From NCBI GenBank assembly GCA_017938145.1, contig JAGBCB010000010.1, forward strand, positions 100,063 to 164,062: a stretch of DNA of 64,000 bases, in the 5' to 3' direction. The stretch's first letter is position 1; the number at the start of each line of letters is the position of its first letter. The position numbers and the translations under genes are program-made. Below the pieces are notes generated by a model. The model had not been told where the DNA came from. It was given only the letters and a program-made list of their open reading frames with translations, and searched no databases. Of the stretch, positions 1 through 64,000 are shown piece by piece. This DNA comes from Lachnospiraceae bacterium (GTDB lineage: Bacteria; Bacillota; Clostridia; Lachnospirales; Lachnospiraceae).

Positions 1-476
1 TTTGCAAAGAAATCCGACAGTATTCCAAGGTGCCGATTATTATGCTGACGGCTAAAAGCGATGAACGGGACGAACTGACGGGATTTGAACTCGGTGTGGA
101 TGAATATATCTCCAAACCGTTTTCACCAAAGATTCTGGTAGCCAGAGTAGAGGCAATTTTACGGCGTGCCAATGTGACCCAGGAAGAAGCGGTGGAAATC
201 GGCGGGATTTATTTGGATAAAGCTGCCCATTCCGTAAAAATTGACGGACAGCCGGTGGATTTAAGTGTTAAGGAATTCGAACTTCTGGAATATTTCCTTA
301 CCAATAAAGGAGTTGCATTATCCAGAGAGAAGATTCTGAACAATGTTTGGAATTATGATTATTTTGGCGATGCCAGAACCATTGATACCCATGTGAAAAA
401 GCTTCGCAGTAAAATGGGTGAAAAAGGCGATTATATTAAAACTATTTGGGGTATGGGCTACAAATTTGAACCGTAA
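1..476 (+). CDS. Response regulator, OmpR/PhoB family (5' end missing)
   Basis: The reading frame is open from base 3 to the stop at 474-476, so the N-terminal part of the receiver domain, including the phosphoacceptor Asp, lies outside the window. Visible are the end of the receiver (PIIMLTAK, then the conserved Lys-Pro of YISKPFSPK) and a complete winged-helix DNA-binding domain with the trans_reg_C pattern (FELLEYFLTN, DTHVKKLRSKMG, GMGYKFEP). It ends 15 bases before the histidine kinase gene, so the two form a two-component pair in one operon. It should bind DNA when phosphorylated by that kinase. The target genes and the signal cannot be read from the sequence. Confidence 0.93.
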   Translation, partial: CKEIRQYSKVPIIMLTAKSDERDELTGFELGVDEYISKPFSPKILVARVEAILRRANVTQEEAVEIGGIYLDKAAHSVKIDGQPVDLSVKEFELLEYFLTNKGVALSREKILNNVWNYDYFGDARTIDTHVKKLRSKMGEKGDYIKTIWGMGYKFEP

Positions 477-491
477 AACGGAGAAATGTAT

Positions 492-2090
492 ATGAAAAGA
501 AAAATCTCATGGAGATTCAAAATGGTTCTGTTAATGCTGGCATCGGTAGTGGGCGCCATTGCCGTCACCTGGGTACTTAACAGGACTTTTTTGGAAGATT
601 ATTATTTATACAGTAAAATGGATATGCTGGACCAGGTGTTTCGTGAGGTACATGGTGTAATTGAACGTGCGGAACAGGGAGCGGAAAATTCAGAGGATTC
701 TTTGGAAGATTCAGATGGGTTTCCTGTGGATGAATTTGGTAATACCGGTACAGAAGAGGAGCAGATCCGTCTTATTTTATCTGATATACAGAAACTGGAA
801 TTAGATGTTCAGGCACTTCGGAATGATGTGTCTATTTTGGTTGCCCAGAATTCCAATGCGGTGTATTTTTCAACCACCAGCAGTCCGGACACCATGAAAT
901 ATATGCTAGACCGGCTTCTTCCGAATCTTTATCCGGGAAAGAAACCGGAATACAATTCCTACAAAAAGATAAAAAATGTTGATAACATTTATGATTTATA
1001 TGAAAGCCACGATATCCGTACCAGATCCAATTTTTTGGAATTGGTGTGGAACGATGAGGATATGGATACGTATATTTTAATCCGTACCAGTGTGGAAAGT
1101 TTGCAGTCCAACGTGGAAATTGCCAATAAATTTCTTGCTTATGCGGGAATCCTGGTTGCCTTTCTAGTATCAGTTTGTGTGTTTTTCGCCACAAAATCTT
1201 TTATTCGACCGGTGGAGGAATTGTCCGGGATTGCAAAGCGCATGAGCAATTTGGATTTTAATGTAAAGTACAAAGTGGAAAGTAATGATGAAATCGGGGA
1301 ACTGGGCAGAAGTATAAATCTTTTGTCCGAAAAATTGGAGGATACCATTTCTGAACTTAAGAGTGCCAATAACCAGCTGCAGACCGATATTGAGCAGAAG
1401 GTACATGTAGACGAGATGAGAAAAGAATTCCTGTCCAATGTTACCCATGAGTTAAAAACCCCGATTGCGTTGATTCAGGGCTATGCGGAAGGGTTAAAAG
1501 ATAATATTTCCGAGGATGCGGAAAGCCGGGAGTTTTATTGCGACGTGATTATTGATGAAGCCTCTAAAATGAATAAGATGGTAAAGAAACTTCTCACCCT
1601 GAACCAGATTGAATTTGGAAATGATACTGTTGAGATGGAACGCTTTGATGTTGTGGCATTGATCCGGTCGGTATTGGAAAATTCCGATATTCTGCTGAAA
1701 CAAAAAGAAATCAGGGTACAGTTTGAACGGGCAGAAGCAGTGGAGGTATGGGCAGATGAATATATGATAGAAGAAGTAGTAACAAACTATCTGACCAATG
1801 CTATTCATCATGCGGAAAATGAAAAAGTAATTGATATCCGGGTGCGCAGGGACGGAGAACATGTAAGGGTATCTGTTTTCAATACAGGAACTCCGATTCC
1901 TCAGGAGGATATTGATAAAGTCTGGATTAAGTTTTACAAAGTGGACAAAGCCAGAACCAGGGAATATGGCGGAAATGGTATCGGCTTGTCTATTGTAAAG
2001 GCAATTATGGAATCCCATAATAAGCCATACGGTGTGATAAATCATTCTAATGGCGTAGAATTTTGGTTTGAATTAGATGCAGGTATCTAA
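492..2090 (+). CDS. Membrane sensor histidine kinase (HAMP-HisKA-HATPase)
   Basis: Partner kinase of the preceding response regulator. There is an N-terminal membrane helix (about residues 10-28), an extracytoplasmic sensor region of about 185 residues with an acidic stretch near its start, a second helix (about 215-235), a HAMP linker, a HisKA box with the phosphoacceptor His in NVTHELKTP, and an ATPase domain with an N box (NYLTNAIHHA) and a G box (GGNGIGLSIVKA). ATG 486 is in frame but only 2 bases from the GGAG at 480-483. ATG 492 has 8-base spacing and is preferred, giving 532 aa. The sensor region matches no domain I recognise, so the stimulus is unknown. Confidence 0.92.
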   Translation: MKRKISWRFKMVLLMLASVVGAIAVTWVLNRTFLEDYYLYSKMDMLDQVFREVHGVIERAEQGAENSEDSLEDSDGFPVDEFGNTGTEEEQIRLILSDIQKLELDVQALRNDVSILVAQNSNAVYFSTTSSPDTMKYMLDRLLPNLYPGKKPEYNSYKKIKNVDNIYDLYESHDIRTRSNFLELVWNDEDMDTYILIRTSVESLQSNVEIANKFLAYAGILVAFLVSVCVFFATKSFIRPVEELSGIAKRMSNLDFNVKYKVESNDEIGELGRSINLLSEKLEDTISELKSANNQLQTDIEQKVHVDEMRKEFLSNVTHELKTPIALIQGYAEGLKDNISEDAESREFYCDVIIDEASKMNKMVKKLLTLNQIEFGNDTVEMERFDVVALIRSVLENSDILLKQKEIRVQFERAEAVEVWADEYMIEEVVTNYLTNAIHHAENEKVIDIRVRRDGEHVRVSVFNTGTPIPQEDIDKVWIKFYKVDKARTREYGGNGIGLSIVKAIMESHNKPYGVINHSNGVEFWFELDAGI

Positions 2091-2099
2091 AAAATAAGA

Positions 2100-2146
2100 T
2101 AAACTTTTTGATAAATATTGCCGATATAATTAAAAAGTGATACAAT
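2100..2146 (+). promoter_or_regulatory. Candidate sigma-D promoter overlapping a sigma-A promoter
   Basis: TAAACTTT at 2100-2107 and GCCGATAT at 2120-2127 match the motility sigma factor (SigD/FliA) consensus TAAA-N15-GCCGATAA/T, with a TAAA-to-GCCG spacer of 16. An overlapping sigma-A candidate is TTGCCG (2118-2123), 17 bases, TACAAT (2141-2146). Both would transcribe the lipoprotein gene at 2205 and could read on into cheV. The match is seen in sequence; use by SigD is inferred. Confidence 0.5.
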
Positions 2147-2204
2147 GGTAGGGAGAGGTATGCTCTTTGCGTATACCATTACAAAGTAACAGGAGGTTTT
2201 TCTT

Positions 2205-2957
2205 GTGAAAAAAAGAATTTTATTGGTTGTGTTGTCCCTGATGCTGTGCTTGCTTGCCGGTTGTCTGGAGGCTACGCCGTTAAATGAGGAAGAAATGGAT
2301 GTTGTTGCGGAATATGCGGCATCCCTGTTGTTAAAATACGATAGGCATTACGATACACCGTTGTATTATGCGGAAGATAGAGAGGTGCGTTTATCACCTA
2401 CACCAACGCCGACTCCAAAGCCAAAGAATCCAACGGCAACACCTACACCGGTGGCAGATAATAAAAATCCATCCGGCAGCGGTCCGCAGGAAGAAGTTTC
2501 TGCTACGGCAACGCCAACACCGGCACCTCTTTATAATCAGGAAGAAACTACCAACCAGTTAACCGGACTGATGGCTGTGGAAGATATTACCGTTTCCTGT
2601 ACCGGCTGTGAACTTATGGATTCGGTTGTCAGCAATGATTATTTTTCCTTGCAGGCAAAGGAAGGCAGTCAATATGCGGTGGTAAGCTTTTTACTGCAAA
2701 ACAATTCCGACCGTGATGTGGTATTTGATGCTTCCGGAAGAGGCTTGGAATATTCCATGGATGTGAACATCGATACAACCTTCAGAGCGTCACTTTCCTT
2801 GCTGGAGAACGATTTGCAGTATATGGAAATTCAGGTTCCGGCATCCGGTTCTGCAGAGGCAGTGCTTGTTTTTGAAATTTCAGATACAGAAATCAAAACC
2901 CTGCATCTGATTATTCAGGACAAGGAAGAGAACACGGTTTTTGTTAAACTACAATAA
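2205..2957 (+). CDS. Thr/Pro-rich lipoprotein with a C-terminal Ig-like (DUF4352-type) domain
   Basis: A 250-aa surface lipoprotein. It has a type II signal peptide with lipobox LLAGC (Cys20). About residues 63-110 are a spacer with repeated TPTP and ATPTP units, the kind that keeps a domain away from the membrane through the wall. The C-terminal ~125 residues alternate beta-strand-like segments and resemble the DUF4352 fold; that assignment is by eye and tentative. Start: GTG at 2205, 8 bases after AGGAGG (2191-2196). No terminator separates it from cheV 64 bases downstream, and a SigD-like promoter lies upstream, so a link to motility is possible. The function is unknown. Confidence 0.8.
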   Translation: MKKRILLVVLSLMLCLLAGCLEATPLNEEEMDVVAEYAASLLLKYDRHYDTPLYYAEDREVRLSPTPTPTPKPKNPTATPTPVADNKNPSGSGPQEEVSATATPTPAPLYNQEETTNQLTGLMAVEDITVSCTGCELMDSVVSNDYFSLQAKEGSQYAVVSFLLQNNSDRDVVFDASGRGLEYSMDVNIDTTFRASLSLLENDLQYMEIQVPASGSAEAVLVFEISDTEIKTLHLIIQDKEENTVFVKLQ

Positions 2958-2961
2958 ATGT

Positions 2962-2990
2962 TTGAATTATCGGGAAATTAGTACTATAAT
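2962..2990 (+). promoter_or_regulatory. Sigma-A promoter of cheV
   Basis: TTGAAT (2962-2967), a 17-base spacer and a perfect TATAAT (2985-2990) begin 4 bases after the lipoprotein stop codon and lie 31 bases before the cheV start. cheV can therefore be transcribed separately from the lipoprotein gene. Confidence 0.7.
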
Positions 2991-3021
2991 TAATAAATAT
3001 ACAAAAGTGGAGGGGTATACT

Positions 3022-3924
3022 ATGGATACAGGTATTTTATTAGAAAGCGGGACCAATGAGTTAGAAATTTTAGAGTTTATGGTTGGAAATAACCATTACG
3101 GAATTAATGTAGCAAAAATCAGAGAAATTCTTCCTTACACCAAGGTTGTGCCTGTGCCAAATGCAGACCCTGCCATCGAAGGAATATTTATGCCACGTGA
3201 TGAAATCATTACCAGTATCAGTCTGGCTAAGGTTTTAAATCTTCCGGCTTCTGAAAATGAAGCGGCTGATTTATATGTGGTTACATACTTTAATCATACC
3301 AATGCAGCATTCCACGTACATTCTGTTGTCGGCATTGAGCGTGTGTCCTGGGCAGACATCATTAAGCCGGATGCCACCTTAAGCTGTCAGGGTAACGGCG
3401 TGGCAACAGGTATCGTAAAAATCAACGGCCGTCTGATAATTATGCTGGATTTTGAAAAAATTATTGCAGATATCAGTCCTGCTACCACCTTAAAGGTTGA
3501 AGATGTAGATGCACTGGGAGCAAGAGAAAGAAGTAATCTTCCGATCTTAATTGCAGAAGATTCCCCATTATTATCCCATCTGATTCAGGACTGCTTAAAG
3601 CGTGCCGGATACAGTAATTTAATTGTAAATATGGATGGTCAGGAGGCCTGGGATAAGCTTGAGGCTTTTGCAAAGGAAGGAACTTTGGCAGATAAGGTTA
3701 AGTTAGTAATTACCGATATTGAAATGCCAAAGATGGACGGTCATCATTTAACAAAATTAATTAAGACCAACGGAAAAACATCTTTTCTTCCGGTTATTAT
3801 TTTCTCTTCCATGATTTCGGAAGATATGATGAAAAAGGGCCAGAGCCTTGGTGCGGATGCCCAGATTACAAAACCGGAAATCGGTACTCTGGTAGGAGAA
3901 ATCGATCGTTTGATTTTAAAATAA
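3022..3924 (+). CDS. cheV: Chemotaxis coupling protein CheV (CheW-REC)
   Basis: CheV couples chemoreceptors to the kinase CheA, and its receiver domain is phosphorylated by CheA for adaptation. Residues ~10-155 form a CheW-like domain (INVAKIREILPY, GIVKINGRLIIMLDFEKI). Residues ~170-300 form a receiver with an acidic pair (AEDS), the acceptor Asp in LVITDIEMPKMDG, and a Lys in QITKPEIG. ATG 3022 follows GTGGAGGG (3008-3015) and gives the usual ~300 aa. The open frame runs back to 2941, but that start has no ribosome site and overlaps the lipoprotein. No other che gene is adjacent, so it is a stand-alone cheV. Confidence 0.93.
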   Translation: MDTGILLESGTNELEILEFMVGNNHYGINVAKIREILPYTKVVPVPNADPAIEGIFMPRDEIITSISLAKVLNLPASENEAADLYVVTYFNHTNAAFHVHSVVGIERVSWADIIKPDATLSCQGNGVATGIVKINGRLIIMLDFEKIIADISPATTLKVEDVDALGARERSNLPILIAEDSPLLSHLIQDCLKRAGYSNLIVNMDGQEAWDKLEAFAKEGTLADKVKLVITDIEMPKMDGHHLTKLIKTNGKTSFLPVIIFSSMISEDMMKKGQSLGADAQITKPEIGTLVGEIDRLILK

Positions 3925-3957
3925 CCGCTACGGAAGTTGGCAGGAATGAGGGAAAAA

Positions 3958-5457
3958 ATGGCAGTTTGTAAGCATTGCGGGACAGAAATTGAAGATGGAT
4001 TAGTATACTGTCCGAATTGCGGACAAAGTATAGAAGAAAATTTCGGTGAATTTTTCGACGCGGATGAAGAACTCGAAGAAGAAGCGTACAATATTTTTGA
4101 CGCGCCGGAAGAATTTGATATGGACAGCCTGCTCTCCAGGGAGTTTGACTCGGGCGTTACCATTGCAAGCCGGTCAGAAACAGAACAACCGGAGATATCT
4201 TCCGTTGAAGAACCGGAGGAACTGCCTTTGTTTGATTTATTCGGAACTCAGGAAACAGGTGAGCAAAGCATACCGGAACCGGAAACTGCGCAGCCGGAAG
4301 CTCCTTTAGCTGAGCAGGATGACATTGCGGAGCTGTTAGGATTATTCGGAGAAGAAACTTCTTCGCAAATTGAGGAATTGTCTCCGGAACCAAGTACGGA
4401 TTCTATTGAGTTACCGGAAGTAGAAGAGACCGATTTCTTTGCTTTGGATGATTTGTTTGAAGATTTAAGCCCTTCAGAAGTTCAGACAGTACCTATGGAA
4501 GAAGATTCTTTTGACCATGGATTAGAAGAACTTCTGGCTGCCAATGATGTTATAGAAGAATCCACATCCAAAAAGAAGAAAGAGAAGAAGTCAAAAAAAG
4601 AAAAGAAATCTTTCTTCCAAACAGTGTTCGGAAATGTTCCGGTAGACCCTTCAAAAATCAAGCCGGAGCCTACACCGGAGCAGATAGCTGCCAAAAAGCA
4701 GAAAGAAGCTGAAGAAAAACAGGCAAAAGCCGAAGAAAAAAAGCTGGCTGCCGAAGAAAAGAAACAGATTGCTCAGCGGAACAAAGAAGAAAAAGCCCGT
4801 CAGAAAGCTCTTGCGAAGGAAGAGAAAAAGGCGAAAAAACTAGAGGAAGCAAAACAGATTCTGGAAGACATGAAAGCAACCAGAATTAATCGCGTGGGAG
4901 CTACCATCGTATTTGTTTTCTTCGCAGTGTGTACTATTATTCTTCTTTCCGGAAGTGAAATTTTTGGTTATACCATAAGCATACATAGTGCAGAAACAAA
5001 CTTTAATAATGCATATAACAATAATGTAAAATATTATACCGATGCATATAATGATATTTACGGATTGGACATCCGTCCGGAAGATCAGGTGCTTAGTGAA
5101 AAAATCATGACTGTTATGTTTGTAAATAAGGAATTAAATTCTTATAACAGCTACATGCGGATGAATGATTACCAGTCAGCACTCCATTCCCTGTTACTTG
5201 GACTTTACCGTTACGGAAAGTACTATGAGCAGGCAATTCCTCTTGGCATTGACAGAGACATGGATTATGTCAGAACCCAGATATTAAAAGTACTGGAAAC
5301 AACGTTCCATGTTTCCGAAGACGAGGCGGAGCTTCTTCGCAGTATGCTGGAAGCAGCAGGTGCGGGTGGTATGAATTCAAGCATCCATGCAGATGCGGCC
5401 AGAGAATATAATCTGGCTCTATATGAAATTGTAACAGAAAGTGAACTTGAACAATGA
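3958..5457 (+). CDS. Zinc-ribbon, coiled-coil, single-pass membrane protein of unknown function
   Basis: 499 aa in four visible parts. First is an N-terminal zinc ribbon (Cys4, Cys7, Cys18, Cys21; CKHCG and CPNCG). Next is a very acidic, low-complexity region (~25-200) rich in Glu, Asp, Pro and Ser. Then come a Lys cluster and a long Ala/Lys/Glu coiled coil (~240-311). Last is one membrane helix (~316-336) followed by a ~160-residue helical domain that should face outward if the zinc ribbon is cytoplasmic. ATG 3958 is chosen over TTG 3937 and ATG 3946 because GAGGG (3948-3952) precedes it and the zinc ribbon begins at once. The stop overlaps hisH (ATGA). I recognise no family beyond the zinc ribbon and assign no function. 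Confidence 0.75.
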   Translation: MAVCKHCGTEIEDGLVYCPNCGQSIEENFGEFFDADEELEEEAYNIFDAPEEFDMDSLLSREFDSGVTIASRSETEQPEISSVEEPEELPLFDLFGTQETGEQSIPEPETAQPEAPLAEQDDIAELLGLFGEETSSQIEELSPEPSTDSIELPEVEETDFFALDDLFEDLSPSEVQTVPMEEDSFDHGLEELLAANDVIEESTSKKKKEKKSKKEKKSFFQTVFGNVPVDPSKIKPEPTPEQIAAKKQKEAEEKQAKAEEKKLAAEEKKQIAQRNKEEKARQKALAKEEKKAKKLEEAKQILEDMKATRINRVGATIVFVFFAVCTIILLSGSEIFGYTISIHSAETNFNNAYNNNVKYYTDAYNDIYGLDIRPEDQVLSEKIMTVMFVNKELNSYNSYMRMNDYQSALHSLLLGLYRYGKYYEQAIPLGIDRDMDYVRTQILKVLETTFHVSEDEAELLRSMLEAAGAGGMNSSIHADAAREYNLALYEIVTESELEQ

Positions 5458-6056
5458 TAGCAATAATCGATTATGATGCAGGAAATTTAAAAAGTGTGGA
5501 AAAGGCACTGCAGTATTTAGGTGAAGATGTAAAAATCACTTCCGATGCCAACGAAATCCTCGGGGCAGATAAGATTATTCTGCCGGGAGTAGGTGCCTTT
5601 GGTGACGCAATGGAAAAATTAAATACACGCGGCCTTTCTGAGGTAATCAGAGAGGCCGTAAAAAGAAAGATACCGTTACTCGGAATCTGCCTCGGCTTAC
5701 AGCTTTTATTTGAAGCCAGCGAGGAATCTCCAGGAGTAGACGGTCTTTCTGTTTTGAAAGGAAAAATTGTCAGAATTCCGGATAAGGAGGGCTTTAAGGT
5801 GCCTCATATCGGCTGGAATTCTTTAAAAATCAATCCGGAGTCAAAGCTTTTTTCGGGAATTCCGGAGGATTCCTATGTTTATTTTGTCCATTCCTATTAT
5901 CTTGCGGCAGAAGAACCGATTGTAGCTGCTACTACAGACTATGTGGTTGATATTCACGCAGCGGTGGAAAAAGAGCATGTTTTTGCATGCCAGTTCCATC
6001 CGGAAAAAAGCGGTGATATCGGTTTAAAATTACTGAAAAATTTTGCTACAATGTAA
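5454..6056 (+). CDS. hisH: Imidazole glycerol phosphate synthase, glutaminase subunit HisH
   Basis: Class I glutamine amidotransferase subunit. It releases ammonia from glutamine and passes it to HisF in step five of histidine synthesis. The 200 aa begin with IAIIDYDAGNLKS. The nucleophile Cys is in GICLGLQLLFE and the catalytic His-Glu pair in CQFHPEKSG. The start ATG overlaps the stop of the preceding gene (ATGA), implying translational coupling. hisF follows 17 bases later. No other his gene is in the window, so the pair is detached from any main his operon. Confidence 0.95.
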   Translation: MIAIIDYDAGNLKSVEKALQYLGEDVKITSDANEILGADKIILPGVGAFGDAMEKLNTRGLSEVIREAVKRKIPLLGICLGLQLLFEASEESPGVDGLSVLKGKIVRIPDKEGFKVPHIGWNSLKINPESKLFSGIPEDSYVYFVHSYYLAAEEPIVAATTDYVVDIHAAVEKEHVFACQFHPEKSGDIGLKLLKNFATM

Positions 6057-6073
6057 TTTGAGTGGAGGAAAAA

Positions 6074-6835
6074 ATGTTTACAAAAAGAATTATTCCTTGC
6101 CTTGATGTTCACAATGGAAGAGTTGTGAAGGGGGTTAATTTCGTAAATTTAAAGGATGCCGGTGATCCGGTGGAAATCGGCGCTGCATACGATAAGGCAG
6201 GCGCAGATGAACTGGTATTTTTGGACATTACTGCATCATCCGACGCAAGAGCCATTAAAACCGAATTGGTCCGTAAGGTGGCGGAGCGTGTATTTATTCC
6301 TTTTACCGTAGGCGGCGGCATCCGTACGGTAGAAGATTTCAGGGATATTTTACGTGAAGGTGCCGACAAGGTTGCAGTAAATTCTGCGGCTATTTTAAAT
6401 CCGGAGCTTATCAGCCGCGCAGCTGATAAATTCGGCAGTCAGTGTGTGGTGGTTGCTATTGATGCAAAACGCCGCCCGGACGGTTCCGGCTGGAATATTT
6501 ATAAAAACGGCGGCCGTGTAGATATGGGTATTGATGCACTGGAGTGGGCAGAAAAGGCATATAAGCTTGGTGCGGGCGAACTGCTTGTAACCAGTATGGA
6601 CAAAGACGGAACCAAAGACGGTTACGATTTAGAGTTAACCCGGAAGATTTCCGAACTGGTTAAAATTCCGGTGATTGCTTCCGGCGGAGCAGGAACCATG
6701 GAACATTTTAAAGAAGCATTAACCGACGGTGGAGCAGATGCGGCTTTGGCAGCGTCCTTATTCCACTACAAAGAGTTAGAAATTAACGAAGTAAAGCAGT
6801 ATTTAAGAAATGAAGGCGTAAGTGTCAGATTATGA
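6074..6835 (+). CDS. hisF: Imidazole glycerol phosphate synthase, cyclase subunit HisF
   Basis: TIM-barrel cyclase that turns PRFAR plus ammonia into imidazole glycerol phosphate and AICAR. The catalytic Asp residues are present in [15 protein letters not shown] and VVVAIDAKR, and phosphate-binding turns occur in VGGGIRT and ASGGAGT. The 253-aa length is normal. ATG 6074 is used, 5 bases after GGAGG (6064-6068); the upstream GTG at 6062 adds only MEEK and overlaps the ribosome site. The stop overlaps ung (ATGA), placing hisHF in one coupled string from the zinc-ribbon gene to ung. Confidence 0.96.
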
Positions 6836-7506
6836 GTATGATTTCCAATGACTGGATGGAGGCGGTCCGTCCGGAGTTCAGTAAGCCGTATTATAAAGAC
6901 TTATATACCTTTGTCAAACAGGAGTACAGCACTCATGTAGTATATCCTCCTTCCGAGGATATATTTAATGCATTTCATTTTACTCCGTTGTCAAATGTGA
7001 AGGTTGTTATTATCGGGCAGGACCCGTATCATAACGTGGGTCAGGCTCATGGGCTTTGTTTTTCTGTGCAGCCGGGTACGGAGATTCCGCCGTCCCTGGT
7101 TAATATTTATAAAGAATTGCAGGATGATTTGGGCTGTTATATTCCGAATAACGGATATCTGGTAAAGTGGGCCGAACAGGGCGTTTTACTTCTCAATACG
7201 GTGCTTACGGTACGTGCCCATCAGGCCAATTCCCATCAGGGAAAAGGCTGGGAGCAGTTTACGGATGCGGTTATCCGGGCTGTAAATGCAAAAGAGGAAC
7301 CGGTGGTATTTTTGCTTTGGGGAAGACCTGCCCAAATGAAGAAGAGTATGTTAAATAATCCGAAGCATTTGATTTTAGAAGCACCTCATCCAAGTCCGTT
7401 ATCGGCGTATCGTGGTTTTTTCGGATGCAGGCATTTCAGTAAAGCCAACGAGTTTTTAAAGAGTAACAATATTGCGCCGGTAGACTGGCAAATTGAAAAT
7501 ATTTAA
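6832..7506 (+). CDS. ung: Uracil-DNA glycosylase
   Basis: Family 1 UDG, which removes uracil from DNA at the start of base excision repair. The water-activating motif GQDPYHN and the minor-groove loop [13 protein letters not shown] are intact, with the [13 protein letters not shown] segment between them. 224 aa is the usual size. The start overlaps the hisF stop; ATG 6838 two codons later is also possible, and no ribosome site distinguishes them clearly. Its position after hisF is translational packing and says nothing about function. Confidence 0.96.
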
Positions 7507-7519
7507 AAGAGAACATACT

Positions 7520-8347
7520 ATGTATTCCAGAGTTTATGTAGAAATAACAACCCTTTGTAACCGAAACTGTACTTTTTGCCCGGGAACAAAAAGAACTCCG
7601 AAACGTCTTACTATGGAAGAGTTTCGACTTATTCTTGATAAGCTGAAGGGTGTTACCAAATATTTATACCTTCATGTGATGGGTGAACCGTTAACCCATC
7701 CGTTGCTTCCGGAGTTTATCCGGTATGCTTCCCTGGAGGGCTTTCTTGTAAGTGTTACAACCAATGGCACATTATTAGAAAAGCGGGCAGAAGAATTACT
7801 GTCAAGCGGGGTATATAAAATAAATATTTCAGTTCACAGCTTTGAAGAAGGCAGTAATGAAGAATATCAGAACTATATTCATTCCTGCATGGAATTTGCG
7901 GATAAAGCGAGTAAAACCGGTATTTTAACGGTTCTACGCTTGTGGAATAAAGGCTACGATGAAGGAAGGAATATAAATACCCTGCAAATGCTGCAGGATT
8001 ATTTTGCAGAGGAAGAGTGGAAAGCAGGGGGGAAAGGCTCCCGTATCAGAAACAAGCTTCATTTAGAATATGATGAGCGTTTTGAGTGGCCAGACATCGG
8101 AAAAGAAGATATGGGTGAGGCTGTATATTGTTACGGTCTGAAAGACCATTTTGCTGTTTTATGTGACGGAAGTATAGTTCCCTGCTGTCTTGACAGAGAA
8201 GGTGAAATTACCCTTGGTAATATTTTTTCGGATGATTTGTCAAAAATTCTTTTGGGAGAACGGGCGGAACAGATGAGGCTGGGATTCCAATGCAGAAAAG
8301 CCACGGAAGAACTATGCCGAAAGTGCGGATATGCACGACGTTTTTAG
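7520..8347 (+). CDS. Radical SAM protein with SPASM-like C-terminus, substrate unknown
   Basis: 275 aa. The radical SAM cluster motif CxxxCxxC is CNRNCTFC at the N-terminus (~residues 12-19), followed by GEPLTHP and a partial TIM barrel. The C-terminal region has a Cys pattern (YCYG, CDGSIVPCC, CRKATEELCRKCG) typical of SPASM auxiliary iron-sulfur binding. ATG 7520 begins MYSRVYVEITTLCNRNC, the usual N-terminus for this class; an upstream TTG at 7493 overlaps ung. The ribosome site is weak (AAGAGA). The family includes peptide-modifying enzymes and sulfatase maturases, but no precursor peptide or sulfatase is nearby. Confidence 0.82.
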   Translation: MYSRVYVEITTLCNRNCTFCPGTKRTPKRLTMEEFRLILDKLKGVTKYLYLHVMGEPLTHPLLPEFIRYASLEGFLVSVTTNGTLLEKRAEELLSSGVYKINISVHSFEEGSNEEYQNYIHSCMEFADKASKTGILTVLRLWNKGYDEGRNINTLQMLQDYFAEEEWKAGGKGSRIRNKLHLEYDERFEWPDIGKEDMGEAVYCYGLKDHFAVLCDGSIVPCCLDREGEITLGNIFSDDLSKILLGERAEQMRLGFQCRKATEELCRKCGYARRF

Positions 8348-8381
8348 TAATATATACAATTATATATCGTTTTATTACCGG

Positions 8382-8411
8382 AGAGCAGATGAGTTTATCT
8401 GCTCTTTTTTG
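8382..8411 (+). terminator. Rho-independent terminator after the radical SAM gene
   Basis: A 9-bp perfect stem (AGAGCAGAT 8382-8390 with ATCTGCTCT 8397-8405) closes a 6-base loop and runs into a T tract. It lies 35 bases after the radical SAM stop and isolates spo0A. Confidence 0.9.
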
Positions 8412-8442
8412 ATTTTTTTTTAAATTTTTTATAAAAAACATA

Positions 8443-8470
8443 TTGAAATTTGGTAAAAAATGGATATAAT
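8443..8470 (+). promoter_or_regulatory. Sigma-A promoter of spo0A
   Basis: TTGAAA (8443-8448), a 16-base spacer and TATAAT (8465-8470), 52 bases before the spo0A start. AGTCGAA at 8503-8509 is one mismatch from the Spo0A box TGTCGAA and lies in the leader, so autoregulation is conceivable but weakly supported. Confidence 0.7.
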
Positions 8471-8522
8471 AATATTTGTAAAGAATTTCCATATTATGAC
8501 AAAGTCGAAAGGAAGAAGAAAA

Positions 8523-9317
8523 ATGGGAAAAATCAAGGTGTTAATTGCAGATGATAATTTAAGATCCGCAGGACTTATGGAAGAGGCTATTAAGAAGGAT
8601 AAAGAGATAGAAGTAATCGGAAAAGCAGAAGATGGTTTGGACGCACTGGAGCAAATCCGCATCAAGGAACCGGATGTGGTTTTACTGGATTTGATTATGC
8701 CGAAGTTGGACGGCCTTGGTGTGATGGAACATGTAAAAAAAGATATTACTTTGAAAAAGGTTCCTTCTTTTATTGTCATTACAGGAATCGGACAGGAAGT
8801 AGTGACAGAAAGTGCATTTGAACTTGGTGCCAGTTATTATATGTTAAAGCCTTTTGATTACGAGCTTGTTATCTCCAGAATCAAGCAGCTTCGCGGTGTG
8901 AGCAGTCACAGACGTGCAGAAGGAGGGTCTTCTGTTAAGGGTGGAAATGTGTTTTTAGAGCGTAATCTGGAATCGGATGTTACCAATGTAATTCATGAAA
9001 TCGGTGTTCCGGCGCATATTAAAGGGTATCATTATTTGCGTGATGCCATCATGATGTCGGTAAATGATACGGAAATGCTGAATTCCATTACAAAGCAGCT
9101 GTATCCTACCATTGCAAAGCGTCATAAAACAACCCCGAGCAGAGTGGAGCGTGCCATCCGCCATGCCATTGAAGTTGCATGGAGCAGGGGCAAGATGGAT
9201 ACCATTGATGCATTGTTCGGCTATACCGTAAATGGTGTAAAAGGAAAGCCTACAAATTCCGAGTTTGTAGCATTAATTGCAGATAAAATCCGTTTAGAGT
9301 ATAAAATGCCGATATAA
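8523..9317 (+). CDS. spo0A: Sporulation master regulator Spo0A
   Basis: Phosphorelay-controlled transcription factor that commits the cell to sporulation. The N-terminal receiver has acidic ADDN, the acceptor Asp in [13 protein letters not shown] and the Lys in MLKPFDYE. The C-terminal Spo0A-specific helix-turn-helix domain is unmistakable ([39 protein letters not shown]). 264 aa, close to the Bacillus protein. ATG 8523 follows AAAGGAAGAAG; the longer open frame back to 8460 overlaps the promoter. It sits alone between a terminator and glgA. spoIVB, its usual upstream neighbour in Bacillus and many clostridia, is not here. Confidence 0.97.
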
Positions 9318-9320
9318 GTC

Positions 9321-9349
9321 TTTTCAAAGAGAAAAAAATGTGATAAAAT
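9321..9349 (+). promoter_or_regulatory. Candidate sigma-A promoter of glgA
   Basis: TTTTCA (9321-9326), a 17-base spacer and TAAAAT (9344-9349), immediately after the spo0A stop. The transcript would start just before or within the AGGAGGA at 9349-9356. Confidence 0.5.
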
Positions 9350-9360
9350 AGGAGGAGATA

Positions 9361-9405
9361 TTGATCAAGAAAAAAATTGATCTACATAAGAAGGAGGAAG
9401 TATGA
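9361..9405 (+). CDS. Possible 14-codon leader peptide coupled to glgA
   Basis: TTG at 9361 sits 4 bases after a strong Shine-Dalgarno (AGGAGGA, 9350-9356) and opens a frame reading MIKKKIDLHKKEEV. Its TGA (9403-9405) overlaps the glgA ATG (9402-9404) as ATGA. A small dyad (GATCAA 9363-9368, TTGATC 9377-9382) lies inside. The duplicated ribosome site and the overlap are seen directly; translation of the peptide is inference. If the promoter at 9321-9349 is the real one, the first Shine-Dalgarno would lie at the very 5' end of the transcript, which weakens the case. Confidence 0.25.
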   Translation: MIKKKIDLHKKEEV

Positions 9406-10853
9406 AAAATATTTTATTTGTTTCTTCAGAGTGTGTTCCGTTTATTAAGACCGGTGGTCTTGCGGACGTTGCAGGTGAGCTCCCAAAGTATATTGATAAA
9501 GAAAAGTATGACGTCCGTGTAATTCTTCCGAATTACCGTGCCATTCCTGAAAAATTTAAGCAGAATTTTGTATATAAAACTCATTTTTATATGGATTTAA
9601 GCTGGAGACGTCAGTATGTAGGTATTTTAGAAACCGTGGTAAACGGTGTTACCTTCTATCTGGTAGATAATGAGTATTATTTCAACGGCGACCGTCCATA
9701 CGGTAACATTCATGAAGACTTAGAAAAATTTGCATTCTTCTGCTGTGCAGTATTATCTGCACTGCCATCCTTAAATTTCCGTCCTGACATCGTGCATTGT
9801 AACGACTGGCAGACCGGTCTGATTCCGGTTTATTTAAAGGATATCGACAGCTTTGCTAAGGATTCCTTCTATCACGGAATCAAGAGTATTATGACCATTC
9901 ATAACTTAAAGTTCCAGGGTGTTTGGGATAAGCAGACCATTAAAGATATGACAGGTCTTTCCGACTATTTCTTTACTCCTGACAAGTTAGAGGCATATGG
10001 CGATGCAAACTACTTAAAGGGCGGTATTGTTTATGCAGATTATGTTACTACCGTTAGTGAAACCTATGCAGGTGAAATCCAGATGCCGTTCTACGGCGAG
10101 GGCTTAGATGGTTTAATGAGAGCCCGTAATAACAGCTTATGCGGTATCGTAAACGGTATTGACTACAGTGAATATAATCCGGAAACAGACAAGTACATCT
10201 GGCATCCGTTTAACGCAAGCAATTTCCGTAAAGAAAAGGCTAAAAACAAGAAGGAATTACAGAAGGAGCTTGGCCTTGAAGTAGACGAAAAGAAGTTTAT
10301 GGTAGGTCTTGTTTCCAGATTAACCGACCAGAAAGGTCTTGACCTGGTAGAATGCGTTATGGAAGAGCTCTGCTCCGAGGATATGCAGTTTGTTATTCTC
10401 GGTACCGGCGATCCAAAGTACGAGAACATGTTCCGTCACTATGAATGGAAGTACCACGGAAGAGTATCCTCCAGTATTTACTACAACAACGAGAGAGCAC
10501 ACCGCATTTATGCTTCCTGCGACGCATTCCTTATGCCGTCCCTGTTTGAGCCTTGCGGCTTAAGCCAGTTGATGAGTATGAGATACGGTACCATTCCTAT
10601 GGTTAGAGAAACCGGTGGTTTAAAAGATACGGTTGAGCCATACAATGAGTATGAAGGCACCGGTACCGGTTTTGGCTTCTGCAACTATAACGCTCATGAA
10701 ATGCTCGATATGGTTCGTTATGCTAAGCATGTATATTACAACCAGAAGAGGGAGTGGAATAAGATTGTAGACAGAGCTATGGCAAAGGATTTCTCCTGGG
10801 TAAGCTCTGCAAGAAAGTACGAAGAACTTTACGACAGGGTTCTCGGCTGGTAA
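9402..10853 (+). CDS. glgA: Glycogen (starch) synthase GlgA
   Basis: GT5 glycosyltransferase that extends alpha-1,4-glucan from ADP-glucose. The ADP-glucose-binding motif KTGGLADVAGELP is near the N-terminus, and the C-terminal GT-B half has GLVSRLTDQKGLDL, PSLFEPCGLSQLMSMRYG and the conserved TGGLKDTV segment. 483 aa is typical. AAGGAGG (9391-9397) precedes ATG 9402. No other glycogen gene (glgB, C, D, P) is in the window, so it is a solo glgA. Storage glucan and spore formation are often linked in this group; adjacency to spo0A is only suggestive. Confidence 0.95.
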   Translation: MKNILFVSSECVPFIKTGGLADVAGELPKYIDKEKYDVRVILPNYRAIPEKFKQNFVYKTHFYMDLSWRRQYVGILETVVNGVTFYLVDNEYYFNGDRPYGNIHEDLEKFAFFCCAVLSALPSLNFRPDIVHCNDWQTGLIPVYLKDIDSFAKDSFYHGIKSIMTIHNLKFQGVWDKQTIKDMTGLSDYFFTPDKLEAYGDANYLKGGIVYADYVTTVSETYAGEIQMPFYGEGLDGLMRARNNSLCGIVNGIDYSEYNPETDKYIWHPFNASNFRKEKAKNKKELQKELGLEVDEKKFMVGLVSRLTDQKGLDLVECVMEELCSEDMQFVILGTGDPKYENMFRHYEWKYHGRVSSSIYYNNERAHRIYASCDAFLMPSLFEPCGLSQLMSMRYGTIPMVRETGGLKDTVEPYNEYEGTGTGFGFCNYNAHEMLDMVRYAKHVYYNQKREWNKIVDRAMAKDFSWVSSARKYEELYDRVLGW

Positions 10854-10873
10854 TTTAACAAATAAAATGATAA

Positions 10874-10895
10874 GGGGATGCGAACCTGCATCCCC
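10874..10895 (+). terminator. Hairpin after glgA, possible terminator
   Basis: GGGGATGC (10874-10881) and GCATCCCC (10888-10895) pair perfectly around a 6-base loop. The downstream sequence is TGCTTTGCG, not a full T tract, so termination may be partial. Confidence 0.55.
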
Positions 10896-10957
10896 TGCTT
10901 TGCGTATTATACGGTATGAGGTTTTGCACCGGAAAGTATGCAGAAAGGAATGAAAAG

Positions 10958-12442
10958 ATGAAATTAAGTGATTTATTAACCGGTTTTTCTTACATAATCA
11001 AAAACGCAAGTGAAGATATTGAAGTTACCGAACTGGTATTTGATTCCAGAAAACAGATTGTGCCGGGAGCGGTATTTGTATGTATCAGCGGTGCTGTGCA
11101 TGACGGTCATGCATATGCGGCAGCGGCAGTAGAAGCCGGAGCTGCGGCAATTATTGCGGAGCGTGAGGTTGAAGTTGCAGAGGGAGTATGTCTTGTGGTT
11201 TGTGAAAATACCAGAGAAGCTCTTGCCTGCATGTCAGCTGCATATTTTGGCCATCCGGCAAAAGAACTGGTAACCATTGGTATTACCGGAACAAAGGGTA
11301 AAACAACTACTTCTTATATGATCCGGAATACGTTAGAACTGGCAGGAATTAAAACCGGACTCATCGGTACCATCGAGGCAATCATCGGAGAGACCCATAT
11401 CCCTTCCAACAATACCACGCCGGAGTCCTATTTTGTGCAAAAATATTTCCGTGACATGGTAAATGCGGGCTGCAAGTGCGTGGTTATGGAAGTTTCTTCC
11501 CAGGGTCTGATGTTACACCGTGTGGGAGGATTTACCTTTGATTATGGTATCTTTACCAATCTTTCCCCGGACCATATCGGTGGCAACGAACATAAGGATT
11601 TTGCGGATTACCTGCATTGCAAGAGCCTTCTGTTTAAACAGTGTAAGGTTGGTATTGCTAATTATGATGATGAGCATATGGAAGAGGTGCTGAAAGGTCA
11701 TACTTGCGAACTGGAAACCTATGGTGTGGCAGAGGGGGCAGATCTTCGGGCAGTCAATGTGGATTTACATAACAAAGAAGGGGAACTTTTAGTTTCTTAT
11801 AATACGACCGGAAACATGGAAATCGAAGTAACAGTGGGTGTCCCGGGTAAATTTACCGTATATAATTCCTTAACTGCCCTTGCAGTGTGCCGTCATTTTA
11901 ACATTCCTGAAAAGGTGATTAAACAGGCACTTCGCAGCGTAAAGGTTAAGGGACGTGTAGAACCTGTGGAGGTTTCCAACCGGTTTACGGTAATGATTGA
12001 CTATGCCCATAATGCCATGAGCTTAAAGAGTCTGCTTACGACGCTGGCAGACTATAATCCAAAGAGAATTGTTTCTTTGTTTGGCTGCGGTGGCAACCGT
12101 TCCAGAGACCGACGTTTTGAAATGGGTGAGATATCCTCCGAGTATGCTGATTTAACGGTAATTACAAGTGATAATCCGCGTACCGAAGATCCGCAGGCCA
12201 TTATGGAAGACATTCTTACCGGTGTAAAGCGTAAAGACGGTGAATATGTGATGATTCAGGATAGAAAAGAAGCAATCCGTTATTGCATTTTAAATGCAAA
12301 GGATGGTGATGTTATTGTGCTTGCGGGCAAGGGGCATGAGGATTATCAGGAAATCAACGGCGTAAAATATCCGATGGATGAGCGGGTGTTAATCCGTGAA
12401 ATTTTAGCAGAAATGTCTGAGGAAGAGAGAAAAGCATTATGA
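10958..12442 (+). CDS. murE: UDP-MurNAc-tripeptide ligase MurE
   Basis: ATP-dependent ligase adding the third amino acid to UDP-MurNAc-L-Ala-D-Glu in peptidoglycan synthesis. The P-loop is GITGTKGKTTTSYM. The substrate-selecting motif DNPR (TSDNPRTEDP) indicates meso-diaminopimelate and not lysine. The C-terminal VLAGKGHEDYQ is conserved. ATG 10958 (MKLSDLLTGF) is 8 bases after AAGGA; the open frame extends to 10916 but without a ribosome site. 494 aa. The stop overlaps murF (ATGA). The pair sits outside the main division cluster at 28-39 kb. Confidence 0.95.
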   Translation: MKLSDLLTGFSYIIKNASEDIEVTELVFDSRKQIVPGAVFVCISGAVHDGHAYAAAAVEAGAAAIIAEREVEVAEGVCLVVCENTREALACMSAAYFGHPAKELVTIGITGTKGKTTTSYMIRNTLELAGIKTGLIGTIEAIIGETHIPSNNTTPESYFVQKYFRDMVNAGCKCVVMEVSSQGLMLHRVGGFTFDYGIFTNLSPDHIGGNEHKDFADYLHCKSLLFKQCKVGIANYDDEHMEEVLKGHTCELETYGVAEGADLRAVNVDLHNKEGELLVSYNTTGNMEIEVTVGVPGKFTVYNSLTALAVCRHFNIPEKVIKQALRSVKVKGRVEPVEVSNRFTVMIDYAHNAMSLKSLLTTLADYNPKRIVSLFGCGGNRSRDRRFEMGEISSEYADLTVITSDNPRTEDPQAIMEDILTGVKRKDGEYVMIQDRKEAIRYCILNAKDGDVIVLAGKGHEDYQEINGVKYPMDERVLIREILAEMSEEERKAL

Positions 12443-13911
12443 TTCCTGTAAAGGTAGAACAACTGGTGGCGGCTGTTGGCGGAAAATTGCTGACGGGCAG
12501 CGGCAACCGGCTTATTAAAGACGTTATTATAGACTCCAGGGAAAAAGCGGAGGACTCCTTATTTGTGCCGATTATCGGGGAGAAGACCGATGGTCATAAG
12601 TATGTTGCCGGAGCCCTTGCTAGCGGAGCAAAAACATTATTTATGCAAAAAGAAAGTGCCTATAAAGAAGAAATCCTTTCTCTGGCAAAAGATGCAGAGG
12701 CTTGCGTGGTTGCAGTGGAAGATACGGTGTCGGCATTACAGAATTTTGCTGCTTGGTACCGCAACCAATTTGAACTTCCTGTAGTAGGAATTACAGGAAG
12801 TGTCGGTAAAACTACCACAAAAGAAATGATTTCTGCAGCCTTGGAAACAGAGAAAAAGGTGTTAAAAACCATCGGCAACAAAAACAGCCAGATTGGTCTT
12901 CCTCTTATGATGTTTTATCTGGATGATTCCTACGATATTGCGATCATTGAAATGGGCATGAGTGAAGTTGGCGAAATGAAAAACCTGACGGCGGTAGCCC
13001 GTCCGGAATGTGCGGTTATGACAAACATCGGTGTGGCCCACATTGCCCAGCTTGGCTCCAAAGAAAATATCCGTAAGGAAAAACTGAATATTATCAACGA
13101 ATTTGATAAAAAGTCTGTGTTATTTGTTAACGGAAATGATACATTGCTTAACAATATAGCCACAGAAATAACACAGAAATCCATTACAATGGATTGTGAT
13201 GAAGCATCCCGTGCGGTTTTAAAAGACACGAAAGCGCTTACCTACGGTATTTCCACAGCAGAAGAATTTGACATTTCTGCCGTGGATTTGGTTACCGGTG
13301 GCAGCGGTATCGGATTTACTGCGGTTATTAATGCAGAGGGTACCATACAGAAGGTTCCGGTACAGTTGAAGGTATATGGCAACCATAATGTTATGAATGC
13401 CCTGGCAGCCCTGGCAGTGGCGATGCACTACGGAATTTCTCCGGAAAAGGCGGCAGAAGGCCTGGCAGAATACGAGCCGATTGCCATGCGCGGACAAATT
13501 AAAACCGTAAACGGAATTACTTGGATTGACGATACTTATAATGCCAGCCCGGATTCCATGAAGAGCGGGGCACAGGTAATGCTTTCTCTGGAAGGTAAAC
13601 GTCACATTGCGGTATTTGCCGATGTGTTAGAGCTTGGTGAGGCCTCTGAGCAGCTTCACAGGGAAGTGGGAGCTTTCCTGGCAACGCTTACGGAACAGGG
13701 CAGAACAACCGATATCCTCGTGACGGTGGGCACCCAGGCGGCATTTATTGCGGACGAAGCAAAGAAGCAGGGAATAAAGCAGGCTGTTTCTTTTGCATCA
13801 AATGCAGAAGCAACCGAATTTTTGAAACAAACACTTACTGCTGGAGACGTGGTTTTAGTTAAGGGATCCCGCGGTATGCATACCGAAGAAATTGTAAAAG
13901 CATTTATTTAA
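12439..13911 (+). CDS. murF: UDP-MurNAc-tripeptide--D-Ala-D-Ala ligase MurF
   Basis: Adds D-Ala-D-Ala to complete the cytoplasmic UDP-MurNAc-pentapeptide. P-loop GITGSVGKTTTKEM, the Mur ligase central motif (AIIEMGMSEVGEM), the carbamylated-Lys neighbourhood (KEKLNIINEF) and the C-terminal WIDDTYNASPDSMKSG are all present. 490 aa, somewhat longer than average for MurF. It is translationally coupled to murE by a 4-base overlap. priA follows 28 bases later, so the wall genes head a long housekeeping operon. Confidence 0.95.
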   Translation: MIPVKVEQLVAAVGGKLLTGSGNRLIKDVIIDSREKAEDSLFVPIIGEKTDGHKYVAGALASGAKTLFMQKESAYKEEILSLAKDAEACVVAVEDTVSALQNFAAWYRNQFELPVVGITGSVGKTTTKEMISAALETEKKVLKTIGNKNSQIGLPLMMFYLDDSYDIAIIEMGMSEVGEMKNLTAVARPECAVMTNIGVAHIAQLGSKENIRKEKLNIINEFDKKSVLFVNGNDTLLNNIATEITQKSITMDCDEASRAVLKDTKALTYGISTAEEFDISAVDLVTGGSGIGFTAVINAEGTIQKVPVQLKVYGNHNVMNALAALAVAMHYGISPEKAAEGLAEYEPIAMRGQIKTVNGITWIDDTYNASPDSMKSGAQVMLSLEGKRHIAVFADVLELGEASEQLHREVGAFLATLTEQGRTTDILVTVGTQAAFIADEAKKQGIKQAVSFASNAEATEFLKQTLTAGDVVLVKGSRGMHTEEIVKAFI

Positions 13912-13939
13912 TTATTTAAGATACAAAGGTGGTGAAACG

Positions 13940-16171
13940 GTGTTATATGCAGATATCATCGTGGATATATCCCATGAAAGCTTAGACAAAACATATCAGT
14001 ATAAAATACCGGAGCACCTGACAGAGCAGGTAAAGGTAGGGCTTCCGGCGGATATTACCTTCGGAAGCGGAAACCGTCATTTAACCGGATATATTGTTGG
14101 GCTTTCTGATAAACCTAAAATCGAAGAACACCGCATTAAAGAAATCGAAGGTCTTGTGGAAAAGGGAATTGCCATTGAATCCCGGATGATTACTTTGGCC
14201 CATTGGATGAAGGAAAACTTCGGTGGCACTATGAATGATGCCCTGCGGACGGTTCTTTCCGTGAAAAAAAGTGTTAAGCCGGTGGAAAAAAAGCAGATTG
14301 CCCTGGCGGTAGACAGAGAAACTGCAGAAAAATTGCTGAAAGAGTATGCCAGAAAGCATAATGTGGCAAGGGCAAGACTGATAAAAGAATTACTTACCTA
14401 TCAGCCGATTCCCAAAGAACTGGTTACCGGAAAACTAAATGTTTCCGGAGCAACCTTAAAGGCTTTGGAGGAACAAAATATCATCACTACACTTGTAGAA
14501 GAAGTGTACCGGACTGCCTCGGGTAAAAATTATATAAATTCTACAAGGGTAGTATTAAACGAGAACCAGCAAAAGATATGTGATACCATATGTAAAGACT
14601 ATGATAACGGGCTCCGGAACACCTATTTAATTCATGGTGTTACCGGCAGCGGAAAAACCGAAGTTTATTTACAGACCATAGAACATATTGTGGCGAAAGG
14701 CCGTCAGGTAATCGTCCTGATTCCCGAGATTGCCCTGACTTATCAGACGGTGCGCCGTTTTACGGAGCGGTTTGGTAACCGGGTAGCATTCCTTCATTCC
14801 AGACTTTCCATGGGAGAGCGTTACGACCAGTACCGCCTGGCAAAAGAAGGAAAGCTGGACATCATGATTGGTCCCCGTTCGGCACTATTTACGCCTTTTG
14901 AAAACTTAGGCGCAATCGTTATTGATGAAGAACATGAGTCTTCCTACAAAAGCGAACAGGTGCCAAAGTATCATGCCCGGGAAACAGCCATTCAGCTTGC
15001 GCAGATGACTGACTCCTGTGTGATTTTAGGCTCGGCAACCCCATCTTTGGAATCCTATGAGCGGGCACAGCAGGGAGAATATGTGCTACTGGAATTAAAG
15101 CAGAGGGCAAAAAATGCCAAACTCCCGGAAGTAGAAATCGTAGATTTAAAAGAAGAAATGGCGGCAAAGAACCGGTCCATGTTCAGCCGGGCGCTTCAAC
15201 AAGAGATGGCGGAGCGGCTTATTCGGGGAGAACAGACTATGCTGTTTTTAAACCGCAGAGGTTATTCCGGTTCGGTGTCCTGCAGAAGCTGCGGTAAACC
15301 GATTATGTGTCCCCATTGTTCGGTTTCCTTAACCCTGCATTACGATCAGACGTTACATTGCCACTACTGTGGGCATACTGTTCCATTGCCGGATAAATGT
15401 CCGGAGTGCGGCTCCCCATATATTGCGGCATTCGGTACCGGTACCCAAAAAGTAGAAGAAGCAGTAAAAAAGCTGTTTCCGCAAGCCAGAGTCCTTCGTA
15501 TGGATGCTGACACCACCAAAGAAAAAGAAAGTTACGAAAAAATCTTGTCATCCTTTGCCAATGAAGGAGCAGATATTTTAGTCGGTACCCAAATGATTGT
15601 AAAGGGACATGATTTTCCGAAGGTTACGTTGGTAGGAATTATTGCGGCAGATTTATCCTTAAATGTGTCGGACTACCGGTCTTCGGAACGGACATTCCAG
15701 CTTCTTGCCCAGGCGGCAGGCCGTGCCGGAAGAGATGAGCTTCCGGGTAAGGTAATTATCCAGACCTACCAGCCGGAGCATTACAGTATTACCACGGCGG
15801 CAAAAGAAGACTATTCCGGATTTTTCCGTCAGGAAATGTCTTTTCGTAAAATGATGAAATATCCGCCTAAGGCTCATATTCTTGCGGTACTCTGTATCGG
15901 TCGGGATGAGGCTAGAACAGAGCAGTTTTGCGGCCGGGTAGCTTTGGCTGCCAAGCAGTATGCAAAAGAGCATGCAGGGGAATATGTGGCGGTTATCGGA
16001 CCGACAAAGGCAAGTGTAGCAAAAAGTAATGATTTTTTTAGAAATTTAATCTATATAAAAGCCGATAATTATGATATACTAACTAAGTTGGCATCTGTAC
16101 TGGATGCATTCCGTGAACAGGATAAAACAATAATTCTGCAAATGGATTTTGATCCGATGGGCAGTTATTAA
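13940..16171 (+). CDS. priA: Primosomal protein N' (replication restart helicase PriA)
   Basis: Superfamily 2 DNA helicase that reloads the replisome at stalled forks. 743 aa. The N-terminal DNA-binding domain is followed by Walker A GVTGSGKTEVYLQ, the DEEH box (VIDEEHESSYKS), GSATPSLES, and a zinc-binding insert with paired cysteines (CRSCGKPIMCPHC, CHYCGH, CPECGS). Then come motifs V and VI (GTQMIVKGHDFP, QAAGRAGR). The start is GTG 13940, following AAGGTGGTGA; the next codon begins the usual YADIIVD strand. It precedes def-fmt, as in Bacillus. Confidence 0.96.
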   Translation: MLYADIIVDISHESLDKTYQYKIPEHLTEQVKVGLPADITFGSGNRHLTGYIVGLSDKPKIEEHRIKEIEGLVEKGIAIESRMITLAHWMKENFGGTMNDALRTVLSVKKSVKPVEKKQIALAVDRETAEKLLKEYARKHNVARARLIKELLTYQPIPKELVTGKLNVSGATLKALEEQNIITTLVEEVYRTASGKNYINSTRVVLNENQQKICDTICKDYDNGLRNTYLIHGVTGSGKTEVYLQTIEHIVAKGRQVIVLIPEIALTYQTVRRFTERFGNRVAFLHSRLSMGERYDQYRLAKEGKLDIMIGPRSALFTPFENLGAIVIDEEHESSYKSEQVPKYHARETAIQLAQMTDSCVILGSATPSLESYERAQQGEYVLLELKQRAKNAKLPEVEIVDLKEEMAAKNRSMFSRALQQEMAERLIRGEQTMLFLNRRGYSGSVSCRSCGKPIMCPHCSVSLTLHYDQTLHCHYCGHTVPLPDKCPECGSPYIAAFGTGTQKVEEAVKKLFPQARVLRMDADTTKEKESYEKILSSFANEGADILVGTQMIVKGHDFPKVTLVGIIAADLSLNVSDYRSSERTFQLLAQAAGRAGRDELPGKVIIQTYQPEHYSITTAAKEDYSGFFRQEMSFRKMMKYPPKAHILAVLCIGRDEARTEQFCGRVALAAKQYAKEHAGEYVAVIGPTKASVAKSNDFFRNLIYIKADNYDILTKLASVLDAFREQDKTIILQMDFDPMGSY

Positions 16172-16198
16172 AATACGAAATATCAGGAGGAAACTATT

Positions 16199-16678
16199 AT
16201 GGCAATCAGAAATATCAGAACTTACGGCGACAGCTGTCTTACCAAGGAGTGTAAGCCGGTAAAGGAAATGAACCGTAAACTGGAAGTTTTAATTGAAGAT
16301 ATGTTAGATACGATGTATGATGCAAACGGTGTTGGGCTTGCAGCTCCCCAGGTTGGCATCTTAAAGCAGGTGGTGGTGATTGACATATCTGCAGACGGCG
16401 ATTCTCCGATTGTGTTAATCAATCCGGAAATTATTGAGATGGACGGCGAGCAGACTGGTGAAGAAGGCTGTCTTAGTGTGCCGGGTAAGTCCGGTGTGGT
16501 TACCAGACCAAATTATGTAAAAGTAAAGGCACTGGATGAAAACATGGAAGAAGTAATTTATGAAGGCACAGAGCTTTTAGCCAGAGCTTTTTGCCATGAA
16601 ATCGACCACCTGCACGGAATCGTATATGTTTCTAAAGCAGAGGGCGGAATCCACGATGTAGCAAGGGGCGATGAATAA
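16199..16678 (+). CDS. def: Peptide deformylase
   Basis: Removes the formyl group from nascent N-terminal methionine. All three motifs are intact: GVGLAAPQVG, EEGCLSVPG (metal Cys) and the metal-binding HExxH as HEIDHLHG. 159 aa. ATG 16199 is preceded by AGGAGG. The stop shares one base with the fmt start (TAATG), so the formylase and deformylase pair are translationally coupled. Confidence 0.97.
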   Translation: MAIRNIRTYGDSCLTKECKPVKEMNRKLEVLIEDMLDTMYDANGVGLAAPQVGILKQVVVIDISADGDSPIVLINPEIIEMDGEQTGEEGCLSVPGKSGVVTRPNYVKVKALDENMEEVIYEGTELLARAFCHEIDHLHGIVYVSKAEGGIHDVARGDE

Positions 16679-17628
16679 TGAGAGCAGTATTTATGGGTAC
16701 GCCGGAAATTGCGGCGACAGTGTTAAAAAGTGTATTGGCATCCCGTCATGAGGTAATTGCGGTGGTAACCCAGACCGATAAGCCAAAGGGCAGAGGTCAC
16801 GAAATGGCATTCCCTCCGGTAAAGGAAGTTGCCTTAGAGGCTGGCATTCCTGTGCTTCAGCCACAGCGTGCAAGAGACGAGGCTTTTATTGAGGAACTGC
16901 GTGCTCTGAATCCGGATATCATTCTGGTGGCAGCCTACGGAAAGCTTCTTCCGAAGGCAATTCTTGACATGCCAAAGTTCGGATGCATCAATGTACATGC
17001 CTCCCTGCTCCCGAAATACCGTGGTGCATCTCCAATCCAGTGGGCAGTGTTAAACGGCGATGAAAAGAGCGGTGTTACCATTATGCACATGGCAGAAACC
17101 ATGGATACCGGTGATATTATTATGACAGAAGAAGTAGTTCTTGCGGCTGATGAAACTGCAGGAACCCTTCATGATAAGCTGGCAGAAATCGGCGGACCGT
17201 TATTGGTGACCGCTATGGATGCCCTGGAAAACGGAAGAGCACCAAGAATCCGACAGAACGAAGAAGAAGCTACACATGTTAAGATGCTTGATAAAACAAT
17301 GGGTGATATCGATTTTACCAAGTCCGCCTTGCAGCTGGAGAGATGGATTCGTGGATTAAATCCCTGGCCGACTGCGTATACTAAGCTGGACGGCAAAATG
17401 TGTAAGCTTTGGAGGGCAGAAGTGATTTCTGCGGAAGACCTGAGCAAAGAAGAAAAAAACAATACACCGGGAACTGTTTTTACAGTAAATAAAGACAGTT
17501 TTGATGTTCTCACAGGGGAAGGCGCCCTTCGTGTGAAGGAGCTTCAGCTGGAAGGAAAACGTAAGATGACGGCAGAAGAGTTTTTGCGCGGCTTTAAACT
17601 GGAAGCAGGAACCGTACTGGGAAGATAA
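16678..17628 (+). CDS. fmt: Methionyl-tRNA formyltransferase
   Basis: Transfers formyl from 10-formyl-THF to initiator Met-tRNA. The N-terminal Rossmann domain has the folate-site residues in INVHASLLPKYRGASPIQWA and the catalytic Asp in MDTGDI. The C-terminal tRNA-binding domain contains RGLNPWPTAYT. 316 aa is standard. It follows def with a one-base overlap. Confidence 0.97.
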   Translation: MRAVFMGTPEIAATVLKSVLASRHEVIAVVTQTDKPKGRGHEMAFPPVKEVALEAGIPVLQPQRARDEAFIEELRALNPDIILVAAYGKLLPKAILDMPKFGCINVHASLLPKYRGASPIQWAVLNGDEKSGVTIMHMAETMDTGDIIMTEEVVLAADETAGTLHDKLAEIGGPLLVTAMDALENGRAPRIRQNEEEATHVKMLDKTMGDIDFTKSALQLERWIRGLNPWPTAYTKLDGKMCKLWRAEVISAEDLSKEEKNNTPGTVFTVNKDSFDVLTGEGALRVKELQLEGKRKMTAEEFLRGFKLEAGTVLGR

Positions 17629-17669
17629 TTCTGCTTCTTTGATTTGTCTGAATACAAGGAGGCTTGCAT

Positions 17670-18371
17670 ATGCCATTTTTCTATGGTTTTGATTCTACTT
17701 ACTTTTTGGTACTGATTGGTGTGATTCTCTCTTTATGGGCATCTGCCAGAGTAAAAAGCACTTATGCAAAATATTCCGGAGAGCGAAGCCTTTCCGGTAT
17801 GACCGGAGCGCAGGCTGCTCAGAGAATTTTGTCCATGGCAGGCATATATGATGTAACAGTGCAGCATGTGGCCGGTAATCTTACCGACCATTATGACCCT
17901 AGAAATAAAACGTTAAATCTATCCGATGCGGTTTATTCCAATGCTTCTGTGGCTGCGGTAGGAGTTGCAGCCCATGAGTGCGGACATGCCATCCAGCACG
18001 ACAGAGGTTATGCAGCGCTTAAATTTCGCTCGGCACTGGCACCGGTAGCAAGTATCGGTGCAAATATATCCTGGCCTCTTATTTTGGTGGGATTATTGTT
18101 TGGTGGAAGCGGTACACTGATCCGGCTGGGAATCATAATGTTTTCCCTGGCGGTGGCTTTTCAATTGGTAACCCTTCCGGTGGAATTTAATGCGTCTAAG
18201 CGGGCAATGACAATGTTGGAAGAAACCGGTGTGCTTTACGCGGACGAGCTTCCAAAAACAAGAAAGGTGTTAAATGCGGCAGCACTTACTTATGTTGCAG
18301 CGGCGGCATCTTCCATATTACAGTTGCTTCGTCTGGTGTTGTTATTTGGTGGTAACCGGAGAAGAGATTAG
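17670..18371 (+). CDS. Membrane zinc metallopeptidase, YugP family
   Basis: 233 aa of the Zn_peptidase_2 (YugP) family. There is an N-terminal membrane helix (TYFLVLIGVILSLWAS), a zinc-binding HExxH as AAHECGHAIQHD, and further hydrophobic helices (~125-175 and near the C-terminus). ATG 17670 is 7 bases after AAGGAGG (17656-17662); the in-frame TTG at 17664 overlaps that site. The family is common between fmt and rsmB in this group. Substrate and role are unknown. Confidence 0.85.
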   Translation: MPFFYGFDSTYFLVLIGVILSLWASARVKSTYAKYSGERSLSGMTGAQAAQRILSMAGIYDVTVQHVAGNLTDHYDPRNKTLNLSDAVYSNASVAAVGVAAHECGHAIQHDRGYAALKFRSALAPVASIGANISWPLILVGLLFGGSGTLIRLGIIMFSLAVAFQLVTLPVEFNASKRAMTMLEETGVLYADELPKTRKVLNAAALTYVAAAASSILQLLRLVLLFGGNRRRD

Positions 18372-18391
18372 AAAAGGAATAACATATTCAT

Positions 18392-19756
18392 ATGAAAAAT
18401 ACAAGAGAAACTGCATTTCAGGTAATCTATAAGGTGTTAGAAGAAGACGAACATTCCCATGTGGTACTCCGACAGGCTCTTTTACAGGAAAAGGACGCGG
18501 AAAAAAGAGACCGTGCTTTTGTAACAAGGCTTGTGGAAGGAACCTTGGAGCGTCTGCTTACCTTGGATTACGTACTGAATCAGATTTCCAAAACACCGGT
18601 TAAAAAGATGAAACCGGTAATCCGCACCGTACTCAGGATGTCGGTATATCAGATGCTGTTTATGGACAGTGTACCGGATTCTGCCGTATGCAATGAGGCG
18701 GTAAAGCTGGTAAAGGCAAAAGGGCTCCAGGGATTGTCGGGTTTTGTGAACGGCGTCCTTCGAAATGTGGCAAGAAGTAAAGAAATTTGTCTTTCCGAAG
18801 ATAATTTGCCGGATAAAAAGAAAGATACTGTAAAATATCTTAGTGTCCGCTATTCTTTGCCGGAGTGGCTGTGTGCCTATTTTGTAAAAGAATACGGCAT
18901 GGAACAGTCTGAAAAAATTGCGGAAGGCTCCCTTAGAAATCCAAAGACAACCATCCGCTGCAATACAAGTAAAATTGCAAAAGAAGAACTGAAAAAACGA
19001 TTGACGGCACAGGAATTTTTGGTAGAAGAGGGTGTATATGCGAAGGATGCTCTTTATTTGTCCGGTTATGATGCGTTAGAAAAAATCCCGGAATTTAAAG
19101 AAGGATTATTTCAAATACAGGATGAAAGTTCCATGCTGGTAGCTGAACTTGCGGGGCTAAAAAAAGACGATATGGTTTTAGATGTGTGTTCTGCCCCCGG
19201 CGGAAAGGCAATTCATGCGGCTAACATATTAGCAGTTCTCGGTGGCGGCAAAGTAATTGCCAGAGACCTTACCGAAAAGAAAACTGCTTTAATTAAAGAA
19301 AATACAGACCGTCTTCAGGTAAACAATATAACCGTTCAGGTATCCGATGCCACGGTTTTAGATGAGAGCATGATAGAAATGGCTGATGTTGTCATTGCGG
19401 ATTTACCATGCTCCGGTATCGGAATTATGGCGAAAAAGCCGGAAATCCGGTATCGCATGTCAGCAGAAAACCAAAGGGAACTGGTGAAACTTCAAAAAGA
19501 AATGCTTGCTGTGGTACACCGGTATGTAAAACCGGGTGGTATTTTAATGTATAGTACTTGTACTGTAAACAAAGAAGAAAATGAGGAACAGGCAAGAGAA
19601 ATCTGTCAAAAGTACGGATTTGTGCCGGCCCTGGATGAGGTAGAGCTTCCGGCGGCATTAAAAGCAGAGGTACAGGAAAACGGATGGTTGCAGCTTTTGC
19701 CCGGCATTCACGAATGCGATGGCTTTTTCATTTCACGACTTAAGAAAACAAAGTAA
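18392..19756 (+). CDS. rsmB: 16S rRNA m5C967 methyltransferase RsmB
   Basis: SAM-dependent cytosine-C5 methyltransferase acting on 16S rRNA. The N-terminal ~145 residues form a NusB-like RNA-binding domain, followed by the catalytic domain with the SAM motif CSAPGGKAIHAA, the motif IV catalytic-loop Cys (DLPCSGIGIM) and the motif VI Cys (YSTCTVNKEENE). 454 aa. ATG 18392 follows AAAAGGAATAAC. rlmN begins 11 bases later. Confidence 0.95.
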   Translation: MKNTRETAFQVIYKVLEEDEHSHVVLRQALLQEKDAEKRDRAFVTRLVEGTLERLLTLDYVLNQISKTPVKKMKPVIRTVLRMSVYQMLFMDSVPDSAVCNEAVKLVKAKGLQGLSGFVNGVLRNVARSKEICLSEDNLPDKKKDTVKYLSVRYSLPEWLCAYFVKEYGMEQSEKIAEGSLRNPKTTIRCNTSKIAKEELKKRLTAQEFLVEEGVYAKDALYLSGYDALEKIPEFKEGLFQIQDESSMLVAELAGLKKDDMVLDVCSAPGGKAIHAANILAVLGGGKVIARDLTEKKTALIKENTDRLQVNNITVQVSDATVLDESMIEMADVVIADLPCSGIGIMAKKPEIRYRMSAENQRELVKLQKEMLAVVHRYVKPGGILMYSTCTVNKEENEEQAREICQKYGFVPALDEVELPAALKAEVQENGWLQLLPGIHECDGFFISRLKKTK

Positions 19757-19767
19757 TAGGACGATAT

Positions 19768-20826
19768 ATGACAGAAAGAATTGATATTAAATCCAAAACA
19801 ATTGAAGAATTAAAAGAACTTTTGATACAATGGGGCGAAAAGCCATTCCGTGCAAGTCAGGTTTTTGGCTGGCTTCATGAAAAGAGAGTTTCTTCCTTTG
19901 AAGAAATGACCAATGTATCTAAAATTTTACGTGAGAAGATGGCAGAGGACTGCAAACTGGTTTCCGTAACAGAAATAGACCGTCTGGAATCCGTGGACGG
20001 CACCAAAAAGTTTTTGTTTGAGCTTGCCGACGGACAAGCCATTGAAAGTGTACTCATGAAGTATCATCACGGAAACTCCGTTTGTATTTCATCCCAGGCA
20101 GGATGCCGTATGGGCTGTAAATTCTGTGCATCTACCCTGGGCGGTTTAATCCGCAATCTTACCGCTTCCGAAATGCTGGAGCAGATTTATGCTATTGAAC
20201 GGATTACCGGAGAAACGGTTTCCAATGTGGTGGTTATGGGCACCGGAGAACCTATGGACAATTATGATAACTTTGTCCGCTTTGTCCGTATTCTTTCCGC
20301 AAAGGAAGGAAAAAATATCAGTGTTAGAAATATTACGGTATCTACCTGCGGTATTGTGGAGGGAATTAAACGGCTGGCGGAAGAAAACCTGCCGCTTACC
20401 CTGGCGTTATCCCTGCATGCGCCGAATGATGAAATCAGAAAGCAACTGATGCCGGTGGCATATAAATATAAGTTAGAGGATGTTTTGGCAGCATGCGATG
20501 AGTATTACGAAAAAACTTCCAGAAGAATTACCTTTGAATACAGCCTTGTGGCCGGGGTCAATGATTCTGCGGAATGTGCGAAAGAACTTTCTTCCAGACT
20601 TCGTGGAAAAAACTGCCATGTAAATCTGATTCCCGTAAATCCGATTAAGGAGCGGGATTATAAGAAGTCAAGGGATGCGGCAATCCAAAATTTCAAAAAT
20701 ATACTTGAAAAAAATCGAATAAACTGTACAATAAGAAGAGAGATGGGCTCAGACATCAATGCGGCCTGCGGTCAGTTACGCCGCAGCCATACAACAAAGG
20801 AGAATCAGGTCAGAGAGGAGGAGTAG
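19768..20826 (+). CDS. rlmN: 23S rRNA (A2503-C2) / tRNA methyltransferase RlmN
   Basis: Radical SAM enzyme that methylates C2 of A2503 in 23S rRNA and A37 in some tRNAs. The cluster motif is CRMGCKFC in AGCRMGCKFCAST; GEPMDNYDN and the catalytic Cys near the C-terminus (INAACGQL) are present. 352 aa. There is a short ribosome site (AGGA 19758-19761). prpC begins 2 bases after its stop, with its ribosome site inside the rlmN 3' end. Confidence 0.96.
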   Translation: MTERIDIKSKTIEELKELLIQWGEKPFRASQVFGWLHEKRVSSFEEMTNVSKILREKMAEDCKLVSVTEIDRLESVDGTKKFLFELADGQAIESVLMKYHHGNSVCISSQAGCRMGCKFCASTLGGLIRNLTASEMLEQIYAIERITGETVSNVVVMGTGEPMDNYDNFVRFVRILSAKEGKNISVRNITVSTCGIVEGIKRLAEENLPLTLALSLHAPNDEIRKQLMPVAYKYKLEDVLAACDEYYEKTSRRITFEYSLVAGVNDSAECAKELSSRLRGKNCHVNLIPVNPIKERDYKKSRDAAIQNFKNILEKNRINCTIRREMGSDINAACGQLRRSHTTKENQVREEE

Positions 20827-20828
20827 CC

Positions 20829-21557
20829 TTGGAGTCATATGCAATTACAGACATTGGCAGTCGCCGTGAAGTAAATCAGGACTATGTCTATTGTAATGAT
20901 GATACTGTTGGGTTATTGCCGAATCTTTACATAGTGGCAGACGGCATGGGCGGACATAAAGCCGGAGACTTTGCCTCCAGGTATAGTGTCAATGAGTTCG
21001 AAAAAGAACTTAAAGAGCAAAATGCCAGAACCATTATCGGTTCCATGGAAGGTGCAGTTAGACTGGTAAATGAGCGCTTATTAAAAGAAGCGGCATCCGA
21101 ACCGGATTACGAGGGCATGGGTACCACATTTGTTGCAGCCTGTATTGACGAAAGCAATCTCTATGTTTTAAATATTGGTGACAGCCGGTTGTATCTTATC
21201 AATGAAAGAGGAACTATCCGGCAGATTACCCAGGACCATTCCCTGGTAGAAGAAAAAATTCTCCGTGGCGAAATTGAACGGAAGGATGCAAAAAACCATC
21301 CGGAAAAAAACGTAATTACCAGAGCCTTAGGGGCGTCGGAGCAGGTGCTTCCTGATTTCTTTGAAGTGGAACTTTCCGCCGGAGATTATGTGCTTCTTTG
21401 TTCTGATGGATTAACCAATATGGTGGAGGATACAGTTTTAAAAGAAATGGTTTTAAATCCGGAGAATTCATTAAAAGAAAAAGCAGAAGGCTTAGTTGAA
21501 CTGGCAAATAAAAACGGGGGAAGAGATAATATTTCTCTTATCCTTGTTCATATATAG
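20829..21557 (+). CDS. prpC: PP2C-type Ser/Thr protein phosphatase (PrpC/Stp)
   Basis: Manganese-dependent phosphatase that reverses the adjacent PASTA kinase. The metal-binding Asp motifs are intact: SRREVNQDY, VADGMGGHKAGD, NIGDSRLYL, LLCSDGLTNM and GGRDNISLIL. 242 aa. The start is TTG 20829, 5 bases after AGGAGGAG (20816-20823); no in-frame ATG is nearby, and the next residues ESYAITDIGSRR match the family N-terminus. A rare start may lower expression relative to the kinase. Confidence 0.95.
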   Translation: MESYAITDIGSRREVNQDYVYCNDDTVGLLPNLYIVADGMGGHKAGDFASRYSVNEFEKELKEQNARTIIGSMEGAVRLVNERLLKEAASEPDYEGMGTTFVAACIDESNLYVLNIGDSRLYLINERGTIRQITQDHSLVEEKILRGEIERKDAKNHPEKNVITRALGASEQVLPDFFEVELSAGDYVLLCSDGLTNMVEDTVLKEMVLNPENSLKEKAEGLVELANKNGGRDNISLILVHI

Positions 21558-21597
21558 ATAATATTTTAGAAAATCACATACACAGATGGAGGTCAAT

Positions 21598-23976
21598 ATG
21601 GTTAAACCCGGTATGTATATCAGTGATGATAGATATGAAATAATTGAAAAAATCGGTTCCGGCGGTATGGCGGATGTATATAAAGCAAAATGCCATCGCC
21701 TTAACCGGTATGTTGCAATTAAGATTTTAAAGCAGGAGTATTCCGGTGATAAAAACTTTATTACCAAGTTCCGCGGAGAGGCGCAGTCTGCAGCAGGATT
21801 GTCCCATCCAAACATTGTAAGCGTATACGATGTCGGTGAAGATAACGGTCTTCACTACATTGTTATGGAACTGGTAGAAGGAATTACATTAAAGAAGTTT
21901 ATCGAAAAGAAAGGCCGTCTCGCCATTAAAGAAGCTGTGGGCATTGCTATCCAGATTGCCCAGGGCTTGGAAGCTGCGCACAATAATCATATTATTCATA
22001 GGGATATTAAGCCTCAGAACATTATGATTTCCAGAGAAGGTAAGGTAAAGGTTGCCGATTTCGGTATTGCCAAGGCGGTTTCTGCAAATACATATACGCA
22101 GAACGCCATCGGTTCCGTACACTATCTGTCTCCGGAACAGGCAAGAGGCGGTTACTGTGACGAAAAGAGTGATATTTATTCTCTTGGTGTAACCTTATAT
22201 GAAATGTTAAGCGGAACTCTGCCTTTTGCAGGCGACAATACCGTTTCTGTGGCATTACTCCATATTCAGAGTGAGCCTCAGCCACTTAGGGAACTGGTTC
22301 CGGGTGTACAGTACAGTCTTGACCGTATTGTTCAGAAGTGTATGCAGAAGCGTCCGGAAAATCGCTATTTATCTGCATCTGAGTTAATCGTAGACTTAAA
22401 GCGTTCCATTACTAATCCGGAAGGTGATTTCGTTAAGCTTCCGGTAAATGGCTATGTGCCGGATAACCCTACCAAGATGTTTACCGAAAATGAGGTAGAA
22501 GTAATCCGTACATCCGCTGCAAAGTCTCCGGTAACCCGTTACGACAGCCGGAATAAAAATAAGAATACCGTATTAAAGGAAGAAGAGGAAGAATTAGACA
22601 GCATTAATTCCGGTTGGGAAAAGGCTGTAATTATCGGTAGTATTATTACTGCATTGATTCTTACCATGGGTATTTTTTATCTTATGTTTAGATTCTTCGG
22701 TATTGCGGATTTATTTAACCAGGAGCCGACACCGCCTCCAACTCCGACGATAGAAGCAACCCCGGTACCAACCGAATCACCGACACCAACTCCAATCGGT
22801 ACAACCAAAATGCCGAATTTAAACGGATATACCTTTGAAGATGCAGAAAAATTATTAAAGTTAAAATCCCCTGCATTTACCGTAATTTTGGAAGGCGAAG
22901 AATTCAGTGAAAAGCCAAAGGGTACCATTATTGAACAGTATCCGTTGCCGGATGTAGATGTTTTAATGGATACAACCATCCGCCTTACCATCAGTGCCGG
23001 TATGGAGCCGCTTAAGATGGAAAATCTGGCAGACATGAGCCAGGAATATGCAACCCAGTATTTAATTGCTAAGGGCTTTGAAGTTGTGCCTGCTTATGAA
23101 ACCAGTGATATTTATGCGCTTGGTCAGGTAACACGTACGGTGCCTGCTTTTGGAGAAACCGTATATGAAGGCGACTTAATTACTATTTATGTCAGCACAG
23201 GTAAGAATCCTGTTTATGTTCAGATGAAGAATCTGATAGGTAAAACAGTAGAGGAAGCAAAAGCACTTCTGGAAGCAGATGGACTGGAACTTGGTGCAAT
23301 TACACCGGAAAGTTCCGATGTCTTTGCCGAAGGATATATTATCCGTCAGGATGTAGAAGTAGACAAGGACGTTCTTTCCGGTACCAGTGTTAATGTAGTA
23401 GTGAGCCGTGGTGCTGCTGTTGATCCTGTACCAACACCTACGGATGTCCCTGTGGTTAATCCGGATCCGACAACAGAACCGGGTGCTACGGAAACTCCTG
23501 CTCCTACAGAAACAGTAGAGCCTACAACTGCGCCGGATGCTTCGGTAACACCGGAACCAACACCGGGTGAAGCTACTCCGCCTGCAACACCGACACCAAG
23601 TCCGGAACCAACGCCTAGTCCGTCTCCAACACCAAGTCCGACACCAACACCTTCTCCAACTCCGGAAGCAGTAGTGTATTATCAGTTGGAACTGCTTACT
23701 GCAGAAGATGAAAAGCCGATTGCAGAGGGTGAAACAGCAGAATATTATATTGAAATCGAACAGGGCATTCCTGGCGTAAGTGGTTATGCGATTTATCAGG
23801 TAGCTTCCGGCTATATCAGCGCGGCTGAATACCCTGTAGATGCGTTCAATTTCAAATTGTATAAATCCTTATATCCAAAGCTTGCAGAGGGCGATGCAAT
23901 TGTTTATCTGTATGTAGGAGAAAATCTTGATTTGGTAAAAACATGGTTTATTAATCTACAGGAGTTTACAGAGTAG
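21598..23976 (+). CDS. prkC: PASTA-domain Ser/Thr protein kinase (PrkC/StkP-like)
   Basis: Membrane kinase that senses peptidoglycan or lipid II fragments. 792 aa. The kinase domain has IGSGGMADVYKAK, the VAIKILK lysine, HRDIKPQNIM and VADFGIAKA. A membrane helix lies at ~345-365, then a Thr/Pro linker and three PASTA repeats (begins at PNLNGYTFEDA, ENLADMSQEYA and KNLIGKTVEEA). A ~70-residue Pro/Thr/Ser stalk and a ~95-residue terminal domain follow. ATG 21598 is 5 bases after TGGAGG; ATG 21586 overlaps that site. The last two parts are beyond what Bacillus PrkC carries. The stop overlaps rsgA. Confidence 0.95.
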   Translation: MVKPGMYISDDRYEIIEKIGSGGMADVYKAKCHRLNRYVAIKILKQEYSGDKNFITKFRGEAQSAAGLSHPNIVSVYDVGEDNGLHYIVMELVEGITLKKFIEKKGRLAIKEAVGIAIQIAQGLEAAHNNHIIHRDIKPQNIMISREGKVKVADFGIAKAVSANTYTQNAIGSVHYLSPEQARGGYCDEKSDIYSLGVTLYEMLSGTLPFAGDNTVSVALLHIQSEPQPLRELVPGVQYSLDRIVQKCMQKRPENRYLSASELIVDLKRSITNPEGDFVKLPVNGYVPDNPTKMFTENEVEVIRTSAAKSPVTRYDSRNKNKNTVLKEEEEELDSINSGWEKAVIIGSIITALILTMGIFYLMFRFFGIADLFNQEPTPPPTPTIEATPVPTESPTPTPIGTTKMPNLNGYTFEDAEKLLKLKSPAFTVILEGEEFSEKPKGTIIEQYPLPDVDVLMDTTIRLTISAGMEPLKMENLADMSQEYATQYLIAKGFEVVPAYETSDIYALGQVTRTVPAFGETVYEGDLITIYVSTGKNPVYVQMKNLIGKTVEEAKALLEADGLELGAITPESSDVFAEGYIIRQDVEVDKDVLSGTSVNVVVSRGAAVDPVPTPTDVPVVNPDPTTEPGATETPAPTETVEPTTAPDASVTPEPTPGEATPPATPTPSPEPTPSPSPTPSPTPTPSPTPEAVVYYQLELLTAEDEKPIAEGETAEYYIEIEQGIPGVSGYAIYQVASGYISAAEYPVDAFNFKLYKSLYPKLAEGDAIVYLYVGENLDLVKTWFINLQEFTE

Positions 23977-24860
23977 TGACAGGAAAGATTATTAAAGGAA
24001 TTGCGGGCTTTTATTATGTGCATACAGAAGGTTCCTCTGTTTATGAATGTAAGGCAAAGGGAATTTTCCGTAATCAGAAAATAAAGCCTTTGGTAGGCGA
24101 CAATGTAGAATTAGAAATTTTGGACGAAGAAAAAAAGCTGGCTTCTATTGTAGATATTCTGCCAAGAAAAAGCCAGCTGATTCGTCCTGCTGTTGCAAAT
24201 GCAGATCAGGCGTTGGTAGTGTTTGCCACAAAGGATCCGGAACCGAACCGGAATTTATTAGACCGGTTTCTGATTTTAATGGCAAAACAGAAGCTTCCTG
24301 TAATAATTTGTTTCAATAAAACAGATTTAATTTCAGAAGAAGAATGTAAAAAGTTTGAAAACGGATATCGTAACTCCGGTTATGAAATCCGCTTTCTTTC
24401 TGCAAAAGAAAAACAGGGTGCCAAAGAAATCAAGTCTTTGTTAGACCATAAAACCACAGTCCTTGCCGGGCCGTCCGGAGTAGGAAAATCCACGCTGGTT
24501 AATTTGTTGCAGGCCGGAGTGATTATGGAAACCGGAGCAGTCAGTGAAAAAATCCGTAGAGGAAAGCATACCACCAGACATTCCGAATTTATCTGGATTA
24601 ATGATGACACTTATATTTTGGACACACCGGGATTCAGCTCATTGGAATTGGAAGACATAGATGCGGATGAGTTAAAGGAATTTTTTCCGGAATTTCATCC
24701 CTTTGAAGGAAAGTGCCGGTTCAGAGGCTGCATCCACGAAAATGAGCCGGAATGTGCCGTAAAACAGGCATTGCAGGACGGTTTCATTGCAAAGGGACGT
24801 TATAACAGCTATTTACAGTTATATAAAAATCTAAAAGAAAAAGAAAAATTCCGGTATTAG
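23976..24860 (+). CDS. rsgA: Ribosome small subunit-dependent GTPase RsgA (CpgA)
   Basis: Circularly permuted GTPase for late 30S assembly. There is an OB-fold at the N-terminus, then G4 (CFNKTDL) before G1 (GPSGVGKSTLVN) and G3 (DTPGF), which is the permuted order. The C-terminal zinc site is CRFRGCIHENEPEC. 294 aa. GTG 23976 shares one base with the prkC stop, and its ribosome site AGGAG lies within the prkC end. RsgA (CpgA) is a known substrate of the neighbouring kinase in Bacillus. Confidence 0.96.
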   Translation: MTGKIIKGIAGFYYVHTEGSSVYECKAKGIFRNQKIKPLVGDNVELEILDEEKKLASIVDILPRKSQLIRPAVANADQALVVFATKDPEPNRNLLDRFLILMAKQKLPVIICFNKTDLISEEECKKFENGYRNSGYEIRFLSAKEKQGAKEIKSLLDHKTTVLAGPSGVGKSTLVNLLQAGVIMETGAVSEKIRRGKHTTRHSEFIWINDDTYILDTPGFSSLELEDIDADELKEFFPEFHPFEGKCRFRGCIHENEPECAVKQALQDGFIAKGRYNSYLQLYKNLKEKEKFRY

Positions 24861-24881
24861 TCCGGGACGGGAGACACAATT

Positions 24882-25550
24882 ATGTTTCATTTATCACCAT
24901 CTATCCTTGCGGCAGATTTTACAAAGCTGGGAGCACAAATAAAAGAAGTGGAAAACGCCGGTGGCGACTGGCTTCATATTGATGTCATGGACGGACTCTT
25001 TGTACCGAGCATTTCTTTTGGTATGCCGGTAATTGAAAGTATCCGACCGGCTTCCAAGTTGTTTTTTGACGTGCACCTGATGGTGGTGGAACCAATCCGA
25101 TATATTGATGAATTTAAGCGGGTGGGCGCTGATTTAATTACTATTCATGCAGAAGCTTGTGAAGATATCGCTGCAACCATAAATAAAATCCGGGAAGCAG
25201 GATGCAAGGTAGGATTATCTATCAGTCCGGATACCGATGTGTCTGTGGTGGAACCATGGATTGAATCGGTAGATATGATTTTACTTATGTCGGTACATCC
25301 CGGCTTTGGCGGACAGAAATTCATCCCGGAAACCATGGACAAAATCCGTGCGGTGCGTCGAATGATAAATGAAAAGAATCCGCTTTGTAATTTAGAAGTA
25401 GATGGCGGAATTCATCTTGGAAATGTGGAAGAAGTAACAGAAGCCGGTGTAAATGTGGTTGTTGCGGGCACAGCGGTGTTCCGTGGCAATATTGCCGATA
25501 ATATGGCGGCATTTTACGAAAAGTGCAAAAAGGATGTATGCCATGAGTAA
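24882..25550 (+). CDS. rpe: Ribulose-phosphate 3-epimerase
   Basis: TIM-barrel enzyme of the pentose phosphate pathway interconverting ribulose-5-P and xylulose-5-P. Metal-ligand and catalytic motifs are present: LHIDVMDGLFVPS, DVHLMV, VHPGFGGQKF and EVDGGIH. 222 aa. The start follows GGGACGGGAG. The next gene overlaps its last codons. Confidence 0.96.
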   Translation: MFHLSPSILAADFTKLGAQIKEVENAGGDWLHIDVMDGLFVPSISFGMPVIESIRPASKLFFDVHLMVVEPIRYIDEFKRVGADLITIHAEACEDIAATINKIREAGCKVGLSISPDTDVSVVEPWIESVDMILLMSVHPGFGGQKFIPETMDKIRAVRRMINEKNPLCNLEVDGGIHLGNVEEVTEAGVNVVVAGTAVFRGNIADNMAAFYEKCKKDVCHE

Positions 25551-26190
25551 AAAAGCATGTATTATTACCGGAGGAGATGTTTCCGAACAATTTCTTTCCG
25601 CGTATTTAGAAAAGCATCCGTCGGAGCTTCGTATTGTGGTAGATGGTGCTTTGGAAATCACCCATGGTCTGGGAGTAAAACCGGACTATATTGTGGGCGA
25701 TTTTGATACGGTGAATCAGGAACTGTTGGAGTATTACGACAAAGATATTATTTTGCGTCATCCGCCGGAAAAAGACCAGACGGATACAGAACTGGCAATA
25801 GAAACAGCGCTAAATTCCGGTTGCGACAGTTTGGTATTCTTTGGGGCTACCGGTTCCAGACTGGATCACAGTCTGGGCAACATTTTTTTGCTGGAATATT
25901 TATTGAAACAGGGTATCAAAGCAGAAATTCTGAATGAAAATAATAAGTTGTATTTAAAAAATAACAGTTTTATATTAAAAAGAAAAGCCTCCCGGGGGGA
26001 CTTTGTTTCCTTGCTTCCGTTAACGGAAACAGTGGAAAATGTAACCCTTTGCGGTTTTAAATATCCGGTGGAAAATCTAACCTTTTATAGGGAGAAAACA
26101 CTGGGAATCAGTAATGAAATTACAGAAGAGGAAGCAAGTGTGGAGTTTTCAAAAGGAATTTTCATTGTTGTGGAATCTCAGGATAAATAA
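25543..26190 (+). CDS. thiN: Thiamine pyrophosphokinase
   Basis: Makes thiamine diphosphate from thiamine and ATP. 215 aa with the family signatures DYIVGDFDTV, HPPEKDQTDTELAI and GATGSRLDHSLGN. ATG 25543 overlaps the rpe stop and is 10 bases after AAAGG; the in-frame ATG 25534 is too close to that site. The pairing rpe-thiN is conserved in Firmicutes. No thiamine riboswitch is visible in front of it, as expected for an internal operon gene. Confidence 0.92.
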   Translation: MSKKACIITGGDVSEQFLSAYLEKHPSELRIVVDGALEITHGLGVKPDYIVGDFDTVNQELLEYYDKDIILRHPPEKDQTDTELAIETALNSGCDSLVFFGATGSRLDHSLGNIFLLEYLLKQGIKAEILNENNKLYLKNNSFILKRKASRGDFVSLLPLTETVENVTLCGFKYPVENLTFYREKTLGISNEITEEEASVEFSKGIFIVVESQDK

Positions 26191-26214
26191 GGGAAGTAAG
26201 AAAGGAAAAACACC

Positions 26215-27312
26215 ATGAAATTAGGCATTGTGGGATTACCAAACGTTGGTAAAAGTACATTATTTAACTCTTTAACAAAAGCCGGAGCGGAGTCTGCAAA
26301 CTATCCGTTCTGTACCATTGACCCAAATGTGGGTATTGTTCCGGTACCGGACGAAAGACTTGACGTTCTCGGCAAGCTGTATGATTCCGAAAAGGTTGTG
26401 CCTGCGGTTGTAGAATTTGTAGATATTGCAGGTCTTGTAAAGGGTGCATCCAAAGGCGAAGGTCTGGGTAACCAGTTCCTTGCCAACATCCGTGAAGTTG
26501 ATGCGATTGTACATGTAGTACGTTGCTTTGAAGATTCCAACATCATTCACGTAGAAGGCTCCGTTGACCCGGTAAGAGACATTGAAACCATCGATATGGA
26601 ACTTATTTTCTCCGACATGGAAGTACTGGAGAGAAGAGCATCCAGAGTTATCCGCGGTGCTAAGAATGATAAGTCCCTTGCTAAGGAAGCCGCTATGATT
26701 GAACGCCTTCAGAAGCATTTAGAAGCAGGCAAAATGGCAAAGTCCTTTGAACTTTTAGATGAGGAAGAGGCTGCTTTTTATGCAGAATACAATATGTTAA
26801 CAGGCAAGCCGGTAATTTATGCGGCAAACGTTAAGGATTCCGACCTGGCTGATGAAGGCGCATCCAATGCTTTCGTACAGAAGGTAAAGGAATTCGCAGC
26901 AGGTGAAGGTTCCGAAGTGTTTGTTATTTGCGCTCAGATTGAACAGGAAATTGCGGAACTGGATGAAGAAGATAAGAAGATGTTTTTGGATGACCTTGGT
27001 TTAACCGAAAGCGGTCTGGAAAAGTTGATCCGTGCCAGCTATCATACCCTTGGTCTTATCAGCTATTTAACAGCAGGTCCTAAGGAAACAAAGGCGTGGA
27101 CTATTACAAGAGGTACTAAGGCGCCTCAGGCTGCAGGCAAGATTCACAGTGATTTTGAACGCGGTTTCATCCGTGCTGAAATTGTCAGCTATGAAAACCT
27201 TACAGAATGCGGTAGCTTTAACGCAGCTAAAGAAAAGGGCCTGGTACGCTCTGAAGGTAAGGAATATGTAGTACAGGACGGCGACGTTGTTTTATTCCGT
27301 TTTAATGTATAA
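26215..27312 (+). CDS. ychF: Ribosome-binding ATPase YchF (OLA1 family)
   Basis: Obg-related P-loop protein that prefers ATP and binds ribosomes. It has G1 [25 protein letters not shown]3 [10 protein letters not shown], the family-specific altered G4 region and a C-terminal TGS domain ([19 protein letters not shown]). 365 aa is the normal length. The start follows AAAGGA. The regular, biased codon use suggests high expression. Confidence 0.96.
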
Positions 27313-27329
27313 TTGAGGTGACGTACAGT

Positions 27330-28241
27330 TTGGGTATACTTTTAACTACAGGCGGTCAGGTAAATTTTCCGGGACTTGGACTTACTATAGAAAATTTAAT
27401 TGAGGGGTTTGATATTTTCGGTTTACACATTTCGTTATCCGGGATATTGATTGCCCTGTCCATGTTTTTAGGTTTGTTTATTACAGAACGTCTGGCGAAA
27501 AAAACAGAACAGAATACGGAACATTACCTGGATTTAGCCATCCGGTTGGTAATAGCCAGTGTAATTGGTGCCAGAATCGGTTACGTGCTCAGCCATTGGC
27601 AGTATTTTATTACAGACCAAGGCAGTGTATTTGACATCAGTGACGGGGGCATGTCAGCGATTGGTGCGATTATTGCAGGCTTATTGGTGTCTTTGGTTTA
27701 CTGCAAACAGAAAAAGCTTTCCTGGCTTCAAATCTGTGACACATCCCTGCCGGGCATTGTAGCAGGTCAGATTGTTGCCAGTCTGGGGTGCTTTTTTGGA
27801 AGAAATATGCTGGGAACCTATTCTGACGGCACATTTGCCATGCAGGTAGCCTTGCAGGATGTTGATGTCAAAGCAGTGAGTATGGGACGGGCTTCCGCCC
27901 ATATGATCCGCGGAAACTTTCTGCAGGTACATCCGGTAGCCTTATACGAAGCGTTTATTTTGCTGGTGTTATTTAACCTTTTGATGGTAACATGGAAAGT
28001 AAAACGGATGAACGGTATTGTGCTTTCCTTGTATTTAATGGGATACGGTCTTATGGTATTTTGCATGGAATTTATCCGGTTGGATTCCCAAAAGATTATG
28101 GGAAGCAGTTTTTCTATTGAACATATTGTGTCCGGAGCACTGTTTTTAACCGGTGCCATGATTTTTGTAGATCAGGCAAGAAAGTATCACGATATTAAAA
28201 AAGCGCAGCCGAAGAATTTAAATCCCGGAAAAAAAGCTTAA
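27330..28241 (+). CDS. lgt: Prolipoprotein diacylglyceryl transferase
   Basis: Membrane enzyme that attaches diacylglycerol to the lipobox Cys of lipoproteins, which would include the two lipoproteins in this window. About seven hydrophobic helices are visible. Conserved segments are GARIGYVLSHW, GGMSAIGAIIAG, GCFFGRNMLG and HPVALYEA. TTG 27330 (303 aa) is 7 or more bases after TGAGGTGA; GTG 27318 lies inside that site. The loop after GRN is longer than in E. coli. It closes the operon, with a terminator after it. Confidence 0.9.
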   Translation: MGILLTTGGQVNFPGLGLTIENLIEGFDIFGLHISLSGILIALSMFLGLFITERLAKKTEQNTEHYLDLAIRLVIASVIGARIGYVLSHWQYFITDQGSVFDISDGGMSAIGAIIAGLLVSLVYCKQKKLSWLQICDTSLPGIVAGQIVASLGCFFGRNMLGTYSDGTFAMQVALQDVDVKAVSMGRASAHMIRGNFLQVHPVALYEAFILLVLFNLLMVTWKVKRMNGIVLSLYLMGYGLMVFCMEFIRLDSQKIMGSSFSIEHIVSGALFLTGAMIFVDQARKYHDIKKAQPKNLNPGKKA

Positions 28242-28259
28242 AAAATAAATAATAATGAG

Positions 28260-28295
28260 AAGAACATATCAAAACACCGGATATGTTCTTTTTTT
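28260..28295 (+). terminator. Rho-independent terminator after lgt
   Basis: An 11-bp perfect stem (AAGAACATATC 28260-28270 with GATATGTTCTT 28280-28290) and a 9-base loop run into a T7 tract. It separates the housekeeping operon from the mraZ promoter. Confidence 0.92.
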
Positions 28296-28318
28296 ATGCC
28301 TTTTTTAGCATTTTCCTC

Positions 28319-28347
28319 TTGATATTTTATGCAAAGTGGGGTAAAAT
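28319..28347 (+). promoter_or_regulatory. Sigma-A promoter of the mraZ cluster
   Basis: TTGATA (28319-28324), a 17-base spacer and TAAAAT (28342-28347). The first two MraZ boxes overlap the -10 element, which fits repression by MraZ. Confidence 0.8.
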
Positions 28348-28393
28348 GGGGTAAAGAGTGGTGTATAGTGGGTAAATGTGGAGCGGAATGGAG
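28337..28393 (+). promoter_or_regulatory. MraZ operator: six TGG repeats in helical phase
   Basis: TGGGG at 28337 and 28347, TGGTG at 28359, TGGGT at 28369 and TGGAG at 28379 and 28389 recur at steps of 10, 12, 10, 10 and 10 bases. MraZ is known to bind TGGGN repeats separated by 5 bases upstream of its own gene. Six units is more than the three to four usually described. MraZ is a ring-forming protein, so extended contact is plausible. Confidence 0.8.
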
Positions 28394-28435
28394 CAAAATG
28401 AACCTATAAAACCACATACGAAGGAGGTGAGCCGG

Positions 28436-28864
28436 ATGTTCATGGGTGAATACAATCATACGATTGACGAAAAGGGACGTATCATTGTTCCGTCTAAGTT
28501 TCGTGAAGCACTTGGAGAAAATTTCGTAGTAACCCAGGGATTAGATGGCTGCCTTTTTGTATATTCCTATGCTGAGTGGGAAAATTTCGTGGAAGGTTTA
28601 AAACAACTTCCGGGAACAAAAGAAGCCAGACAGCTGCAGCGTTACTTTATGGCGGGCGCGGCTCCGTGCGAGGTGGACAAGCAGGGAAGAATCCTGATTC
28701 CTTCCAAACTCCGGATGGCGGCAGGTCTGGAAAAAGAAGTAGTATTTGTCGGCGTACTCTCCAAAATAGAAATCTGGAGCAAGGAACGCTGGGAAAAGAA
28801 CGATTGCTATGACAATATGGATGAGGTTGCAGAACACATGTCAGAGTTTGGCCTCAGTTTTTAA
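28436..28864 (+). CDS. mraZ: Transcriptional regulator MraZ
   Basis: AbrB-fold repressor of the division and cell-wall cluster. The 142-aa protein has two tandem MraZ repeats ([20 protein letters not shown] and the later [15 protein letters not shown]), each with the DxKGR type DNA-binding signature. ATG 28436 follows AAGGAGGTGA (28421-28430). The six-box operator directly upstream makes autoregulation likely. rsmH follows 17 bases later, the conserved order. Confidence 0.96.
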
Positions 28865-28881
28865 AGAAAGGACAGGTTAGT

Positions 28882-29823
28882 ATGGACCAAAAAGATTTCA
28901 AACATATTTCCGTATTGTTTAAAGAAACAGTAGATGGTCTTAATGTTACGCCGGGTGGTATTTATGTAGATGGTACTTTAGGTGGAGCAGGACATGCCAA
29001 AAGTGTTTGTGAGCAGTTAAAGGGAGAAGGAAGATTCATCGGCATTGACCAGGATGAGGACGCCATCGCAACCGCTACAGAACGTTTAAAGGAATTTCCG
29101 TTTGTAACCATTGTCAGAAGTAATTACGAAGCAATGGCAAGCGTTTTAAAGGAACTGGGAATTGATAAGGTTAACGGCATTATGTTAGACCTTGGAGTTT
29201 CCTCTTATCAGTTGGATACTGCAGAACGCGGATTTACATACAAAGTGGATGCTCCTTTAGATATGCGCATGGATAACCGCATGGACAAGACAGCAAAGGA
29301 CATTGTAAACGAGTATAGCGAAATGGAATTGTTCCGTATGATTAGAGATTACGGGGAAGACCAGTTCGCAAAGAATATTGCAAAGCACATTGTGCGTATG
29401 AGACAGGAAAAGCCAATAGAAACAACCTTTGAACTGGTAGAGGCAATTAAAGCTGCAATTCCTGCAAAAATCCGCATGAATACCGGACATCCGGCAAAGA
29501 AAACCTTTCAGGCAATCCGTATTGAGTTAAATAGAGAGCTGGAAGTGCTGGAAAATACCTTAGATGATATGATTGAGCTTTTGGCTCCGGGCGGAAGACT
29601 TTGTGTAATTACCTTCCATTCCCTGGAGGACAGAATTGTAAAGGTAAAATTCAAAGAAAATGAAGACCCATGCACCTGTCCAAAGAGTTTTCCGGTTTGT
29701 GTATGCGGAAAAAAGAGTAAAGGTAAAGTAATTACAAGAAAACCAATCCTTCCTTCAGAAGAAGAATTGGAAATGAATTCAAGATCAAAAAGTGCCAAAC
29801 TCAGAATTTTTGAAAAGGCATAA
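28882..29823 (+). CDS. rsmH: 16S rRNA m4C1402 methyltransferase RsmH (MraW)
   Basis: SAM-dependent N4-cytosine methyltransferase of the ribosomal P site. The SAM motif is [12 protein letters not shown], with the conserved [25 protein letters not shown] and [15 protein letters not shown]. 313 aa. A Cys-rich segment ([18 protein letters not shown]) near the C-terminus is usual for the family. It is always in this cluster although it is not a wall enzyme. Confidence 0.97.
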
Positions 29824-29865
29824 GTAAGTTAGAAGGTTGGAATGGATTCCAACCGGGAGGATATT

Positions 29866-30330
29866 ATGGAAGATAGAAGACGTTATATGACAGCATATGA
29901 AAACGGTTCTGCTGCAAGACAGTTACAGCCACAGTGGGAACAGGAAGAAACCAGACGCCCACGGAGAGTGGAACAGCAGGAATTACAGCCAAAGGTAAAG
30001 GCGATACAGGGAATTGACCTGATTTCTGCATTGCTGTTAATGACTGCAATTATGGCAACTTTGTTTGTTTGTGTAAACTATTTAAAAGTACAGTCCGATG
30101 TGGTACAATTAAATAAATCCATTTCCGCATTGGAAAAGCAGATTACAGACCTTGATAAAGAAAACGACGCTCTGGAAGCGGTTTTAGAAAACGAAACCTA
30201 CGATTTGGAAACCGTATATCAGATGGCGGTTGGTGTTCTTGGTATGGTTTATCCAAATAACAATGAAGTGATTTATTATAACAACGAGTCAGAGGGATAT
30301 TTCAGACAGTATCAGGATATTCCGGAATAA
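29866..30330 (+). CDS. ftsL: FtsL/DivIC-like cell division protein
   Basis: 154 aa, bitopic. There is a charged cytoplasmic N-terminus (~45 residues), one membrane helix (~48-72, ISALLLMTAIMATLFVC), then an external coiled coil with heptad-spaced Leu/Ile (~75-110). This layout and its place between rsmH and the PBPs define FtsL, which recruits septal synthase complexes. Sequence similarity in the family is low, so the call rests on topology and context. ATG 29866 follows GGGAGGA; ATG 29842 has no good site. Confidence 0.8.
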   Translation: MEDRRRYMTAYENGSAARQLQPQWEQEETRRPRRVEQQELQPKVKAIQGIDLISALLLMTAIMATLFVCVNYLKVQSDVVQLNKSISALEKQITDLDKENDALEAVLENETYDLETVYQMAVGVLGMVYPNNNEVIYYNNESEGYFRQYQDIPE

Positions 30331-30342
30331 TTGTGAGGAAAT

Positions 30343-32292
30343 ATGCAGGAGAAGCAGGAAAAAAGCAAAAAGAAAAAAATAAAAAAGTTTAAATACTGGA
30401 TGCAGACAAGCCTTGTTGTTGTGTTTGGTTTTGTTGTTGCTTTTTTTCTGGTGCTTATGATTCGCCTTGCTTTTCTTTCCGGTGAAGATAAGTATGAAAA
30501 GAGTGCACTGGCCCAGCAGAGCTATGTTTCTTCGGTTATCCCATATAAACGGGGTTCCATTTTAGACAGAAACGGCAATGTGTTGGCGGCCAGTGATTTG
30601 ATTTATCATCTGATTCTGGACCCAAAAGTTTTGCTTTCCAAAGAAGAAAACGTAGCTCCGACCATAGAAGCTTTGGTGCAGGTATACGGATTCAACGAAA
30701 CAGAACTTCGTTCTATCCTTGTAGAAAAAGCGGAAAGTTCTTATGTTGTATTGAGACGACAGATGTCGTATGCGGATAAAGAACTGATGACCAAATATGA
30801 AGAAGAATGGGCAAAGAAAAAGGAACAGGATAAAGAATTAAAGGGCGAAATCAAAGGTGTTTGGTTTGAAGAAGAGTACAAACGCTCCTATCCGTACCGG
30901 TCTGTAGCCTCCCATATCATCGGTTTTACTGTGTCCGGTGACGTAGGAACCTATGGTATCGAACAGCAGTACAATGATGAACTGACCGGTATAAACGGAA
31001 GAACCTACGGATATTATGATGCCAGCTTGAATATACAAAAAACAGTAAAAGAGGCAATTGACGGTAATCAGATTGTTTCTACCATCGATGTTAATGTACA
31101 AAGAGTAATTCAAAGACAGGTAGAAGAGTTTTTGGATACTGTGGGAGCTGAAAATGTCGGTGTTATTATGCTGGATGCAAATAACGGCGAAATTCTCGGC
31201 ATGCAGTCCAATTACAGTTATGATTTAAATGCGCCGAGAGATTTGTCGACCGTATATTCCGAAGAAGAACTGGAACTTATGACAGAGGAGCAGAAGGTTA
31301 ATGCCATGTATGATATTTGGCGTAATTTCTGTATCAGTGATGCTTATGAACCGGGTTCCACCTTTAAACCGATAACGGTTGCAGCGGCATTGGAAGAAAT
31401 GATAACCGATATGAATGCCGAATACACCTGCGACGGAAGAGAACAATTTGGAGAAGAAATTGTTATTAAATGCAGTAATTCCAGAGGACATGGTAAATTA
31501 AGTCTTGCCCAGACGTTAATGTTTTCCTGTAATGATGCCATGATGCAGATTGCGGCGGCGGAAGGAAGAGATTTATTTTATTCGTATCAGAAGCATTTTT
31601 TGATGGGAACAAAGACCGGCATTGATTTGCCGGGCGAAACTGCGGGAGAATTAATTGCGCTGAATACATTAAATCAGACGGAGCTCGCAACCAGCAGCTT
31701 TGGTCAGTCCTTTACGGTTAATATGATGCAGATGGCATCTGCCTTTGCATCTTTAATTAACGGAGGCACATATTATGAGCCCCATGTGGTTATGGCAATT
31801 AAAAATTCTGCCGGCGCAACAGTAGAAAAGATGAAGCCGGTTGTAGTAACAAAAACAGTTTCTGCTGATACCAGTGCTTTTATCAAAGAAGCAATGTACC
31901 TTACTGTAAAAGAAGGTACGGCAACAAAGGCACAGATGGACGGGTACCTGCTTGGCGGAAAAACAGGAACTGCACAGAAATATCCGAGAGAAGCGGGAAA
32001 GAACCTTGTATCCTTTATCGGCTTTGTTGAGTCGGAAGACCGTACAGTAGTAATCTATGTGGTGGTTGACGAAGCCCATGATCCGGAAAAAATGTCTAAA
32101 TCAGCAACGGCTTCCACGTTAGCATCCGCTATTTTGGAGGAAACACTGCCATATCTTAAAATGTATCCGGAAGGTGAAATAAAGTACCGGGTAGAAATGA
32201 TTCAGGAAGAAGATTTAGAGATTACGGAAGAAGATAATCCGGAGTATCTCCCGGAAAACAATGAAGATACTACGGAAATTATACCGGAGTAA
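30343..32292 (+). CDS. Class B penicillin-binding protein (FtsI/PBP2B type), first of two
   Basis: Septal peptidoglycan transpeptidase, 649 aa. There is a basic cytoplasmic tail, one membrane helix (~27-45), a dimerisation/pedestal domain beginning near RGSILDRNGNVLAAS, and a transpeptidase with Ser339 in EPGSTFKP, SCNDA and KTGT (GGKTGTAQK). A ~40-residue insert before the active Ser (EEELELMTEEQKVNAMYD, then IWRNFCISD) is shared with the next gene. The acidic C-terminal tail has no PASTA domain. Which of the two is the vegetative divisome enzyme and which is the SpoVD-like one cannot be settled from sequence alone. Confidence 0.9.
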   Translation: MQEKQEKSKKKKIKKFKYWMQTSLVVVFGFVVAFFLVLMIRLAFLSGEDKYEKSALAQQSYVSSVIPYKRGSILDRNGNVLAASDLIYHLILDPKVLLSKEENVAPTIEALVQVYGFNETELRSILVEKAESSYVVLRRQMSYADKELMTKYEEEWAKKKEQDKELKGEIKGVWFEEEYKRSYPYRSVASHIIGFTVSGDVGTYGIEQQYNDELTGINGRTYGYYDASLNIQKTVKEAIDGNQIVSTIDVNVQRVIQRQVEEFLDTVGAENVGVIMLDANNGEILGMQSNYSYDLNAPRDLSTVYSEEELELMTEEQKVNAMYDIWRNFCISDAYEPGSTFKPITVAAALEEMITDMNAEYTCDGREQFGEEIVIKCSNSRGHGKLSLAQTLMFSCNDAMMQIAAAEGRDLFYSYQKHFLMGTKTGIDLPGETAGELIALNTLNQTELATSSFGQSFTVNMMQMASAFASLINGGTYYEPHVVMAIKNSAGATVEKMKPVVVTKTVSADTSAFIKEAMYLTVKEGTATKAQMDGYLLGGKTGTAQKYPREAGKNLVSFIGFVESEDRTVVIYVVVDEAHDPEKMSKSATASTLASAILEETLPYLKMYPEGEIKYRVEMIQEEDLEITEEDNPEYLPENNEDTTEIIPE

Positions 32293-32354
32293 CATTCATA
32301 ATTACAACAGAATAAGAATACAATAAAAGGATAAGAAAAGAAGAAGGGCTTTCC

Positions 32355-34118
32355 ATGCAGTTGGTCAGAACATTTCAGAAGCGAAATCTTTTACTTGTCC
32401 TTTTTGTAGTTACAACAGTTGCTTTGCTTCTTCTGGTACGTATCTGGTATTTGATGGTGCCCGGAGCGGGACGGCTGGCAAGTGCAGCAAAGGATTTGCA
32501 TGAAAGAGAGCGTGTGATTAAAGCAGAACGAGGCAAAATTTACGACAGAAACGGTGTGATACTTGCCGATAATACACCGGTTTGCACTATTTCAGTAATT
32601 CACAATCAGATAAAAGACGCAGAACGTGTTATTGATGTATTATGCAAGGAACTTGCATTAGAGGAAGCCTATGTAAGAAAACGGGTAGAAAAGTATTCCT
32701 CTATTGAAACAATAAAAACCAATGTTGATAAAGAAACAGCTGATGCTATCCGGGCATATGAACTGGACGGTGTGATGGTGGATGAGGATTATAAACGATT
32801 TTACCCGTATAACTCTTTGGCTTCCAAGGTACTTGGATTTACGGGAAGTGATAATCAGGGAATTCTTGGTCTGGAAGTAAAGTATGACTTCTGGTTAAAG
32901 GGAGAAAACGGAAAGATTCTTACTATGGCAACCGCCCACGGAGTGGAAATTCCGGACATGGCAGAAACAAGAGTGTCTCCGGTAGCAGGAAACAGCTTGA
33001 AAACATCTTTGGATGTAGTGATACAAAGCTATGCAGAGCAGATAGCAAATAAGGTTTTAGAAACAAAATCGGCAAAAAATGTAAGTATTCTTGTAATGAA
33101 CCCCAATAATGGTGAGATGTATGCGCTGGCCAATGTGCCGGAATATGATTTGAACAGGCCTTATGAACTGACCGAAGTTTATACTGCAGGACTGTCCGAA
33201 TCGGAACTCACTGCAGCAAAAAAGACGGAATTATTAAATCAGATGTGGCGAAATTCCTGTATCAGCGATACCTATGAACCGGGCTCTGCTTTTAAAATTA
33301 TAACGGCAACAGCCGCATTGGAACACGGAAAATTAAGTACCTCGGATCATTTTTACTGTCCCGGCTATAAAATTGTGGCAGACCGGAGAATCCGTTGTCA
33401 TAAAACCCAGGGCCATGGCTCGCAGACGTTTGCACAAGCGGTAATGAATTCCTGTAATCCGGCATTTATGGAAATTGGCGGAAGAACAGGAATAGAAAAT
33501 ATATATGAAACTTTCCGGAACCTTGGATTATTTCAAAAGACAGGAATTGATTTGCCGGGGGAAGCGTCTTCCATTATGCATAAAAAAGAAAATGTAAAAG
33601 AAGTGGAGCTGGCTACCATTTCTTTTGGCCAGTCCTTTCAGATTACGCCGCTGCAGTTAATGTCTGCAGTCAGTACGGTGGTAAACGGCGGCACAAGAGT
33701 AACGCCTCATTTTGCAACAGAAATTGTAAATAATGCAGGTGTCACTATAAAAACAATTGAGGGAACAGGGGAAACCGATGTGGTCTCCCAAAAAACAACA
33801 GAGATAATGAGAACAGTGCTGGAGCAGGTTGTCTCCGAAGGAACCGGGCATAATGCTTATGTGGAAGGTTTCAGCATTGGCGGAAAAACAGCAACTTCCG
33901 AAAAACTTCCAAGAAGAAGCGGAAAATATATTGCTTCTTTTATCGGTTTTGCACCGGCAGATAATCCGGAAGTAATTGCCATGGTAATTATTGATGAACC
34001 TCAGGGCTTGTATTACGGCGGAACCATTGCCGCACCGGTTATGGCAGAATTATTTGAGGTGGTTCTTCCTTATCTGGGCATAGAGCAGACAACAATAGAA
34101 GAGCCTGATGATAAGTGA
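32355..34118 (+). CDS. Class B penicillin-binding protein, second of two, with KTA in place of KTG
   Basis: 587 aa paralogue of the preceding PBP. It has a membrane helix at ~12-30, the pedestal start RGKIYDRNGVILADN, Ser311 in EPGSAFKII and SCNPA. The third active-site motif reads GGKTATSEK (Lys511-Thr512-Ala513) where class B PBPs normally have KTG; the codons are AAA ACA GCA. The shared NQMWRNSCISDTYEPGS segment supports tandem duplication. It lacks PASTA domains. A role in spore cortex or septum synthesis (SpoVD/FtsI) is likely from context. Confidence 0.9.
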   Translation: MQLVRTFQKRNLLLVLFVVTTVALLLLVRIWYLMVPGAGRLASAAKDLHERERVIKAERGKIYDRNGVILADNTPVCTISVIHNQIKDAERVIDVLCKELALEEAYVRKRVEKYSSIETIKTNVDKETADAIRAYELDGVMVDEDYKRFYPYNSLASKVLGFTGSDNQGILGLEVKYDFWLKGENGKILTMATAHGVEIPDMAETRVSPVAGNSLKTSLDVVIQSYAEQIANKVLETKSAKNVSILVMNPNNGEMYALANVPEYDLNRPYELTEVYTAGLSESELTAAKKTELLNQMWRNSCISDTYEPGSAFKIITATAALEHGKLSTSDHFYCPGYKIVADRRIRCHKTQGHGSQTFAQAVMNSCNPAFMEIGGRTGIENIYETFRNLGLFQKTGIDLPGEASSIMHKKENVKEVELATISFGQSFQITPLQLMSAVSTVVNGGTRVTPHFATEIVNNAGVTIKTIEGTGETDVVSQKTTEIMRTVLEQVVSEGTGHNAYVEGFSIGGKTATSEKLPRRSGKYIASFIGFAPADNPEVIAMVIIDEPQGLYYGGTIAAPVMAELFEVVLPYLGIEQTTIEEPDDK

Positions 34119-34125
34119 TTTTTTG

Positions 34126-34153
34126 TTGCACATTTTACATTTTGTGATAGAAT
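34126..34153 (+). promoter_or_regulatory. Candidate sigma-A promoter of murD
   Basis: TTGCAC (34126-34131), a 16-base spacer and TAGAAT (34148-34153) in the 66-base gap after the second PBP. It would give murD-ftsW-divIB a second entry point. Confidence 0.5.
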
Positions 34154-34184
34154 AAGAACAGATTAAGAAAAGGGAGATAACGTC

Positions 34185-35540
34185 ATGTTTGAAAATAAAA
34201 AAATAACTGTTGTCGGAAGCGGTATCAGCGGAATTGCCGCAGCTAAGCTTTTATTACATAAAAATGCAGAAGTAACCTTATACGACGGTAACGAAGCATT
34301 GGATAAGGAAAAGGTAATCGAACGCATCGGAAGTAACCTTCCGGTTGTGTGTGGCGAGTTTACAAAGGAACTTGCCGCTAATACAGAACTTTTGGTGTTA
34401 AGTCCGGGTGTTCCTACAGATTTACCTTTTGTCTTGGAGTTAAAGGAGCAGGGTGTTCCTGTTTGGGGAGAAATTGAATTAGCATATCAGGTAGCCGGCG
34501 GAAAGTTTATCGGTATTACCGGAACCAACGGAAAAACCACAACTACCGCACTTACCGGCGAAATTATGAAGCAGTATTTCAACGAGGTGTTCGTCGTAGG
34601 AAATATCGGTATTCCTTATACGGAGATGGCAGAGCAGATTGGAGAAAAAGCAGTAACTGTAGCAGAACTTTCCAGTTTCCAGTTAGAAACCGTACAGGAA
34701 GACTTTATCCCGGATGTAAGCATGATTTTAAATCTGACACCTGACCATTTAAACCGCCATTACACCATGGAAAATTACGGAAGGGCAAAGTTGAATGTTG
34801 CAAAGCATCAGACACCTGCCCAGACCTGTATTTTGAATTATGAAGACGAAATGCTTCAGGAATATGCAAAAGAGCTTTCCTGTAATATTTTATGGTTTTC
34901 CAGCCGCCAGAAGCTTTCTGAGGGTTTATATCTTGACGGGAACAAGATTCTGTATGCTAAAAACGGTGACATTACCGAAATTTGCAAAACAGAAGAATTA
35001 AATATCATCGGTTTACATAATTATGAAAATGCCATGGCTGCCATTGGTGCGGCTTTATGCATGGAGGTGCCTCTGGAAGCATTGCGCCGCGGTTTAATGA
35101 ATTTCCATGCGGTAGAGCACCGTATTGAATTTGTTGCGACTAAGCGTGGTGTGGACTATTATAATGATTCTAAGGGAACCAATCCGGATGCAGCGATTAA
35201 GGGCATTCAGGCTATGAGCAAGCCAACGCTTCTCATTGGTGGCGGTTACGATAAAAACTCCGAATATGACGAGTGGATTGCTGCTTTTGACGGTAAAGTA
35301 AAGCATTTGGTGCTCATCGGCCAGACGAAAGAAAAGATTGCAGAAACTGCCAAGAGAATGGGTGTGGCGTCGGTAGTTCTTATGGAAACCTTTGAAGAAG
35401 CCATGGAATTTTGTGTTTCCCATGCAGATGCAGGAGATGCGGTGCTGCTTTCTCCGGCATGTGCCAGCTGGGGAATGTTTAAGAACTATGAAGAACGCGG
35501 CAACATGTTTAAAGAATATGTAAAAGGAATTAAGGAATGA
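34185..35540 (+). CDS. murD: UDP-MurNAc-L-Ala--D-Glu ligase MurD
   Basis: Adds D-glutamate to UDP-MurNAc-L-alanine. It has an N-terminal Rossmann-like domain (VVGSGISGIAAAK), P-loop GITGTNGKTTTTAL, and C-terminal DSKGTNPDAAIKGI and LLSPACASWGMF. 451 aa. The stop overlaps ftsW. mraY, which usually lies directly before murD, is absent. Confidence 0.96.
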   Translation: MFENKKITVVGSGISGIAAAKLLLHKNAEVTLYDGNEALDKEKVIERIGSNLPVVCGEFTKELAANTELLVLSPGVPTDLPFVLELKEQGVPVWGEIELAYQVAGGKFIGITGTNGKTTTTALTGEIMKQYFNEVFVVGNIGIPYTEMAEQIGEKAVTVAELSSFQLETVQEDFIPDVSMILNLTPDHLNRHYTMENYGRAKLNVAKHQTPAQTCILNYEDEMLQEYAKELSCNILWFSSRQKLSEGLYLDGNKILYAKNGDITEICKTEELNIIGLHNYENAMAAIGAALCMEVPLEALRRGLMNFHAVEHRIEFVATKRGVDYYNDSKGTNPDAAIKGIQAMSKPTLLIGGGYDKNSEYDEWIAAFDGKVKHLVLIGQTKEKIAETAKRMGVASVVLMETFEEAMEFCVSHADAGDAVLLSPACASWGMFKNYEERGNMFKEYVKGIKE

Positions 35541-36712
35541 GTCAAAGAAGACCGGAACAGGTAGCAGAACCCCAACAGAATAGTAAAAGAGTACCGGGCA
35601 GATTACGCAGGGCCTATGATTTCAGCCTGCTGTTTCTGACCTTCTTTCTGGTATGCTTCGGTCTGATTATGATTTACAGTACCAGCTCCTATAATGCGGT
35701 TAAATTTTACGGGGATGCTACTTTTTTTCTCAGAAAACAGATGATTTTTGCCGTGTTTGGCATGGTGGTGATGGTAGTAGTATCCAAAATTGATTACCGT
35801 TACATTACCCATCCGCTTCCGGTTATTAAAATTCGTCCGGTAACGGTGTTATATTTGCTTTGTCTGGTATTACAGGTTGTGGTATTGTTTGTGGGCGAGG
35901 AAATTAAAGGTGCCAAGCGTTGGATTGAAATTCCGGGCATCGGAAGTTTTCAACCGTCAGAGCTGACTAAAATTTGTATTGTTTTACTGACGGCATATTT
36001 AGCGAGCCGTGCACCTAAGGCATTAAACAAGTTCAGTGGATTTGTGGGAGTGTTACTGCGTGTAGCTCCGTTAATTGTGCTGGTTGTAATCGAAAACTTA
36101 AGTACGGCAATTGTTCTTTCCGGTATTGTGTTTGTTATCTGCTTTGTAACAAGCAAAAAGAAGGGATACTTTTTTGTGGTAATCGGTCTTGGAATTGCAG
36201 CAGTGGCATCGGTATTTTTGTTTGGTGATGCTTTCCGTATGGAACGAATTGATGCCTGGCTGAATGTGGAGACACATCCGAAGGGCTATCAGACACTGCA
36301 GGGCTTATATGCCATTTCTTCCGGAGGAATTTTAGGAAAAGGTCTGGGTAACAGTGTGCAAAAACTGGGCTTTATTCCGGAATCCCACAACGATATGATA
36401 TTTTCTGTTATTTGTGAGGAACTGGGACTGGTAGGTGCCATTGCTATTTTGCTGTTATTCCTTTTGCTTTTGTGGAGATTGTTTGTTATTGCAGTAAATG
36501 CTCCGGATTTATACGGTAGCCTTATTGCAGTTGGTGTTCTGACCCACATTGCGGTTCAGGTAATTATTAACGTTGCCGTAGTAACCAATACTATGCCGTC
36601 TACCGGTATTCCGTTGCCGTTTATCAGTTACGGAGGAAGCTCTCTGGTAGCGTTGCTGTTTGAAATGGGTATTGCCCTTGGGGTATCAAACCAGATTGAA
36701 TACAGAGAATAG
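35537..36712 (+). CDS. ftsW: SEDS peptidoglycan glycosyltransferase FtsW/SpoVE
   Basis: Polytopic membrane protein (about ten helices) of the SEDS family, which polymerises lipid II together with a class B PBP. Signature residues are present: KGAKRWIEIPGIGSFQPSEL, GLGNSVQKLGFIPESHND, and FISYGGSSLVALLFEMGIAL near the C-terminus. 391 aa. The start overlaps the murD stop. Two PBPs but only one SEDS gene are in this cluster. Confidence 0.95.
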   Translation: MSQRRPEQVAEPQQNSKRVPGRLRRAYDFSLLFLTFFLVCFGLIMIYSTSSYNAVKFYGDATFFLRKQMIFAVFGMVVMVVVSKIDYRYITHPLPVIKIRPVTVLYLLCLVLQVVVLFVGEEIKGAKRWIEIPGIGSFQPSELTKICIVLLTAYLASRAPKALNKFSGFVGVLLRVAPLIVLVVIENLSTAIVLSGIVFVICFVTSKKKGYFFVVIGLGIAAVASVFLFGDAFRMERIDAWLNVETHPKGYQTLQGLYAISSGGILGKGLGNSVQKLGFIPESHNDMIFSVICEELGLVGAIAILLLFLLLLWRLFVIAVNAPDLYGSLIAVGVLTHIAVQVIINVAVVTNTMPSTGIPLPFISYGGSSLVALLFEMGIALGVSNQIEYRE

Positions 36713-36722
36713 GTTTATAAGA

Positions 36723-37466
36723 ATGAAGGAACAAGAAAATGATTATACAAAGGATAAATGGTTGTCTGTAAAACAGATGCTGGTCATACTTGGGGTGCTT
36801 GCCCTGCTTGCCGCCGGCATATGGGGATACAATTCTTTCCGTTTAAAAGAAATTACGGTAGAAGGCCTGTCTAGGTATACAAAAGATGAGTTTTTAAACA
36901 AACTGGAGTCTGATATTTTATTTGGACTAACGCCGGTGTATTGCCTGCAGGATTCTTTGACGCAGAAAAATATACCCTTTGTAGAAAAATATGAAATCGA
37001 GTATATCGACCGTCATACTGCCAGAATTGTGGTACATGAAAAACGCGTCACCGGATGTGTTATTGTCATGGGCCGTTATATGTTTTTTGATAAAGACGGT
37101 ATTGTGGTAGAATCAGCAGATTCCTTATTGGAAGGCGTTCCGGTTATTACCGGTTTGAAATTTGACGAAATTGTATTATACAAAAAATTGAATGTGCAAA
37201 AGCAAAGTTTGTTTGATACCATTCTGGAATTAACCAGACTGGCGGAACAGAAAAACATCATCACCAATGAGATTTCTTTTGACCCTAATTATGCAGTTAC
37301 TTTGTATTTGGATGATATTACCGTATTGCTTGGAAAACGGACAAGCTATGATGAACAAATCAATGCTTTGAGTGGGATTTTAGAGTCACTGCAGGGCAGA
37401 ACCGGCATTATAGATATGCAAAATTATTCCAAGGAAAACGGAGAAGTTATACTAAAGGAGCAATGA
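36723..37466 (+). CDS. divIB: Cell division protein DivIB/FtsQ
   Basis: 247 aa, bitopic divisome protein. It has a short charged cytoplasmic segment, a membrane helix at ~19-39, and a POTRA domain beginning at LKEITVEGLSRYTKDE, followed by the beta domain. ATG 36723 gives a normal N-terminus; the frame is open back to 36660 but that overlaps ftsW. The ribosome site is poor, so translation may depend on coupling to ftsW, which ends 10 bases upstream. Confidence 0.9.
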   Translation: MKEQENDYTKDKWLSVKQMLVILGVLALLAAGIWGYNSFRLKEITVEGLSRYTKDEFLNKLESDILFGLTPVYCLQDSLTQKNIPFVEKYEIEYIDRHTARIVVHEKRVTGCVIVMGRYMFFDKDGIVVESADSLLEGVPVITGLKFDEIVLYKKLNVQKQSLFDTILELTRLAEQKNIITNEISFDPNYAVTLYLDDITVLLGKRTSYDEQINALSGILESLQGRTGIIDMQNYSKENGEVILKEQ

Positions 37467-37521
37467 AATTCTGATTTATAGAAAAATATACGTAAAAAAT
37501 GAAAAAAATCAAAAAATGTGC

Positions 37522-37550
37522 TTGATTAATACCGCATTTGCAAGTATTAT
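37522..37550 (+). promoter_or_regulatory. Candidate sigma-A promoter of ftsZ
   Basis: TTGATT (37522-37527), a 17-base spacer and TATTAT (37545-37550) in the 189-base gap before ftsZ. A second -10-like TATAAT at 37621-37626 lacks a good -35. The gap holds no gene. Confidence 0.5.
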
Positions 37551-37655
37551 ATAGTATAGATATATTGGAGGAAGTGTAAATACACACAACATATTGTGAG
37601 TTTTAGTGATTGAGACAGAATATAATCGATTTATAGATAAAAGGAGGATAAATCC

Positions 37656-38939
37656 GTGGGCAGTAATATGATTGAAATTAGCAAAGGCGAACCGGATGTA
37701 GCAGCAAGAATCTTAGTTGTAGGTGTCGGCGGCGGCGGTAATAATGCTGTAGACAGAATGATTACTTCCGGTGTTACAGGTGTAGAATTTGTATGTATTA
37801 ATACAGATAAGCAGCAGTTAAGAAATTGTAAGGCAGAACAGTGCATCCAGATTGGTGAAAAGCTTACCAGAGGTCTTGGTGCAGGTGCCGATCCTGAAAA
37901 GGGTGAAAAAGCTGCAGAAGAAAACAAGGACGAGCTGGCAGAAGTTGTCCGCGATTATGATATGGTTATTATCACCTGTGGTATGGGTGGCGGTACCGGT
38001 ACCGGTGCAGCTCCTGTAGTTGCCCAGCTTGCAAAAGAAATGGGTATCCTCACGGTAGGTTTTGTAACAAAGCCATTTAAGTTTGAAGGTAAAAAGCGTA
38101 TGCAGTTTGCGATGGACGGCATTGAACGTCTCCGTCACAATGTAGATACATTAATTGTTATTCCTAACGACAAGCTTCTTGGTCTCATGGACAGAAGAGC
38201 TTCCATGGCTGATGCTTTCGCACGTACTGACGAAGTGCTCATGCAGAGCGTACAGGGTATTACCGACCTTATTAACAAGAAGGGTCAGATGAACCTTGAC
38301 TTTGCAGACGTTCAGACTGTCATGAGAGATAAGGGTATTGCCCATATTGGTATGGGTACCGCAACCGGTGAAGACCGTTGTATGGCTGCTGTTCAGCAGG
38401 CAATCCAGAGCCCATTACTCGAAACTACCATCGACGGTGCTGACGGCATGATTATCAACTTCTCCGGTGATGTTGCATTCTTAGAAGCAACAGAAGCTGC
38501 AACCTATGTTCAGGAACTGGTTGGTGAAGACGCAAATATCATCTTTGGTTGTATTGAAGACTTAAGCATTCCGGAATCTGTAACCGTAACTATTATCGCA
38601 ACAGGTATGGAAGCGTATGCAAAGCAGGTAGAAGCTGAAATGAATAACCGCAGAGCCGGTGTACTTCCAAGCTATACCAGCAGTACTGTTCGTAACGGTG
38701 GTGTGGCAGATCAGTTTGATTTCAACTTAAAAGACGGCAGAAAGTCCATTTCCAGCTACATTGGTACAGGTTATACAAAGCCGGCTGGTCAGACAGAGCG
38801 TCCATTAACCGGAAGCTATACACCAATGAGAGAGTTCCGTGAAACAGCTGCTGCTTCCGAAACCAACGAGGTTAAGGATTTAGGTAAGAATAAAATTAAT
38901 ATTCCAAGCTTTTTAACAGATAAAAAGAGCAAGGAATAA
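37656..38939 (+). CDS. ftsZ: Cell division tubulin homologue FtsZ
   Basis: GTPase that polymerises into the Z ring. It has the tubulin signature [10 protein letters not shown], the N-terminal [13 protein letters not shown], the T7 loop NLDFADVQ with catalytic Asp, and a variable linker. The C-terminal conserved peptide ([14 protein letters not shown]) is the docking site for partners. 427 aa. GTG 37656 is 8 bases after AAGGAGG (37641-37647); ATG 37668 is possible but too far. ftsA is not adjacent, so membrane anchoring may rely on SepF or an ftsA elsewhere. Confidence 0.97.
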
Positions 38940-38960
38940 CTCTTAAATAATATTAGTTTA

Positions 38961-38996
38961 ATGGCATGCAAAGAAGGTTTGCATGCCATTTTTTTG
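38961..38996 (+). terminator. Rho-independent terminator after ftsZ
   Basis: A perfect 12-bp stem (38961-38972 with 38978-38989, core GGCATGC) and a 5-base loop are followed by a T7 tract. Confidence 0.94.
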
Positions 38997-39035
38997 TCGC
39001 TTTTTTACAAGTAATAAACTTGCATTTTCTCATGT

Positions 39036-39069
39036 TTTGACAAAAAATACGTAGAGGCAGATTTATACT
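39036..39069 (+). promoter_or_regulatory. spoIIG-type promoter with a long spacer and a Spo0A-box match
   Basis: TTGACA (39037-39042) and TATACT (39064-39069) are separated by 21 bases. In Bacillus the spoIIG promoter has sigma-A elements with a similarly over-long spacing that need Spo0A-P. TTTGACA (39036-39042) is one mismatch from the inverted Spo0A box (TTCGACA) and overlaps the -35. A weaker TGTCGCT lies at 38995-39001. Spo0A control is inferred. Confidence 0.5.
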
Positions 39070-39086
39070 GGATACAGGAGGTGACC

Positions 39087-39890
39087 ATGGACTGTATTCT
39101 TTATATAGATCTGTTTTTTTTATGGAATTTTTGGATGAATGCTTTGGTTCTTCTTTTAGTGCGACAAATAACAAAGACATACCGGACAATACAGTGTTTT
39201 ATTTCAGCGGTTTTAGGCGCTGTAGGGGCATGTTTTGGGTTGGTTTTGTATGCATGTTTTGAAAAGGCATCTTTATTGATTTTAACGGAAAGTATAGTGA
39301 TACTTTTTATGAATATTTTGTCGTTTGGACGAAAAAATCTGCTGTGGCATTTATTGTTGTTTTTGATGGCAGGAGCAATAACCGCCGGAATTTTCTTGTA
39401 TTTAGTATCCTTTTTGGGTGTTGGTGTAGATGCATTATCAGTCGGCATAGTTTCTGCTGTTGCTGCAGTATTTTGTTTTTTACTGGAAAAGAAAAGCAGA
39501 ATTCGTTGGAAGGAAGAACATATGAAAGCAAAAACAGTATTGGAGTTCGGAGACAGAAAGTTGTTTGCAACTGCACTGATAGATACCGGAAACAAACTAT
39601 ATGATCCGATTTTTCATAAGCCGGTAATTTTGGTAGACGAAAAAATGCTTGGAGAAATGATTGTTTTATGTAAGGAAAATCATCCGGAAAAACTACATTT
39701 CATTCCATTTCACAGTGTAGGACAGGAAAATGGATTATTAGAGGGAGTTACCTTCGACTGCGTAAAAATAAAATGGCAGGAGAAACAGTTAACGTATTAC
39801 GATGTCATTGCTGCGGCTACAAAAGAAAGTTTATATAAAGGAAAAGAATATCAGGTAATCTTTCATTGCGGATTATTACAGGAAGGGTAG
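39087..39890 (+). CDS. spoIIGA: Sporulation sigma-E factor processing peptidase SpoIIGA
   Basis: Membrane-embedded aspartic protease of the mother cell that cleaves pro-SigE after a signal from SpoIIR. The N-terminal half holds about five hydrophobic helices. The C-terminal half has the catalytic Asp motif ALIDTGNKLYDP. 267 aa. ATG 39087 follows CAGGAGG; the GTG at 39081 lies in that site. It ends 9 bases before sigE, its substrate. Confidence 0.95.
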   Translation: MDCILYIDLFFLWNFWMNALVLLLVRQITKTYRTIQCFISAVLGAVGACFGLVLYACFEKASLLILTESIVILFMNILSFGRKNLLWHLLLFLMAGAITAGIFLYLVSFLGVGVDALSVGIVSAVAAVFCFLLEKKSRIRWKEEHMKAKTVLEFGDRKLFATALIDTGNKLYDPIFHKPVILVDEKMLGEMIVLCKENHPEKLHFIPFHSVGQENGLLEGVTFDCVKIKWQEKQLTYYDVIAAATKESLYKGKEYQVIFHCGLLQEG

Positions 39891-39899
39891 GGGAAAACA

Positions 39900-40640
39900 A
39901 TGTTGATTAAAATTTCGGTACAAGGAAAAATGATGTTTCGTATGGTAACCAGTATCCGGGAGCTTTTGTTTGGAAAGCGGGGAGAGATTCATTATATCGG
40001 AGGTGCAGAAGTGCTTCCGCCACCACTGGAAGCAGAGGAAGAGGCCAGAATGTTAGAACTTCTGGAAACGGAAGAACGGGAAAAAGCAAGGTCTACGCTT
40101 GTAGAACGGAATTTGCGACTGGTAGTTTACATAGCAAAAAAGTTTGACAATACGGGAATCAGTGTAGAAGATTTAATTTCCATCGGTACTATCGGTCTTA
40201 TTAAGGCAATTAATACATTTAATACGGGAAAAAACATAAAGCTTGCTACTTATGCCTCCCGTTGTATTGAAAACGAAATCTTAATGTATCTTCGGAAAAA
40301 TAACAAGGTGAAGCTGGAAGTTTCCATTGATGAACCCTTAAATGTGGATTGGGACGGAAATGAGCTTTTGCTTTCTGATATTCTCGGAACAGAGGAAGAT
40401 TGCGTGTATAAAAATATGGAGGATGAAGCGAACCGTCAGATGCTGAAGGCTGCTATGAAGAATTTATCTGCCAGGGAAAAAGTCATTATTGACTTGCGAT
40501 TTGGACTAAACAGCCGTGACGGAAAGGAAAAAACACAGAAAGAGGTTGCAGATATGTTAGGTATTTCCCAATCATATATTTCGCGTTTGGAAAAGAAAAT
40601 AATGAAGCGCCTGAAAACAGAAATTTTAAAGTTTGGATGA
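39900..40640 (+). CDS. sigE: RNA polymerase sporulation sigma factor SigE (pro-form)
   Basis: First mother-cell sigma factor. 246 aa with a pro-sequence of about 30 residues ending near HYIGG, the usual cleavage zone. Region 2 ([38 protein letters not shown]) and region 4 ([19 protein letters not shown]) follow. It is nearly colinear with Bacillus SigE. The start follows AGGGGAAAA. It is made with SpoIIGA from one transcript and stays inactive until cleaved. Confidence 0.97.
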
Positions 40641-40650
40641 TGGTATTTTA

Positions 40651-40679
40651 TGAATAAATTTCTTCTTTATGGCAAATGA
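40651..40679 (+). promoter_or_regulatory. Possible sporulation-sigma promoter of sigG
   Basis: TGAATA (40651-40656) and CAAATGA (40673-40679), 16 bases apart, loosely resemble the sigma-F/G elements (GHATR and CATWHTA). The 73-base gap has no terminator, so sigG is also reachable from the spoIIG promoter. Weak match. Confidence 0.2.
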
Positions 40680-40713
40680 TTAACTGTGTAGAGTTTACAG
40701 GAGGTTATTTGCT

Positions 40714-41490
40714 ATGGCTGGGTATAGAGTAGAGATTTGCGGAGTAAATACAGCAAAGCTTCCGCTGCTTGCAGGAGAAGAAAAAGAAGAACTGATTCGT
40801 AAGATAAAAGAAGGAGATATACAGGCAAGAGAAACTTATATTAAAGGGAATTTGCGACTGGTATTAAGTATTATCCAGCGGTTTTCCTCCAGTAATGAAA
40901 ATGTGGACGATTTGTTTCAGATAGGCTGTATTGGTCTGATGAAAGCCATTGATAATTTTGACATTAGTCAGGGAGTAAAATTTTCAACCTATGCAGTACC
41001 GATGATTATCGGGGAAATCAGACGGTATCTACGTGATAATAATTCCATCCGTGTCAGCCGTTCCCTTAGAGATATTGCTTACAAGGCAATTTATGCCAGA
41101 GATATGCTGCAAAAAAATATGGACAGGGAACCTACCATTGAGGAAATAGCAAAAGAATCCGGTCTCCCGAGAGAGGATATTTTAAATGCACTGGATGCGA
41201 TTCAGGCGCCAATGTCTTTGTATGAGCCGGTGTATTCCGATTCCGGTGACACCTTGTTTTTGATGGACCAGGTTAGTGACAAGAAAAACAGGGAAGAAAA
41301 TTGGATTGAAGATTTAGCAATTAAGGAAGCAATGGAAAAATTAAGTCCAAGAGAACAAAATATTATTGAACTTCGATTTTTTGAAGGGAAAACACAGATG
41401 GAAGTAGCGGATGAAATTCATATTTCCCAGGCACAGGTGTCAAGATTAGAGAAAACAGCGTTAAAGAATATGCGAAATCACCTAAAATAA
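40714..41490 (+). CDS. sigG: RNA polymerase sporulation sigma factor SigG
   Basis: Late forespore sigma factor. 258 aa with the diagnostic N-terminus YRVEICGVNTAKLP. Region 2 is GNLRLVLSIIQRF, DDLFQIGCIGLMKAIDNFD and FSTYAVPMIIGEIRRYLRDN, and region 4 is ISQAQVSRLEKTALK. CAGGAGG precedes ATG 40714. The order spoIIGA-sigE-sigG is conserved in spore formers. The hairpin repeat at 41490 begins at its stop codon. Confidence 0.97.
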   Translation: MAGYRVEICGVNTAKLPLLAGEEKEELIRKIKEGDIQARETYIKGNLRLVLSIIQRFSSSNENVDDLFQIGCIGLMKAIDNFDISQGVKFSTYAVPMIIGEIRRYLRDNNSIRVSRSLRDIAYKAIYARDMLQKNMDREPTIEEIAKESGLPREDILNALDAIQAPMSLYEPVYSDSGDTLFLMDQVSDKKNREENWIEDLAIKEAMEKLSPREQNIIELRFFEGKTQMEVADEIHISQAQVSRLEKTALKNMRNHLK

Positions 41491-41542
41491 AAATACATCC
41501 TCAGAACCCGCTCATCACTAACGGTTCTTGAGGATGTATTTT
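41490..41542 (+). repeat. Conserved-loop hairpin, copy A (after sigG)
   Basis: The outer stem is 14 bp (41490-41503 with 41529-41542, T bulge at 41528). The inner stem is GAACC/GGTTC (41504-41508, 41523-41527). The 14-nt loop CGCTCATCACTAAC (41509-41522) matches the loops at 43923-43936 and, inverted, 44922-44935. The stem overlaps the sigG stop codon, and the T-rich 3' arm runs into TTTATTTAAAA, so it can also act as a terminator. Confidence 0.8.
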
Positions 41543-41619
41543 ATTTAAAATTTATAGATGAAAAAGACAAGTTTATGGTATAATAAATTTATATGATACT
41601 TTAAGGAGGAAGCAAAACT

Positions 41620-43878
41620 ATGAGAAATATCATCAACCTGAATGAAAACTGGAAATTCATTCAGAAAAATGTGGGTTTACCAAGTGTTTATCCAACCGAC
41701 TGGGAATCGGTGGACTTACCTCATACTTGGAATGCAGTGGACGGAAATGACGGAAACGGCAGTTATGATAGGGGCAATTATTGGTATGCAAAGTCTTTTG
41801 AAACTCCAAAGCAGCCGTTGGCGGGAGGCAGAACTTTTGTAGAAATTTTAGCCGCAAATTCCGAAGCAACGGTTTATATCAATGGAACCAAGGTTTGCTA
41901 CCATGAAGGCGGTTACTCCACCTTCCGTGCGGATATTACCGAGTACTGTAAAGAAGAAGGCGAAAACCTTTTAGTGGTGGAGTGCAGCAATATCGCTAAC
42001 GATTACGTATATCCGCAGAATGCAGACTTTACTTTCTATGGCGGTTTGTATCGTGGTGTAAATTTAATCAGCGTACCAAACGTCCATTTTGATTTGGAAT
42101 ATTACGGCGGCCCGGGCATTATGGTAACTCCAAAGCCTACCGACTGTGGCGGCGCTACCTTTGAAATTGAAGCATTTGTAAAGAATGCGGATGAAAACTT
42201 TACGGTGCAGTACAGCATTTTTGATGAAGAGGGCAATGAGGTTGGTTATGCGGTTCGTCCGGCAGATACAGCAAAGACCACCATTTTTGTTCCGGATATC
42301 AATCTTTGGAATCTGGATGCACCTTACCTTTATACGGTAATTGCAGAGCTTCAGAGAAGAAATGAAACTTACGATGATATCGAAGTAAACGTGGGTGTCC
42401 GCAGCTTCTCTTGCGATCCTCAGAAGGGATTTATCATCAATGGTGTGGAGACTCCTCTTCGTGGTGTTTCCCGTCATCAGGATATGGTGTACCGTGGCAA
42501 CGCGTTAGATGCGGACGACCATTATGCAGATGCGCTGCTTATTAAGGAGCTGGGTGCTAATACCATTCGTTTGGCACATTATCAGCATTCCCAGGATTTT
42601 TATGATGCCTGCGACTTATTAGGTTTTGCTGTTTGGGCAGAAATTCCGTTTATTTCTGTTATGAGCAAGAATCCGAAGGCTCATCAGAACTGCATCGAAC
42701 AGATGAAGGAGCTGGTTATCCAGAATTACAACCATCCATCCATTATGTTCTGGGGTATTTCCAACGAAATTCTCATCGGAGGTATTTCCGAGCAGTTAGT
42801 GGAAAATCACAAGGAATTAAATGCTTTGGTGAAGGAGCTTGACCCAACACGTCTTACCACCATCGCACACGTTACTATGACTCCGGTGGATGGTCCGATG
42901 CACTATATTACCGATACCGAAAGCTACAACCATTACTTTGGCTGGTATATGGGCAAGATGGAAGATAACGGTCCATGGCTGGATAACTTCCACGAAAAGC
43001 ATCCGGACATCTGCCTCGGCGTTTCCGAGTACGGTTGTGAAGGTATTATCACTTATCATGGTTCTAATCCAAAGTGTAAGGACTACAGCGAGGATTATCA
43101 GGCATTGTATCATGAGCACATGGCAAAGGTTCTTGATGAAAGACCTTGGATTTGGTCCAGCCATGTTTGGAATATGTTTGACTTCGGCTGTGCAGCCCGA
43201 AATGAAGGTGGAGTAGCAGGCCGTAACAATAAGGGTCTTGTGACTATGGACAGAAAGACCAAGAAGGACAGCTACTACATTTACAAGGCTTATTGGAATG
43301 CAGAACCAATGGTTCATCTTTGCGGTAAGCGTTATGCGCAGCGTGCCGGTGAAACTACGGAAATTAAGGTTTATACAAACCAGGATTCCGTTACTCTTTA
43401 CATGAACCGTGAAAAAGTAGGAGAGACTACACCTGTAGACCATATTGCAAAGTTCAGTGTTTCCTTGGCAGACGGTTTCAATATTTTCCTGGCAGTGGCC
43501 GGAGAATGTAAGGATACCATGACCATCGAAAAGGTGGCAGAGGAACCTGCAATCTACACACTTCCGGTGGAAGATAACGGTCAGGAGGGCGCAGCTAACT
43601 GGTTTACTACAGAGGGCAGTCTTGACTTAGATGCTCCTATGGAATTCCCGGAGGGCAAGTTAAGTATTAAGAATACTCTTGGTGAAGTAGCAAAGAACCC
43701 GGATGCCCTGGCATTCTTCTGCCAGTTATCCGGCAGAGAAATGGGCCCTGGCATGCCGATGTGGGAAATGATTTCCAATATGTCCGTAGAGATGATGATG
43801 GGCATGGCTGGAAATATTCCGGAAGGTGCTATGGCAATGATAAACAAGAAATTAAATGCATTTGATTTGGTGAAGTAA
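41620..43878 (+). CDS. Glycoside hydrolase family 2 (beta-galactosidase-like)
   Basis: 752 aa, no signal peptide, so probably cytoplasmic. The N-terminal jelly-roll sugar-binding domain begins NLNENWKFI...DLPHTWNA. An Ig-like domain follows, then the TIM-barrel with the acid/base Glu in FWGISNEI (~384) and the nucleophile Glu in GVSEYGCEG (~470). The ~100-residue C-terminus is Met-rich and helical (SNMSVEMMMGMAG). Beta-galactosidase is the best guess; beta-glucuronidase or another GH2 activity is possible. A TATAAT at 41579-41584 lacks a clear -35, and AAGGAGG precedes the ATG. No sugar transporter or regulator is adjacent. Confidence 0.88.
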   Translation: MRNIINLNENWKFIQKNVGLPSVYPTDWESVDLPHTWNAVDGNDGNGSYDRGNYWYAKSFETPKQPLAGGRTFVEILAANSEATVYINGTKVCYHEGGYSTFRADITEYCKEEGENLLVVECSNIANDYVYPQNADFTFYGGLYRGVNLISVPNVHFDLEYYGGPGIMVTPKPTDCGGATFEIEAFVKNADENFTVQYSIFDEEGNEVGYAVRPADTAKTTIFVPDINLWNLDAPYLYTVIAELQRRNETYDDIEVNVGVRSFSCDPQKGFIINGVETPLRGVSRHQDMVYRGNALDADDHYADALLIKELGANTIRLAHYQHSQDFYDACDLLGFAVWAEIPFISVMSKNPKAHQNCIEQMKELVIQNYNHPSIMFWGISNEILIGGISEQLVENHKELNALVKELDPTRLTTIAHVTMTPVDGPMHYITDTESYNHYFGWYMGKMEDNGPWLDNFHEKHPDICLGVSEYGCEGIITYHGSNPKCKDYSEDYQALYHEHMAKVLDERPWIWSSHVWNMFDFGCAARNEGGVAGRNNKGLVTMDRKTKKDSYYIYKAYWNAEPMVHLCGKRYAQRAGETTEIKVYTNQDSVTLYMNREKVGETTPVDHIAKFSVSLADGFNIFLAVAGECKDTMTIEKVAEEPAIYTLPVEDNGQEGAANWFTTEGSLDLDAPMEFPEGKLSIKNTLGEVAKNPDALAFFCQLSGREMGPGMPMWEMISNMSVEMMMGMAGNIPEGAMAMINKKLNAFDLVK

Positions 43879-43890
43879 ATTAATTTTATT

Positions 43891-43970
43891 AAATCCAATA
43901 CAAAAAATAGACCTTAGAAACCCGCTCGCCGCTGATGGTTTCCTGCGGTCTATTTTTTGTATTTGGATTT
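43891..43970 (+). repeat. Conserved-loop hairpin, copy B (after the GH2 gene)
   Basis: The outer arms 43891-43913 and 43947-43970 pair over 23 bp with a single-base bulge. There is an internal loop TTA/CTGC and a GAAACC/GGTTTC inner stem. The 14-nt loop CGCTCGCCGCTGAT (43923-43936) differs from copy A only by transitions. It begins 12 bases after the GH2 stop. The stem sequence is unrelated to copies A and C. Confidence 0.8.
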
Positions 43971-44018
43971 AGCCAAAGTTATCTATATCACCAAATCAGA
44001 TGAATTTTAATAAATTGT

Positions 44019-44031
44019 TGAAACGGTTTCA
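44019..44031. promoter_or_regulatory. Short dyad resembling a LacI-family operator
   Basis: TGAAACGGTTTCA is a perfect 6-bp inverted repeat around one G, similar to LacI/GalR-type sites (TGAAAC..GTTTCA). It lies in the 211-base gap between the GH2 gene and the possibly truncated gene. No regulator gene is near, and no convincing promoter can be aligned with it. Confidence 0.25.
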
Positions 44032-44089
44032 TGCAGTCTTGCGTCTTATAGATGAAAAATGAAAAATAACCGATTATCCTGCTGCAATT

Positions 44090-44782
44090 ATGGTGCACGG
44101 AAAAATATATTACTTGTCAGTGGAGGAAAGCCCGGGTGAAGTAGACGAGAGTGCAATCCTTGGCTATACAGAATCCTATACTGATACTTTTCCCAAGAAG
44201 CATGGTGAAACCAACTTTAACCGGGAACTTGGTATGCCGTATGCCAGGGTAGAAGGCGGAATGGCCGTTCTTTATGACAACGAATGGCGGTTGTGCTATC
44301 CAAAGGAGAAAGCAATTCAGCAGAAACAGACGGTGTTTTTGCCGGAAAACATGCCGGAAGACTTTGAAATTTCCCTTACCTGGGGCTGTTACGGTATCAG
44401 TTCTTATGACAGCAAGACAGGAATGCTTGTTAAAACTACCGATGCAACCCATCCAACGGATTATGTTGCTTGTTACGAGTTATCGGTAGAGGAAAAACAG
44501 CAAATTTATGAGATTATCAGAACATTGAATCCTGAGGATTATCCGGATGTCTATGACCCGCAGGAAGGAGAATGTATGTCAGAACCATCCATGACGCTTG
44601 TTTTAACAGTTAAATCCAATGGAACAGAAAAAGCAATTAGCGCAAAGGATATTGCCTATGACTTTACTGCTAAGAATAAAAAAGGGCAGGCATTTCTAAC
44701 CGCTTGTGATAAAATAAAAACTTTATTAATTGAAACTGAAGAATGGAAAGCATTACCGGACTATGAGTTTAAATATGAATAG
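44090..44782 (+). CDS. Hypothetical protein, probably 5'-truncated remnant
   Basis: 230 aa that I cannot assign to a family. No signal peptide and no ribosome site precede ATG 44090. The frame is open upstream only to a TGA at 44060-44062, and the codons between read DYPAAI before MVHGKIYY. A start in mid-strand like this, directly after a protein-like stretch, suggests that an export signal and N-terminal region were lost. The rest is intact, with a beta-rich start and a helical end (FLTACDKIKTLLIETEEWK). In intact relatives such small domains tend to be surface lipoproteins; that is an impression only. Confidence 0.45.
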   Translation: MVHGKIYYLSVEESPGEVDESAILGYTESYTDTFPKKHGETNFNRELGMPYARVEGGMAVLYDNEWRLCYPKEKAIQQKQTVFLPENMPEDFEISLTWGCYGISSYDSKTGMLVKTTDATHPTDYVACYELSVEEKQQIYEIIRTLNPEDYPDVYDPQEGECMSEPSMTLVLTVKSNGTEKAISAKDIAYDFTAKNKKGQAFLTACDKIKTLLIETEEWKALPDYEFKYE

Positions 44783-44850
44783 CTCCATGTGGATAGCCCT
44801 GGACTTATGGCTCTTTTTAAGACTTTCCTGCACTTGTCACAACCTAACGC

Positions 44851-45008
44851 AACCCCTGTCTTTCTTTTTGGAAAAACAACTTAGATAAATCTTAGAGAAA
44901 CAGAACTACCCCGTACGAACCGTTAGCAATGAGCGGGTTCGCAGGGGTAGTTCTGTTTCTCTAAGATTTAAATAAATTATTCTTCCTCCAAAAAGAAAGA
45001 CAGGGGTT
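44851..45008 (-). repeat. Conserved-loop hairpin, copy C (nested, after the DUF4397 gene)
   Basis: The outer arms 44851-44872 and 44987-45008 pair perfectly over 22 bp. The inner arms 44886-44912 and 44944-44970 pair perfectly over 27 bp. The tip has a GTAC/GCA internal loop, GAACC/GGTTC, and a 14-nt loop which on the - strand reads CGCTCATTGCTAAC. It fills the 256-base gap between two convergent genes and could terminate both. The tip is in sense orientation for the - strand gene. Confidence 0.85.
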
Positions 45009-45013
45009 ATTTA

Positions 45014-45038
45014 GATTATCCTGCAGCGCAGGAAAATC
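45014..45038 (-). terminator. Small hairpin directly after the DUF4397 stop
   Basis: GATTATCCTGC (45014-45024) pairs with GCAGGAAAATC (45028-45038) with one mismatch and a 3-base loop, immediately 3' of the - strand stop codon. It lacks a T tract of its own; copy C follows it. Confidence 0.45.
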
Positions 45039-45704
45039 TTAGCAGATGAACTGAAGTCCAGGACTATCTACAGTACCAATGAGGGAAATCGTGCATACAG
45101 AGTTTCTTACGAAATTCACTCTGGTGCTGATAAATGGGTAACCCGGATTAGTTCTGCGGAAAATGGTTACATTATAGTAACCCGGAATAATGTACAGATA
45201 GTCGGTATATTCGCTATAATCAAGGTCGGAGGCTACCAACTGACCGTTGATGTAAATATCTACCGGCTCCAACATGGCATTTACATTATAGAAACGTGCC
45301 TGTGCTACAGAGGAAACGGAAGAGTTGCCGAAAATAGGGGTGAGCCAGGTGTAACTCCAGAATACGTTATTGTTGTTATTGTTTGGGCGGGACGGAGTTG
45401 TTGTAGAACCGCCGCCTACCGGTGGAAACGGAAAGCTTGGATTGCTTGGAGTAGACGGAAGAGAAGGTGTCTGGGTGCCTAAAGGACCTTCGTCAGGAGC
45501 TGCCGGTCTATTGGATGGGCGATTGGACGGTCTGTTATTTTCGGAACCGATGTTATCGTTTAAATCCGGTGTTGCAGAGCCGGCAGGGCCTTCGCCCGGA
45601 GTTGCAGGAACGTCATCCTGTTCGAATACCGGAATGCTGGAGCGGGTCTGCTTTGGTGCAGTCGGTGCCGTATACTTGTAGTAATGGGTTTTACTGTAAT
45701 CCAT
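45039..45704 (-). CDS. DUF4397-domain protein with a Pro/Asn-rich N-terminal half
   Basis: 221 aa, the only clear - strand gene. Residues 1-~115 are low complexity: an N-terminal DYSKTHYYKYTAP, Pro/Ser/Gly segments, two RPSN repeats and a run of six Asn. Residues ~125-221 match the DUF4397 pattern (ARFYNVNAMLEPVDIYINGQ, then a YLYIIPGYYNVTIFR strand). There is no signal peptide or membrane helix. GAGG 8 bases before the ATG supports the start. A spore-surface or cytoplasmic role is possible; the sequence does not decide. Confidence 0.75.
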   Translation of the reverse strand: MDYSKTHYYKYTAPTAPKQTRSSIPVFEQDDVPATPGEGPAGSATPDLNDNIGSENNRPSNRPSNRPAAPDEGPLGTQTPSLPSTPSNPSFPFPPVGGGSTTTPSRPNNNNNNVFWSYTWLTPIFGNSSVSSVAQARFYNVNAMLEPVDIYINGQLVASDLDYSEYTDYLYIIPGYYNVTIFRRTNPGYPFISTRVNFVRNSVCTISLIGTVDSPGLQFIC

Positions 45705-45768
45705 GGATGAAACCTCAGATTGATTTGATTCAATGACAGTATATGCAGAGTTTATAAAAAATTGACAG

Positions 45769-45813
45769 TTGGAACACTGGACTTTTTTGGATATATCATG
45801 TACAATGTTCCAA
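45769..45813 (+). promoter_or_regulatory. cls promoter region with a long inverted repeat
   Basis: TTGGAACA (45769-45776) and TGTTCCAA (45806-45813) are perfect 8-bp inverted copies 29 bases apart. Between and overlapping them lie TGGACT (45778-45783), a 17-base spacer and TACAAT (45801-45806), a plausible sigma-A promoter for cls. The arms could be operator half-sites for a dimeric regulator. Confidence 0.4.
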
Positions 45814-45859
45814 TAGGGTGTTTTGATGTGCCACCTTTTTCTTTGTGAGGATATAGGGA

Positions 45860-47404
45860 ATGAGAATAATAAATAAAATTCTGAATTTCATATCGAAACG
45901 TGTATTTGTTGTCGGCCTGATTATATTAATCCAGATTTTTTGGGGCATCAGCATGCTGACAAAGCTTACCGAGTATTCTAACGAGCTGAATATAGCACTT
46001 GCCGTTTTAAGCTTATTTGCTGTGCTTTATATTATTAACAAAGATGATAATCCGGCGTATAAGCTGGCGTGGATTATACCTATTTTGGTATTTCCGTTAT
46101 TCGGCGGATTACTTTATCTGCTTTTCGGAGATAAACGTCCGACCAAACGGATGCGTATTCAAATGGACAAAGCCGCTGCAAAAATTTCAGCATTTTCCAT
46201 AGCGGAAGATGACTTACTGGAAGAACTTCAAAAAGAAGATAAAATAGCCTATGGTCAGATGAAGTATATCAATGACTGTGCCCATTATCCGGCATACCGT
46301 AATACGGAATCCTATTATTATAAAAGCGGTGAAGCATGTTATCCGGTGCTTCTTGAAGAACTTCGCAAAGCAAAGCACTTTATTTTTATGGAGTACTTTA
46401 TTGTGGAAGAAGCTGAAATGTGGGAAGGTATCTTAGAAATTTTAAAGCAGAAGGCTGCCGAAGGTGTTGAAGTCCGTTTTATGTATGATGACATGGGCTG
46501 TGTGGCCCTGCTGCCGTATAAATATTATAAGAAACTGGAAGGGTTCGGAATTAAAAGTATCGCATTTAACCCGGTTATTCCCTTCTTTTCTTTGGTAATG
46601 AATCACAGAGACCACCGTAAAATTACGGTGATTGACGGTAATGTAGGCTTTATGGGCGGCTGGAATCTGGCAGATGAGTATATCAACCGGAAAGAGCGGT
46701 TTGGTTACTGGAAAGATACCGCAGTAATGTTAAAGGGTGATGCGGTATGGAATCTCACTTCCATGTTTTTGGTAAGCTGGAACAGCGTAAAACACGATAA
46801 GGAAGAAGATATCCGCCGGTACATGCCGGGAATTCTTACTCAGAATCCTGTTACAGCCGCAGGTTATGTACAACCTTATGGTGACTCCCCGTTAGACAGG
46901 GAAAATGTTTCCGAGTCTGTATTTTTAAATATGATAAATACGGCGCAGGATTATATTTATATGACGACACCGTATCTTGTGATTGATAATGAAATGATGA
47001 CAGCCCTTATTCTTGCGGCAAAACGAGGGGTAGATGTACGTATTTTTACACCGGGAATTCCGGATAAAAAGTATGTGTTTATTCTCACCCAGTCCTATTA
47101 TTCCCAGCTGGTAAACGGCGGTGTAAAGATTTATCAGTATGACCCGGGATTTGTCCACGCAAAGAATTTTGTGTGTGATGATAAATTTGCTATTGTCGGT
47201 ACAATCAATCTGGATTACAGAAGTTTGTATCTCCACTTTGAATGTGGTACGTTGTTTTACCGTACTCCGGTGGTGGCAGCTGTTAAGGCGGATTTGCTGG
47301 AAATGACAGAGGTTTCTACCCAACAGACATATGCAATGACGCAGAAAAACATATTTAAACGATTGGCTCAGGCGGTGCTTCGTGTTTTAGCACCACTGAT
47401 GTAA
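45860..47404 (+). CDS. cls: Cardiolipin synthase (phospholipase D family)
   Basis: Joins two phosphatidylglycerols to form cardiolipin and glycerol. 514 aa: N-terminal membrane helices (~12-32, 40-56, 65-85), then two PLD domains, each with an HxKxxxxD motif (HRKITVIDG and HAKNFVCDD). ATG 45860 follows GTGAGGATATAGGGA. pgsA, which makes its substrate, is 2.3 kb downstream. It is divergent from the DUF4397 gene, with 155 bases between. Confidence 0.95.
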   Translation: MRIINKILNFISKRVFVVGLIILIQIFWGISMLTKLTEYSNELNIALAVLSLFAVLYIINKDDNPAYKLAWIIPILVFPLFGGLLYLLFGDKRPTKRMRIQMDKAAAKISAFSIAEDDLLEELQKEDKIAYGQMKYINDCAHYPAYRNTESYYYKSGEACYPVLLEELRKAKHFIFMEYFIVEEAEMWEGILEILKQKAAEGVEVRFMYDDMGCVALLPYKYYKKLEGFGIKSIAFNPVIPFFSLVMNHRDHRKITVIDGNVGFMGGWNLADEYINRKERFGYWKDTAVMLKGDAVWNLTSMFLVSWNSVKHDKEEDIRRYMPGILTQNPVTAAGYVQPYGDSPLDRENVSESVFLNMINTAQDYIYMTTPYLVIDNEMMTALILAAKRGVDVRIFTPGIPDKKYVFILTQSYYSQLVNGGVKIYQYDPGFVHAKNFVCDDKFAIVGTINLDYRSLYLHFECGTLFYRTPVVAAVKADLLEMTEVSTQQTYAMTQKNIFKRLAQAVLRVLAPLM

Positions 47405-47443
47405 AACTACAATTGTAGAATAATGATAACAGGAGGATAACAA

Positions 47444-48292
47444 ATGGCAAAGATTATTGATGGAAAGTTAATTTCCGCACAGATTAAGGATGAAGTAAAA
47501 GAAGCTGCAGCAAAGTTAAAAGAACAGGGCAGAGAGGTAACCCTGGCAGTTATTCAGGTTGGTAACGACCCGGCTTCTTCTGTTTACGTGGGAAACAAAA
47601 AGAAAGCGTGCGAGTATGTAGGTTTCCGTTCTCTTTCTTATGAACTGGCAGAAGAAACCACAGAACAGGAATTACTTGATTTAATTGCGGAACTGAATGA
47701 CAGAGCAGATGTGGACGGTATTTTGGTTCAGCTTCCGATTCCGAAGCATATGGATGAGGATAAGGTAATTGCCGCTATTTCTCCTGATAAGGATGTTGAC
47801 GGTTTCCATGCAGTAAGTGTAGGTCATTTATGGATTGGCAAGGAAGGCTTTGTTTCCTGTACTCCTGCAGGCATTATTGAATTATTAAAGCGTTCCGGTA
47901 TTGAAATGTCCGGAAAGGAATGTGTAGTTGTGGGAAGAAGCAACATTGTCGGTAAGCCTATGGCAGCCTTGATGCTTCGTGAAAATTCCACAGTAACCGT
48001 ATGTCATTCCAGAACTACAGATTTAAAGGAAGTTACCAAGAGAGCAGATATTTTAATTGTTGCCATCGGTAAGCCACAGTTTATTACTGCTGACTATGTA
48101 AAGCCGGGTGCAACCGTAATTGACGTTGGTATTCACCGGTTGGAGGGCAAAAAGCTTTGCGGTGACGTAGCATATGCTGAAGTTGAACCGATTGCTGGTG
48201 CCATTACTCCGGTTCCGGGCGGTGTTGGTCCGATGACCATTGCAATGCTTATGAAGAACTGCTTAGAGGCGGCTTTAAGAAAACAACAGTAA
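47444..48292 (+). CDS. folD: Methylenetetrahydrofolate dehydrogenase/cyclohydrolase FolD
   Basis: Bifunctional enzyme interconverting 5,10-methylene-, methenyl- and 10-formyl-THF; the last feeds Fmt and purine synthesis. The catalytic Lys is in SVYVGNKKKAC and the conserved stretch VQLPIPKHMDED is present. The nucleotide-binding GRSNIVGKPMAALML and PVPGGVGPMTIAMLM follow. 282 aa. CAGGAGG precedes the ATG. Confidence 0.97.
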   Translation: MAKIIDGKLISAQIKDEVKEAAAKLKEQGREVTLAVIQVGNDPASSVYVGNKKKACEYVGFRSLSYELAEETTEQELLDLIAELNDRADVDGILVQLPIPKHMDEDKVIAAISPDKDVDGFHAVSVGHLWIGKEGFVSCTPAGIIELLKRSGIEMSGKECVVVGRSNIVGKPMAALMLRENSTVTVCHSRTTDLKEVTKRADILIVAIGKPQFITADYVKPGATVIDVGIHRLEGKKLCGDVAYAEVEPIAGAITPVPGGVGPMTIAMLMKNCLEAALRKQQ

Positions 48293-48316
48293 CTATGCAT
48301 TAGAAAGGGTTCGTAG

Positions 48317-49651
48317 ATGAACGTATTATTTGTATCCTTAGGTTGCGATAAAAATCTGGTAGACAGTGAAGTTATGCTGGGGCTTTTGCGGGATAAGGGC
48401 TATTCCCTTACCAATGAGGAAGCCGAAGCGGATATCATTGTGGTAAATACCTGTTGCTTTATCCACGACGCAAAAGAGGAAAGTATCCAGACGATTTTAG
48501 AAATGGCCGAGTACAAAAAATATGGAAGATTGCAGGTACTTTTGGTGAGCGGCTGTCTTGCACAACGCTATCAGACCGAAATTTTGAATGAAATTCCGGA
48601 GGTGGATGCGGTTATCGGCACAACGGCTACCGATAAAATCGTAGAAGCCATTGAAGAAGTACTGGAAGGCAAAAAGGCAGAGCGCTACGAGGATTTGCAG
48701 GCGTTGCCATTGCCTAAAACAAACCGTGTCAATACCACCGGCGGCTACTATTCGTATTTGAAAATTGCAGAGGGTTGTGATAAATTCTGCACCTACTGCA
48801 TTATTCCGTCCCTGCGTGGTAAATTCCGTAGTGTTCCGATGGAACGCCTTATAGAGGAAGCAAAGTTTCTTGCAGAGGGCGGGGTTAAGGAATTAACCTT
48901 AATTGCCCAGGAAACTACCGTGTACGGCGTGGATTTATACGGCAAAAAGATGCTTCCGGAGCTGCTTGACAGACTTTGCGAAATCAAAGGCATTGAATGG
49001 ATCCGTCTGCTGTATTGTTATCCGGAAGAAATTACGGATGAGCTAATCAAAACCATGAAGCGTCAGCCAAAAATCTGCCATTACCTGGATATGCCAATCC
49101 AGCATGCAGCGGATACGGTATTAAAGCGTATGGGCAGACGTACCACCCATAAGGAACTGATTGACTTAATCAAAAAGCTTCGTCGGGAAATTCCGGACAT
49201 TGCACTTAGAACCTCTTTAATTACCGGTTTCCCGCAGGAAACAGAAGAGGAGCATCAGGAACTTTTGGAATTTGTACAGGAAGCAAAATTTGAACGTCTT
49301 GGTGTGTTTACTTATTCCAAGGAAGAAAATACCGCTGCAGCACGTATGAAAGGGCAAATTACCAAAAAGGTAAAGGTACAGCGTCAGAAAGAGCTCATGA
49401 GACTTCAGCAGCAAATTTCAAAGAAGCGTGGCGAGGAAAAGGTTGGAAGAACCATTCGTGTCATGATAGAAGGAAAACTTCCGGAGGATGATATTTTTAT
49501 CGGACGTTCCTATATGGATGCACCAAATGTAGATGGTTTTGTTTTTGTGCATTCTAAGGATTCTTACCTGTCCGGCGAGTTTGTGGATGTAAAAATCACT
49601 CAAGCAAAGGAATATGACCTGGTGGGCGAAGCAATATCCGATTGGGACTAA
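48317..49651 (+). CDS. rimO: Ribosomal protein S12 methylthiotransferase RimO
   Basis: Radical SAM methylthiotransferase modifying an Asp of ribosomal protein S12. The N-terminal UPF0004 domain has three cluster cysteines (SLGCDKNLVDSE, NTCCF, SGCLAQRY). The radical SAM motif is CDKFCTYC in EGCDKFCTYCIIPS, and a C-terminal TRAM domain follows. The N-terminus VSLGCDKNLVDSEVMLG distinguishes RimO from MiaB. 444 aa; pgsA follows after 17 bases. Confidence 0.95.
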   Translation: MNVLFVSLGCDKNLVDSEVMLGLLRDKGYSLTNEEAEADIIVVNTCCFIHDAKEESIQTILEMAEYKKYGRLQVLLVSGCLAQRYQTEILNEIPEVDAVIGTTATDKIVEAIEEVLEGKKAERYEDLQALPLPKTNRVNTTGGYYSYLKIAEGCDKFCTYCIIPSLRGKFRSVPMERLIEEAKFLAEGGVKELTLIAQETTVYGVDLYGKKMLPELLDRLCEIKGIEWIRLLYCYPEEITDELIKTMKRQPKICHYLDMPIQHAADTVLKRMGRRTTHKELIDLIKKLRREIPDIALRTSLITGFPQETEEEHQELLEFVQEAKFERLGVFTYSKEENTAAARMKGQITKKVKVQRQKELMRLQQQISKKRGEEKVGRTIRVMIEGKLPEDDIFIGRSYMDAPNVDGFVFVHSKDSYLSGEFVDVKITQAKEYDLVGEAISDWD

Positions 49652-49668
49652 GTTTAGGAGGAGTAATC

Positions 49669-50205
49669 ATGAATTTACCAAATAAAATTACTATTTTCAG
49701 AATGTGCATGATACCGGTTTTTCTGGTGTTTTTCTTAATCGACACCATTCCATATGGTAACTGGATTGCTTTGGGCATATTTATAATTGCCTGTCTTTCC
49801 GATGCGGTGGACGGACATCTTGCCAGAAAATATAATCTGGTAACGAATTTTGGAAAGTTTATGGATCCGTTGGCGGATAAGCTGTTGGTTTGTACCGCAC
49901 TTCTTTGTTTTGTGGAGCAGGGAACCTTAAATTTGATTGTGGCTATCGTTATTGTAGCCAGAGAATTTATTATCAGCGGTTTCCGTCTGGTGGCGGCAGA
50001 AGGCGGTCTTGTGCTTGCGGCAAGCTATTGGGGAAAATTTAAAACAGCAACCCAGATGGTAATGTGCTGTCTTTTGATTGTTCATCTGGAGTACGGATGG
50101 TATTCGGCTTTAGAAGCTATCTTTATCTGGGCATCCTTTGCACTTACCGTAATTTCTTTGTTGGATTATTTAGTAAAAAATAAAAGTGTATTAAAAACAA
50201 AATAG
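49669..50205 (+). CDS. pgsA: CDP-diacylglycerol--glycerol-3-phosphate phosphatidyltransferase
   Basis: Makes phosphatidylglycerol phosphate from CDP-diacylglycerol, the committed step to anionic lipids. 178 aa with four to five membrane helices. The CDP-alcohol phosphotransferase motif is complete: SDAVDGHLAR, eight residues, then GKFMDPLADK. ATG 49669 is preceded by AGGAGGAG; the open frame upstream overlaps rimO. Confidence 0.96.
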   Translation: MNLPNKITIFRMCMIPVFLVFFLIDTIPYGNWIALGIFIIACLSDAVDGHLARKYNLVTNFGKFMDPLADKLLVCTALLCFVEQGTLNLIVAIVIVAREFIISGFRLVAAEGGLVLAASYWGKFKTATQMVMCCLLIVHLEYGWYSALEAIFIWASFALTVISLLDYLVKNKSVLKTK

Positions 50206-50254
50206 ACAGATAACTTAATTATGACACAGGAATAACATAGAAATGACATAGTTT

Positions 50255-50292
50255 CCGGATAAAATTCTGTATAGAAGCAATATTTTATCCGG
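50255..50292 (+). promoter_or_regulatory. Inverted repeat reaching the ribosome site of the GerMN-like lipoprotein
   Basis: CCGGATAAAAT (50255-50265) and ATTTTATCCGG (50282-50292) are perfect 11-bp arms around 16 bases. The right arm runs into GGGAGG, the Shine-Dalgarno of the gene at 50306. As DNA it could be an operator (a -10-like TAAAAT is in the left arm). As RNA it could partly hide the ribosome site, if transcription starts upstream. Confidence 0.45.
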
Positions 50293-50305
50293 GAGGTGCA
50301 TAATC

Positions 50306-50866
50306 ATGAAAATTAAAAATGTAATCTATGCCATGTTATGCATTTGTGTTGCCTTTGTAATTTCCGGCTGTGGAAAAAACACCAATGACAACATAACTTC
50401 AACCGGTTCACCGGAAGTTTCGGCTACCGTTGCACCAACATCTGTTCCGACACAGGCAGAACAAATTACCATTGCTCCGCCGGAAAATTTTGAGATTACC
50501 ATTTATACGTTAAGCCCGGACTCTTTAGAAAAAGAAGCGGTAACGGTTCTGGTAACGGCAAATGACGAGCTTACGCCTGAATTTATTGTAGAGCAGGTAA
50601 TTGATGCAATGGAAGATGAGGGGTTTTACATTGGCATTAATGACATAATTATTGAAAATGACAGTGTCAGATTAGATTTCAAGTCCGATGCTGCACCGGT
50701 AATTGATGTGGGAGCTTCCGTTGAAGGCTCCATTATCGATATCCTGGCGCAGAGTATTCTGGAAAATCTGTCTCAATATAAAAAGATTTATATCAGTATT
50801 GAAGGCGGACCATACCATAGCGGACATTTAGAATTTGAATTAGATGATGTATATCTTGGAAGGTAA
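50306..50866 (+). CDS. Lipoprotein with a GerMN-like domain
   Basis: 186 aa. A type II signal peptide ends in VISGC (Cys22), followed by a ~35-residue Thr/Pro/Ser spacer. The remaining ~125 residues alternate strand and helix, with VTANDELTPEFIVEQVIDAM, RLDFKSD and the C-terminal YISIEGGPYHSGHLEFE, resembling GerMN domains of germination and sporulation lipoproteins. The domain call is by eye. GGGAGG precedes the ATG. The hairpin terminator begins at the last codons. Confidence 0.7.
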   Translation: MKIKNVIYAMLCICVAFVISGCGKNTNDNITSTGSPEVSATVAPTSVPTQAEQITIAPPENFEITIYTLSPDSLEKEAVTVLVTANDELTPEFIVEQVIDAMEDEGFYIGINDIIIENDSVRLDFKSDAAPVIDVGASVEGSIIDILAQSILENLSQYKKIYISIEGGPYHSGHLEFELDDVYLGR

Positions 50867-50893
50867 GCATGGTGTTTCGTGCTTACCTTTGTT
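50860..50893 (+). terminator. Hairpin terminator after the GerMN-like gene
   Basis: AAGGTAAGCA (50860-50869) pairs with TGCTTACCTT (50880-50889) across a 10-base loop. The stem starts inside the last codons. The following TTGTTTGCG is only moderately T-rich. Confidence 0.65.
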
Positions 50894-50923
50894 TGCGTAA
50901 ATTGATAAAATCCCGGAGGAATT

Positions 50924-52162
50924 ATGAGTAAAGTTATTGTAGTCGGCGGCGGAGCAGCCGGAATGATGGCGGCCATAGCGGCGGCAGAAAACCAAAATAA
51001 AGTCTATTTATATGAGAAAAATGAAAAACTTGGTAAAAAGCTTTTTATTACAGGAAAAGGCCGTTGCAATATAACCAATGCCTGTGATATGGAAGATTTA
51101 ATGAAGCAGATTGTTACCAATCCACGCTTTTTGTACAGCGCATTCCATACCTTTGACAATATGGCTGTCATGGACTTCTTTGAACGCATCGGTCTGGAAA
51201 TCAAAACAGAACGGGGCATGAGAGTATTCCCGCAATCCGACCATTCTTCCGATGTAATTAAGGTGTTACAGCGTTACATGGAACAGCTTGGCGTGCATAT
51301 CCACTTGAATACAGAAGTAAAAAATATCGTGGAAGAAGAAGGACAATTCAAATACATTGTCTGTGGAAGTAAAAACGAGAAAATCTATGCGGATGCCTGT
51401 ATTGTGGCAACCGGCGGTCTTTCCTATCAAAGCACCGGTTCTACCGGTGACGGCTACCGTTTTGCAAAGCAAATGGGACATACCGTAACAAAGCTTTCAC
51501 CATCTTTGGTTGCCTTAAATATGAAAGAGGAATTTGCAACAAAACTCATGGGCCTCACCCTCAAAAATGTGGAATTAAAGCTGTTGCAGGACAAAAAGGT
51601 GCTTTATTCCGATATGGGAGAAATGTTGTTTACACATTTCGGTATCAGTGGTCCGTTGGTGCTTAGTGCCAGCAGCTATACTGCCGAGGAGCTTTTAAAA
51701 GGACATGACCTGCCAATCGTTCAAATTGATTTAAAACCGGCTTTAACGGAAGAAATGCTGGATGCAAGACTTTTATCTGACTTTGAAGAAGCAAAAAATA
51801 AGAGCTTTAAAAATGCACTGGACAAGCTTCTTCCACAGCGTATGATAGAGGTAATTGTAGAGCTTTCCGGCATTGACCCGGATAAAAAGGTTAACGCAAT
51901 TTCTAAAGAAGAACGCAGGCAGTTGGGATATTTATTGAAGCATCTTACCATGCATGTATCCGGCCTTCGTGATTATAAAGAAGCGGTTATTACCAAAGGC
52001 GGCATTTCTGTAAAAGAAATCGTGCCTTCTACTATGGAATCAAAGCTTGTTTCCGGACTTTATTTTGCCGGAGAGGTTTTGGATGTGGATGCCATGACAG
52101 GAGGATTTAACCTGCAAATCGCATGGTCTACCGGCTATGCGGCAGGCAGTTCAATATACTAA
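50924..52162 (+). CDS. FAD-dependent oxidoreductase, HI0933/YhiN (BaiN-like) family
   Basis: 412-aa flavoprotein. The N-terminal dinucleotide-binding motif is VIVVGGGAAGMMAAIAAAE, followed by GKKLFITGKGRCNITN, the family hallmark. VATGGLSYQSTGSTGDGYRFA, the insert domain and the C-terminal FAD contacts (FAGEVLDVDAMTGGFNLQ) also fit. The family includes BaiN, a bile-acid enzyme in gut clostridia, but most members are uncharacterised and no bai gene is near. CCCGGAGGA precedes the ATG. Confidence 0.85.
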   Translation: MSKVIVVGGGAAGMMAAIAAAENQNKVYLYEKNEKLGKKLFITGKGRCNITNACDMEDLMKQIVTNPRFLYSAFHTFDNMAVMDFFERIGLEIKTERGMRVFPQSDHSSDVIKVLQRYMEQLGVHIHLNTEVKNIVEEEGQFKYIVCGSKNEKIYADACIVATGGLSYQSTGSTGDGYRFAKQMGHTVTKLSPSLVALNMKEEFATKLMGLTLKNVELKLLQDKKVLYSDMGEMLFTHFGISGPLVLSASSYTAEELLKGHDLPIVQIDLKPALTEEMLDARLLSDFEEAKNKSFKNALDKLLPQRMIEVIVELSGIDPDKKVNAISKEERRQLGYLLKHLTMHVSGLRDYKEAVITKGGISVKEIVPSTMESKLVSGLYFAGEVLDVDAMTGGFNLQIAWSTGYAAGSSIY

Positions 52163-52184
52163 TATGTTACCGGGAGGAAATAAA

Positions 52185-52859
52185 ATGAGAAAAATTAACA
52201 TTGCAATCGACGGTCCTGCAGGTGCAGGCAAAAGTACCATTGCCAAATCTTTGGCAAAAAGCAGAAATATGGTGTATGTAGATACCGGAGCTATGTACCG
52301 TGCCATCGGTTTATATTGTTCCAGAAAGGGTATTGCAGGGGATGATGAAACAACTATCGTAGGAGAATTAGACAACATCAATGTGTCTCTTGCTTATGAG
52401 AACGGTGAACAGGTAGTATATTTGAACGGTGAAAATGTAAACGGTCTTATCCGTACACCGGAAGCAGGTGCTATGGCGTCTGCTGTTTCGGTATATCCGG
52501 TGGTTCGTTCAAAAATGGTGGAACTCCAGCAGGCACTTGCTGAGAAAACAAGTGTGGTTATGGATGGCAGAGATATCGGTACAGTTGTGCTTCCGAATGC
52601 AGAAGTGAAGATTTACCTTACAGCTTCATCTGAAGTACGTGCAAAGCGCCGTTATGATGAGCTGGTTGCAAAAGGAATGGAATGTGATTTAACCCAGCTT
52701 CAGAAGGAAATCGAAGAGCGTGACTACCGTGACATGAACCGGGAAACTTCTCCTCTAAAACAGGCGGAAGATGCGGTTTTACTGGATACTTCGGATATGA
52801 ATATTGAAGAAGTTGTAGCTGCCATGCAGAAGATTATTGCAGAAAAAATCGGAGATTGA
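52185..52859 (+). CDS. cmk: Cytidylate kinase
   Basis: Phosphorylates CMP and dCMP. 224 aa: P-loop GPAGAGKSTIAKSLA, DTGAMYRAIGLY, MDGRDIGTVVLPNAE and the lid RRYDEL. ATG 52185 follows GGGAGGAAAT. The next gene, ispH-rpsA, starts 3 bases after its stop. The pairing of cmk with rpsA is widespread in bacteria. Confidence 0.97.
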   Translation: MRKINIAIDGPAGAGKSTIAKSLAKSRNMVYVDTGAMYRAIGLYCSRKGIAGDDETTIVGELDNINVSLAYENGEQVVYLNGENVNGLIRTPEAGAMASAVSVYPVVRSKMVELQQALAEKTSVVMDGRDIGTVVLPNAEVKIYLTASSEVRAKRRYDELVAKGMECDLTQLQKEIEERDYRDMNRETSPLKQAEDAVLLDTSDMNIEEVVAAMQKIIAEKIGD

Positions 52860-52862
52860 AGG

Positions 52863-54797
52863 ATGAATGTTAAAGTTGCAAAAACCGCCGGCTTCTGCTT
52901 TGGTGTAAAGCGTGCGGTGGAACTTGTAGAACAGCAGGCTGCTCTCGGAAAAAAGGTCTATACATACGGACCAATCATCCATAACGAAGAGGTTACGGAA
53001 GAACTGGCAAAGAAGGGTGTACAGATTGTATCCGATAAAGAAGAATGGAATGGGGCAGAAAAAGGAACGCTCATTATCAGATCCCACGGTGTATCAAAAA
53101 AAGAATTTGAGGAAATGCAGGCAAGCGGTCATGAGGTTTTAGATGCCACCTGTCCTTTTGTTAAGAAAATCCACCGTATTGTGGAGGAGCAGAGCAATAA
53201 CGGAAGACAAATTATTGTCATCGGAACAGAGTCCCATCCTGAGGTGCAGGGTATCATCGGATGGTGCAATGGTCCTGTTTTAGTGGTAGAAAATGCTGTT
53301 GATGCAGAAAAATTGGAGGAAAATCCCGGTAAAAAGGTCTGCGTAGTGGCACAAACGACATTTAATAGCAAGAAATTTCAAGATTTAGTTGAAATTATTG
53401 AAAAAAAGAGGTATGATATACTTGTTTTAAGTACGATATGCAGTGCCACAGAAGAACGACAGAAAGAAACAAGCCTCTTAGCGCAGGAATCAGAGGCTAT
53501 GATCGTTATCGGCGGTCTGCATAGTTCGAATACACGTAAGTTGTATGAGATATCAAAACAGCAATGTGTAAATACTTACTTCATACAGAAACTCAGTGAC
53601 CTTGACTTAAGACTTTTTAAGTCATTCCGTAGTGTAGGTATTACAGCAGGGGCATCAACCCCAAACAATATTATCGAGGAGGTTCATACCAGCATGTCAG
53701 ATTTAAGTTTCGAACAATTATTGGAGGAGTCTTTTAAGACAATACACAACGGAGAGGTAGTTGAAGGTACTGTTATTCGTGTTAAAGAAGATGAAATTGT
53801 CTTAAACATCGGTTATAAGGCTGACGGTATCATTACCAGAAGCGAATATACAAACACTCCAAACGTTGACTTAACAGAAATTGTTAAGGAAGGCGACAAG
53901 ATGCAGGCAAAGGTTCTTAAGGTAAATGACGGTGAAGGTCAGGTGTTATTAACCTACAAGAGACTTGCTGCAGAAAAGGGAAGCAAGAGATTAGAAGAAG
54001 CTTTCAACAACAAGGAAGTATTAACAGCTACAGTTTCCGCAGTTTTAGACGGTGGCTTAAGCGTAGTAGTAGACGAAACAAGAGTATTTATTCCTGCAAG
54101 CCTTGTTTCCGATTCCTACGAAAAGGATTTATCCAAGTATAAGGATCAGGAAATTGAGTTCGTAATCAGCGAGTTCAATCCAAAGAGAAGAAGAATCATC
54201 GGTGACCGCAAGCAGCTCTTAGTTGCTAAGAAGGCAGAGCTTCAGAAGGAGCTTTTCGCTAAGATTCAGGTTGGCGATGTTGTAGAAGGTACTGTTAAGA
54301 ACGTTACCGATTTCGGTGTATTCATCGACCTTGGCGGCGTAGACGGTCTCCTTCATATTTCCGAAATGTCCTGGGGCCGTGTTGAGAATCCTAAGAAGGT
54401 ATTCAAGGCAGGCGATGCAGTTCGTGCATTCATTAAGGACATCGCAGGTGAAAAGGTTGCTTTAAGCCTTAAGTTTGCAGACCAGAATCCATGGGCAAAT
54501 GCAGAAGAAGACTTCGCAGTTGGCAACGTTGTTACCGGTAAGGTTGCACGTATGACTGACTTTGGTGCTTTCGTTGAGTTAGTACCTGGCGTTGACGCTT
54601 TATTACATGTTTCCCAGATTTCCAGAAATCATGTTGAAAAGCCTGCAGATGTATTAAAGATTGGTCAGGAAGTTACTGCAAAGATTGTTGACTTCAACAT
54701 CGCAGACAAGAAGATCAGCTTAAGCATCAAGGCATTAGAGGCTCCTGTTCAGGAAGAAGCTCCTGCAGAAGAGGCACCTGTTGAAGACGCTGAATAA
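52863..54797 (+). CDS. ispH: Fusion of IspH (HMBPP reductase) and ribosomal protein S1
   Basis: 644 aa. Residues 1-~277 are IspH, the 4Fe-4S enzyme of the last MEP-pathway step to isoprenoid precursors, with the three cluster Cys in GFCFGVKRA, TCPFVKKI and ICSATEERQ. Residues ~278-644 carry four S1 RNA-binding domains (third: GTVKNVTDFGVFIDLGGVDG) and an acidic tail. This fusion is known in clostridia. An internal GAGGAGG (53676-53682) and ATG 53694 at the junction could give free S1. Upstream, GGAG within cmk sets ATG 52863. Confidence 0.95.
   Translation: MNVKVAKTAGFCFGVKRAVELVEQQAALGKKVYTYGPIIHNEEVTEELAKKGVQIVSDKEEWNGAEKGTLIIRSHGVSKKEFEEMQASGHEVLDATCPFVKKIHRIVEEQSNNGRQIIVIGTESHPEVQGIIGWCNGPVLVVENAVDAEKLEENPGKKVCVVAQTTFNSKKFQDLVEIIEKKRYDILVLSTICSATEERQKETSLLAQESEAMIVIGGLHSSNTRKLYEISKQQCVNTYFIQKLSDLDLRLFKSFRSVGITAGASTPNNIIEEVHTSMSDLSFEQLLEESFKTIHNGEVVEGTVIRVKEDEIVLNIGYKADGIITRSEYTNTPNVDLTEIVKEGDKMQAKVLKVNDGEGQVLLTYKRLAAEKGSKRLEEAFNNKEVLTATVSAVLDGGLSVVVDETRVFIPASLVSDSYEKDLSKYKDQEIEFVISEFNPKRRRIIGDRKQLLVAKKAELQKELFAKIQVGDVVEGTVKNVTDFGVFIDLGGVDGLLHISEMSWGRVENPKKVFKAGDAVRAFIKDIAGEKVALSLKFADQNPWANAEEDFAVGNVVTGKVARMTDFGAFVELVPGVDALLHVSQISRNHVEKPADVLKIGQEVTAKIVDFNIADKKISLSIKALEAPVQEEAPAEEAPVEDAE
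53676..53696 (+). promoter_or_regulatory. Possible internal translation start for the S1 half
   Basis: GAGGAGG (53676-53682) lies 11 bases before an in-frame ATG (53694-53696, codon 278), and the peptide from there, MSDLSFEQLLEES, looks like a native S1 N-terminus. The spacing is slightly long. Whether separate S1 is made is inference. Confidence 0.4.
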
Positions 54798-54814
54798 TTT
54801 TAGGTAAATCATAG

Positions 54815-54846
54815 AAAGGGGCTGTTGGTCGCAACAGTCCCTTTTT
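54815..54846 (+). terminator. Rho-independent terminator after ispH-rpsA
   Basis: The stem 54815-54827 pairs with 54832-54844 (AAAGGGGCTGTTG / CAACAGTCCCTTT, one G-T pair), with loop GTCG and a T5 tail. Confidence 0.92.
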
Positions 54847-54892
54847 CAAAAAATGCATAGGGGAAAACGTAAAATACAAAGGAGTGTTATTT

Positions 54893-55666
54893 ATGGGTGA
54901 TTATGAAGTTTTTAAAAAACAGATTTTTACTTTGACCCAGATTGATTTAAATGCTTATAAAGAAAAGCAGATGAGAAGAAGAATTGATTCTCTTATCACA
55001 AAGCATGGCATTAAAACCTATTCCGATTATGTGGCTGCCATTAAAGCAGACAAAGATAAGTTTGAGGAATTCGTTAACTATTTAACCATTAATGTTTCCG
55101 AGTTTTACAGAAATCCGGAGCAGTGGAAAGTGCTGGAAAACGACATTTTGCCAACACTTATGGCTAAATCTCCAAGATTAAAAATCTGGAGCGCAGCATG
55201 TTCCACCGGTGATGAACCTTATTCTCTCGTGATGATGCTTTCCAGACATATGCCGCTTTCCAATATCAAGATTATTGCTACCGATATTGACAAGCAGGTG
55301 CTTGCCAAGGCAAAAGACGGTTTATATAACGTAAAGAGTTTAAAGACCCTGCCGGACGATTTAATGAAGAAATATATTACTCAGGTAAATGAGTATACAT
55401 ATAAAGTTTCCGATGATGTAAAGAAATGTGTAGAATTTAAGCAGCATAATCTGTTAAAGGACCCGTACCCGACCGATTGTGATCTGATTGTTTGCAGAAA
55501 CGTATTAATTTACTTTACGGAGGAAGCAAAGACCGATATATATAAGAAGTTTAATGCATCCTTAAAGAAAGACGGAGTACTGTTTGTAGGCTCTACCGAG
55601 CAGATTATCCAGGCCAACACTTTAGGCTATGCTACAGCAAAATCTTTCTTCTACAGAAAAGTTTGA
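54893..55666 (+). CDS. cheR: Chemotaxis protein methyltransferase CheR
   Basis: Methylates glutamates on chemoreceptors for adaptation, using SAM. 257 aa. There is an N-terminal all-helical CheR domain (LTQIDLNAYKEKQMRRRI), then SAM motifs (SAACSTGDEPYSLVMML, ATDIDKQVLAKAK, CRNVLIYF). ATG 54893 follows AAAGGAG; the GTG at 54884 overlaps that site. It is a lone cheR between a terminator and the plsX promoter, far from cheV. Confidence 0.96.
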   Translation: MGDYEVFKKQIFTLTQIDLNAYKEKQMRRRIDSLITKHGIKTYSDYVAAIKADKDKFEEFVNYLTINVSEFYRNPEQWKVLENDILPTLMAKSPRLKIWSAACSTGDEPYSLVMMLSRHMPLSNIKIIATDIDKQVLAKAKDGLYNVKSLKTLPDDLMKKYITQVNEYTYKVSDDVKKCVEFKQHNLLKDPYPTDCDLIVCRNVLIYFTEEAKTDIYKKFNASLKKDGVLFVGSTEQIIQANTLGYATAKSFFYRKV

Positions 55667-55673
55667 TTTCTAG

Positions 55674-55702
55674 TTGATTTTTAAATTAATATCTAGTATA
55701 TT
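55674..55702 (+). promoter_or_regulatory. Sigma-A promoter of plsX-acpP
   Basis: TTGATT (55674-55679), a 17-base spacer and TATATT (55697-55702), 31 bases before plsX. No FapR-type operator is visible. Confidence 0.6.
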
Positions 55703-55732
55703 GTGATATAGAAACTGACAGGAGGGTTTTAA

Positions 55733-56746
55733 GTGAGCGAATTAGTTAAAGTTGCAGTTGATGCAATGGGTGGCGATAATGCCCCGTCTGAGATAGTGAA
55801 AGGTGCCGTCCTGGCAGTGCAGGAAGATTCCCGCATTAAGGTTTTTCTTGTAGGACAAGAGGATGTTCTTAAAAAAGAACTTGCTACATATCCTGACCTG
55901 GGAGACCGTCTGGAAGTTGTAAATGCCAGTGAAGTAATTACAAATGATGAAGCACCGGTTATGGCAGTTCGCCGTAAAAAGGATTCTTCCATTGTGGTTG
56001 CCATGACACTTGTAAAAAAAGGTACAGCAGATGCTTTTGTATCTGCAGGCAGTACAGGTGCCGTATTGGTAGGAGCGCAGTTGGTAGTAGGCAGAATTAA
56101 AGGTGTGGAGCGTTCTCCGTTAGCACCGTTAATTCCAACCACAAAGGGAACGTCGCTGTTAATTGACTGTGGCGCCAACGTGGATGCCAGACCATCCCAC
56201 TTGCTTCAGTTTGCTAAAATGGGTTCCATTTATATGGAACACATTGAAGGAATTAAAAATCCAAGGGTTGCCATCGTAAATATCGGTACTGAGGAAGAAA
56301 AGGGCAATATGCTGGTAAAGGAAACTTTCCCGTTACTTAAAAATTGTAACGATATTAACTTTATCGGCAGTATTGAAGCCAGAGAAATCCCATACGGTTA
56401 TGCAGATGTCATTGTTTGCGAAGCATTCGTAGGTAATGTTATCTTAAAGCTGTACGAAGGCGTTTCCGGTGCCTTAATGGGTGAAATTAAGAAGGGTATG
56501 ATGTCAAACTTACGCAGTAAGATTGGTGCGGTTCTTCTTAAACCTGCTTTAAAGAAAACCCTGAAAAAACTTGACACCTCCGACCATGGTGGTGCACCGA
56601 TGCTTGGTCTTAACGGCCTTGTGGTAAAGAGCCACGGAAATTCTACCTGTAAAGAAATTAAAAATTCAATTTTACAGTGTATTGCTTTTAAAGAGCAGAA
56701 TATTGGTGATAAAATCCAAGAAAATATCAGAAGAGAAGAAGAGTAG
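55733..56746 (+). CDS. plsX: Phosphate acyltransferase PlsX
   Basis: Converts acyl-ACP to acyl-phosphate for phospholipid synthesis. 337 aa with VAVDAMGGDNAPSEIVKGA, SAGSTGAVLVGA, DCGANVDARPSHLLQFA and GNVILKLYEG. The start is GTG 55733, preceded by AGGAGGG. acpP, whose product carries its substrate, follows 12 bases later. Confidence 0.97.
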   Translation: MSELVKVAVDAMGGDNAPSEIVKGAVLAVQEDSRIKVFLVGQEDVLKKELATYPDLGDRLEVVNASEVITNDEAPVMAVRRKKDSSIVVAMTLVKKGTADAFVSAGSTGAVLVGAQLVVGRIKGVERSPLAPLIPTTKGTSLLIDCGANVDARPSHLLQFAKMGSIYMEHIEGIKNPRVAIVNIGTEEEKGNMLVKETFPLLKNCNDINFIGSIEAREIPYGYADVIVCEAFVGNVILKLYEGVSGALMGEIKKGMMSNLRSKIGAVLLKPALKKTLKKLDTSDHGGAPMLGLNGLVVKSHGNSTCKEIKNSILQCIAFKEQNIGDKIQENIRREEE

Positions 56747-56758
56747 GAGGATTATAAC

Positions 56759-56989
56759 ATGGAATTTGAAAAAATTCAGAAGATTATCAGCGAAGTATTG
56801 GGTGTAGATGAGGATACTGTTACAATGGAAACCACATTTGTGGATGACCTTGGTGCAGATTCCCTGGATGTTTTCCAGATTATCATGGCTCTGGAAGAAG
56901 AATTCGACATCGAAATTGCAAACGAAGAAGCTGAAAAAATCGTTACTGTAAGTGATGCTGTAGAACAGATTAAAAACGCTTTGAACTAA
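56759..56989 (+). CDS. acpP: Acyl carrier protein
   Basis: 76-aa acidic four-helix carrier. The phosphopantetheine Ser is in the canonical [17 protein letters not shown] precedes the ATG. It lies between plsX and rnc, as in Bacillus, but fabD and fabG, which separate plsX and acp there, are absent. Confidence 0.97.
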
Positions 56990-57004
56990 ACAACGGGCAC
57001 GTAA

Positions 57005-57036
57005 GGGCTGTTGAGTTATCAACAGCCCGCATTTTG
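57005..57036 (+). terminator. Rho-independent terminator after acpP
   Basis: A perfect 10-bp stem, GGGCTGTTGA (57005-57014) with TCAACAGCCC (57019-57028), and a GTTA loop are followed by GCATTTTGTTT. It would uncouple abundant acpP mRNA from rnc-smc-ftsY. Confidence 0.85.
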
Positions 57037-57062
57037 TTTCATGCCTACAGAAAGGAGCAGTT

Positions 57063-57767
57063 ATGAACCGTAAAAGGTTGAATGAATTTCAACAAAATAT
57101 TGGATATCAGTTCAAACAGGAAGCATTGCTTCGTCAGGCCCTTACCCACAGCTCCTATGCCCATGAGAAGAACCTGAAAGAATTGATGGACAATGAACGT
57201 CTGGAGTTTCTGGGAGATGCTGTTTTAGAAGTTGTCTCCAGTGAATTCCTGTTTAAAAATCACCCGGAAATGAATGAAGGTCAAATGACTAAGCTTCGTG
57301 CAAGTCTGGTATGTGAACAGTCTTTGGCGACCTGTGCCAGAGAACTTGAACTGGGAAAATTCCTGTTACTTGGCAATGGTGAAGATTTAACCGGAGGAAG
57401 AGAGCGTGACTCTATTTTATCCGACGCTTGGGAAGCACTGATTGGTGCAATGTATCTGGATGGTGGTTTTACTAGTGCAAAAGAGTTTATTTTAAAATAT
57501 GTCCTTACGGATATTGAGCATAAGAAACTCTTTTATGATAGTAAGACTATGTTACAAGAGCTCATCCAGAACAAATATAAGCAGAGTCTGCATTATGTTC
57601 TGTTATCGGAGGAAGGTCCGGACCATAATAAGATATTTACGGTACAGGCCTATATGGATGATACGCCTCTGTTAACAGGAAAAGGCAGAACCAAAAAAGC
57701 TGCGGAACAGAACGCAGCTTATCAGTCCCTGCTCAAATTTGAACAGGACAACAAAGTTTCAGAATAG
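57063..57767 (+). CDS. rnc: Ribonuclease III
   Basis: Double-strand-specific endoribonuclease for rRNA and mRNA processing. 234 aa: catalytic signature [15 protein letters not shown], second acidic site [15 protein letters not shown], and a C-terminal dsRNA-binding domain ([36 protein letters not shown]). GAAAGGAGC precedes the ATG. Confidence 0.97.
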
Positions 57768-57779
57768 AGAGGGTAATAA

Positions 57780-60700
57780 ATGTATTTAAAAAGTATTGAA
57801 GTACATGGATTTAAGTCCTTTGCCAATAAAATAGTGTTTAAATTCCATGATGGCATTACTGCCATTGTTGGTCCAAACGGTAGTGGTAAAAGTAATGTTG
57901 CAGACGCAGTGCGCTGGGTTTTAGGTGAACAGAGCGCAAAACAGCTGCGAGGCAGTAAAATGGAGGATGTTATTTTCTCCGGTACCCAGCTCCGTAAGCC
58001 GATGGGCTATGCTTATGTTGCTATTACCTTAGATAATTCCGACCATATGCTTCCAATCGATTATGAGGAAGTAACAATTGCACGTCGTGTGTACCGTTCC
58101 GGAGAAAGTGAATATTTAATTAACGGAAATACCTGCCGTCTCCGTGATGTCCATGAACTGTTTCTGGATACCGGTATCGGTAAGGAGGGCTATTCCATTA
58201 TCGGTCAGGGCCAGGTAGAAAAGATTTTAAGCGGTAAGCCAGAAGAACGCCGTGAATTGTTTGACGAGGCTGCCGGTATTGTAAAATATAAAAAGCGGAA
58301 AGCTGCAGCAGAAAAGGAACTGGCGGAAGAACAGTTAAACCTGTCCCGTATTACGGATATTTTGTTGGAAATCGAAAAGCAGGTAGGTCCACTTGCTAAG
58401 CAGTCTGAGGTGGCTAAGGAATATCTGCGTTTAAAGGATGCTTTAAAGAATTTGGAAATCAACTTATTCCTGCTGGAATATGAGCGAAGCGAAAAGAATA
58501 AGGCTGAAATCGATTCCAAGGCAAAAATCGTCAGCGATGAACTGGAAGACAGCAGCAAAGCTTACGATAACACCAAGCTGGAATATGAGCGTTTAGAGGC
58601 AGAATTAGAGCAGTATACCGTTGATATTGATACAAGAAAAGAGCAGAAAACCCGTTTTCTTATGATGATTCAGGAAAAAGAGGGCGAAATCAAGCTGATG
58701 CAGGAAAAGATTTCCTCTATGCTTCTTTCTGACAGTCATTTTAAACAGCGTCAGGAAGCGCTGGATGCTGACCGTGCTGAGCGTAAGAAGGAACTTTCCA
58801 AGTATGACAAGGAATTAAAGAGTGTTTCTTCTTCCTTAGAGGAACTGACGGAACAGCACAATGATTCCACGGAAGAGCTGCAGGAAATCCGCCGTCGTCT
58901 GGTAGATTATACAAAAACCATTGAAAAATGCAACCAGCAGATTTTAGACTGCATGGATCAGAATGCAGAAATCAAGGCGCAGTTACAGCATTTTGTTACT
59001 TTGGAAGAGCAGAATGCCTTAAAGAAAGCAGAGCTTACCCAGAAGGTGCTTCTTCATAAATCTGAAGAAGCAGGCTATGCAGAAGAAGTAGATAAGTGTA
59101 AAAAAGCACATAAAGAAATTACGGATCAGATTCAGGCTATCCGTGATAAAATCGAAGAATTAGAGCAGGCGGGAGCCGAGTGGAAGCAGAAGGCTGCGGA
59201 TACTTTGGCTGCTATGGAGCAGACAGAACGGACCCGCATCCAGGAGGCCTCCAAGCTGGAATCTCTCCGCAACTTGACAGAGCGCTATGATGGTTACGGA
59301 AATGCCATTAAAAAGGTCATGGAGCGCAAGAACGATACACCGGGAGTAATCGGCGTTGTTGCAGATATTATAAAGGTGGATTCTAAATATGAAACTGCTA
59401 TGGAAACTGCCCTTGGCGGAAGCATCCAGAATATTGTTACCAAGGATGAAGCAACTGCCAAGAAAATGGTAAATTACCTGAAGGAAAACAAACTCGGCCG
59501 TGCAACCTTCCTGCCGTTAACCAGCATTACATCCAAAGCACTGGGACAGAGCCAGGATGCGGCAGCAAAGGAGCAGGGTGTTATCGGTTATGCCAATACT
59601 TTGGTTAAAGTAGAGAAAGAGTATGAAGAACTGGTAAAATACCTGGTGGGCAGAATTCTGGTAGTCAATACCATGGATAATGCACTTGCTTTAGCTAAAA
59701 AGTATAATTATACCCTTCGTATTGTCACATTAGAGGGTGAACAGTTAAATCCGGGTGGTTCCATCTCCGGTGGCGCTTATAAGAACAACAGTAATCTTCT
59801 TGGTCGCCGCAGGGAAATGGAAGATTTGGAAAAGAAAATTGAAGATTGCAAAAAGAAAGTTGCAGAACTTGAAAAGGAACGGGATTCTACTCGTGTAGAA
59901 CGCGAGCAAATCGCAAAAGAACTGGTAGAAGAACGGGAAGGTTTGCAGGTACTTTACTTAGAGCAGAATACTACCCGCATGAATCTTTCCGCAGCAGAAG
60001 AACAGCTTGCCAAGTTAAAAGAAAACTATAAGCTGATTGAGCAGGAAGTAAACAATCTTGAAATGAAAAACCGTGACAACATGTCCGGTGCAAAGGAACT
60101 TCGTGACCGGATCAGTAAAAATGAAGCGGCGATGGAAGATGCAAAGAAGAAGACAGAGGTTTGCAACCTTTCCATGGAGCGTAACCGTGCCATTGAAGAA
60201 AAGCTTTCTGAAGAAAACGCTGCACTTGCATTGGAATGTGCCGGTTTGGAAAAGAATCTTCAGTTTATAAATGAAAACAGAAACCGTATTCTTGCAGAAA
60301 TCGAACGTCTCGACAGGGAACAGAAGATTTTAAAGGATGAAAACAGTTCTACTAAGGAACGTATTACAGAGCAGGAACAGGGGATTGAAACTGCAAAGCA
60401 GAATATGGCTGCCTGGTCCGAAAGTGTTGCAGATTTAGAAAAGAATCTGGAAGAACTGGAAGCAAAGAAAGAGGAACTTTCCAAAGAGAATAAGAATTTC
60501 TTCTCGAAGCGTGAAGAATTGTCCAAGCATATTTCCGATTTGGATAAGGATTCCTTCCGTTTAAATGCCCAGTTGGAAAAGCTGCAGGATATGATGAACA
60601 GCCAGGCTAACTATATGTGGGAAGAATACGAAATTACCGTGGAATCCGCAAAGAAGTTCAGAGATGAATCCCTGCCTGCTTACAGCGGTATCCGTAAGGA

Positions 60701-61343
60701 AATCGGTGAAATTAAGTCCTCTATTAAGGCACTGGGTGATGTTAACGTAAATGCAATCGAAGACTACAAGAATCTTTCCGAACGTTATGAATTGTACAAT
60801 AATCAGAGAAACGACCTCATGGAGGCAGAAGCTGCTTTAATGAAGATTATCGAGCAGTTAGACGGTGAAATGAGAAAGCAGTTTGAAGAAAAATTTGCTG
60901 CAATCAAAGAACAGTTTGACATTGTATTCCGCGAATTGTTCGGTGGTGGTCAGGGTACGTTAGAGTTAATGGAAGACGAAGATGTTCTTACCGCAGGAAT
61001 CCGGATTATCGCACAGCCGCCGGGAAAGAAGCTGCAGAATATGATGCAGTTATCCGGTGGTGAAAAAGCGTTAACGGCCATTGCATTACTGTTTGCCATC
61101 CAGAACTTAAAACCGTCTCCGTTTGCCCTTCTTGACGAAATTGAAGCGGCACTGGATGATTCCAATGTCGGCAGATATGCCAAGTATTTGCATAAGCTGA
61201 CCAAGAATACCCAGTTTATTGTAATTACCCACCGACGCGGTACTATGGCCGCTGCAGATATTCTGTACGGTATTACCATGCAGGAAAAGGGTGTATCCAC
61301 ACTGGTTTCCGTAAATCTGATAGAAGACGAGTTAGAAAAATAA
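57780..61343 (+). CDS. smc: Chromosome segregation ATPase SMC
   Basis: Condensin core protein, 1187 aa, the full family length. There is an N-terminal Walker A ([19 protein letters not shown]), a long coiled coil, and a hinge (~515-675) starting near [15 protein letters not shown] with the GGSISGG loop. A returning coil leads to the C-terminal ABC signature [16 protein letters not shown] and Walker [14 protein letters not shown]. It follows rnc by 12 bases and precedes ftsY by 23, the Bacillus order. scpA and scpB are elsewhere. Confidence 0.97.
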
Positions 61344-61366
61344 ATTGATACGGGAGGTACGGAGTC

Positions 61367-62317
61367 ATGGGAGAAAAGAAAGGTTTTTTCAGAAGACTTT
61401 CCGAAGGTTTAAGTAAAACAAGAAACAGTATCGTATCCGGTATTGATTCTATCTTTAAAGGTTTTTCCGCCATTGATGATGATTTTTACGAAGAACTGGA
61501 AGAAATTCTGATTATGTCGGATGTGGGTATCAATGCCACTACAAAAATCATTGATAATTTAAAGGAAAAAGTAAAAGAAACAAAGACAAAGGAACCGTCC
61601 GAGTGCAGAAAGCTTCTGATGGACAGCATGAAGGAGCAGATGTCTGTGCCGGAGGATGCCTATGACTTTGAACATAAAAAATCCGTAGTTTTGCTTATCG
61701 GCGTGAACGGCGTAGGTAAAACAACCTCCATCGGAAAACTGGCAGGCCAGTTAAAAGCAAACGGCAAAAAGGTTTTGGTTGCTGCTGCGGATACCTTCCG
61801 TGCGGCGGCTATTGAGCAGCTGACCGAGTGGGCGAACCGTGCGGAAGTAGATATCATTGCCCAGAAGGAAGGTTCTGATCCTGCTGCGGTAGTGTTTGAT
61901 GCAGTTACAGCAGCTAAGGCAAGAAATGTGGATGTACTTCTTTGCGATACCGCAGGCCGTCTTCACAATAAAAAGAACCTGATGGAAGAATTAAAGAAAA
62001 TTGACCGTGTGATTGAACGGGAATATCCGGGTTGTCACAGGGAGACTATGGTAGTTTTAGACGGAACCACCGGTCAGAACGCCATGGTACAGGCAAAAGA
62101 ATTTAATGCGGCAGCGGCCATCGACGGCATTATATTAACGAAACTGGACGGTACAGCAAAAGGTGGTATTGCTCTTGCAATTCAGGCAGAGCTGGGCGTT
62201 CCGGTAAAGTATATCGGCGTAGGAGAACACATGGAAGACTTGCAGAAATTTGATCCGGATGCATTTGTAGATGCGCTATTTGACGGAATTGCTGCAGAGG
62301 AAGGGGACAGAGAATAA
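61367..62317 (+). CDS. ftsY: Signal recognition particle receptor FtsY
   Basis: SRP GTPase that docks ribosome-SRP complexes at the membrane. 316 aa with a short N-terminal part (no long acidic A domain), an N helical bundle, and a G domain: [15 protein letters not shown], the insert [37 protein letters not shown]. Start after CGGGAGG. Confidence 0.97.
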
Positions 62318-62318
62318 C

Positions 62319-63533
62319 ATGATGACATTAGAAAAATTTGAAGAAGCTTCGGAGGTAGTAAAAAAGGTCACGAATAAGACTAAGCTGGTTCACAGTGCCT
62401 ATCTTTCCGAAATGACCGGCAATAAGGTGTATTTAAAGCCGGAAAATATGCAGGTTACCGGTGCATATAAAATCCGTGGTGCATATTACAAGGTAAGTAC
62501 ACTTCCAAAAGAAGAAAGAGCAAAGGGGTTAATTACCGCATCCGCAGGTAATCATGCCCAGGGTGTTGCTTATGCGGCAAAGAAGTTTGGCTGCAGGGCC
62601 ATTATTGTAATGCCGACGACAACTCCTCTTATTAAGGTAAACCGCACTAAGAGCTACGGTGCAGAAGTTGTTTTATACGGTAATGTTTATGACGAAGCCT
62701 GTGCGTATGCCATGGATTTAGCCGAAAAAGAAGGCATGACCTTTATTCATCCGTTTGACGATGAAACCGTGGCTACCGGTCAGGGCTCCATTGCCATGGA
62801 AATCCTTCAGGATTTGCCAACGGTAGACATTATTCTGGTTCCTGTCGGTGGCGGCGGACTTCTTGCGGGCATCTCCACTTTGGCTAAATTGTTGAACCCA
62901 AAGATTCGTGTCATCGGCGTAGAACCAATGGGTGCAAACTGCATGCAGGAATCCCTGCGTAAGGGTGAAATTGTTACCCTGCCAAGCGTGGATACCATTG
63001 CAGACGGTACCGCAGTAAAAACGCCGGGTGAAAAGATTTTCCCTTATATCAAAGAAAATGTGGATGAAATTATTACCATCGATGACAGCGAGCTTGTTGT
63101 TTCTTTCCTCGATATGTTAGAGAACCACAAGATGGTAGTTGAAAACTCCGGATTGCTTACCGTTGCGGCATTAAAGCATTTGGATGCAGAGAACAAGAAG
63201 GTAGTTGCAGTGCTTTCCGGCGGTAATATGGACGTGATTACCGTGTCTTCCGTTGTACAGCATGGTCTTATCCAGAGAGGCAGAATTTTTACTCTGTCTG
63301 TTTTACTTCCTGATAAGCCGGGTGAACTTGTAAACGTAGCAAGCATCATTGCAGAAAACCAGGGTAATGTTATCCGTCTTGACCATAACCAGTTTGTAAG
63401 CATTAACCGTAACAGTGCGGTGGAACTTACCATTACCATGGAAGCATTCGGTCATGAGCATAAGGATAAGATTATCAAGGCGCTCAGAGCCCAGGGCTAT
63501 GACCCGAAGGTAACCCAGCCGAAGGGATTTTAG
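62319..63533 (+). CDS. ilvA: Threonine ammonia-lyase with ACT domain
   Basis: PLP enzyme deaminating threonine to 2-oxobutanoate. 404 aa: the Schiff-base Lys is in TGAYKIRGAYYK, a substrate loop SAGNHAQGVAYAA and PLP-phosphate loop VGGGGLLAG follow, and one C-terminal ACT domain (SVLLPDKPGELVNVASIIAE) closes it. The short form with one ACT fits the catabolic or Firmicute type (TdcB/IlvA). It starts 1 base after the ftsY stop; ATG 62322 is an equal alternative. Confidence 0.93.
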   Translation: MMTLEKFEEASEVVKKVTNKTKLVHSAYLSEMTGNKVYLKPENMQVTGAYKIRGAYYKVSTLPKEERAKGLITASAGNHAQGVAYAAKKFGCRAIIVMPTTTPLIKVNRTKSYGAEVVLYGNVYDEACAYAMDLAEKEGMTFIHPFDDETVATGQGSIAMEILQDLPTVDIILVPVGGGGLLAGISTLAKLLNPKIRVIGVEPMGANCMQESLRKGEIVTLPSVDTIADGTAVKTPGEKIFPYIKENVDEIITIDDSELVVSFLDMLENHKMVVENSGLLTVAALKHLDAENKKVVAVLSGGNMDVITVSSVVQHGLIQRGRIFTLSVLLPDKPGELVNVASIIAENQGNVIRLDHNQFVSINRNSAVELTITMEAFGHEHKDKIIKALRAQGYDPKVTQPKGF

Positions 63534-63558
63534 GATTATACATATTTCACAAAAAAAG

Positions 63559-63594
63559 CCTGTGTTTTTCTACATTGGAAAACACAGGTTTTTT
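63559..63594 (+). terminator. Rho-independent terminator after ilvA
   Basis: CCTGTGTTTT (63559-63568) pairs with AAAACACAGG (63579-63588), loop of 10, followed by T6; upstream A7 can extend the stem. It is nearly symmetric. Confidence 0.92.
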
Positions 63595-63707
63595 CTTTGG
63601 AATGCTTGTTTTTGCGATAGGATTTTGATAAACTAATGATATATCCCAAAACAAAAGACAACCGGGAATGACAGAACAAAAAATCGAACAAATTTTTGGC
63701 TTACCTA

Positions 63708-63736
63708 TTGACAAATAAAAAAACATGAGGTAATAT
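63708..63736 (+). promoter_or_regulatory. Sigma-A promoter of recA
   Basis: Consensus TTGACA (63708-63713), a 17-base spacer and TAATAT (63731-63736). Confidence 0.8.
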
Positions 63737-63737
63737 A

Positions 63738-63751
63738 AGAACAGAAGTTCG
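63738..63751 (+). promoter_or_regulatory. LexA (SOS) box upstream of recA
   Basis: AGAACAGAAGTTCG contains GAAC-N4-GTTC, the Gram-positive LexA/DinR core, one base after the -10 element where bound LexA would block initiation. Extra half-sites lie nearby (TCGAAC 63684-63689, GTTCG 63761-63765). Confidence 0.8.
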
Positions 63752-63783
63752 AGAAAATCTGTTCGATAAAAAGGAGAAAAGAA

Positions 63784-64000
63784 ATGGCAGATAATGATAA
63801 GTTAAGAGCATTGGAGTCCGCATTAGGACAAATCGAAAAGCAGTACGGCAAAGGCTCTGTTATGAAGCTTGGTGACAGTGCAGCCCACATGAATGTAGAA
63901 GCAGTTCCAACCGGTTCTTTAAGCCTTGATATTGCCCTTGGTGTGGGTGGTATTCCAAAGGGCCGTATCGTAGAAATCTATGGTCCTGAATCCAGTGGTA
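63784..64000 (+). CDS. recA: Recombinase RecA (3' end missing)
   Basis: The first 72 codons of RecA, the strand-exchange and SOS-activating ATPase. It begins [20 protein letters not shown], with [13 protein letters not shown] and [19 protein letters not shown], reaching the start of Walker A where the window ends. AAAGGAGAAAAG precedes the ATG. The consensus promoter and LexA box fit SOS-inducible expression. Confidence 0.97.

Follow-up and report, generated by a model that had tools for sequence, protein, structure and literature searches.

Hairpins with a conserved cap and variable arms in one Lachnospiraceae genus: a probable REP/SPRITE-like interspersed palindromic repeat

A shared stem is the usual mark of a palindromic repeat family. 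The hairpins described here, from a Lachnospiraceae genus, have a conserved tip instead. Judging from the portions of the papers available to us, the closest known kind is SPRITE of pneumococcus (PMC3049150), followed by REP families without a dedicated transposase (PMC3733652). As far as its partial text goes, SPRITE is a small interspersed terminator-like repeat with an 18-bp stem and AAAA/TTTT ends that lies near gene 3' ends, is enriched between convergent genes, and is limited to a species group, target duplication not being established (PMC3049150). REP and the GTAG- and CGTC-tagged repeats appear in the accessible part of their description as extragenic palindromes, with families of 20-100 units common, and CGTC families, too, seemingly lack a dedicated transposase (PMC3733652). 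RepRanger, according to the available extract, has a default loop limit of 11 nt and removes T-tailed hairpins (PMC12306157); on both grounds it would pass over elements of the type reported here.

Three further systems are relevant, each as represented in partial accounts. DNA-uptake-sequence terminators are a dispersed DNA signal that doubles as a terminator (PMC1852404; PMC3049150, PMC2267715). The target hairpin of DGRs is constrained in stem length and composition more than in stem sequence, its loop sequence and size being critical, and it works as a DNA hairpin or cruciform, independently of replication orientation (PMC3240598). At E. coli quasipalindromes, template switching onto the nascent strand makes the repeat more perfect (PMC7202029).

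No description of the present family was found in the literature, as judged by titles and openings of abstracts, mostly outside subscription papers.

Three hairpins and their common cap

The window, i.e., the whole 64,000-nt stretch of DNA that was analysed, belongs to genome G000. It was compared with a sister species (G001), two further genus mates (G002 and G003), and a member of another genus (G226). The MAGs G000 and G001 are both incomplete, at 78% and 86%, respectively. ORF calls were mechanical, and statements on terminators and remnants were often made by eye. The relevant features of the window are as follows.

40714..41490, + strand: sigma-70 family factor (Pfam Sigma70_r2/r3/r4), upstream of copy 1; called sigG in the sequence-only reading
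41481..41550, + strand: copy 1 hairpin, 3' of the sigma-70 family gene; covariance model 69.4 bits
41509-41522, + strand: copy 1 loop CGCTCATCACTAAC, 14 nt; clamp GAACC/GGTTC
41620..43878, + strand: glycoside hydrolase family 2 (GH2; Pfam Glyco_hydro_2 domains), upstream of copy 2
43890..43970, + strand: copy 2 hairpin, 3' of the GH2 gene; covariance model 60.9 bits
43923-43936, + strand: copy 2 loop CGCTCGCCGCTGAT, 14 nt; clamp GAAACC/GGTTTC
44090..44782, + strand: 230-aa ORF between copies 2 and 3, without Pfam match
44851..45008, - strand: copy 3, a giant palindrome flanked by the DUF4397 gene (-) and, convergent with it, an ORF (+); covariance model 65.6 bits
44922-44935, - strand: copy 3 loop CGCTCATTGCTAAC, 14 nt; clamp GAACC/GGTTC
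45039..45704, - strand: DUF4397 gene (Pfam DUF4397), upstream of copy 3

The sequence-only reading had placed hairpins with 14-nt loops at these three positions. All three are there, with folds far more stable than those of dinucleotide shuffles (z -8.3, -8.5, and -15.8 for copies 1, 2, and 3, respectively). The list produced by a simple terminator scan with a loop limit of 8 nt does not contain them. Copy 1 has arms of ca. 20 nt with A- and T-runs. Across the family, the median arm extent is 33.5 nt, reaching ca. 137 nt in copy 3 and ca. 150 nt at the serA locus described below.

The conserved part is a cap, consisting of a loop, CGCT-N(1-3)-CGCTRAC in most copies, and a short clamp, mostly RACC/GGTY. 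The loop is 14, 13, or 12 nt long in 35, 19, and 5 of 59 aligned rows, respectively, and all four bases occur at its position 7. The earlier observation that all loop differences are transitions is therefore correct for the window trio and does not extend to the family. Next to the clamp, an internal loop most commonly reads TTC, TCC, TAC, or TGC on its 5' side and GTAC, GTGC, or TTGA on its 3' side; these strings are a tendency, not a fixed sequence.

At gathering scores, the window gave no matches to Rfam. Twelve loci searched at E up to 1 returned six rows, all below gathering scores, the best being MIR5048 on the copy 3 palindrome (E 3.6e-8, 49.5 bits versus 160) and the rest MIR841, tpke11, and a snoRNA. 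At threshold, the absence of a matching Rfam family, as expected from the initial inspection, was thus upheld for the window and the 12 loci.

Copy number, distribution, and genomic context

The 14-nt motif CGCTCRYYRCTRAY has 12 exact matches in G000, all of them hairpin tips by reading, versus none for a reversed-pattern control. A clamped 20-mer with up to three mismatches gave, versus control, 25 versus 1 matches in G000, 17 versus 4 in G001, 3 versus 4 in G002, and 2 versus 0 in G003, rows at three mismatches being mostly chance-like. In a search of 61 genomes, a clamped 22-mer matched 10 times in G000, eight times in G001, and nowhere in the remaining 59. A GTDB scan with a stricter pattern, whose scope possibly did not include the window's own genome, returned eight stretches, all in the water-deer colon Lachnospiraceae MAG RGIG8677 and with coordinates matching G001.

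A first covariance model contained 32 copies; extra copies with loops of 12-13 nt were then found, and the second model, R2, comprises 59 aligned rows (E up to 0.01). L086, with three mismatches and no hairpin, was left out of alignment A2 and model R1. Alignment A4 omits L145, the partial remnant at L133, and those model rows that were duplicates or lay on the opposite strand. R2 copy counts are lower bounds, scoring having covered the best 150 of the 613-667 first-look candidates in each genome: at least 36 rows in G000, one of them a duplicate on the opposite strand, representing at least 35 places; at least 28 in G001, representing at least 27 places and one partial remnant; and at least two in G003, one of which is convincing. 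Among the best 150 candidates of G002, there was no match at E up to 0.01. The best R2 match has an E-value of 2.8e-16, model E-values being rough, and three weak new places (two in G000 and one in G001) proved, when read by eye, to be true hairpins with related loops. Run directly on 864 kb, R2 detected three copies in the window, five in 400 kb of G000, and none in 400 kb of G002, two opposite-strand rows being set aside. Further copies beyond the window trio, which the sequence-only reading made a test of its claim, thus exist in both G000 and G001.

Wider scans scored the best 14 or fewer candidates per genome. At E up to 1e-4, matches among 397 genomes of the family were confined to G000; among 392 genomes of the order, they came from G000 and, in a single instance, from G586, a match that reads as chance in coding-like DNA and was rejected as a family member. 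These scans recovered 14 of 35 G000 copies, with G001 and G003 absent among the rows listed, and would miss copy-poor genomes because so few candidates were scored in each. Copies have so far been seen in three species of one genus (G000, G001, and G003). Carriage by phages was considered and rejected: the 10 viral contigs that match the clamped motif do so, by reading, by chance, in coding-like DNA that lacks hairpin arms.

The copies are positioned just 3' of stop codons and are flanked by A- and T-runs. At least five A were present in the 8 nt before 59 of 60 hits, and at least five T in the 8 nt after 56 of 60, versus 81 of 300 random stretches. With orthologs treated separately, 39 of the 60 hits lie between convergent genes and none between divergent genes; at tandem genes, 11 are sense and 5 antisense, while 4 fall within small ORF calls and 1 is at a contig end. 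The ORF calls (ca. 80-170 aa) overlapping four hits are taken as spurious, the other hits being intergenic. In G000 alone, 24 of 33 copies lie between convergent genes. The background, taken from 400 kb, contains 321 gene pairs, of which 38 are convergent; among the 164 pairs separated by 40 nt or more, 33 are (binomial test with 24 of 32: p 2.3e-16 and 3.7e-11, respectively).

In the sequence-only reading, the tip of each window copy faced in the sense direction of the gene upstream. Copy 3, however, sits between convergent genes, and such sites are uninformative because any orientation is sense to one of the two genes. Tandem sites were tallied with like-oriented orthologs merged and doubtful ORF calls set aside; calls at L142, L133, and L099 were dropped, being contradicted by orthologs or resting on short ORFs, and L096, at a locus presumably encoding a PspC-like protein, was reclassified as tandem-antisense from its flanking ORFs. 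Six tandem cases are sense (window copies 1 and 2, L080, L087, L090, and L092) and four are antisense (L091, L094, L096, and L130); L092 and L094 are one site in two species, so that the 10 cases represent nine sites. Flanking genes are Pfam-supported with two exceptions, the short ORF on the left of L096 and the one that follows window copy 2. A sense rule thus fails genome-wide, and the consistent sense orientation expected of a 3'-UTR RNA element is not seen at tandem genes. The gene at L130:3807-4823, which adjoins one of the antisense copies, has a borderline match to PDDEXK_2, a transposase-family nuclease.

Paired arms and changes at orthologous sites

In the 59-row alignment, which was fitted to the structure so that pairing is inflated, 93.5% of cells are paired versus 63.0% after shuffling. 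Double-sided changes occur in 15 of 16 pairs, a number reached in 3 of 500 shuffles; they affect 278 cells, versus five with one-sided changes. Nine of ca. 851 cells (ca. 1%) are G-U, and the covariation score is 0.783 versus 0.207 shuffled. A 32-row MAFFT alignment gave 86.3% paired cells, 14 of 16 pairs with changes on both sides, 123 double-change cells, and a covariation score of 0.613 versus 0.188. The number of further pair types is not clearly above that of shuffles, being as high in 200 of 500 for 59 rows and in 41 of 500 for 32 rows. Rows in these alignments include both orthologs and paralogs and so are not independent. The near absence of G-U suggests that pairing is kept on both strands; scarce G-U would be expected of either a DNA palindrome or a two-way terminator, since both strands must pair. 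Arms are not always unrelated: the absence of a shared stem sequence, noted for the window trio, holds there, while in the family CATAT-type arms are common to 15 of 59 rows, or 14 loci (L125 and L133 are orthologs), and neighbouring copies, such as the two at L104, sometimes share arms.

Comparison of flanks placed a G001 copy at the same site for 21 of 33 G000 copies, 17 in the same orientation and four inverted (L083/L135, L079/L139, L092/L094, and L123/L138). In the L123/L138 pair, the arms are nearly the same and the apical part is reversed. Among the 17 same-orientation sites, L093/L097 sets a newer G000 copy against an older G001 copy. In 18 same-orientation ortholog comparisons, one of them between G000 and G003, mean identity was highest in the core (0.865), followed by each arm (0.77) and the flanks (0.749); the 20-nt core exceeded the arm mean in 13 comparisons, was lower in three, and tied in two. 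With the core above the arms in 13 of 16 untied comparisons, the proposal of selection on the loop receives moderate support.

Two of the 33 G000 copies, those at the sigma-factor gene and at prs (assigned by Pfam), have no G001 copy at the same site, which brings the sites compared to 23. By reading, the hairpin downstream of the sigma-factor gene is present in G000 alone, and at prs the position of the family copy in G000 (L119) is taken by three different ordinary terminators in G001, G002, and G003. The L119 copy is 87% identical over 61 nt to a non-orthologous place in G001 (C14). At the GH2 site, the cap hairpin of the G001 ortholog differs by arm changes that are paired, and G002 has, by reading, an ordinary terminator. 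At the DUF4397 site, a G001 cap hairpin has different arms, and an ordinary terminator is read in G003. Recent movement is thus seen at few sites, and the dating of events is limited by the four genomes.

Broken copies occur beside complete ones. At L093, a complete copy comes after the 5' half of an older one, the cut lying within the loop, and in G001 this older copy is whole; a comparable remnant is present at L094. By reading, an inverted half copy lies just upstream of copies L083, L122, L126, L127, and L135. In G001, a remnant cap stands beside a complete copy at L133:3508-3598, and a single copy is found at L125 of G000. No target-site duplication was seen.

The longest palindrome lies at a gene that is a 2-hydroxyacid dehydrogenase by Pfam and that we take to be serA. 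Its cap is kept in three species while the arms differ; 123 of 158 (G000), 121 of 156 (G001), and 125 of 185 (G003) columns pair between the arms. The palindrome's outer ends repeat, in inverted form, the terminator of the gene itself. In G002 and G226, the serA terminator is present once, without a cap; because it has an inverted copy in the cap-bearing species and is single in these two, an inverted duplication centred on the cap occurred at serA. When the 5' side was compared with G002 as the native flank, 40, 12, and 254 of 300 shuffles were as good for G000, G001, and G003, respectively; for the reversed 3' side, the numbers were 245, 215, and 105. The original flank beyond the terminator could be either side. 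A conserved serA-region RNA of which the cap is a part was considered and rejected, because the 3' block and the terminator are present without any cap in G002 and G226. This near-invariant block, GCTGACTACATACTTTTTATAGACTCTCTTTCTAATRCGG, lies right after the serA-like stop codon and is followed by the terminator in all four genus mates; it also occurs in another genus, with 96% identity over 50 nt. Its sites are L087:3469-3545, L100:371-447, L146:3658-3735 (-), L163:1501-1574 (-), and L164:1501-1549, and the block is a candidate conserved 3'-UTR RNA or motif.

No mobilising enzyme was identified for the family. PF01797 (the RAYT/IS200 search) matched one gene in G000 (C52), more than 3 kb from the nearest copy, two genes in G001 (C8), on a contig without listed copies, and, more weakly, two in G003, on contigs without a listed copy; there was none in G002. 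The G000 and G001 genes are IS200-like and located away from the copies, and the hairpins beside them are, by reading, of other kinds; RAYT/IS200 mobilisation was rejected. Reverse transcriptase (PF00078) was found in G000 and G003 and not in G002 or the 86%-complete G001; its absence from copy-rich G001 led us to reject it as the mobiliser.

A scan of 400 kb of G002 for recurrent long hairpin loops revealed nothing comparable, one tandem array aside. In the same scan of G000, A/T-rich 7-mers were present in three to four loops, as often as CGCTAAC, so that loop scanning by itself did not single out the cap family there. The G002 array (L226:14835-15090) consists of ca. 51-nt units containing TCCACCTACGTTC, with one masked stretch, and a flank of the L131 copy contains short tandem units close to ACCCCGCAGGCCACCTTTTT. 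Strong G000 hairpins near 15618 of L203 and near 16969 of L204 have loops ending in TATGGTAAG and AATGGTAAG, possibly a second small loop family.

Interpretation and relation to known systems

We think it probable that the hairpins are a REP/SPRITE-like interspersed palindromic repeat that acts as a two-way terminator, with a cap that is probably read as DNA and arms paired by template switching. Their sites are those where intrinsic terminators sit, and termination should occur in both directions, as predicted from their sequence. A mobile repeat is favoured because related arms occur at non-orthologous places, because relatives have ordinary terminators or nothing at some of the same sites, because 4 of 21 orthologous sites have the cap in inverted orientation, and because broken older copies lie beside complete ones. 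We infer that the cap, with its two-CGCT loop, clamp, and often uneven internal loop, may be recognised by a putative single-strand-DNA or cruciform-acting factor for its spread or persistence. The arms would drift freely, template switching within the palindrome rewriting one arm from the other; such switching at quasipalindromes would explain why arms change in matched pairs and why they are replaced. Recombination between the arms could invert the cap. Of three explanations offered initially, a mobile palindromic element with diverging arms is the best supported, and an RNA-binding site and a 3'-UTR stability element are weakened by the near absence of G-U and by the genome-wide failure of the sense orientation on which they rest.

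An RNA-level regulon, in which the cap is an RNA-binding protein or small-RNA site in mRNA 3' ends and the loop is selected as the stem drifts, is in our view unlikely. In its favour are the greater conservation of the core than of the arms and the keeping of the serA cap across three species despite differing arms; at convergent sites the loop is sense for one gene in either orientation, and tandem cases lean sense, 6 to 4. The same tally, however, leaves 4 of 10 tandem cases antisense. The G-U content of ca. 1% is also against it, although two-way terminators would be equally devoid of G-U. In addition, no other exact 14-nt match that could represent a complementary RNA exists on either strand of G000, and the identified adjoining genes (sigma factor, GH2, 2-hydroxyacid dehydrogenases, prs, and ABC transporters) have no common theme.

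Alternatively, ordinary terminators may spread by gene conversion or microhomology-driven template switching, with no dedicated recognition and the cap as a mere shared seed. Terminator turnover in the genus is fast, the prs locus differing in all four species; adjacent copies at L104 share arms; and quasipalindrome-perfecting template switching is documented in E. coli, in the part of the report available to us (PMC7202029). Against these points stand the higher conservation of the core at most orthologous sites and the 400 kb of G002 that contain no comparable recurrent long loop apart from the tandem array, and we consider this explanation improbable. Chance similarity of three terminators, imaginable when only three copies were visible in the window, is refuted by the copy count (12 exact copies versus none in the control, model matches down to E 2.8e-16) and has a negligible probability.

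The interspersed palindromic repeat could also be extended to a cap-seeded palindrome system, an idea that we put forward as quite speculative. A fixed cap, read as single-stranded DNA or a cruciform by a putative enzyme and placed at gene ends, would prime fold-back copying of the local flank, so that each locus builds its own stem; the cap would flip, be cut at the loop, and be reseeded, and the whole would be a selfish maker of bidirectional terminators.

A fixed loop on a stem rewritten in matched pairs provides a natural record of terminator gain, replacement, and inversion. The cap is a concrete search target for a factor that reads hairpin tips, and the family is a warning that a conserved terminator loop is not necessarily an RNA signal.

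Comparison with known systems, as described in the partial texts cited above, places the family as follows. It resembles REP in being an extragenic palindrome in many copies (at least 35 places in G000). Unlike in REP, conservation resides in a 12-14-nt loop; no RAYT (Y1 transposase) gene flanked by copies was found in G000, G001, G002, or G003, and reading of alignments and flanks revealed no GTAG/CGTC tag at the stem foot and no shared tetranucleotide there, mostly A/T runs. The DGR target has in common with the family a critical loop and a stem less constrained in sequence, but it has a 4-nt GRNA loop at one site, whereas the cap family has 12-14 nt in tens of copies; DGRs have a reverse transcriptase, and cap-bearing G001 (86% complete) has no match to one. 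DNA-uptake-sequence terminators similarly carry a dispersed signal at terminators, but the signal forms the stem there and the loop here. From SPRITE, as its available description has it, the family is set apart by a conserved loop and clamp on a stem that varies with compensation, and by giant palindromes, inverted caps, and a different lineage. It is like SPRITE in its restriction to a group of species, in its position close to gene 3' ends, in its terminator-like hairpin with T-rich (56 of 60) and A-rich (59 of 60) ends and in its enrichment between convergent genes (24 of 33 in G000, 0 of 60 divergent).
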